This document shows, piece after piece, positions 1-29,965 of a stretch of 29,965 nt of DNA. Numbering within the stretch: the first letter of the stretch is position 1; each line of letters opens with the position of its first letter. The DNA is from a virus. The notes below the pieces were generated by a model. That model saw nothing but the letters and a program-made list of their open reading frames with translations, did not search any database and was not told the origin of the DNA. The position numbers were made by a program, and so were the translations under genes. Location: positions 1-29,965 of the IMG/VR virus record IMGVR_UViG_3300008740_000035. One strand, given 5' to 3'.

Positions 1-2
1 CT

Positions 3-1130
3 GGGATTATCGTTAAACGGAAGTCTAACCCAAAAGAGGCCACGGTTGAAGCATGGGGTCTAGTCGATGGGCAACCTATATCCCGTCACTACGACCTTCG
101 TATATACGACGACGTGGTAACACGCGATTCGGTCAATACTCCAGACCAGATCGCAAAAACAACGGAATCTCTCGACCTTTCCCAGAACCTGTCCGGCGGC
201 GCAAACAGAGAGTGGTACATCGGAACAAGATACCACTACGCAGACACATACCGAGAACTGATAGATCGAGGGACGGAAACCCGCATCTATCCCGCGACAG
301 AAAGTGGAACCCCAGATGGGAACCCGATTCTCCTCTCTAAAGAGGATTGGGAAAAGAAAAAATCATCTATGGGGCAGTACGTTTTAGCCTGTCAGATGTT
401 GCAAAACCCGATTGCTGGATCGGATCAAGTTTTTGACCCTGAGTGGATCAGGCGTATAGAAATCCGCCCACGGATGATCAATGTCTACATCCTTTGCGAT
501 CCAGCGCATTCAAAAAAGAGTTCATCTGATAGAACTGCTATTGCCATTATTGGCGTTGATTACGCATTCAACAAGTACCTGTTGGACGGATTATGTCATC
601 GATTAAATCTTGCAGAGCGCTGGCAAGTCCTTAGCAAGTTTAGGCAAAAGTGGTTACGCCAAACGGGTGTGCAAACTGTAAAGATCGGGTATGAGCGGTA
701 CGGAAAAGATTCCGATATCGAGCATTTTAAAGAGATGATGAAGATAGAAAATAACTATTTTCCCATCGAAGAATTGGCGTGGCCGAGAGAAGGGCCGGGT
801 TCTAAACGGGATCGAGTCCAAAGATTACAGCCCGACTTTGAGAACTGGCGCTTCTTTCTGGCCCCGTCATCAGACTCATTAACGTCTCGGCAGAAAAAGG
901 CGTTTGAGCAAGGTGACGGATCACTCATTGTCCGACCAATAAAGCAAAAAGATGAGAACGGGAGACTGTACGACGTTGTCCAAAAGATGATCGACAACGA
1001 GTACAACTTATTTCCGGCAGTTCATGTGGATATGTTGGACGCGATGTCTCGCATCTATGACATAGAAGCATCGCCGCCGCGGTTGATGTACCAAGACGAT
1101 TTGGAACCGGAGGCGCTTCCAGCGTACTGA
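3..1130 (+). CDS. terL: Terminase large subunit, 5' truncated
   Basis: This is the DNA-packaging motor, an ATPase plus nuclease that pumps and cuts the genome at the portal. The frame is open from the left edge (375 residues visible), so the true start and Walker A lie upstream. A GTG at 114 is only internal. Visible motifs are a Walker B-like IYDD (aspartates at 108-113), a coupling-type GTRYHYAD near 220-243, and an RNase H-like nuclease. The nuclease shows CDPAHS (Asp codon 498-500), a second Asp at 528-530, and a late DMLDAM motif (Asp codon 1038-1040). The gene stops one base before the next start. Its position before portal, scaffold and capsid is the classic late-gene order. The family call is firm; the subfamily is not assigned. 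Confidence 0.93.
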   Translation, partial: GIIVKRKSNPKEATVEAWGLVDGQPISRHYDLRIYDDVVTRDSVNTPDQIAKTTESLDLSQNLSGGANREWYIGTRYHYADTYRELIDRGTETRIYPATESGTPDGNPILLSKEDWEKKKSSMGQYVLACQMLQNPIAGSDQVFDPEWIRRIEIRPRMINVYILCDPAHSKKSSSDRTAIAIIGVDYAFNKYLLDGLCHRLNLAERWQVLSKFRQKWLRQTGVQTVKIGYERYGKDSDIEHFKEMMKIENNYFPIEELAWPREGPGSKRDRVQRLQPDFENWRFFLAPSSDSLTSRQKKAFEQGDGSLIVRPIKQKDENGRLYDVVQKMIDNEYNLFPAVHVDMLDAMSRIYDIEASPPRLMYQDDLEPEALPAY

Positions 1131-1131
1131 T

Positions 1132-1317
1132 ATGACAGGTGTAAATGGAGAACAGACCCCCAACGAGTTAGCGGTTAATTTTTTGTCCCACTTTATTGAT
1201 GGAGACGACGAAGAGATAGGGCAACTTCTTATAACCCATGCCCTGAGCGATTTAATTCAACACTTGGTTCAGCAGACAGTAACTATTCTTCACGAAGAAG
1301 ACAGGATTATCCATTAA
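1132..1317 (+). CDS. Small acidic protein of unknown function (61 aa)
   Basis: I do not recognise this short, acidic, probably helical protein. It contains an early DGDDEE stretch and ends in a His/Glu-rich tail. It starts one base after the terminase stop and its own stop overlaps the next ATG (TAATG), so it sits inside the coupled packaging operon. The only Shine-Dalgarno-like sequence, GGAGG at 1109-1113, lies about 18 bases upstream, too far to be convincing. Translation by coupling to terminase is more likely. It is not a recognisable small terminase. Coding status rests on tight packing and the lack of any competing frame. Confidence 0.6.
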   Translation: MTGVNGEQTPNELAVNFLSHFIDGDDEEIGQLLITHALSDLIQHLVQQTVTILHEEDRIIH

Positions 1318-1472
1318 TGGCAATCAGTAAAAAACCAGTACGAACGCGGAACTACAGTTGGAGGGATTTGTGCGAAAAGGCCGCTGGGCCAGAACAGCCA
1401 ATCCTTGCCTACGACTTCCCCAGAAGGAAGTTATTTGAGAACCCACACAGACCTTACGGGCCAAAAAAATGA
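1317..1472 (+). CDS. Small basic protein of unknown function (51 aa)
   Basis: This short basic protein begins MAISKKPVRTRNYSW and ends in a Pro/Lys tail. Its ATG overlaps the previous stop (TAATG) and its stop overlaps the next start (ATGA at 1469-1472), the same stop-start pattern used throughout the window. No known domain is visible. The pattern of Arg, Lys and Trp could suit nucleic-acid or protein binding, but that is only an impression. The main support is the clean overlap at both ends. Confidence 0.5.
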   Translation: MAISKKPVRTRNYSWRDLCEKAAGPEQPILAYDFPRRKLFENPHRPYGPKK

Positions 1473-1564
1473 AAGAAAAAATTATTGCGTTGTGTAGAGA
1501 GAAGCCGAAACTAGCGGTTGCTATAGCGATTGCTATTGTTGTTTTAGTGGTTGTCGCTTCATAA
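1469..1564 (+). CDS. 31-residue single-span membrane peptide
   Basis: A very short frame whose ATG overlaps the preceding TGA. The product has a positively charged N-terminus (KEK, then CREKPK) followed by an uninterrupted hydrophobic stretch, residues 15-30, built of Ala, Ile, Val and Leu. That is long enough for one membrane span with N-terminus in. No signal-peptidase site is evident. Tiny membrane peptides of this kind occur in phages as holin or pinholin candidates or host-envelope effectors, but nothing here identifies the role. Its place in the packaging module, far from the other membrane proteins near 22500, is unusual. Confidence 0.5.
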   Translation: MKEKIIALCREKPKLAVAIAIAIVVLVVVAS

Positions 1565-1566
1565 GC

Positions 1567-1911
1567 ATGAAAGTTCTCGTTGATGCCCACAAGGGTGGAA
1601 TGATGCAGGAGGCGACGATGATCAGCCTAGTTAAGAACGTGGCTGACACTTTGGAGAAACATTACCCGGGCCATGCATGGGCGGTTGGGCCGAGTAATGA
1701 TTACTCCATGATTGCTATATGGAACGAGGCGTTGTCGATGAAGTATGGAATGTGGATCAGAGTCAATGAAATCGATCCCGAATACAAAAATATCATGCGG
1801 TGGGCAGGAGAGTTACTGGAACGTGCAAAGGTGACTCGCGGGAAAATTAACCCAGAAGAACTTATCAACCTGCAACGGGATGTTTCAGGTGAGGCCAAAT
1901 TTGATGGATAA
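1567..1911 (+). CDS. Unknown phage protein upstream of portal (114 aa)
   Basis: The function is not recognised. The core, from about residue 20, reads like a compact alpha/beta domain: VADTLEKHYPGHAWAV, a central IAIWNE..S.KYGMW segment, then a helix ending AGELLERAKV. The chosen start lies two bases after the previous stop and has no clear ribosome site. A strong alternative exists at ATG 1618, preceded by AGGAGG (1607-1612) at a 5-base spacing, which would give 97 residues beginning just before the conserved-looking core. The 3' end overlaps the portal start by 8 bases. Coding is well supported; start choice is uncertain. Confidence 0.7.
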   Translation: MKVLVDAHKGGMMQEATMISLVKNVADTLEKHYPGHAWAVGPSNDYSMIAIWNEALSMKYGMWIRVNEIDPEYKNIMRWAGELLERAKVTRGKINPEELINLQRDVSGEAKFDG

Positions 1912-4159
1912 AGACGTTCCTATTAATCTTGAGGAGGAAAGGTCGCCGTGGCTTAAATTGGCAAAGGATGCATATGAGTCCTCTACCTCGTATCTAGATG
2001 CCAATTACCGTCGGCAGTGGGATCGAAACATATCTCTGTTTCAGTCTAAACATCCTACTGGCTCCAAATACCATACCTCCCAATACCAGCACAGGTCACG
2101 TCTGTTTAGGCCGAAAACGCGATCCTCAATACGAACTAACGAAGCCGCGGTTACCGCGGCTTTTTTCGCAACTGAAGACGTTGTTTCTGTTTATCCACAG
2201 AACGACTCTGATCAAGAACAGAGGGCTTCTGCAACAATTCTGAAGCATCTGCTTCAGTACCGTTTGACCAAAACAATACCTTGGTTCCAAACCCTAGTTG
2301 CGGCTTATCAAGAGGCGCTTATCTTTGGCTCTGTTGTGTCTCATCAGTACTGGGAATACAAAGAGGAGAAGGTCAAAACCAAGAACCCAGTGATGGATAT
2401 TAACGGGAATCCGGTTCTTGATGAGGAAGGGAATGAGGTCGTCGATGTAATTGAGGAGAAGAGAGTCGTAAAAGACTGCCCATATGTTCGCCTAATCGCC
2501 GCGGAAAACTTTCGCATCGATCCCGCGGCGGACTGGTTAGACCCAATTGGAACATCGCCATATGTTGTTGAAATCATTCCAATGTATCTCCAAGATGTTT
2601 TGGAAAAGATGGATTCCATCGACCCAAAAACGGGGGAGCCAAAATGGAAGCGCCTAAAAATTGGCGAACTTCTGGAGTCAACAAAACAGCCGGAGTTTGA
2701 CTCCACTCGACAGACGAGGCAGGGCAAGAGGCAAGACCCGCTAGTAGATCGACAGGAGAATATCTCCGAGTACCAGACGGTATTTATTCATAAGAATATC
2801 GTCCGAAAAAACGGTAAAGACTGGATGTTCTATACGGCGGGGACTCAGCATATGCTGACCGATCCAAAGCCGTTGCGAGATGCGTATCCGCATCTTAGAG
2901 AGGGGGAGCGTCCATACGTTATGGGCGGAAGTGTTATCGAGGCGCACAGAACATACCCCACTTCCCTAGTGGAACTTACCCAAGACCTCCAGACCGCCGC
3001 TAACGACATTGCGAACCAGCGTTCTGACAATGTTCAACTGGTACTCAATAAGAGATATCACATTCGGCGCAGTTCCAACATTGATATTCATGCGTTGAAG
3101 CGGAGCGTTCCGGGCGGATCGGTAATGATGGATGACCCCATCAGCGACGTTCAAATAGTGAACACACCAGATGTTACGGCGTCGAGTTATGAAGAGCAGG
3201 ATCGATTAAATGTCGATTTTGACGATATCGCTGGGAACTTTTCTCAAGGAACAATTCAGACCAACAGAATGATGAATGAAACTGTTGGCGGAATGGAGAT
3301 GCTGAGTTCAAACGCCAACTCCATGATCGAGTACATGATCAGAACCTTTGCAGAGACATGGATGGAGCCAGTCATCATGCAACTGGTTCGTCTTGAGCAG
3401 TATTACGAGACTGATGAAGTTGTTCTACAGGTTGCGACCAACCGCGCAGAGGAAGAAAACAAGGAAGAACCCGGATTCTACCAGCGATTCTCTGGCGCAG
3501 AGATGGATAGCCTTTTAAGGCATGAGATGACTGTCGGGGTTAACGTCGGAACTGGTGCAACTGATCCAGTTAAAAAGATTGAAAGACTGCTTCTCGGCAT
3601 CAGGACAATGGGCGAAATTAACCCAGACCTGATCAACTTCCTTAATCAGAGCGAGATAACCAAGGAAGTCTTTGGCGCCCTTGGCTACAAGGATGGTAAG
3701 CGATTCGTTGCTGAAGAAGAGCAGACACGCATTGACATGATTTCCGGCCAGATTGAAGAACTCACCGGAGCAGTTCAGCAACTAATGAATCAGGGCGCGG
3801 CGAAGCAGATCGATGCCGAAGCCAGAATCCTATCCGCACAGATCAAAGGTCAGTCCGATATTCAGGCCGCGAAAGAGAAAGCAATGGGCGACATTATGTC
3901 TACCCAGATTGCTACCGATGGAAGGGAGCGCTCAGATGTTCTGAGACAGCAGATCGGGATAATCGAAGCGCGGATCAAGGCTGAAAAGAACGATATCGCA
4001 AGAGGGGAGTTAATCCTCCAAAAAGAAGCCCTCGTTCATAAGATGTTGCTTGAGGAAGACGCCGCTATAGGCGTCTCCCCGGGTAACGAAGACGGGAAGC
4101 AAATGTCTGATGTCCTGATGAATGATCAATACGGGAAGGTTCCCGGCGCAGAGGGTTAA
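1904..4159 (+). CDS. Portal protein (head-to-tail connector, P22-size)
   Basis: The dodecameric ring at the capsid vertex through which DNA enters and leaves. At 751 residues it is close to the long P22-type portals. It opens with an acidic helix, then an early RPKTRSSIRTNEAAVTAAFF stretch, a stem/wing region, and a long C-terminal helical segment (roughly residues 610-715) rich in Ala, Glu, Lys and Gln, like the barrel of P22 portal. I place the start at ATG 1904 because AGGTGAGG (1887-1894) lies 9 bases upstream; an ATG at 1880 would add eight residues without a good site. The start overlaps the previous gene and the stop overlaps the next (TAATG). A terminator-like hairpin lies inside the gene at 2142-2166. 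Confidence 0.87.
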   Translation: MDKDVPINLEEERSPWLKLAKDAYESSTSYLDANYRRQWDRNISLFQSKHPTGSKYHTSQYQHRSRLFRPKTRSSIRTNEAAVTAAFFATEDVVSVYPQNDSDQEQRASATILKHLLQYRLTKTIPWFQTLVAAYQEALIFGSVVSHQYWEYKEEKVKTKNPVMDINGNPVLDEEGNEVVDVIEEKRVVKDCPYVRLIAAENFRIDPAADWLDPIGTSPYVVEIIPMYLQDVLEKMDSIDPKTGEPKWKRLKIGELLESTKQPEFDSTRQTRQGKRQDPLVDRQENISEYQTVFIHKNIVRKNGKDWMFYTAGTQHMLTDPKPLRDAYPHLREGERPYVMGGSVIEAHRTYPTSLVELTQDLQTAANDIANQRSDNVQLVLNKRYHIRRSSNIDIHALKRSVPGGSVMMDDPISDVQIVNTPDVTASSYEEQDRLNVDFDDIAGNFSQGTIQTNRMMNETVGGMEMLSSNANSMIEYMIRTFAETWMEPVIMQLVRLEQYYETDEVVLQVATNRAEEENKEEPGFYQRFSGAEMDSLLRHEMTVGVNVGTGATDPVKKIERLLLGIRTMGEINPDLINFLNQSEITKEVFGALGYKDGKRFVAEEEQTRIDMISGQIEELTGAVQQLMNQGAAKQIDAEARILSAQIKGQSDIQAAKEKAMGDIMSTQIATDGRERSDVLRQQIGIIEARIKAEKNDIARGELILQKEALVHKMLLEEDAAIGVSPGNEDGKQMSDVLMNDQYGKVPGAEG
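2142..2166 (+). other. Terminator-like hairpin inside the portal gene
   Basis: A perfect 9-bp stem, AAGCCGCGG pairing with CCGCGGCTT across a three-base TTA loop, runs straight into TTTTTT (2161-2166). That is the canonical form of an intrinsic terminator, yet it lies within the portal reading frame, where it encodes EAAVTAAFF. It could attenuate or pause late transcription, or be a chance result of codon choice. No function is shown. Confidence 0.5.
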
Positions 4160-4434
4160 TGGACGAAACTGAATTGTTAATTGCGGAGTCACGGCTTGGC
4201 TCCCAAGCGAGAGAATTTTTGAAGTCTCCTGTTGGCCGATTTATTGCAGGCCGAGCGCTCAAGGCAAAACAAGAAGCCTTTGAAGCGTGGATAAATGTAG
4301 AACCGTGTGATGAGGACGCCATCAGGGAACTTCAATTTCGCGCTAGGTTGCCTCAGATAGTCATGTCATGGCTTGACGAGGCTATCAACCAAGCAAAACA
4401 CGCAGAAGAAACTCTAAATGAGTTGAGGGATTAA
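4159..4434 (+). CDS. Small helical protein between portal and scaffold (91 aa)
   Basis: Coupled to the portal by TAATG. Almost the whole protein looks helical, with a conserved-looking SPVGRFIAGRALKAKQEAFE segment (about residues 23-42) and a C-terminal amphipathic helix. No known domain is recognised. Small proteins in this position recur in podovirus-like late clusters and may assist assembly, but that is guilt by association. The next gene follows after two bases. Confidence 0.65.
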   Translation: MDETELLIAESRLGSQAREFLKSPVGRFIAGRALKAKQEAFEAWINVEPCDEDAIRELQFRARLPQIVMSWLDEAINQAKHAEETLNELRD

Positions 4435-4436
4435 AA

Positions 4437-5411
4437 ATGGACGCTATCCAACCGGACGTGGACTCTGAAAATATAGAAGAAAGTCTTACGAATCAACAGT
4501 CTGAAATCGAACGAATTGCTGAGAAGGTTCACGAAGATCACGAATCAGAAGGAACCTTCCAAGAAGAAGTGGAGGACGAATCAACGGCCCCTCTATTTGA
4601 GGCCGGGGTTCCGTTAGTTAAAAAAGGGGAGTCATGGTATGCCACCGCTAAAGTCAACGGAGAGTCTGTTGACGTAGAGTGGGATGAAGTTCTAGCGCAG
4701 TACCAGAAAAACTCTTCCGCAGACAGAAGACTTCAAGAGGCCGCAGAACGCCAGCAAGAGTTGGCAGATTATGAGGCCAAACTGAACGCTTATAGGGCTG
4801 ACCTAGAAGCGAAAACCCGTCAGCCATCTTCGGACGCTGGCAATAACCAATCGCCATCTTCGGACGCGACTGATGCTCTTTACGAGCAATACCACGATGC
4901 CCTCTTTCAGGGCGATGAATCAAAATCCAGCAAGTTGCTGAAAAAGATTCGCGCTAACGAGTCTCAGGCTCCTCAAGTTGATGTGAACAGCATCATCGAA
5001 AGGACAAAAGCCGAGATGAGGGAAGAGGAGAAAAAGGCCAGAGAGCGCGGATATGAACTCCGTCGAAAGCAAGCCGTCGATATGTTCCAGTCGGAATATC
5101 CTGACATTGCTGAAGACATTTCACTTCTTGCGGTCGCTGACCGACGTTCTGCTGAACTTTATCAGGACAATCCTACCCGAGACCCGTGGGACATTATGCA
5201 GGAGTGTGGCGAATTTGCCCGCAACTGGATAAAAGAATATGCGGGGAAAATGGGCGGAACACCAACTGAAGAAGTTCGTCAAGAAAGAAAGCAGGACATG
5301 GAGGAAGTTACCCCTAAAAACGTCAGAGCCTCAATTGGCGAAGACGAAGTAGAGGCAACCTACTCCGACATCATATCGGAAATGAAAGCAGGCAGGAATC
5401 AACCCGCCTAA
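4437..5411 (+). CDS. Scaffold-like protein (324 aa)
   Basis: Likely internal scaffold for procapsid assembly. The protein is strongly acidic and mostly helical, as scaffolds are. It has an acidic N-terminus (residues 1-55), a short domain around VKKGESWYATAKVNG, a coiled coil (about 85-130), a Ser/Asp-rich linker, and a second charged helical region (about 175-220). The linker contains a 15-base direct repeat (4823-4837 and 4853-4867) encoding PSSDA twice. A good Shine-Dalgarno sequence, GAGGGA at 4425-4430, lies 6 bases from the ATG. The position between portal and capsid supports the role. Sequence alone does not show whether it carries a protease. Confidence 0.72.
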   Translation: MDAIQPDVDSENIEESLTNQQSEIERIAEKVHEDHESEGTFQEEVEDESTAPLFEAGVPLVKKGESWYATAKVNGESVDVEWDEVLAQYQKNSSADRRLQEAAERQQELADYEAKLNAYRADLEAKTRQPSSDAGNNQSPSSDATDALYEQYHDALFQGDESKSSKLLKKIRANESQAPQVDVNSIIERTKAEMREEEKKARERGYELRRKQAVDMFQSEYPDIAEDISLLAVADRRSAELYQDNPTRDPWDIMQECGEFARNWIKEYAGKMGGTPTEEVRQERKQDMEEVTPKNVRASIGEDEVEATYSDIISEMKAGRNQPA

Positions 5412-5448
5412 TTTCTTCTTTTAACTTTTGACAAAAGGTACATAAACA

Positions 5449-6438
5449 ATGGCTGGACAAGTATGGGGAACCAATACCCTCGGTGGGTATATGTACTCCC
5501 TAAACCTCTCCAAGGAATTGCGAATGTCTTTGCGTCCGATTGTTAAATTCCGTCAGTTCGCAGATGTTAAAGATGCGTCACACCAAGGCTTAAACAAGGG
5601 CGACACTTTCCATTGGAACGTGTACTCCACTGTTGCCACCGGGGGTGCGGCGCTTACTGAAGGCACGGCGATTGCTGAAACGAATTTCACAATCACGCAG
5701 GGAACAATGTCCGTAACTGAATACGGGAACAGCATTCCTTTCACCTCCAAACTGGATGATTTGTCTGAGCATCCTGTTAAGGAGATCATCCACAAAGTCC
5801 TCAAGATCGACGCGGCACAGGTGCTTGACGGTTTGGTTGCAGACCAGATCGACACCACACCTTTGCGTGTTGTTCCTGCTGGGCCAACTGCTGGTGGTAC
5901 GTCAACCGATACGGTTGTTCTGACCACTAACGGTACTGCAACCACGACCAACGAAGTGGCTCTTGGTAAAGATCACGTCAAGGCAATCGTAGACGTAATG
6001 AAGGAGCGCAATATCCCAAGTTACGAAGGCGATGATTATTTCTGCCTTGCATGGCCTACCACGTTCCGCACCCTCAAAAACAACTTGGAAACGATCAATC
6101 AGTACGTCGAATCCGGTTTCCAGATGATCCGCAACGGTGAAACTGGACGTTACGAGGGCGTTCGCTTTGTCGAGCAGACCTATCGTGCCAAGGGCGGAGC
6201 CGCCGCTGGTATGGGTACTGCCGCTGGAGCATGGTCGAAGGGTTTGTCGGACTGGGCAATTTTCTTTGGCTCCGATACGGTTGCTGAAGCGGTTGCTATC
6301 CCCGAAGAAATTCGAGGAAAAATCCCGACTGACTTTGGTCGTTCCAGAGGTATCGCTTGGTACTACTTGGGAGGCGCTGGCCTCGTTCACTCTACTGCAT
6401 CTGAAGCCCGCGTTGTAATGTGGGATTCGGCGGCTTAA
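5449..6438 (+). CDS. Major capsid protein (N4 gp56-like, HK97 fold expected)
   Basis: The main shell protein. It lacks a long delta domain and begins directly with ordered sequence. The stretch from about residue 67 (ALTEG, then a beta-rich segment, then EYGNSIPFTSKLDDLSEHP) matches the pattern I associate with the N4-gp56 family of capsid proteins. Later blocks suit an HK97-type core: a helix KDHVKAIVDVMKERNIP, a YFCLAWPTTFRTL strand-helix, and a C-terminal GRSRGIAWYYLGGAG segment. AAAAGG (5433-5438) serves as ribosome site at 10 bases. The 37 bases before it show no good promoter. It follows the scaffold and precedes the terminator. Confidence 0.85.
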   Translation: MAGQVWGTNTLGGYMYSLNLSKELRMSLRPIVKFRQFADVKDASHQGLNKGDTFHWNVYSTVATGGAALTEGTAIAETNFTITQGTMSVTEYGNSIPFTSKLDDLSEHPVKEIIHKVLKIDAAQVLDGLVADQIDTTPLRVVPAGPTAGGTSTDTVVLTTNGTATTTNEVALGKDHVKAIVDVMKERNIPSYEGDDYFCLAWPTTFRTLKNNLETINQYVESGFQMIRNGETGRYEGVRFVEQTYRAKGGAAAGMGTAAGAWSKGLSDWAIFFGSDTVAEAVAIPEEIRGKIPTDFGRSRGIAWYYLGGAGLVHSTASEARVVMWDSAA

Positions 6439-6450
6439 AGGGGGTACGTT

Positions 6451-6624
6451 ATGGCACAGTCAACTCAAGGAGTCGGCGTAAAGTCAGGTCTTTCGGATCA
6501 GCAGAAGATCACCTCATCCCTGAAGGAACTGGGCCTTGCCTCAACCGGCAAGAACCAGCGCCCGATGGGAGTCGGTACTTCTAGCAAAGCCCCGCAAGGG
6601 ACTACGTTAGACCCAAAGCGTTAA
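6451..6624 (+). CDS. Small protein after the capsid gene (57 aa)
   Basis: A short basic, Ser/Gly/Lys-rich protein with no recognised domain. Its ribosome site is very strong: AAGGGGG at 6438-6444, overlapping the capsid stop, with a 6-base spacer. It has one helix-like stretch, SDQQKITSSLKELGLA, with flexible tails. It is the last gene before the intrinsic terminator, so it would be made at levels close to capsid protein. A small virion decoration or head-completion role is possible but unsupported beyond position. Confidence 0.65.
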   Translation: MAQSTQGVGVKSGLSDQQKITSSLKELGLASTGKNQRPMGVGTSSKAPQGTTLDPKR

Positions 6625-6637
6625 CCGCAACGAGAGA

Positions 6638-6660
6638 GGGGGGCATTAGCCCCCCTTTTT
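6638..6660 (+). terminator. Intrinsic terminator after the head genes
   Basis: GGGGGGC pairs perfectly with GCCCCCC around an ATTA loop, followed directly by TTTTT and then more T-rich sequence. It starts 14 bases past the stop of the small post-capsid gene and ends before the ribosome site of the next gene. It probably caps the abundant head transcript, with partial read-through feeding the tail genes, because no obvious promoter lies in the gap. Confidence 0.88.
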
Positions 6661-6677
6661 CTTTTAGGAGTAAAGAA

Positions 6678-6923
6678 ATGTCTTTGGACAAAATCAAATG
6701 GTTCAAGATGGAAGCCAACATGAAGGATTCTTCCATCTCCTGCCGGTATGGAGACGTGGGTACAGGCTACGACGATTACGAGTCGGAAGGTCATACCATG
6801 AAAGCGCACCACGTTGAAGGCGATGAGTGGAAGACCGGAGTGGTTAGCCCTACGCCTATGCACAGTTCAGTTCGTATGTCATGGACGTGGCCGACAACGG
6901 TTCGCAAAGTAATGAATAAGTAA
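6678..6923 (+). CDS. Unknown protein downstream of the terminator (81 aa)
   Basis: Well-placed start: AGGAG at 6666-6670, seven bases from the ATG. The protein has many aromatic, Asp/Glu and Met/His residues and contains a GDVGTGYDDYESEGH segment. I see no signal peptide or membrane span and do not recognise a family. It is the first gene after the terminator, so it opens the tail half of the late region. Coding is supported by the ribosome site and the lack of a competing frame. Confidence 0.65.
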   Translation: MSLDKIKWFKMEANMKDSSISCRYGDVGTGYDDYESEGHTMKAHHVEGDEWKTGVVSPTPMHSSVRMSWTWPTTVRKVMNK

Positions 6924-6944
6924 CAGTGATTATCTGGAAACGCC

Positions 6945-8375
6945 ATGATTAGAACTAGTTTTAAGTGGGAAAACGAGGAATATCTTGACTCCAAGTATGG
7001 TCATAAATGCCTTCATGGCGGCGGGTCTTCAGATGCAGATCAGGATGGAGCCGAAAACGGGGGTGGAAACCAAGGCGGTGGAAATCCCGCAGATGCCAAC
7101 AACCCCGGAGTAAGTACTGGTCAAGTAGGCTCCAGTGGGGCAACAGCAGATCAGGGAGGATTTGGCGCAAGCACCGATCATGGTGATTCCGCAGTAGCAG
7201 ATGCTAACCGGGATGCTATGCGCGGATGGGATTCATCCCCCGGAAGAAGTGTAGGCTTTGGCTCTCCAACTGGCTCACATCCAGATGAAGGCCAACCGGG
7301 TTTTGGTGTTTCTCAAAGTTTCGATGATGTCGATTACGGGTACTACGATGGGTATGCTACAGAAGTAATAGGTATGAAAGAACCGGGCGCAACGCTGTCT
7401 ACGCAACAAATGAACCACAGCGTTTTCGATCCGGGCATTTCTTTGTCTACTCAGCAAATGGATACGAGGACTTTCAGCCATAACTGGGACAACCCTAACA
7501 CCCAGTTTAGCCCGATGGAATCCACGCCTATCAATGCTTGGGATAACCCTAATACTCAATTCAGTCCGATGGAGTTTGGGCCTCAACATCAAATGGCCCT
7601 TTCAACACAACAGTTAGGGCAAAACGTCACGGTTGGCTATGGGCCTCAAAGACAGGCGCAAATGGATGACATTGACGCCATGATGGAGCAACAAGGTGTG
7701 ACAACGCAGGGTTATGTAGACCCAGAGACAACAACCCTAGAAGCGATTGCACAACAGCAACACGAACAGAGGCAGAAGGAGTTGGGAACGCCCGTAGAAG
7801 AAGTCGAAACAAACCCAAATCTTATCAGTCGATTTGATCAAAGACAGTTCTACTCCGCCCTTGACGATGAAGATGCAACCGAAGAGGCAAAAGCACTAGA
7901 AATTGAAGGGTTCCTTGATCATATCAACCGGAAAAACTATACCGATACCGGACTACTTTCTAAGTTAGGGATTCGGAGTCCACAACTTAATCAAAGACAG
8001 CAGATTGAACAGGTTAAGAACTTTTTAGGAAAGCATCAGAAGGAAATTGATGCGCTAAACAAAGCCTACTCAAAGCAGATTAATGAGAACCCGGGATTTA
8101 GAAATCTTTTACCGGGCTATAAAGCCATAACCGGCTTAATGGGCCTAATCGGGCTTGAGCCTCAACACGTTCATCCATCAGTTCAGGCGTTATACGACAA
8201 GATGGTCGAACTTGGTCTAATGGAAAAAGAAGCCCCTGAAATGACCGAGGCTAAAAAGGCTCAAGTTTGCAACGCAACTACTGGTTATCGATGGGATACG
8301 GAGTCACGGGCCTGCGTTCCTATTAATCAAGACTCTGACGGCTCTTATAACCCGTATCTTGGTATTCTTGGTTGA
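6945..8375 (+). CDS. Large disordered, repeat-bearing putative virion protein (476 aa)
   Basis: Residues 25-150 are very rich in Gly, Asn, Asp, Gln and Ser and look disordered. Residues about 150-215 hold short repeats: STQQM or STQQL three times and DNPNTQFSPME twice. Residues 270-440 look helical. The C-terminus has a small two-cysteine motif, CNATTGYRWD...C, of a kind I have seen at the ends of marine phage structural proteins. The start has a modest GGA site at 6936-6938. The stop overlaps the TTG start of the glycosyltransferase, which makes this protein a possible substrate of that enzyme. The virion role is inferred from location only. Confidence 0.6.
   Translation: MIRTSFKWENEEYLDSKYGHKCLHGGGSSDADQDGAENGGGNQGGGNPADANNPGVSTGQVGSSGATADQGGFGASTDHGDSAVADANRDAMRGWDSSPGRSVGFGSPTGSHPDEGQPGFGVSQSFDDVDYGYYDGYATEVIGMKEPGATLSTQQMNHSVFDPGISLSTQQMDTRTFSHNWDNPNTQFSPMESTPINAWDNPNTQFSPMEFGPQHQMALSTQQLGQNVTVGYGPQRQAQMDDIDAMMEQQGVTTQGYVDPETTTLEAIAQQQHEQRQKELGTPVEEVETNPNLISRFDQRQFYSALDDEDATEEAKALEIEGFLDHINRKNYTDTGLLSKLGIRSPQLNQRQQIEQVKNFLGKHQKEIDALNKAYSKQINENPGFRNLLPGYKAITGLMGLIGLEPQHVHPSVQALYDKMVELGLMEKEAPEMTEAKKAQVCNATTGYRWDTESRACVPINQDSDGSYNPYLGILG
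7485..7574 (+). repeat. Two 36-bp direct repeats in the disordered protein gene
   Basis: Copies at 7485-7520 and 7539-7574 both encode WDNPNTQFSPME. They differ mainly at third codon positions, so the repeat is kept at protein level and is not a fresh duplication. Confidence 0.75.
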
Positions 8376-9445
8376 AAATAACCCATATCCCCAAAAAGAA
8401 ATGGCAAGAACTTAGCAACGAAGAACTGGGCGGTAAAAGGAAGGATACCGTTTGCCTTATCAGGTACGGAGGGTTTGGGGATTTAATTCAAGCCAGTTCG
8501 ATTTTCCCACTTATAAAAGAGAAAGGAAAAAAGGTCTGCGTCAACGTAACTGAAAATGGTTACGACATTTTAAAAAATGACCCGAATGTTGATGAACTCC
8601 TTATACAAACAACGGATCAAATCCCGAACGAAGAACTAGAGTCTTACTGGAAACGCCTTCGCAGGATTTTCCCAAGTGTAATCAACCTCAGTTGCATTGT
8701 TGAGCAGGGGTTACTGCTTCTGCCAAACAGTCCGATTTATAACGCAGATAAATCTGAGCGGCATAAGAAATTAAATAAGAATTACTCTGAAGCGCTTCAC
8801 AATAAGGCGCGAGTTCCACACCTGTTCAACACGAAGTTTTATCCAAGCGCCTCGGAAAAGAAATGGGTCGCAGAACAGCGCAGGAATATGCGGCTCGGCT
8901 CCCAGCATTACGTCATCGTTGTTGCTCTCTCTGGTTCATCGGTACACAAGGCGTATCCATACATGGATTCCGTGATTGCTTATTACATGACGGAAGAGCC
9001 AACAGCGAGATTTGTGTTAGTGGGTGAAGAACTCTGCAAAATGCTTGAGGTTGGATGGGAAAAAGAATCCAGAGTGTTCTGCAAAAGCGGTGATTGGTCT
9101 ATCAGGGAGTCATTATCATTTGCCCAGACCGCTGATCTTGTGCTTGGCCCGGAAACAGGCGTCTTGAATGCAGTCAGTTCAGAAGATGTAGCCAAGGTCG
9201 TCATGTTGAGCCATTCCTCCGAAGAGAACTTAACAAAGCATTGGGTCAACACTACCGCCGTTAAATCAGACGCTGATTGCTACCCATGCCACAAGATGCA
9301 TTACGGTTTTGCAACCTGTAATAGGCATGAAGAAACAGGCGGCGCAATGTGTGCCGCACGGTTAGACCCAAAAAATGTGGTTGACGCTATCGACTACCAC
9401 TGGAATTTGAAGAATGACTTATCTAGAACTCTGTCAAACAGTTAG
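8372..9445 (+). CDS. GT9-like (heptosyltransferase-type) glycosyltransferase
   Basis: Likely transfers a sugar from a nucleotide donor. The N-terminal half carries LIRYGGFGDLIQASSIFPLI (from about residue 29), close to the glycine-rich start of GT9 heptosyltransferases. The C-terminal half has the matching donor-side pattern DLVLGPETGVLNAVSS (about 255-270), then a Cys-rich tail including CYPCHK. The length of 357 residues is normal for the family. The only usable start is TTG 8372, which overlaps the previous stop by 4 bases, with no clear ribosome site. A stop codon at 8348-8350 excludes a longer form. The 3' end overlaps the adaptor gene by 32 bases. The target could be a virion protein or host surface glycan; the location in the late operon favours the virion. 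Confidence 0.75.
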   Translation: MKITHIPKKKWQELSNEELGGKRKDTVCLIRYGGFGDLIQASSIFPLIKEKGKKVCVNVTENGYDILKNDPNVDELLIQTTDQIPNEELESYWKRLRRIFPSVINLSCIVEQGLLLLPNSPIYNADKSERHKKLNKNYSEALHNKARVPHLFNTKFYPSASEKKWVAEQRRNMRLGSQHYVIVVALSGSSVHKAYPYMDSVIAYYMTEEPTARFVLVGEELCKMLEVGWEKESRVFCKSGDWSIRESLSFAQTADLVLGPETGVLNAVSSEDVAKVVMLSHSSEENLTKHWVNTTAVKSDADCYPCHKMHYGFATCNRHEETGGAMCAARLDPKNVVDAIDYHWNLKNDLSRTLSNS

Positions 9446-10100
9446 ACAAGAAGTCGGCGTCTCAGGAACTGGGCCGTCAACCGTAGTGGGGCAGGAGGGG
9501 CAGTTAAAGGTTATTGTCGATTTTGTTGCGGAAGCGGATTACCAGATACAGGGATTGTGGCATGACTGGGATTTTCTTTGGTCTCAATACTCGTCAACTC
9601 TGTCAACCGGGACAAGGGCGCCCGCAACCTCTAAGCCGACAGATTTCGGAAACTGGGATATGCGCTCATTTTTCCTAGACTACACAACTGATGAGGCAAT
9701 AAACCTCACGCCATTGGCGTATGTGGACTGGCGAGATGATCTAAGACAGGGAACCGCAACCAACACTGCGCCCAATTACGTTGTGATTCAGCCTGATAAC
9801 AATTTGATTGTTGATCCTCCGCCAGACAAGGCCTACACGATTACAGCAGATTACTGGAAAACTCCGACCCGCATGACCGCGAACACGGATGAGTCGGTAA
9901 TTCCGACCCAATATCATAGAGTCATTGTGTCTAGGGCAAAGACAATGTGGGCAGAACGGGAAGAGGCGCCGGAAATCCTTATTGGGTCTTCAGCGGAGTA
10001 CCAAGACCTTCTTGAAAAACTTGAGTCTCAGTCGTTGCCGGGGCAACGTGAGCGTCGGTTCGGGAATGTAGATATCAGTCAGGTCATTCAGGCCGTTTAA
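9414..10100 (+). CDS. Head-tail adaptor protein (228 aa)
   Basis: Likely forms the ring joining the portal to the tail nozzle. The opening pattern MTYLELCQTVRQEVGVSG followed by a Gln-Gly motif and a helix ending in LWHDWDFLW is typical of the phage adaptor family seen in podoviruses and SU10-like phages. Next come a beta region with WRDDLRQG and a VIPTQYHRVIVSRAKTMWAE helix. The start lies inside the glycosyltransferase gene, with GGA (9402-9404) nine bases upstream. The stop overlaps the next start (TAATG). A nozzle-like gene directly downstream supports the call. Confidence 0.8.
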   Translation: MTYLELCQTVRQEVGVSGTGPSTVVGQEGQLKVIVDFVAEADYQIQGLWHDWDFLWSQYSSTLSTGTRAPATSKPTDFGNWDMRSFFLDYTTDEAINLTPLAYVDWRDDLRQGTATNTAPNYVVIQPDNNLIVDPPPDKAYTITADYWKTPTRMTANTDESVIPTQYHRVIVSRAKTMWAEREEAPEILIGSSAEYQDLLEKLESQSLPGQRERRFGNVDISQVIQAV

Positions 10101-12214
10101 TGACTAACATATACAGCAACATTATCGAGCGAGGTGGACTCCCCGCATCCTCGATGCGGATTAAGTACTTCCCATTTATTGGGGGAGAAATACTTACAGA
10201 CCCAGCCCTTTCACAACCTCCCGGGAGCCTGCTTTACGGTAAGAATTACGAAGTATACCCAGAGGGCGGTTATAGGCGTATCGATGGGTTTGAGAGATTT
10301 GATGGTAGAACGAAACCATCAGAAAGTATTTATTGGATTCTTGAGTTTGAAACCGGATCAGCGGCTTCAGTCGATACCAACGTCATCACTGGCGCTACAT
10401 CTGGCGCGACAGCGGAACTTATCGCAGACGCGGTAGTCGAAAGCGGCTCATACGCGGGTGGAGATGCCGTTGGCTACATGGCTGTTGCCTTGCTGACGGG
10501 TACTTTTACCGTAGGCGAAAACATCCAAGTCAGCGCATCTACCGTGGCAGTCGTTAAAACGGCTGAAAACGCTTTGGGCGCAACCACTGACGCCCTTGAT
10601 TCAACCTATTCTCAAGCCTCAATAGAGCGGGCGCGATCCAAGATTGGAACCGTAACAGGCTCTGGAGCAATCCGCGGCGTGTGGGTTTACAGTGGATCGA
10701 CGTATGCGTTTAGAGATAATGTTGGAGCAACAGAGTGCAAGATGTTCAAATCTTCCACTTCAGGATGGACGGCTGTCGATCTAGGTCAGTACATAAAATA
10801 CAACACAGGATCAGCGGTAGTTGCTGAGGGGGCCACCTTAACCGGGGCAACATCAGGAGCCACTGGGACTGTTCGTAGGATTACTATAACGACCGGAACG
10901 ATTGGCGCTAGTGATGCTACTGGGGTTTTTGTCCTCTCAGGTGTTTCGGGGACATTCCAGTCTGGAGAAAACCTACAAGTCAGTTCATCTACCGTGGCGG
11001 TATCTACGAGCGCGTTAGTAACCATATCGTTAGTTCCCGGCGGCAGATATGAGTTTGTTAATTACAACTTTGGCGGTTCCACCACAACCAACCGGATGTA
11101 CTGGGTAGACGGTTTCAACACCTGTTTTGAGTTCGATGGCACATACGCAGTGCCAATCTTTACGGGAATGTCCGTTGATACCCCGCGTCATTTAGCGGCT
11201 TACAAGAACCACTTGTTTTTAGCATTCACAAAAGGATCGCTACAGCACTCGTCGATTGCAGACCCATATGGCTGGAGCGTCATTACCGGCGCTTCAGAGA
11301 TAGCAACAGGCGGAGAGATTACTGGTCTTCAGGTGCAACCCGGAGACGCTCTGGCCGTCTTTAACCGTAATCGCATTTACATACTGTACGGAACCAGTTC
11401 GTCAGATTGGAACCTGAAAACATTTTCTAACGATTCTGGGGCTGGGGAATACACGATACAGAACCTTACGGAAACGATGTTTCTAGATGATCGTGGAATC
11501 ACAACGCTGTCCGCTGTGAATGCTTACGGCGACTTTGCGATGAACTCCATCAGCAAAAAGATTCGCCCCATAATTTCAGATAAGAAAGGTAAGTCTATTG
11601 CCTCAGTACGGGTCAGAGGTAAAGGCCAGTACAGACTCTTTTTTAACGATGGCACTGGAATATATGCCACGTTCTCTGGAAACAAGATTGCTGGATTCAT
11701 TCGAGTTGACCTTGGGAAAGTAGTTTATTCAATTTGCTCTTCTGAAGATTCGTTAGGCGATGAGATTCTTTTCTTCGGATCGGACGATGGTTACATATAC
11801 CAAATGGATAAAGGCACATCCTTTGATGGCTCTGCTGTCGAGGCGTTGTTGCGCCTTTCCTACTACCATTATGATTCTCCGACCAGAGATAAGAGATTCC
11901 GAAAGATTCAGTTTGAATTATCTGGAGACTCAAGTATCTCACTTCAATTCCAACCCGACTACGCCTACTCAGACCCAGATGTTCCTGCGGCAAGAAGTAG
12001 GAATCTTGATATTGAAGGCAGTGGCGGTTATTGGAACATTGATAACTGGGACTCGTTTAACTGGACGGGGCAAATTATCTCCACCTCGGAAGAAAACCTA
12101 GATGGGATTGGAACCAATATGGGAATGCTAATCCTTTCAGAAGCAACCTATGAACAGCCTCACATCATTCAGGGCGTGACGGTTCATTACAGCCCAAGGA
12201 GGGTACGCCGCTAA
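10100..12214 (+). CDS. Tail nozzle protein (P22 gp10 / tail tubular B-like)
   Basis: A large (704 aa) beta-rich protein, probably the hexameric nozzle through which DNA leaves. The N-terminus, RIKYFPFIGGE...PPGSLLYGKNYE then GGYRRIDGFERFDG, is the pattern I associate with this family. Residues 370-600 read like a beta-propeller platform (TPRHLAAYKNHLFLAF; FDDGT-type turns). Two related insert modules, around residues 95-155 and 240-305, share TGATSGAT near the start and GEN(I/L)QVS(A/S)STVAV near the end; they appear to be internal duplications. It is coupled by TAATG on both sides, to the adaptor and the first fibre gene. Confidence 0.82.
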   Translation: MTNIYSNIIERGGLPASSMRIKYFPFIGGEILTDPALSQPPGSLLYGKNYEVYPEGGYRRIDGFERFDGRTKPSESIYWILEFETGSAASVDTNVITGATSGATAELIADAVVESGSYAGGDAVGYMAVALLTGTFTVGENIQVSASTVAVVKTAENALGATTDALDSTYSQASIERARSKIGTVTGSGAIRGVWVYSGSTYAFRDNVGATECKMFKSSTSGWTAVDLGQYIKYNTGSAVVAEGATLTGATSGATGTVRRITITTGTIGASDATGVFVLSGVSGTFQSGENLQVSSSTVAVSTSALVTISLVPGGRYEFVNYNFGGSTTTNRMYWVDGFNTCFEFDGTYAVPIFTGMSVDTPRHLAAYKNHLFLAFTKGSLQHSSIADPYGWSVITGASEIATGGEITGLQVQPGDALAVFNRNRIYILYGTSSSDWNLKTFSNDSGAGEYTIQNLTETMFLDDRGITTLSAVNAYGDFAMNSISKKIRPIISDKKGKSIASVRVRGKGQYRLFFNDGTGIYATFSGNKIAGFIRVDLGKVVYSICSSEDSLGDEILFFGSDDGYIYQMDKGTSFDGSAVEALLRLSYYHYDSPTRDKRFRKIQFELSGDSSISLQFQPDYAYSDPDVPAARSRNLDIEGSGGYWNIDNWDSFNWTGQIISTSEENLDGIGTNMGMLILSEATYEQPHIIQGVTVHYSPRRVRR
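10514..11000 (+). repeat. Paired insert modules in the nozzle gene
   Basis: A closely similar 37-bp segment occurs at 10514-10550 and again at 10964-11000, exactly 450 bases apart. Each closes a module that opens with the TGATSGAT motif. The module interiors have diverged, so this is an old internal duplication. Confidence 0.7.
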
Positions 12215-13938
12215 TGGCGAACGATTATTACACTAGGCAAGGCTCCTATACGAAAGGAACACTCGCAAGAGGCGACGTTGTTAAGTCGGATTACGATGCT
12301 TTGGTTACCGCATGGGACTTGGGCGAAACGAACATCAAACGTGCGCTCAAACTTCCCGAAGAAGGCTCACCCCAGACAGACTGGAAGATTACCGAGAACG
12401 CATCGAACAGGGCAGGAAAGGCCATTGGGTTCGATTCTTCTGGTGACTTGGAACTCCAGACCGGGGTAGGTAACTGGGAAGGTACTTGGGCCACAGCGAC
12501 TGCCTACTCCCTGCGCGATGTCGTTGTAGACGGCGCGGCAGGAGCAAGTACTGACAACCTCTATATATGTATCGTTGCCCACACCTCTGGCACATGGGCT
12601 ACCGACCTGTCTGCCGCAAAATGGGAGTTAATGGTCAACGTCAGCGAAGCCCGTGACTGGGCGCGTAAGACTGACGGCATAGTCGATTCGACGGACTATA
12701 GCAGTAAAGCCTATGCAATCGGTGGCACTGGGGTAACGACAAGTTCGGGTAAAGGCGCGGCAAAGGAGTGGGCTACTACGACTGGTGGCTACGTTGATAC
12801 GGCAGAGTACTCCGCAAAAGAATATGCAATCGGTACAACCGTAGCCGCAGGGTCAGCCAAAACCCACGCCGATGCCTCCTCGACATCAGCCTCGGCCAGT
12901 GCGACAAGCGCGACTGCCTCGGCAACGAGCGCAACTGCGAGTGCGACATCAGCCACCGCAAGTGCCGCCAGTGCTACTGCGGCATCGTCCAGTCAAACCG
13001 CCGCCGCGAGTTCGGCAACAGCCGCCGCCGCAAGTTACGACGCTTTCGATGATCGCTATTTAGGCAGTAAGAGTTCCGATCCATCGGTTGACAATGACGG
13101 AAATACTTTACTAGACGGCGCTCTATATTTTAATACGACCAACAATGTAATGATGGTCTATGACTTGGGTACGACCACTTGGCTGAGAACCACGCCGACT
13201 ACCACTGACCAAGGTCATATAAATACCGTTAGCGGCATTGCGGCTAATGTAACCACAGTTGCTGGCCTTTCTAGTGAGGTGACAGCGGTTGCTGGCAAAT
13301 CAACTGAGATTGGATTGCTAGGTGTTCCAGCAGTAATTACCGACATGGGGATACTTGGCACTGCTGACGTAGTTGCCGATATGAACACGCTCGGAACCGC
13401 TGACGTAGTTGCCGATATGAACACGTTAGGAACGGCTGACGTGGTTGCTGATATGAATGTTCTGGCTACGGCAGATGTCGTAACTGACATGAATACTTTG
13501 GGAACTGCTGACGTAGTTGCTGACATGAATACTCTCGGCACTGCTGACGTAGTTGCCGACATGAATACTCTCGGCACATCTACTAATGTGACCAATATGA
13601 GTACCGTGGCGGCAAGTATCGCCGATGTAAACAGGTACGCAAACGAGTATACGATATCGTCTTCCGCACCCGGCTCCCCCTCTGCTGGTGACCTGTGGTA
13701 CGACAGCACGAGTTCGGTACTTAAATACTATAACGGCTCAGTGTGGGCGGCTCTCTCTGGAGACACCGACGTACTGGTTGGGAACTCCGCATCAGACACT
13801 ACTCCCGGCTACTTGTCAGCAAAGGTGGCGGCGGGTAACAACGTAACTCTTACCACGCTTAACTCAGGCGGGAATGAGCAACTTCAAATCACGGCATCGG
13901 ATAACAGTGCGGCTATGGCACTCGCATTGGGCGGATAA
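12214..13938 (+). CDS. Long repeat-rich tail fibre protein (574 aa)
   Basis: Probably the fibre attached to the nozzle. Residues 1-70 are ordered (MANDYYTRQGSYTKGTLARG) and may dock to the tail. Two copies of an EWA..T.G.VD...YSAK.YA motif follow (about 146-205). Then come an Ala/Ser/Thr heptad-like stretch (220-274), a short FDDRYLG segment, eight 12-residue TADVVADMNTLG-type repeats (371-466) and a C-terminal beta-rich end with SAGDLWYDSTSSVLKYYNG. Such repeats usually build long trimeric shafts. It is coupled to the nozzle by TAATG. A receptor-binding head is not obvious, which fits the presence of many short fibre genes downstream. Confidence 0.82.
   Translation: MANDYYTRQGSYTKGTLARGDVVKSDYDALVTAWDLGETNIKRALKLPEEGSPQTDWKITENASNRAGKAIGFDSSGDLELQTGVGNWEGTWATATAYSLRDVVVDGAAGASTDNLYICIVAHTSGTWATDLSAAKWELMVNVSEARDWARKTDGIVDSTDYSSKAYAIGGTGVTTSSGKGAAKEWATTTGGYVDTAEYSAKEYAIGTTVAAGSAKTHADASSTSASASATSATASATSATASATSATASAASATAASSSQTAAASSATAAAASYDAFDDRYLGSKSSDPSVDNDGNTLLDGALYFNTTNNVMMVYDLGTTTWLRTTPTTTDQGHINTVSGIAANVTTVAGLSSEVTAVAGKSTEIGLLGVPAVITDMGILGTADVVADMNTLGTADVVADMNTLGTADVVADMNVLATADVVTDMNTLGTADVVADMNTLGTADVVADMNTLGTSTNVTNMSTVAASIADVNRYANEYTISSSAPGSPSAGDLWYDSTSSVLKYYNGSVWAALSGDTDVLVGNSASDTTPGYLSAKVAAGNNVTLTTLNSGGNEQLQITASDNSAAMALALGG
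12871..13035 (+). repeat. Ala/Ser/Thr low-complexity shaft repeats
   Basis: The DNA encodes tandem SATSATA-type seven-residue units, about 55 residues of almost only Ala, Ser and Thr. Similar stretches form coiled-coil or fibrous shafts in phage side-tail fibres. Confidence 0.75.
13324..13611 (+). repeat. Eight tandem 36-bp units in the fibre gene
   Basis: Eight consecutive 36-base units encode the 12-residue motif TADVVADMNTLG. The first (VPAVITDMGILG) and last (TSTNVTNMSTVA) copies are degenerate and the six inner ones nearly identical, several matching strongly at DNA level. That suggests recent expansion or homogenisation and makes copy-number change likely. Confidence 0.9.
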
Positions 13939-13976
13939 CCGGCAACGACCAGCGAAATTTAGGAGATTAAACAAAG

Positions 13977-14300
13977 ATGGCAAACGCATTTAAAAACGCC
14001 GGGGCCGCGATAGCAACATCAAGAACCGATGTCTATACCTGTCCCGCCGCAACGGAAGCAGTAATCCACGCGGTGTACCTGTCCAATGTGGACGGCACAT
14101 CAAGCGTGGACGCAACGATTGAGGTCTACGACAACTCGACCACAACCTACTTCCATGTCGGCAAGACGCTCCCTGTCCCGGCGGATTCAACCTTGGTTCT
14201 TGATAAACCAATCAACCTTGAAGCCTCCGACAAACTGACGATCACGGCATCTGCCGCCTCAGACCTTGAGTGCTTCATAAGCGTTCTGGAGATCACCTAA
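13977..14300 (+). CDS. Small beta-rich virion protein (107 aa)
   Basis: A compact beta-sandwich-looking protein. Alternating strands run through VIHAVYLSNVDG, ATIEVYDNSTTTYFHVGKTL, STLVLDKPINLEASDKLTITA and a final SVLEIT. I associate this pattern with small structural proteins of marine phages, but no specific role is known to me. AGGAG at 13961-13965 sits 11 bases from the ATG, a little far. The 38-base gap before it is one of the few in this region and may mark a new translation entry point for the short-fibre series. The stop overlaps the next ATG. Confidence 0.7.
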   Translation: MANAFKNAGAAIATSRTDVYTCPAATEAVIHAVYLSNVDGTSSVDATIEVYDNSTTTYFHVGKTLPVPADSTLVLDKPINLEASDKLTITASAASDLECFISVLEIT

Positions 14301-15208
14301 TGCCATATATGGGTAACACAACTCGCAAAGCGTCTGACATCAGGCGTTTTGATGTCACTGGCTCGACAAGTGCAACCCACACGCTGACATGGACTGCCCC
14401 CAACGAGCAATCCCTGATTGTCACCATCAACGGCGTCAAGCAACATGAGGACGCCTATAGCGTAAGCGGCACAACCCTGACCCTGACCTCGGCCCTTGTA
14501 TCGGCAGATAAACTTGAAGTCATCGGGATCAATGATGTCGGTACGACGATTACTCCCGCGCAGAACTCTGTCACGGCAGACACGATTGCAGACGGCGTAA
14601 TCACCAACGCCAAGATCGACGCATCAGCGGCAATTGCGACCTCAAAGATCAGCGGCCTTGCCGCATCAGCCACAACTGACACAACTGATGCCTCAAACAT
14701 TGCAAGTGGCACATTGGCTACTGCGCGACTCGGCAGTGGCACAGCATCATCTAGCACTTATCTTGCGGGTGACAATTCTTGGAAGTCTTTGTCAACATGG
14801 GAAAACACTCCTAACTTTTATGTAAAGACAAACGCAGATCAGTCATGGTCATCGAGTTACACAAAGTTTGAATTCAATACTCTTGTTTCAGAGAGCGACA
14901 CAGGAAGTTTTGACACCACCACTAATTACCGCTTCACCGTTCCGTCAGGAAAGGGTGGTACATATTTGTTTGCGCATCAGTTTGGTGTTGCCAGTGGGTA
15001 CAACTGGTATGTCAAGACACTAAAAAACGGAACAGATGAACTTTGGTGGAGGCAAAATTCATTAAACGACGGTGGTGGTAATCGCAATATGACGCACGTT
15101 GTGGTTGCTGAGTTAGCCGCCGGAGATTATGTGGAGTGGCTCAAATATTCTGGTAGTTCTTGGACAAACTTTGGTGCGCAACTTTACGGTGTGAGGTTAC
15201 AGGCATGA
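14300..15208 (+). CDS. Short tail fibre, C1q-like head (302 aa)
   Basis: N-terminal domain (residues 1-90: MPYMGNTTRK, LTWTAPNEQSLIVTINGVKQ, YSVSGTTLTLTSAL) is the same module as in the gene at 17488. A repetitive linker follows (ITNAKIDASAAIATSKISG; STYLAGDNSW), then a C-terminal domain (about 170-302) with NYRFTVPSGKGGTYLFAHQF and ELAAGDYVEWL. That pattern matches C1q/TNF-like jelly-roll heads, which form trimers and bind receptors. ATG 14300 is chosen because it overlaps the previous stop (TAATG); an upstream in-frame start at 14270 would extend into that gene. The next small gene overlaps by ATGA. Confidence 0.78.
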   Translation: MPYMGNTTRKASDIRRFDVTGSTSATHTLTWTAPNEQSLIVTINGVKQHEDAYSVSGTTLTLTSALVSADKLEVIGINDVGTTITPAQNSVTADTIADGVITNAKIDASAAIATSKISGLAASATTDTTDASNIASGTLATARLGSGTASSSTYLAGDNSWKSLSTWENTPNFYVKTNADQSWSSSYTKFEFNTLVSESDTGSFDTTTNYRFTVPSGKGGTYLFAHQFGVASGYNWYVKTLKNGTDELWWRQNSLNDGGGNRNMTHVVVAELAAGDYVEWLKYSGSSWTNFGAQLYGVRLQA

Positions 15209-15528
15209 GTTATACATCTGAAGGACTCATCCAACTTGGTTTTGAATGGGAAAAAGATTTCTGTATTTATAAAGATTATGGTCTTGTTTGGAAATCAGAT
15301 CAGCCACAACCCACCGAAGCCGAATGTGAAGCCGCAAAAGCCGAATACGATGCCGCTGAATACCAACGCTTGAGAGCGCCAGAGTATCCACCCATCGGTG
15401 ATCAACTAGATGCGCTTCTCAAGCATCTAAATTACCGTAGAACTCAAGGAGATGAGTTAGTGCAAGAACTTGATGACATTATCTCTTCTTGGTTGAGCGT
15501 GAAGTCGAGGTTCCCGAAAGATGACTAG
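15205..15528 (+). CDS. Small fibre-associated protein, putative chaperone (107 aa)
   Basis: The first half (SEGLIQLGFEW...DYGLVWKSDQPQPTEAE) is homologous to the small proteins at 17231 and 18601. The second half (YPPIGDQLDALLKHLN ... VKSRFPK) resembles the end of the protein at 19424 and a motif common in small phage tail-fibre partner proteins. It is coupled by ATGA to the fibre before it and overlaps the fibre after it by 8 bases. A fibre assembly chaperone or connector role is inferred from pairing alone. The longer in-frame start at 15160 is rejected because it lies deep within the fibre gene. Confidence 0.68.
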   Translation: MSYTSEGLIQLGFEWEKDFCIYKDYGLVWKSDQPQPTEAECEAAKAEYDAAEYQRLRAPEYPPIGDQLDALLKHLNYRRTQGDELVQELDDIISSWLSVKSRFPKDD

Positions 15529-16582
15529 AACAACCATACGCTCAGAGGACATAACAGCCGGTCAGGTCAAGAGTGCTGACCTTGCCAGTGATGCTGTAGA
15601 TACTTCAGGACTTGAAGATGACATAGCCATCCTTGGCTTCAAGGTTGCCTCTAATGGTTCGCTAAGCAAATACGATCTTGTAGACCAAACGATTGATGAC
15701 TTCCAAGATGCAGCCGGAATTGATACCGGTGGGTCAACTAATGAAATAAGAAATGCTTCCAATTATTATTCTGGAAAACAGGATGCCGAATGGGTGACTG
15801 GGGATAGGACAAGTTCTGTAACTGTAACCAGTGATATGTCTTACTTAGGTTCTCCCGATGGATCGCTCCCAATTAGCACTCTAGTCAATGGTTCTGAAGC
15901 ATATAGCGATGCCGGTGGAGGATGGTTTACTGCGGGGCAAAATGGTTATATCAGATTCGATCACGGATCAGGGAATTCTGAGGTCTACACTAATTCAAGG
16001 TGGGTTTATCAATCGTCTTCCGCAGATGAAGGAACCTACAAATGGCAGGGTAGCAATGATGCGGCTTCTTGGACGGACATAGGAGGCAATTTCACCTTAA
16101 CCGCTAGTGGGGGTGGCCCGAACACCGATACCCACGCCACTATGACATCAAACACGACGTTTTACAGGTATTACCAGTGTATATACGTTAGCGGAAATAA
16201 TACCAATGGCTCTGGCCGAAGAATGGAGATGCAGTTTTACAGAGCGGACTTGGATAACAACATGACTCTAGTATCCAACTCAACAACCGCAGAAGCCACG
16301 CCGACTAAAGGCGACATCGTTATGACCTACACAAATGGGTCAGGAACAGCGACGGTAAACACTGACATCAAGGCTTATGTGTCAAGAGATAACGGCACGA
16401 CATACACCCAAGCCACTCTCTCATCTGAAGGAACCACTGGCGGTCACACCATTCTCACCGCCCACAACGTCGATATTTCATCGCAACCATCAGGAACATC
16501 AATGCGATACAAAATTGAAACGCTGAATCAATCAGCAAGCAAAGAGACACGCATCCAAGCCGTGTCCTTGGGGTGGGCGTAA
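15521..16582 (+). CDS. Tail fibre with galactose-binding-like domain (353 aa)
   Basis: The N-terminus is a short tag (MTRTTIRSEDITAGQ, residues 1-30) of a type seen in fibre proteins. Residues about 85-235 follow the F5/8 type C (discoidin) pattern: a loop ISTLVNGSEAYSD, GYIRFDHGSG, then YKWQGSNDAASWTDIG and a closing RMEMQFYRA strand. That fold typically binds sugars. The C-terminus (240-353) is a second beta domain ending RIQAVSLGWA. The start overlaps the upstream small gene by 8 bases and the stop overlaps the next ATG. It is the only fibre in the array with this head, so it may target a different glycan. Confidence 0.72.
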   Translation: MTRTTIRSEDITAGQVKSADLASDAVDTSGLEDDIAILGFKVASNGSLSKYDLVDQTIDDFQDAAGIDTGGSTNEIRNASNYYSGKQDAEWVTGDRTSSVTVTSDMSYLGSPDGSLPISTLVNGSEAYSDAGGGWFTAGQNGYIRFDHGSGNSEVYTNSRWVYQSSSADEGTYKWQGSNDAASWTDIGGNFTLTASGGGPNTDTHATMTSNTTFYRYYQCIYVSGNNTNGSGRRMEMQFYRADLDNNMTLVSNSTTAEATPTKGDIVMTYTNGSGTATVNTDIKAYVSRDNGTTYTQATLSSEGTTGGHTILTAHNVDISSQPSGTSMRYKIETLNQSASKETRIQAVSLGWA

Positions 16583-17229
16583 TGGCTTTAACTAAAGTAA
16601 CAAGCGGGGTACGAACACTAGGCACTGGTGAGGTAACAACTACCAATATCCTTGATGGAACCATTGCCAATGTAGACGTTGATGCTAGTGCAGATATTGC
16701 ACTGAGCAAACTGGCTACTACAGGAACCGCAAGCGGAAGCACTTTCTTGCGGGGAGATGGGGCGTGGGCGGCGGCAGGGGGTGATAACAGCCCTGCTTAT
16801 GAGGCGGCGAGACAAACAGACCAATCAATCAGTGATGATGTTATGACCAAAGTGGACGTGAATGTCGAGATTTTTGATACCGATTCCGCTTACGACCCAA
16901 CGACTAACTATCGCTTTACGGTTCCATCTGGAGAGGGCGGTAAGTATTTTGTCTATGCCAACATCTTTTTTCATTCAAGTCACAGTTCATCAGACATTGT
17001 TAACCTTGAGATGAATGTAAAGAAAAATGGATCAACAGCCTTCGTTTCCGAGTTTAAACCAAATAGCAGTTACGGTGGACAGACCATAACGGTGGGTGCG
17101 TCAGCCATTTTGATTTTATCCGCCGCTGATTATCTGGAGTTATACGGCCTCTTCAATAATGTGCAAGGAAGTACTTACACTAATATTAAGCAAGCGACTA
17201 TAGGCGCATACAAGTTGATAGGGATTTAG
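16582..17229 (+). CDS. Short tail fibre, C1q-like head (215 aa)
   Basis: N-terminal tag MALTKVTSGVRTLGTG, repeated IANVDVDASADIALSKL, then the linker GSTFLRGDGAW shared with two other fibres. The C-terminal domain (about 85-215) has YDPTTNYRFTVPSGEGGKYF and ends GAYKLIGI, a C1q-like pattern. It is a clear paralogue of the gene at 18018: the FTVPSGEGGKYF and GAYKLIG blocks match at DNA level (16922-16957 and 17203-17247). Start at ATG 16582, overlapping the preceding stop (TAATG). One base separates it from its small partner gene. Confidence 0.76.
   Translation: MALTKVTSGVRTLGTGEVTTTNILDGTIANVDVDASADIALSKLATTGTASGSTFLRGDGAWAAAGGDNSPAYEAARQTDQSISDDVMTKVDVNVEIFDTDSAYDPTTNYRFTVPSGEGGKYFVYANIFFHSSHSSSDIVNLEMNVKKNGSTAFVSEFKPNSSYGGQTITVGASAILILSAADYLELYGLFNNVQGSTYTNIKQATIGAYKLIGI
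16922..16957 (+). repeat. Fibre-head DNA block, copy 1
   Basis: A 36-base segment matching 18286-18321 with only two mismatches. It encodes the core strand of the C1q-like head. The surrounding head sequence has diverged much more, so this is an island of conservation. Confidence 0.8.
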
Positions 17230-17247
17230 CATGATTACTTCAAAAGG
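17203..17247 (+). repeat. Fibre/partner junction block, copy 1
   Basis: A 45-base segment matching 18573-18617 with two mismatches. It spans the last codons of the fibre (GAYKLIG), the stop, the ribosome site of the small gene and that gene's first codons. Confidence 0.85.
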
Positions 17248-17491
17248 ATTACAGCAACTAGGATTTGCTAAATCTGATTTCTCACTTCAAGACGATGGCG
17301 GTGGCGTTTACATCGCGGAGTGGAACTCTGACCAACCACAACCATCTGAAGCAGATATAGAAACCGCTCATAGTTTGTGGGCCACAGAAAATGAGAACGC
17401 TATCGCGCAGAAAGTTGCAGACAAATCCTCTGCTAATGCAAAACTAAAGGCGCTTGGTCTTACTGACGCAGAGATTGAGGCGATAACATGA
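17231..17491 (+). CDS. Small fibre-partner protein (86 aa), paralogue 1
   Basis: Nearly the same protein as the one at 18601, with matching ends MITSKGL.QLGFAKSD and AKLKALGLTDAEIEAIT. The middle (YIAEWNSDQPQPSEADIE) also matches the front half of the protein at 15205. It appears to have a small beta N-terminus and a helical C-terminus with no membrane span. Each copy directly follows a C1q-headed fibre, which suggests a dedicated assembly factor or connector for it. The ribosome site (AGGGA, six bases or so upstream) lies within the duplicated junction. The stop overlaps the next fibre start by ATGA. Confidence 0.72.
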   Translation: MITSKGLQQLGFAKSDFSLQDDGGGVYIAEWNSDQPQPSEADIETAHSLWATENENAIAQKVADKSSANAKLKALGLTDAEIEAIT

Positions 17492-18018
17492 GTTACCTTG
17501 GCAACGAACCGCAATTTACGCAGTACCCATCTAAGTTTTTCAACGGCGATGGTTCTGCCATGACGGTATCTCTCGACTACGCTCCGCCCAATGCGGCGGC
17601 ACTACTGGTCTTCATCGACGGTGTAAGGCAGGATACTTCTGCGTATACGTTGTCAGGCACTTCGATGACGTTCACTGGAACCGTACCCTCTGGCACAAAC
17701 AACGTACAGGTCGTTCACATGGGCCTAGCGATTGATGTCGGAACGCCGGGAGATGCGACTGTTACTGCGGCAAAATTAGGAACAACTGGAACACCTGACG
17801 GCTCAAAGTTCTTGCGAGATGACATGGCTTGGCAGGATGTCCCAGCGGGCGCACCAACAGGCGGAGGTACGGAAAAGATTTTCTTCAATAACGAGAACTC
17901 CGTGGATGTGGATTACACCATCCCTGCGGATACGAATTCCGTCAGCGCAGGGCCAATCACAATCGCAAGCGGAATCACCGTCACGGTTGGCGCTACAAGT
18001 AACTGGGTGATCGTCTAA
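17488..18018 (+). CDS. Short tail fibre protein (176 aa)
   Basis: N-terminal module (MSYLGNEPQFTQYPSKFFNG, then ALLVFIDGVRQDTSAYTLSG) is homologous to that of the gene at 14300. The linker SKFLRDDMAWQDV belongs to the shared linker family. The C-terminus is a short beta-rich cap (YTIPADTNSVSAGPITIASG ... WVIV), a tail-end I associate with many marine phage fibres. It has no large head domain, so it may serve as a spacer or base segment for other fibres. It overlaps its neighbours by ATGA upstream and TAATG downstream. Confidence 0.74.
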   Translation: MSYLGNEPQFTQYPSKFFNGDGSAMTVSLDYAPPNAAALLVFIDGVRQDTSAYTLSGTSMTFTGTVPSGTNNVQVVHMGLAIDVGTPGDATVTAAKLGTTGTPDGSKFLRDDMAWQDVPAGAPTGGGTEKIFFNNENSVDVDYTIPADTNSVSAGPITIASGITVTVGATSNWVIV

Positions 18019-18599
18019 TGTCAACACTAGAAACTAATTTAGTTCAGCCCTCAACAGGCACAACTCTTACGCTGGGCGCGTCGGGTGACAGCATCTCAAT
18101 CCCGAGTGGGGCGACGATAGCGAACAGTGGCACTGCCACTGGTTTTGGGACTAACGCTCCCGGCTTTCACGCAAACCGAAGTTCAGGGCAGGGAATGTTA
18201 GATAACACTTCAACCCTGATTGCGTTCAATGCTGAAACATACGACTCTAATTCTGCATACGACACTGGCACAGGAAAGTTTACTGTTCCATCTGGAGAGG
18301 GCGGGAAGTATTTTGTGTATGTTTCATGCGTCATTAGTTCAAATGCAGGAGGCAATGACATAAACACTGCTGATGTCATTTTAAAGAAAAATGGAAGTTA
18401 TGCGGCGGCGGCGAGTTGGGACACAAACGGTTACGGTGACAAATTGATGCTTGAAATCAATGTCACACTTGATTTGTCTGCAAGCGATTATCTTGAAGTT
18501 TACGTCACTATGGATTCGGCTACTGGTTCTAATTGCACTGTTGGTGGTAATTCTTGGGACACATCATATTTCGGCGCATACAAGTTGATAGGGGTATAG
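18018..18599 (+). CDS. Short tail fibre, C1q-like head (193 aa)
   Basis: N-terminal tag STLETNLVQPSTGTTLTLG...IPSGATI, also seen in related form at 18858 and 19708. The head (about 55-193) has GKFTVPSGEGGKYFVYVSCV and ends GAYKLIGV, paralogous to the gene at 16582. So the same head type sits on a different N-terminal tag, which is direct evidence of domain shuffling. It starts at TAATG on the previous stop, and its partner gene begins one base after its stop. Confidence 0.76.
   Translation: MSTLETNLVQPSTGTTLTLGASGDSISIPSGATIANSGTATGFGTNAPGFHANRSSGQGMLDNTSTLIAFNAETYDSNSAYDTGTGKFTVPSGEGGKYFVYVSCVISSNAGGNDINTADVILKKNGSYAAAASWDTNGYGDKLMLEINVTLDLSASDYLEVYVTMDSATGSNCTVGGNSWDTSYFGAYKLIGV
18286..18321 (+). 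repeat. Fibre-head DNA block, copy 2
   Basis: Second copy of the 36-base head block found at 16922-16957, with two mismatches. Confidence 0.8.
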
Positions 18600-18617
18600 C
18601 ATGATTACTTCAAAAGG
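18573..18617 (+). repeat. Fibre/partner junction block, copy 2
   Basis: Second copy of the 45-base junction at 17203-17247, 1370 bases downstream. It includes GGGG at 18591-18594, the ribosome site of the small gene. Confidence 0.85.
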
Positions 18618-18861
18618 TTTAGAGCAACTTGGGTTTGCTAAATCAGATTATCTTCTGCAAGACGACGGCGATGGCGTTTACATCGCGGAGTGGAACTCAG
18701 ATCAGGCGCAACCCTCAGTCGATGACATTGAAGCCGCTCACGCGGAATGGGTAACAGCGAGGGATGCGGCAACTGCTCAGAAAGCCGCAGACAAAGCCTC
18801 TGCCAACGCAAAACTAAAAGCGTTAGGGCTAACTGACGCAGAGATAGAGGCAATCACATGA
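18601..18861 (+). CDS. Small fibre-partner protein (86 aa), paralogue 2
   Basis: Same length as, and close in sequence to, the protein at 17231 across its whole length. The main differences lie in the middle helix, where this copy is richer in Ala (TARDAATAQKAADKA). The two copies clearly come from duplication of a fibre-plus-partner unit. The ribosome site GGGG is 6 bases upstream. Its stop overlaps the next fibre start (ATGA). Role as chaperone or connector is inferred from repeated pairing. Confidence 0.72.
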   Translation: MITSKGLEQLGFAKSDYLLQDDGDGVYIAEWNSDQAQPSVDDIEAAHAEWVTARDAATAQKAADKASANAKLKALGLTDAEIEAIT

Positions 18862-19427
18862 GTAGCGAAGTTAAAGCAAACAAGATCAGCCCTGCCACAG
18901 GGACGGCGCTCCAGATTTCTGATTCGGGTGATACCACCACGATCCCATCTGGTGCAACGCTAGACGTAAACGGAACTCTTGATGTAACAGGCGCAACGGT
19001 AACAGGACTGTCAGCAGGGAAGGTGTTGCAAGTGGTTCAAGGAGCATACGCATCACAAACAAGTACCAATGGCACGACATACGTTACGACAGGGTTGTCG
19101 GCATCTATCACACCTTCATCGACATCAAACAAGGTATTGGTCACTGGAGTTATAAATTCGTTTTATAACTACGCTAGTGGCGCACAAGTCGGGGGCTATC
19201 TTGCTCTCTACCGTGGCGGTTCAGCAATCGTTGATCCTATCGCGTGGAGTTTTACTAACGACGGAAATAATCTTCTTGCCACTGTACCGCTTAATTACCT
19301 TGATTCCCCATCTTCAACATCGTCGGTAACTTATGAGGTGTATTTCAGAATATCACACGGAAGCACTTCTGTAGTTCACGATAGTGGAAACCCATCCTAC
19401 CTAACTTTAATGGAGATAGAAGCATGA
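18858..19427 (+). CDS. Short tail fibre with beta-rich head (189 aa)
   Basis: N-terminal tag SSEVKANKISPATGTALQ...TTIPSGATLDV, the same family as at 18018, followed by a VNGTLDVTGATVTGLSAGK linker and VLQVVQGAY. The head (about 62-189) is beta-rich (LSASITPSSTSNKVLVTGVI, GGYLALYRGGSAIVDPIAWS, VTYEVYFRISHGSTSVV) and differs from the C1q-like heads. It is probably a trimeric receptor-binding tip. GAGG upstream can serve as ribosome site; ATGA overlaps occur at both ends. It is paired with a different small-gene type at 19424. Confidence 0.74.
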   Translation: MSSEVKANKISPATGTALQISDSGDTTTIPSGATLDVNGTLDVTGATVTGLSAGKVLQVVQGAYASQTSTNGTTYVTTGLSASITPSSTSNKVLVTGVINSFYNYASGAQVGGYLALYRGGSAIVDPIAWSFTNDGNNLLATVPLNYLDSPSSTSSVTYEVYFRISHGSTSVVHDSGNPSYLTLMEIEA

Positions 19428-19711
19428 GGCATGACGCAATACGAAATGTTTATGCAAACGCTGTCACCATTAGCGGCGATAGCAATGTGTGGGATGCTGA
19501 TGGTAATGCTGTAGCCATTGACGAATCGTTGGTTCAAGCAGAAGTCGCAAGACTGCAAGCCGAACACGACTCCCAAGCATATGCCAGAGCGAGAGCCGAA
19601 GCATACGCCCCCATCGCTGACCAACTGGATATGCAATATTGGGATTCGGTGAACGGAAGCCGAACATGGCTAGATCACATTGAAGCCGTTAAGGAGGCAC
19701 ATCCGAAATGA
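19424..19711 (+). CDS. Small fibre-associated protein, putative chaperone (95 aa)
   Basis: N-terminus RHDAIRNVYANAV...VWDADGNAVAIDESLV, then a helical part with many Ala/Arg/Glu (ARLQAEHDSQAYARARAEAY), ending APIADQLDMQYWD...WLDHIEAVKEAHPK. The IADQLDM..WD end resembles that of the protein at 15205 and small tail-fibre partner proteins. GGAG eight bases before the ATG is the ribosome site. It overlaps both neighbours by ATGA. Probably an assembly partner of the fibre before or after it; no direct evidence. Confidence 0.7.
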   Translation: MRHDAIRNVYANAVTISGDSNVWDADGNAVAIDESLVQAEVARLQAEHDSQAYARARAEAYAPIADQLDMQYWDSVNGSRTWLDHIEAVKEAHPK

Positions 19712-20100
19712 GCGAACTAAAGACGGATTTAATCTCTCCCCGCACCGCTTCATCGCACACTGAGATCGCGGTCTATAGCGAGGACGTAAACGCGATTGGC
19801 TCAACTGGTGGCGGCACACAAGACATCGACCTGACGGATGGCAACGTAGTCACCGCGACTGTCGATACCTCTGCCAATACCTTTACCTTCTCCAATCCCC
19901 CGGCATCCGGCAAAGCGGGATCGTTTACCTTGATCCTAACCAACGGTGGATCGCAAACGGTGAACTTCCCGGCAAGCGTAGATTGGGCAGGAGGGACTGC
20001 CCCAACTCTTACGACTTCCGGTGTGGATGTCTTGACCTTTACCACTGTTGACGGTGGCACGATCTGGTACGGATTCGCCGCCGGTCTGGATATGAAGTAG
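19708..20100 (+). CDS. Short tail fibre/connector protein (130 aa)
   Basis: N-terminal tag MSELKTDLISPRTA is a third version of the tag at 18018 and 18858. The rest is one beta-sandwich-like domain (GGGTQDIDLTDGNVVTATVD ... FTLILTNGGSQTVNFPASVD ... GTIWYGFAAGLDMK), a domain I associate with marine phage fibres. With no further tip domain it may act as a base on which the following three paralogues are mounted. AAGGAGG (19691-19697) is a strong ribosome site, ten bases off. The next gene starts directly at its stop. Confidence 0.74.
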   Translation: MSELKTDLISPRTASSHTEIAVYSEDVNAIGSTGGGTQDIDLTDGNVVTATVDTSANTFTFSNPPASGKAGSFTLILTNGGSQTVNFPASVDWAGGTAPTLTTSGVDVLTFTTVDGGTIWYGFAAGLDMK

Positions 20101-20676
20101 ATGCCACTAGGCGCTAATAAAGTAGCACTGTACGGAGCAAGTGCGGATACAGGATCAGCCGTGTTGTTGTCCACTGCGACAGCAAGCAGTAGCGCATCTC
20201 TAGAGTTCACGTTGCCTACTGCGTACAAGCAGGTGAAGTTTGGGTTCTACAACATTACACCCGCTACCGATAACTCTAATTTTCAGTTCGATTGCTCGGT
20301 TTCTAGTTCATACGGCACAACGAAAACCACTACCTATTTTGAGTCGTATCACAATGAGGCGGATAGTTCCACAGGATTAACTTACATCACCGCCCAAGAT
20401 TTAGCCCAATCGACAAGCAATCAATCTATTTTTTACAGCATGGGCAATGGAGCAGATGAATGTGGAGCGGGAGAACTGTTTTTATTCAACCCCGCATCTA
20501 CTACATACGTTAAGCATTTTTACGCTAAAGGACAATATTACTATTACTCGGATGCGTCAAACTGTGGATTCATCGGAGGATATTTTAATACCACATCTGC
20601 ACTCGACGGCATCAAGTTTTTAATGTCTAGCGGCAACATCGCTACAGGCACGATAAAAATGTGGGGTATCAAATGA
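20101..20676 (+). CDS. Receptor-binding-like fibre, tandem paralogue A (191 aa)
   Basis: First of three consecutive related genes. It has an extra N-terminal MPLGANKVALYGASADTGS segment, then the shared beta domain: LLSTATASSSASLEFTLP, YKQVKFGFYNITPATD, TKTTTYFESYHNEADSS, DLAQSTSNQ, GAGELFLFNPASTTYVKHFY, GGYFNTTSALDGIKFLMSSG. The conserved NPASTTYVKHF strand and the Cys before GAGEL recur in the next copy. Probably a jelly-roll tip that forms trimers. It abuts the previous stop with no spacer and overlaps the next start by ATGA. Confidence 0.74.
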   Translation: MPLGANKVALYGASADTGSAVLLSTATASSSASLEFTLPTAYKQVKFGFYNITPATDNSNFQFDCSVSSSYGTTKTTTYFESYHNEADSSTGLTYITAQDLAQSTSNQSIFYSMGNGADECGAGELFLFNPASTTYVKHFYAKGQYYYYSDASNCGFIGGYFNTTSALDGIKFLMSSGNIATGTIKMWGIK

Positions 20677-21209
20677 GCGACTGGAAACTACTCAACACCT
20701 CCACAGCATCTGGCGCAAGCAGTGTCGAGTTCACTGATCTGACTGGTTACAAGATATTTAAGTTTGTTTTTGTTGATGTGAATCCTGCGACGGATACAGT
20801 TTTGTTTGAATTTAACGCAAGCACTGATGGCGGTTCAAATTACAACGTAACCAAAACTACAACTTTCTTTTATTCGTACCATTGGGAAAATGATGCTCAT
20901 TCAGGTCTTGGATACATTACTGGAAGTGATATTGCTCAAGGAACTGGGTATCAAACTTTAATGCGGGATGTTGCAAACGATGCAGATGCTTGTGGAACTG
21001 GGGAACTTTATCTGTTTAACCCAGCCTCTACTACCTACGTTAAGCACTTTTATTCAAGGACAGCAACGTATGAAACCAGAGACACGATGGAGGATAGTTA
21101 TATAGCCGGATATTTAAATACCACTTCTGCTGTAAATGCGGCGGCCTTTAAAATGTCTAGCGGAAACTTTGACGGCGTAATAAAACAATACGGTCTGGTG
21201 GCATCATGA
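20673..21209 (+). CDS. Receptor-binding-like fibre, tandem paralogue B (178 aa)
   Basis: Second of the three paralogues, closest to A: TKTTTFFYSYHWENDAHSG, DIAQGTGYQ, DACGTGELYLFNPASTTYVK and GYLNTTSAVNAAAFKMSSGN align with A. It begins directly with SDWKLLNTSTASGASSVEFT and lacks A's N-terminal extension. ATG 20673 is chosen because it overlaps the stop of A by ATGA; the in-frame GTG at 20661 has no advantage. The exposed loops (for example RTATYETRDTMEDS) differ from A, as expected for tips binding different receptors. Confidence 0.74.
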   Translation: MSDWKLLNTSTASGASSVEFTDLTGYKIFKFVFVDVNPATDTVLFEFNASTDGGSNYNVTKTTTFFYSYHWENDAHSGLGYITGSDIAQGTGYQTLMRDVANDADACGTGELYLFNPASTTYVKHFYSRTATYETRDTMEDSYIAGYLNTTSAVNAAAFKMSSGNFDGVIKQYGLVAS

Positions 21210-21751
21210 GCGGAAAACTAACACTCATTTCATCAGCCACGGCATCAGGCTCGTCAAGCGTGGAGTTCACCAGTGGGATTGATTCGACGTATGACGAGTA
21301 TCAGTTTTGGTTTGTTTCCTGTCACCCCGGTGCAGACGGCAAAGATTTTTTATGTAACTTTAGTACAGACGGTGGATCATCTTACGGACTTACCAAAACA
21401 ACAACGGCATTTGTAGCGGAACATACTGAATCAGGATCGGGTGGTTCTTTGGCTTATTGGGGTGGAGGCGATTTGGCGCAATCAACAAATTCTGTAGCGT
21501 TGTCTAGCGCAACAGGAAGCGATAACGATCAATGTGTATCTGGATGCCTTCATCTTTATTCGCCGTCGTCAACAAGTAAAGTGAAGCATTTTCAATTTAC
21601 CAGTAACAATTACTCCCACTCTGATTATTCAAGAAATATTTTTGGAGCGGGATACATCAATGTGTCAAGTTCAGCGGTTGATGCTGTCAAATTTACTTTT
21701 CAAGAAACAAACATAGATGACGGCAACATATATCTTTTCGGAGTAAGTTAA
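21206..21751 (+). CDS. Receptor-binding-like fibre, tandem paralogue C (181 aa)
   Basis: Third and most diverged paralogue. It keeps the frame KLTLISSATASGSSSVEFTS, YGLTKTTTAFVAEHTES, GDLAQSTNSV, CLHLYSPSSTSKVKHFQF and GAGYINVSSSAVDAVKFTFQ. The Asn-Pro of A and B is Ser-Pro here, and a second Cys is added near the conserved one. It overlaps B by ATGA and is followed without spacer by a chaperone-like gene, so A, B and C plus that gene form one coupled unit. Confidence 0.74.
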   Translation: MSGKLTLISSATASGSSSVEFTSGIDSTYDEYQFWFVSCHPGADGKDFLCNFSTDGGSSYGLTKTTTAFVAEHTESGSGGSLAYWGGGDLAQSTNSVALSSATGSDNDQCVSGCLHLYSPSSTSKVKHFQFTSNNYSHSDYSRNIFGAGYINVSSSAVDAVKFTFQETNIDDGNIYLFGVS

Positions 21752-22045
21752 ATGCACAAAATAGTAAACGGTCAGCGCGTAGAACTTACGGCTGAAGAAA
21801 TATCACAACGCGAAGCGGAAGAAGCGGAATGGAACGCAGGTGCGTTTGATCGTGCAATCGCTGATCTCCGATCCCGCCGGAACCAACTGCTTGAATCAAG
21901 CGACTGGACACAAGTAGCGGATGTTGCGCTCACGGTAGAACAGGACACCGCATGGCGTGATTACCGGAAAGCCTTGCGTGATCTCCCGGCAGGGCTGAGA
22001 ACTGCTGATGATGTGACAGCGGTGGAATACCCTACTGCGCCTTAA
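21752..22045 (+). CDS. Tail assembly chaperone-like protein (97 aa)
   Basis: The C-terminal half, RSRRNQLLESSDWTQVADVA then AWRDYRKALRDLPAG, is the pattern of the phage tail assembly chaperone family that sits next to fibre genes. The N-terminus (HKIVNGQRVELTAEEISQRE) is also typical of it. It probably helps fold or trimerise the fibres before it. It begins right at the previous stop and is the last gene of the fibre array, since the longest gap in this part of the window follows. Confidence 0.8.
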   Translation: MHKIVNGQRVELTAEEISQREAEEAEWNAGAFDRAIADLRSRRNQLLESSDWTQVADVALTVEQDTAWRDYRKALRDLPAGLRTADDVTAVEYPTAP

Positions 22046-22061
22046 TGATGACCTGTCATCA
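22046..22061 (+). promoter_or_regulatory. Palindrome at the fibre/envelope gene boundary
   Basis: TGATGAC and GTCATCA are perfect inverted 7-base arms around CT, starting at the base after the stop of the chaperone gene. The two-base centre is too tight for a stable hairpin loop and no T-run follows, so a protein-binding site is more likely than a terminator. No function is known. Confidence 0.45.
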
Positions 22062-22068
22062 GAATCCA

Positions 22069-22104
22069 CTGCACATTTAACTGCACATTTAACCGGACAT
22101 TTCG
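22069..22104 (+). repeat. Three tandem 12-bp units before a secreted protein gene
   Basis: CTGCACATTTAA is repeated exactly twice (22069-22080, 22081-22092) and followed by a weaker third copy, CCGGACATTTCG, that ends at the next ATG. No clear ribosome site or promoter hexamers are visible. Direct repeats just ahead of a start may be an iterated binding site. Confidence 0.7.
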
Positions 22105-22494
22105 ATGAAAGCACTCGCCATAGCCCTCGCGCTAATCTCTTTTCCAGTCTTGGCGCAATCTCCCCCGGCAGGGATCAAGCCTGTGGTCGTGAAGATGCAA
22201 CTGTTCTGCGCCGACTCGTTTGAATACCTGATGAACATTCTTGCGGTTGATTTCGGAGAAACAGTCATCGCAATGGGGTATTTAAAAGAAGGGGAGAATC
22301 CAACGACCCTACTGATCTTCGCCAACGAAAAAAAGACACATTCAACCATCGTGGTCACGAAGCGCACAAAAATGGGCGAACAAGCGTGTATGGCTTGGAG
22401 CGGGACATCGCCGTCGGGGATGGCGTTCAGCGTCAACCCGAATCCACAGTTTCCGCCAGAACCAGAGAGAAAGGAAAATGGGATTGAAATGTGA
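22105..22494 (+). CDS. Secreted or periplasmic protein of unknown function (129 aa)
   Basis: The first 18 residues, MKALAIALALISFPVLAQ, form a good signal peptide with a probable cleavage after Ala-Gln or VLA. The mature part has two Cys residues (FCADSF and EQACMAW) that could form a disulfide. Mixed beta/alpha segments follow, then a Pro-rich tail. I do not recognise a domain and there is no enzyme motif. It stands first in a run of envelope-directed small proteins, so a lysis or superinfection role is possible but unproven. The direct repeats at 22069-22104 lie just upstream. The stop overlaps the next start. Confidence 0.68.
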   Translation: MKALAIALALISFPVLAQSPPAGIKPVVVKMQLFCADSFEYLMNILAVDFGETVIAMGYLKEGENPTTLLIFANEKKTHSTIVVTKRTKMGEQACMAWSGTSPSGMAFSVNPNPQFPPEPERKENGIEM

Positions 22495-22724
22495 TGGAGA
22501 TACAATCCTTGATAGATTTTGCGTTCGGACTGGTAATTGTCGTGGTTGGGTTCGTAGTTAAGAGGATTTTCGTAATCACGGATAGACTCGCAGAGGCTGA
22601 TCGTCAACTCCACGAGAGGGTGACCAAGGTACAAACTCAGTATGTCTCCAAAGCAGATTTTGAAACTGCCGTAGATAGGATTATCGACTGCATCAATCGA
22701 CTCGAATCGAAGATGGAAAAATGA
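22494..22724 (+). CDS. Small membrane-anchored coiled-coil protein 1 (76 aa)
   Basis: One hydrophobic span (about residues 7-25: FAFGLVIVVVGFVV) is followed by a basic KRIF turn and a long charged helix to the end (LAEADRQLHERV...INRLESKMEK). This looks like an N-terminal anchor plus coiled coil. ATG 22494 overlaps the preceding stop; a GTG one codon earlier would add one residue. Inner-membrane spanins and small holins can have this shape, as can unrelated phage membrane proteins, so the role is open. Confidence 0.65.
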   Translation: MEIQSLIDFAFGLVIVVVGFVVKRIFVITDRLAEADRQLHERVTKVQTQYVSKADFETAVDRIIDCINRLESKMEK

Positions 22725-22882
22725 GCGAGAGCCTTGTTCTCGTGGATGTTGTCGGAAAACTATGGCCTATTTTCATTGGTTTGGTCACGTTGATATTTGT
22801 GCTGTCTCGACTATGGACTGATGTCGAAACTTTGAAAGAAAAGGTGAAGACCCTTTTCAACCTATTCAACAAGAATGGCTGA
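22721..22882 (+). CDS. Small membrane-anchored coiled-coil protein 2 (53 aa)
   Basis: Start overlaps the previous stop by ATGA. Residues 12-30 (KLWPIFIGLVTLIFVLSRLW) form one membrane span, followed by a short amphipathic helix DVETLKEKVKTLFNLF and a basic end. It repeats the design of the protein before it in a shorter form and could be a holin-type partner. Family not recognised; the coding call rests on the overlap and the clear membrane topology. Confidence 0.6.
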   Translation: MSESLVLVDVVGKLWPIFIGLVTLIFVLSRLWTDVETLKEKVKTLFNLFNKNG

Positions 22883-22887
22883 GTCAG

Positions 22888-23331
22888 GTGGCTGGTAGAA
22901 AAGGTGAGTCCCCCGTAAATTTATCGGATCAAACCAACGTCGGTTTGCCGATCCGTAACCTAATCGGCCTAGCCTCGGCAGTAGCCATAGGGACATGGGC
23001 ATGGTTCGGGTTACAGGAAAGGCTGAACAAATTAGAAACCAATCAAATCCTGATGCAGAAGTCTGTCGAACAGAATGAAAACTTCAGAATTAAATGGCCC
23101 AGAGGGGAATTAGGCGCTCTTCCGGCGGACGCTGAACAGTTCATGCTTTTAGAGCATCTCGCCTCTGAGTTTGCGAAGTTACAGGGAATTATAGAAACAG
23201 GCAAGGCTCCGTATGATCAGCAACAGGCTTTAACCCTCGACTTCTTCAAACAGCGAATCGAAAATTTGGAGCGCCACGTCGAAGTGTTGAAGGACAAGAC
23301 GAGCGAGATGAAGGCAAACGGAGGACATTGA
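22888..23331 (+). CDS. Membrane-anchored coiled-coil protein 3 (147 aa)
   Basis: An N-terminal cytoplasmic stretch of about 22 residues and one span (IRNLIGLASAVAIGTWAWFG, residues 22-41) precede a coiled coil interrupted by KWPRGELGALPADAEQFMLL. That Trp-Pro-Arg / LPADAEQF motif is one I have seen in marine phage proteins of unknown function. The C-terminal 40 residues are again helical and charged. Start is GTG 22888, with only weak ribosome-site support. Third consecutive protein with anchor plus coil; a spanin-like envelope role is a hypothesis. Confidence 0.68.
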   Translation: MAGRKGESPVNLSDQTNVGLPIRNLIGLASAVAIGTWAWFGLQERLNKLETNQILMQKSVEQNENFRIKWPRGELGALPADAEQFMLLEHLASEFAKLQGIIETGKAPYDQQQALTLDFFKQRIENLERHVEVLKDKTSEMKANGGH

Positions 23332-23580
23332 ATGGAAACTTTATTTGTGTTGCTCCTCTATATGAATGGAGCAGTTAAAGAGCATATGGCCTACTGGGAA
23401 GACCCTACTACGAAAGAGTGGGTTGAAATGGGTTTACCCGGATGCCTTGCGATGAAAAGGACATTAAAGCGCCAAGGATGGTATGACACGCAAGGGGGCA
23501 GATACGCCTGTGAAAAGCGGGTCGTAGAAACAAGAATCAATTGGGAAGACAAGAAAGTGATCGCGAGAATTGTTGAATGA
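23332..23580 (+). CDS. Unknown small protein (82 aa)
   Basis: Strong start: GGAGG at 23320-23324, seven bases from the ATG. The N-terminus is hydrophobic (METLFVLLLYMNGAV) but short for a full membrane span; it may be a strand or a weak signal. Two Cys (GLPGCLAMKRTLKRQ and YACEKR) could pair. The middle DPTTKEWVEMGLPGC and the C-terminal helix are otherwise undistinctive. I associate similar proteins with marine phages but know no function. It ends in an ATGA overlap with the next gene. Confidence 0.65.
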   Translation: METLFVLLLYMNGAVKEHMAYWEDPTTKEWVEMGLPGCLAMKRTLKRQGWYDTQGGRYACEKRVVETRINWEDKKVIARIVE

Positions 23581-23795
23581 AAGTGTTTGATGTAAACCAT
23601 GCAAAAGGGAAATATTTCAGCCATGCGCGACACGCAGGAACATTGTGCTTCCTGTTTACTGCAACCGGGATCGTTGGACTGGCGCACGTTGTTGTTCCAA
23701 GTTTTCTGCCCGAATTCATGTCGAGAATGAACGCAAGATTGGCTTTGAAGATGAACAAAAAAATGTGTGAATGCCCAGATGAGGCGCAACTATGA
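23577..23795 (+). CDS. Small membrane protein, DUF6356-like (72 aa)
   Basis: The pattern F.VNH.KGKYFSHARHAG, then a hydrophobic span (LCFLFTATGIVGLAHVVVPS, about residues 23-42), resembles the DUF6356 family of small membrane proteins with a His-rich N-terminus. The C-terminus is short and basic with a CEC motif. It is the last gene of the membrane-directed cluster before the internal virion genes. The match is from memory of the pattern and the function of that family is unknown. Confidence 0.6.
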   Translation: MKVFDVNHAKGKYFSHARHAGTLCFLFTATGIVGLAHVVVPSFLPEFMSRMNARLALKMNKKMCECPDEAQL

Positions 23796-23825
23796 TTGAT
23801 CAAAAGAGAATTTTGGGGGTGTGTT

Positions 23826-24800
23826 GTGGCTAATGGCGGCGGTGGTAGTGATGGAGCCGCTGGACTTTATCCGATAACAGACCCGCGTCACCCGGACTAT
23901 GTGCCGCCCGCGACTACGCCGACTCCTCCGACAACGACCACACCGGCTCCTCCAACGGCAAGCCCACCGGCAAGTCCTACGGCAAGTCCTACGGCAAGCC
24001 CAACGGCGAGTCCAACGGCGAGTCCGACTCCAGAGCCGGAGCCAGAGCCAGAGCCAGAGTATCAGCCGCCATCTCTTACGGATGAAGTTCCGTATGCACA
24101 AACAGCGGTTGCGGGTATGCCCACTCTTGGAGACCCAACTAATATACCCTCTCCGGCGCAGAGAACTGTTGATCCGCAAGAGTTAGTTGAGTATAGGATG
24201 TCCCAGATGATGAAGCAGGACAGTCCATATACTCAGCAAGCGGTCACTAACGCCGTTCAATGGGCAAACTCAAGGGGATTGCTAAACACATCAATTGCGG
24301 CGAGTGCTGGGCTGGATGCGGCGATCAAGAGCGTTTTGCCTATCGCGCAACAGGATGCCACAACCTTGCATGGACAGGCGCTTGAAAATCAGAGAGCCGT
24401 TAACGAGTTCTTGATGCAGGATTACCTGACGCGAAACCAGTTCAAGTTAACAGAGTTTGGCGCTAAGGCAACAACCTATAACCAAGGTTTGCAACAGGCT
24501 TATAGTAAAAACGAGCAAGCAATCCAAAACGCATGGGCGGAGCATCAAAACGCTTTAGAGCGTCTGTTAAAGAAGAAGTTAGAAGAGATGAGAATTGCCG
24601 CCGCCGCGGCGGGACAGAAGTCTGGGCAGGATCATTCCTCTGGAGAGAACGCTAAACGGTGTAGGCAGAATGCATTATCTAAACTTAATGCGAGACTGCT
24701 TGACATCGAGGCAATGGCTGACACTATATCAGCAGAGCGTTATGTCCAACTTCAAACGATGGCGAGACAGGCATATGATAAAGACGTGGCGGCTTGTTGA
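23826..24800 (+). CDS. Internal virion protein with Pro-rich N-terminus (324 aa)
   Basis: Likely ejected with or packed inside the head. A Gly-rich start (MANGGGGSDGAAG) leads to residues 26-78, almost only Pro, Thr, Ala, Ser and Glu, including six tandem ASPT units and an EP run. A helical region from about residue 110 holds DSPYTQQAVTNAVQWANSRG followed by LLNTSIAASAGLDAAI and LPIAQQDATTL, which I associate with structural proteins of marine podoviruses. GTG 23826 is chosen because GGGGGT sits 6 bases upstream; a TTG at 23796 would add ten residues with no ribosome site. The stop overlaps the GNAT-like gene. Confidence 0.68.
   Translation: MANGGGGSDGAAGLYPITDPRHPDYVPPATTPTPPTTTTPAPPTASPPASPTASPTASPTASPTASPTPEPEPEPEPEYQPPSLTDEVPYAQTAVAGMPTLGDPTNIPSPAQRTVDPQELVEYRMSQMMKQDSPYTQQAVTNAVQWANSRGLLNTSIAASAGLDAAIKSVLPIAQQDATTLHGQALENQRAVNEFLMQDYLTRNQFKLTEFGAKATTYNQGLQQAYSKNEQAIQNAWAEHQNALERLLKKKLEEMRIAAAAAGQKSGQDHSSGENAKRCRQNALSKLNARLLDIEAMADTISAERYVQLQTMARQAYDKDVAAC
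23958..24029 (+). repeat. Six tandem 12-bp units (ASPT repeats)
   Basis: Six consecutive 12-base units of the type GCAAGTCCTACG encode Ala-Ser/Pro-Pro-Thr. Two neighbours are identical, so slippage is a likely origin. A GAGCCA run encoding an EP repeat follows immediately. Confidence 0.85.
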
Positions 24801-25246
24801 TGGCTAGAGAAGCCACGCTGAAAGACATTCCAGATTTAATCACCTTTATTAAGCCATTCCATGAGGGCGGTGGATATAAAGATATCCAGTTTCAGAACAA
24901 TGTCGCTGTAAAAAGTCTCACAGCCATGTTGTCCTCCCCAATGCATAAGGTATGGGTGGTTGAACGAGATGGGCAAATCTGCGCCGCGTTAGGGGTGATC
25001 AGTCAGGAACTCTGGTTCACCAAGAGACACTACGCAACCAACCTGTTTCTTTGTGCAAACGGAAAGGGGAAAGGAACCGCGGGATTCTTATTGCGTCGTT
25101 TCAAACGATGGGTCAATGAGCGCCCAATTATTAAAGATGTCACCCTCGCTGTAACCAGCGAAATAGGAGATGTTGAACGTGTTGAGAAACTGTATCAAGC
25201 AGTTGGATTCAAACGCCTCGGCGGATTATTCAGGTTAGAAATATGA
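24800..25246 (+). CDS. GNAT-like acetyltransferase-fold protein (148 aa)
   Basis: Opening REATLKDIPDLITFIKPFH is the usual GNAT first strand and helix. The middle (HKVWVVERDGQICAALGVIS) and a loop LFLCANGKGKGTAGFLLRRF match the acetyl-CoA-binding region, and VEKLYQAVGFKRLGGLFRLE is the typical GNAT ending. Phage T7 gp13, an internal virion assembly protein, belongs to this fold group, and this gene sits inside the ejection-protein cluster, so a gp13-like role is plausible. It could equally be an active enzyme modifying host proteins. Start is ATG 24800, overlapping the previous stop; a TTG six bases upstream is less likely. Confidence 0.7.
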   Translation: MAREATLKDIPDLITFIKPFHEGGGYKDIQFQNNVAVKSLTAMLSSPMHKVWVVERDGQICAALGVISQELWFTKRHYATNLFLCANGKGKGTAGFLLRRFKRWVNERPIIKDVTLAVTSEIGDVERVEKLYQAVGFKRLGGLFRLEI

Positions 25247-26322
25247 GCGGACTTTTTAAATCAGTAGGTAAGGCCTTCAAGAAAATCGGTAAGGTCATCA
25301 AAAAGATTGCCCCGGTGCTTATCGTAGCGGCGGCTGTTTACTTTGGTGGCTCATACCTGATGGCATCTTCCGGGGCTGGAACAGCCGCCGCTGGAGCGTC
25401 CGTTACATATGGCGCTGGAGGAGTAGGGGCGGCTTTCACTAAATCCGCTGGCGTGTGGAAATCATTCCTTGGAGGACTCTCCAGTGGAACTGCTTCCAAG
25501 TCTGCTGTCGCGTTTGCTGAAGGCTCGTTTAAAGCCTCACAAGCGGGGATGGCGCTCTCAGGTCAGGTTGCCGCAGGAACCGCGGCAGTCAACAACCTTT
25601 CCACAATGGGAACCGTTGGTGAGGCAGTCAGCGCTGGCGTCAATATGGCGCAGTCTGCTTTCTCCTCTGGCGCTGATCCGCAGTCCTCTTGGGGAATCCT
25701 TTGGAACGGGCTTAATGACGTAACCGCTCCTGCGGCTGATGCGGCTCAGGCGGCTGGGGGACTTATAGAGACAAGCGGCGAGCAACTTCTCTCTCCAGAT
25801 CAACTGTCTACTTTAGACGCTGAAATGTATGACCAAAATACATGGATGGCGGACAATACGATGCTCAGTCCCGGCGAAGTGTCCACAGACAGCGCCGTCT
25901 CAGGTGTTTCTGATGGCTATGGAATGGGAACAAGCCCTGCTAATCAAACAGGGTTTGCAGGGAGCGCGGCTGGGCCTGTCACTCAAGCGTCCACCGTTCA
26001 GGCTACGGCATCTGGTCAAGGACTTCTTACAGCACCCGCAACTACGGAAAAACCGTCTGCGCTTATGCAAATGATTTTAAAGAACTCGGAAGAGCGCCTT
26101 CAAGTCCTAAAGGACGCGAACGATCTAGCAAGAGAGCAAGTCGCGGCTAGAGCAAGAGCAGACGAAATGAAACTCTGGCTGACAGGGGGCGGAATGTTCT
26201 TGAATACGATGGGTCAGTGGCAACAGGCCAGCGCCGCAGAGGAGGAGAGGAAACGCAGGCTGAACTTTAAGGGACACAATACTTCTTATGATCCATATAA
26301 GGGGATCAAGGGGATAGCGTAA
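25243..26322 (+). CDS. Internal virion/ejection protein (359 aa)
   Basis: N-terminus is a basic amphipathic helix (GLFKSVGKAFKKIGKVIKKI) followed by a membrane-like span (APVLIVAAAVYFGGSYLMA), a combination often seen in proteins that cross the host envelope during DNA ejection. The middle is rich in Gly, Ala, Ser and Gln and mostly low complexity. Residues about 270-345 form a charged helix. It resembles gp14-type internal virion proteins in design, though no sequence motif proves that. Overlaps by ATGA upstream and TAATG downstream. Confidence 0.7.
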   Translation: MSGLFKSVGKAFKKIGKVIKKIAPVLIVAAAVYFGGSYLMASSGAGTAAAGASVTYGAGGVGAAFTKSAGVWKSFLGGLSSGTASKSAVAFAEGSFKASQAGMALSGQVAAGTAAVNNLSTMGTVGEAVSAGVNMAQSAFSSGADPQSSWGILWNGLNDVTAPAADAAQAAGGLIETSGEQLLSPDQLSTLDAEMYDQNTWMADNTMLSPGEVSTDSAVSGVSDGYGMGTSPANQTGFAGSAAGPVTQASTVQATASGQGLLTAPATTEKPSALMQMILKNSEERLQVLKDANDLAREQVAARARADEMKLWLTGGGMFLNTMGQWQQASAAEEERKRRLNFKGHNTSYDPYKGIKGIA

Positions 26323-26939
26323 TGGCTGAATTACCACCACAGATGCCTATGTTACCAGATCAGGAAATATTGCCGGAAGGAATCGTGGAGCAACCGCCTA
26401 TGGAGAGCGCGGCCTTGCAAGTTGATGATGAACAAGCCAACGAATCCGCAGTTAAAATTATACTGTCATCAAAATCGCGTATGTACGGAGACGAGTTTGA
26501 TCAGTATATGCAAGTTCTCCAGTCCAGCGATAACTTGGTTGAAGACCTCGCAATGGTTTCCCTGAGTTTATTGGTTCCTGAAATAGAGGCCGTTTCAGCG
26601 GGAGGCCCAGTTCCTTTTGATCACCTTATGGATGTATCAGCAGAGGTGGTATCTGAAGCCTATGACATGGCGGTTCAAACTGGTGTTTATCAGCCATCCA
26701 ATGAAGAGGAGATTGAGAGAAACCAGAATATCTCCCTAACAATGGTCGCTGGAGAATTAGGTAAGTCTTTTAGCGAGGGCGATTCAATCCCAGAGGGAAG
26801 CGTTGAGCATTTTATTGAAAGCGTTATGGATGGAAATTATGACCACCTTCCTACCGAGGCTGATGTTGCTCCAGATATGCCTCCCGCAATTCCGAGAGGA
26901 GGGATTTCAGTTTCCCCAGAGGGAGGAATGCCAGTATGA
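26322..26939 (+). CDS. Acidic protein in the internal virion cluster (205 aa)
   Basis: Pro- and Met-rich N-terminus (residues 1-30), then an acidic helical domain (about 40-170) with SRMYGDEFDQYMQVLQSSDN and a hydrophobic patch LAMVSLSLLVPEIEAVSAGG. The tail is Pro/Gly-rich (PPAIPRGGISVSPEGG). I do not recognise a family. AAGGGGA at 26308-26314 sits seven bases from the ATG, a good ribosome site, and the ATG also overlaps the previous stop. Its location suggests an internal virion component or assembly partner. Confidence 0.65.
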   Translation: MAELPPQMPMLPDQEILPEGIVEQPPMESAALQVDDEQANESAVKIILSSKSRMYGDEFDQYMQVLQSSDNLVEDLAMVSLSLLVPEIEAVSAGGPVPFDHLMDVSAEVVSEAYDMAVQTGVYQPSNEEEIERNQNISLTMVAGELGKSFSEGDSIPEGSVEHFIESVMDGNYDHLPTEADVAPDMPPAIPRGGISVSPEGGMPV

Positions 26940-28252
26940 GCCAGTCATCTGGAATACTATTCGCCAGTCTTGGCGAAAACTTAATGAAGTTTGCGGATAT
27001 TCAGCACAGCACAAAGATTTCCTCGTTAGAGGCTGAGGCCCAACGCCGCAAAGAACTCCGTCTTCAGGAGATGCAGTTAAGCCAAAACGATATAACAAAC
27101 GCTTTTCGTGTGGCTGATTATGAATCCTCTCAGGAGAGGCTTGGCATTGCTAAGGAGTCAGCGCAATTGGCTAAGGATAAGTTCGATTACGAAAAAGAGC
27201 AGGACTTACTTCCTGATTACCACTGGACAAAACAAAACGTATACGGGCATTACACCGAAGAAGTTAAAGACGAACTGAGTCCCACTGGATACCGTCAAGA
27301 GCAACAGTGGGGAATTGTTGCTCAACGGAGTGTCGGCATAAACAAAAAAGACCCGGATGACATCCGCATCCTCAATCCGGATGGAACCATGACCCGCGGA
27401 ACCACCGCAGATGTTGAGGTCGATTTGCTGGAAGGAATAGATGCAGATGTGTTAAGCAAACTTAAATCTAAATTCCGCTCAATCGTAGGAGAAGACCCGA
27501 CTGATGAACAAATTGCGTTAGCGTATCAAACTGGTGTTGCTAACGGTTCTATCGTAAACGGTAAGATTGTTGATGAATCCGCCGCAGACACTCCCCCTGC
27601 CGCAGAAGCGCCTGCCGCAGAAGCGCCTTCCGCCGCCGCTGTTGCTAAACCTGACCCAAATGTGTCTACCAACCAACTATCGCACAGCATATATGATCCC
27701 CCGAATCCTTTGGGTATTAAATCTAGCCCTGAATACAAAGCCGGAAGCGCACTTGCAGGCGGTATTGAGTTAGTGGCAGACGCTGTAAGCGGCTTACAAG
27801 GGTCGGACATTGCGGCTGAAATAAAGGCCGCGGCTGAAAAGGAAATGGCAGAAAAAAAATATTTTGCAGAGTATCAAATCAACCCGAGCGGTGCTAGAAC
27901 ATTCGACCCATCCGATGGCATGGGCGTGAATACAAGTTCCCAAACGGGAAGTTTCCCGGCAATCAATACAGGTGGTCAAGCCGTTCCAGAACTTCCGCCC
28001 TCAGCAAAGCCCACAGTGGTATCCCCAACCCAGCCATTCACAATGTCAGAGGCGTATGGATACAATGCTGAACAATCTAAGAATTTAGTGGAAAGGCTGA
28101 TAAAAGATTTGGAGGCCGCAGACGTGCCTAAAGATATTATCCAAAAATCGTTAATGAACCTGCTTGGACAAATACCGACAGAACAAGCAAATGGAGAATT
28201 CGCCAAAGCATTGGCGACCGCCTATTACGAGTTCACCAAGGGATCAAACTAG
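26936..28252 (+). CDS. Internal virion protein (438 aa)
   Basis: Residues 1-95 form a long charged coiled coil (SLEAEAQRRKELRLQEMQLS ... LAKDKFDYEKEQD). A mixed domain follows (about 95-215), then an Ala/Pro-rich linker (AAEAPAAEAPSAAAVAKPDP) and a C-terminal helix-rich part (380-438). GGGAGG at 26921-26926, nine bases before the ATG, is a strong ribosome site. Its role as an ejected protein is inferred from the coil-linker build and from lying between two other such genes. Its stop is directly followed by the large terminal protein. Confidence 0.68.
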   Translation: MSQSSGILFASLGENLMKFADIQHSTKISSLEAEAQRRKELRLQEMQLSQNDITNAFRVADYESSQERLGIAKESAQLAKDKFDYEKEQDLLPDYHWTKQNVYGHYTEEVKDELSPTGYRQEQQWGIVAQRSVGINKKDPDDIRILNPDGTMTRGTTADVEVDLLEGIDADVLSKLKSKFRSIVGEDPTDEQIALAYQTGVANGSIVNGKIVDESAADTPPAAEAPAAEAPSAAAVAKPDPNVSTNQLSHSIYDPPNPLGIKSSPEYKAGSALAGGIELVADAVSGLQGSDIAAEIKAAAEKEMAEKKYFAEYQINPSGARTFDPSDGMGVNTSSQTGSFPAINTGGQAVPELPPSAKPTVVSPTQPFTMSEAYGYNAEQSKNLVERLIKDLEAADVPKDIIQKSLMNLLGQIPTEQANGEFAKALATAYYEFTKGSN

Positions 28253-29965
28253 ATGGCAAGTAGATTCGACTCTATTTTCGATCAGTTCAAGACTCAAGCA
28301 CCTCCAGCAAATGCCGTTCAACAGGGTCAGCCAAGTTCTAGTTTTGACTCAATATTTGACCAGTTTAAGGATTATCCTCAGCCTGTAATTGAGCAAAAAC
28401 CAGAAAGCGGTTTCTGGGCGCACATCAAAAAATCGTTTGCTGATGCGTATGACTACATAAGTCTTGCTTCATTAGGCTTGGACGGGGCTGAAGGTAACGA
28501 AGAAGAAATTGCACGGATCGTTGCGGAAACTTCTCGAAGACAGCATGAGGTAGCAAAAAGCGCCCAGCATAAGTATCTGCTCGATGTGGTTGGTAGAGAA
28601 AGCAAGGATGTAAAGGATGCAGAGGGCTTTGCTAATACCTCGTTGGCTGTACTCGATGCCGCGGGGAAAACCATCTGGACGGCTGTCACTAACCCTCTTG
28701 GTGTAGCGGAGTTTGGCGCATCGCAGGCAGGCAACATGGCTGTTGCTGTTGGCGGTATGTTTGCTGGCGCTTTGGCTGGATCGCCGGGTGGGCCTCTTGG
28801 TATCGCGATTGGCTCCAGAGTTGGGGCGGGAACGGCAGGAGCATCGGTCGAAACAGGAGCGGCTTATATTGAAGCCCTGATGAAGGCGGGTATCGATGTT
28901 ACGAATGAGGCGGCGGTGCAGAAAGCCATCTCTGATCCTGAATTCCAGCGCGAAATGTACAAAAAAGGCTACACCAAAGGCCTTACCATCGGAATAGTTG
29001 ATGCCGCGTTTATGGGCCTCTCAAAGATGCCCGGAACCAAGGCGGGGCGTGAGTTACGCAAAGACCTTCTTAAAGAAGGCATTGATATTAAGAAGAATGC
29101 CGACTGGGAAAAGATCGCCGTTAGACACGCAGAGGGCGATGGGGCAGTAACCGCGGCATTCAAGAAGTATGCAGAAGCCCCAAGGGCCAAAGCAATCGGC
29201 ACTAAAAGGATGACGATTGAAACCCTCGGTGAGGGGGTTGGTGAAGGTCTCGGCGGACTTGCCGCATTCGGTGAAACTTCGTTTGAAGACATCGCCCTTG
29301 AAATGCTGGGCAGTACCGCCCAGTCCGCTGTGCAGGCATCTGTCTCTGCGTCTTTATCTGGGTCAAAGCAACTTCTACAGAAGGCTACAAAAGAGTCATT
29401 ACGCCAACAGGCAGATGCTGTCCATAAAGGAGAAGCCAGCGGTATTGAGCCAGAGGAATTAAACGAGGCACTGCGCCGCCAGAAAGATGGCGTAAGCGCA
29501 CAACTGGATACAGTCTCAGAGCCTATTGCCGCTTTTGAAGAAGATATAGGTGAGGCGGACAACGCCCAGTCTGTGGTTGATTCCCTTAGAACTGCCCTGA
29601 CTCTGGAAGGGTTTGCGAACTACAGATTGTCTTTGCAATCCGCGCTCCAAACAGAAGACACATATCCGAATGGCGTGATTCCATTTTACGTTGCTCTCAC
29701 CAAAGAGGAGCAGGCCACACTAGCGGCAGGGGGATCGCTTTCCACTCCTATAAAGGGAAGCCTCAGTCGCGGCAGGGTGAGTGCAAGGAAAGGGAAGACC
29801 GATAAGAAAGGCCAAAACTTTGGCGGTCAGGATGTTGTCCTTGTTAAGGTTCCCGTTTCCTCGGTAATCATGCGTGGCAATTGGGATAATGTGGAACTGG
29901 TTGTATCGCCCAAGGGAATGCAACTGGCCGCGGTTCCTAAAGTTGCGGAAACGAGTGAAACTAAA
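28253..29965 (+). CDS. Large ejection/internal virion protein, 3' truncated (571 aa visible)
   Basis: Open to the right edge, so the true size is larger. FDSIFDQFK occurs twice near the N-terminus (residues 5-13 and 31-39; 28265-28291 and 28343-28369). A glycine-rich hydrophobic region (about 165-205: AVAVGGMFAGALAGSPGGPL) looks membrane-active. A helical stretch with ETLGEGVGEGLGGLAAFGE follows. The last 110 residues are beta-rich (GVIPFYVALTKEEQATLAAG ... DVVLVKVPVSSVIMRG ... VELVVSP) and may form a separate catalytic-type domain. The size class and position suit the largest internal virion protein of a podovirus-like phage. No lytic transglycosylase motif is seen in the visible part. It starts just after the previous stop. 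Confidence 0.68.
   Translation, partial: MASRFDSIFDQFKTQAPPANAVQQGQPSSSFDSIFDQFKDYPQPVIEQKPESGFWAHIKKSFADAYDYISLASLGLDGAEGNEEEIARIVAETSRRQHEVAKSAQHKYLLDVVGRESKDVKDAEGFANTSLAVLDAAGKTIWTAVTNPLGVAEFGASQAGNMAVAVGGMFAGALAGSPGGPLGIAIGSRVGAGTAGASVETGAAYIEALMKAGIDVTNEAAVQKAISDPEFQREMYKKGYTKGLTIGIVDAAFMGLSKMPGTKAGRELRKDLLKEGIDIKKNADWEKIAVRHAEGDGAVTAAFKKYAEAPRAKAIGTKRMTIETLGEGVGEGLGGLAAFGETSFEDIALEMLGSTAQSAVQASVSASLSGSKQLLQKATKESLRQQADAVHKGEASGIEPEELNEALRRQKDGVSAQLDTVSEPIAAFEEDIGEADNAQSVVDSLRTALTLEGFANYRLSLQSALQTEDTYPNGVIPFYVALTKEEQATLAAGGSLSTPIKGSLSRGRVSARKGKTDKKGQNFGGQDVVLVKVPVSSVIMRGNWDNVELVVSPKGMQLAAVPKVAETSETK

Follow-up and report, generated by a model that had tools for sequence, protein, structure and literature searches.

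Three tandem genes, here called A, B, and C, lie in a 29,965-nucleotide stretch of viral DNA (IMG/VR record IMGVR_UViG_3300008740_000035; hereafter the window) and are followed directly by a gene for a tail-fibre assembly chaperone (Table 1). The source record is a 30-kb virus contig with a GC content of 47-52%, and the capsid protein encoded in the window is 52% identical to the capsid of a Vibrio phage genome group (~52 kb). The start and stop codons of A and B, and likewise of B and C, overlap in an ATGA motif, which suggests that the three genes may be translationally coupled; among relatives, overlapping or abutting starts are the rule between copies.

A preliminary description of this locus had proposed three tandem paralogous receptor-binding proteins with a shared scaffold and differing loops. 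Paralogy was confirmed at 41-52% identity: aligning the three proteins together gave identities to A of 51% for B and 41% for C, and a tblastn search with B recovered A (52%, E 1.1e-48) and C (42%, E 2.0e-31). All three proteins match phrog_14820, a phage family that carries no functional annotation, at 5e-54 to 2e-57 over most of its 206-position profile. No match to a Pfam profile was obtained for A, B, or C up to E 0.1, and a sequence search for solved relatives returned none. The scaffold motifs TKTTT.F, D(L/I)AQ, P.ST..VKHF, and GYxN occur in all three proteins, but VEFT does not extend to A, which reads LEFT; similarly, the conserved Cys is common to A, B, and C of the window but varies across the wider family (B residue 107, entropy 2.1 bits). 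The extra N-terminal segment ascribed to A is real and about 17 residues long. The receptor-binding role is suggested by the genomic context.

Each of the three copies shows a dN/dS of ~0.2-0.3 against its nearest relatives, with synonymous sites near saturation, and values of 0.44-0.47 were found in closer pairs elsewhere. The copies are thus all constrained and none is decaying, which rules out non-functional remnants or pseudogenes.

Two other features of the window were noted. A 574-aa fibre protein contains a 36-bp repeat in seven overlapping register positions (13292-13613), coding for 12-residue repeats of the LGTADVVADMNT type with a weak LED-repeat match. In the virion-structural region, a 357-aa ORF (8372-9445) has a start, VCLIRYGGFGDLIQASSIFPLIK, that resembles heptosyltransferase-type (GT9) glycosyltransferases, and a Pfam search of this ORF at 1e-3 gave no match.

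Table 1. Features of the tip-gene cassette in the window
Feature	Position	Strand	Description	Basis
Gene A	20101..20676	+	191 aa; fibre-tip domain, class P1; 17-aa N-terminal extension MPLGANKVALYGASADTGS	phrog_14820 at 5.3e-54; P1 call by 33 log units
Gene B	20673..21209	+	178 aa counted from ATG; fibre-tip domain, class P2	phrog_14820 at 5.7e-57; P2 by 44 log units; AlphaFold2 pLDDT 95.7
Gene C	21206..21751	+	181 aa; fibre-tip domain, class P3	phrog_14820 at 2.1e-57; P3 by 17.5 log units; AlphaFold2 pLDDT 96.0
Tail-fibre assembly chaperone	21752..22045	+	First base directly after the C stop codon	PF16778 Phage_tail_APC, phrog_4912
ATGA start/stop overlap, A-B	20673..20676	+		Read from sequence
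ATGA start/stop overlap, B-C	21206..21209	+		Read from sequence
B residues 27-34	20751..20774	+	Strand 28-38	Class-coded residues 27, 28, 30, 32, 34
B residues 167-173	21171..21191	+	Within C-terminal strand 166-175	Strongest class code

Copy number and gene neighbors among relatives

Scans of IMG/VR yielded several hundred relatives. Among deduplicated internal arrays with members of at least 150 bits, 137 have three copies and 7 have six. Nine exceptions to multiples of three were listed: five are cut by a contig end (L041, L133, L150, L267, and L276), one has three copies whose frames are broken (L233), and one is a distant relative (L124), leaving L123 (one copy) and L175 (four copies) as genuine high-scoring exceptions. 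Relatives also appeared in four bacterial genome bins (Roseovarius, Pelagibacter twice, and Campylobacteraceae; L282-L285), where the matches are probably phage contigs binned with their hosts.

In 193 of 204 arrays, the next gene downstream encodes a member of the chaperone family, and about half of the remainder stop at a contig edge; therefore, the unit is a four-gene cassette. The cultured pelagiphages HTVC010P, HTVC019P, and HTVC034P each carry three consecutive copies of the same family, in the same order and with the chaperone downstream, all of the tip genes being annotated as hypothetical. They differ from the window in that a 22-aa N-terminal segment precedes the domain in all three copies rather than in A only. 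A single copy, again with the chaperone, is found in Lederberg EXVC029P and in L123, which indicates that the domain can also function without triplication.

In some relatives, the domain forms the C-terminus of a long fibre protein with a base domain, and this position, together with the adjacent fibre-assembly chaperone, marks it as a probable tail-fibre tip. The 325-aa tail fibre of L037, for example, shares the phrog_14820 tip domain with the window genes; in such fibres, one gene joins the tip to an N-terminal base domain (phrog_18673), whereas the window genes are free-standing and occur in threes. These fused tip proteins are presumably homotrimers. Single-copy tips fused to a MAYIGKxPxVGNFQ base (L037 at 2739-3722, L048, L070, L073, and L077) often lie directly upstream of a free triplet and possibly represent either the homotrimeric ancestor form or a partner fibre. 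Among the ORFs of relatives that were examined, no natural fusion of two or three tip domains was found.

Predicted fold and structural comparisons

AlphaFold2 predicts B and C as one kind of all-beta domain, a compact beta-sandwich of 11-12 strands with identical strand order, so no difference in fold between the two copies is predicted; two L086 rows were left out of an alignment used for prediction. Neither model matched a solved structure at E 1e-3. For B, the N-terminal domain of galectin-8 comes closest (E 1.6e-3, query TM 0.45), and C matches galectins at E ~0.04 at best. Since this closest TM falls below the 0.5 usually taken to mean a common fold, a galectin or ConA-like lectin fold is not supported and no named fold is assigned. 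Among predicted viral structures, 112 match the domain at E 1e-3, often inside much longer proteins.

Membership in the C1q/TNF superfamily is likewise unsupported and was rejected: A, B, and C have no Pfam C1q or TNF match, and the sole TNF-family match for C in the fold search, RANKL, is insignificant (E 0.085, TM 0.14). C1q A, B, and C do form a heterotrimer from three paralogous beta-sandwich chains, following the logic proposed here. Proteins with C1q/TNF-type domains do occur in the window, in genes separate from A, B, and C: between 14270 and 18861 there are three further tip-like proteins (14270-15208, 16573-17229, and 18018-18599). A small gene follows each of them, and those at 17231 and 18601 are XkdW-like. 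The units at 16.6-17.5 kb and 18.0-18.9 kb are partial duplicates, ~1370 bp apart, with 77-93% DNA identity in blocks.

Three position classes and the residues that encode them

Across 168 non-redundant triplets, 24 alignment columns separate the three gene positions beyond every value in 200 within-array shuffles, and the summed mutual information with gene position is 14.07 (5.54 +/- 0.17 when shuffled). A held-out classifier recovered the position of 83% of copies (chance 33%) and the full order of 78% of arrays (chance 17%), falling to 44% of copies and 36% of arrays without the 30 best columns. With similarity-split folds and no constraint on the calls, 116 of the 168 triplets contained one of each class, compared to 37.4 +/- 5.5 after shuffling. 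Genes A, B, and C of the window classify as P1, P2, and P3; the training set for these calls probably included a near-identical contig carrying this array.

Where a genome has two separate triplets, each usually reads 1-2-3. The contiguous six-copy arrays of L060, L064, L180, L200, L256, and L274, with all genes on one strand, read 3-2-1-1-2-3, so one member per class is kept in each set despite the reordering. L023, L036, and L097 lack both clear classes and the N-terminal matching described below. In the six-copy array of L097 (1771-6130) and in L101, several chains have long fibre-base-like N-termini, such as SILEAKKIEPATATTVTLG, and no clear-cut class pattern. Because the class signal is local, neither trees built from whole sequences nor identity matrices pick it up; positional monophyly was rejected for such a tree, with 48 label changes (136 when shuffled, 2 in the ideal case).

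The coded residues (B numbering 3-10, 21-34, 111, 113, and 167-173) fall mainly on strands 1, 3, 8, and 12. Residue 171, for instance, is Lys in P1 and P2 and Cys, Leu, or Thr in P3 (MI 0.75, z 72). Couplings of uncoded columns (F31-I170, F33-G110, F31-L112, and D35-T109) indicate that strands 12, 3, and 8 are adjacent within a single sheet, and the pairs W4-L175 and L6-V169 join strand 1 to strand 12. Once 16 coded columns are set aside, copies from the same position resemble each other no more than copies from different positions do (~50-52% each). The most variable residues (44, 46, 65, 67, 69, 71, 78, 80, 95, 97, 130, 132, 134, 138, 140, 142, and 144) sit largely at alternate positions on strands 4, 5, 6, 7, 9, and 10, a pattern that an exposed, diversifying face would show. 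Strand registry and couplings lead us to infer a domain with two faces, a coded sheet and a variable face. Host-recognition regions of marine phages are hypervariable, those of HTVC010P-like phages included (PMC3909814), which fits the proposed tip role.

Covariation between the chains of one array was scored by per-pair shuffle z-scores; these replaced average-product-corrected mutual information, which was swamped by finite-sample noise in the hypervariable columns. Coded columns across P1, P2, and P3 have a mean Z of 4.2-5.4, compared to 0.2-0.3 for entropy-matched uncoded columns, although part of this may be linkage or shared descent, as coded columns are mostly located close to the ends of the genes, where uncoded columns reach a Z of 1.0-1.3 (~0.1 in the middle). 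The coded middle strand has a Z of 1.4-2.0 with the coded ends, compared to 0.0-0.3 with uncoded middle columns. Covariation at the sequence level thus supports contact between subunits but falls short of proof, since the ends of the genes can covary in part through common descent.

Most relatives carry ~22 residues ahead of the domain in all three copies (e.g., NNNSLSAIT, NNNSISAVT, and NNRGVKNAT); in the clade of the window, only A has such an extension. Of 22 genomes with two or more triplets, 19 have segments that are more alike within than between triplets (p 9e-6), and the domain bodies show the opposite tendency. Such matching would fit a common shaft or a matching tag. Since most relatives have the segment in all three copies and the clade of the window in A only, the suggestion that it serves A as an attachment point is plausible.

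A candidate heterotrimeric tail-fibre tip

Taken together, A, B, and C are likely to be the distinct subunits of a single heterotrimeric tail-fibre tip, a reading we favor because it explains the number of copies, their composition, the location of the class code, the matched N-termini, the coupled translation, and the chaperone together. The textbook phage fibre tip consists of three identical chains. Here, the coupled genes would yield A, B, and C at 1:1:1, and the chaperone encoded next to them would help to assemble the tip. The class-specific residues on strands 1, 12, 3, and 8 would form an asymmetric subunit interface, so that a chain of each class (P1, P2, and P3) would be needed, while the variable positions on the other strands would face outward and contact the host surface, leaving each chain free to diversify alone. 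In most relatives, the short matched N-terminal segments would form a common shaft and would also separate different triplets within a genome; A alone has kept such a segment in the window. Of the two options first raised for this locus, heteromeric tips and parallel diversification, both are supported: the first is favored by arrays in threes with one member per class and by a class code confined to one covarying patch, and the second is contained within it, since each domain is otherwise free to diversify.

One argument against a heterotrimer is that three independent homotrimeric tips, specific for different receptors and diverged so as not to mix, would also give class-specific interfaces. 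Insulation against cross-assembly between paralogues predicts class-specific interface residues like those found, the phage fibre tips with solved structures are homotrimeric, and single-copy relatives exist. However, such tips would predict neither the threes and the one-of-each composition of reordered six-copy arrays, nor the matching of N-terminal segments within a set, nor the covariation of coded columns between copies, and we regard them as unlikely. Some other hetero-oligomer, such as a hetero-hexamer, ring, or collar around the tail, is more doubtful still. Its appeal is that A, B, and C lack a base domain and have no close solved structure, but relatives have the domain joined to fibre base domains, a fibre-assembly chaperone comes next, and the hypervariable faces are suited to receptor contact. 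Passive inheritance of an ancestral triplication, with copies under no obligation to interact, is very improbable: all arrays may share one triplicated ancestor, so that the number three alone may be inheritance, but there has been no drift in copy number to two, four, or five across a very large divergence (dS near saturation), the class signal lies in one patch rather than gene-wide, and reordered arrays still hold one of each.

A literature search for heteromeric phage tips found no tailed-phage case, most subscription papers and preprints lying outside its reach. The one published analogue found for a heterotrimeric tip is the tail of the virophage DSLV2 (PMC12724248). According to that report, three consecutive paralogous genes (QIG59353-QIG59355) encode ~19 kDa proteins whose positional classes are conserved across genomes, and a heterotrimer that binds Synechococcus cells is reported from an AlphaFold3 model, co-purification, and native PAGE. 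The window shares with DSLV2 the feature by which we recognize a candidate heterotrimeric viral fibre tip, three consecutive paralogous tail genes with conserved positional classes. The two systems, set side by side here by description, differ in several respects: DSLV2 is a virophage whereas the family in the window belongs to tailed phages; the DSLV2 fold is, by its authors' description, a T4 gp37-tip-like needle with a collar domain whereas a compact sandwich is predicted here; and the accessible part of that report makes no mention of a chaperone cassette or of two-triplet genomes (PMC12724248).

We lean, with somewhat less assurance than for the window itself, toward the broader view that tailed phages, including abundant pelagiphages, have obligate heterotrimeric tips in which an interface code, N-terminal sorting, and independently diversifying receptor faces combine to give three contact surfaces per fibre. 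Phage fibre tips are usually taken to be homotrimers, and host-range models assume one gene per tip. If the three-chain tip is real, host recognition would be combinatorial in some of the most abundant phages of the ocean, and receptor-binding predictions based on single genes would be wrong for these phages. It would also provide phrog_14820, a widespread family so far annotated as hypothetical, with both a function and a rule for assembly. Because single-copy and triplet versions of the domain coexist, the evolution from homomer to heteromer would be directly testable in this family.
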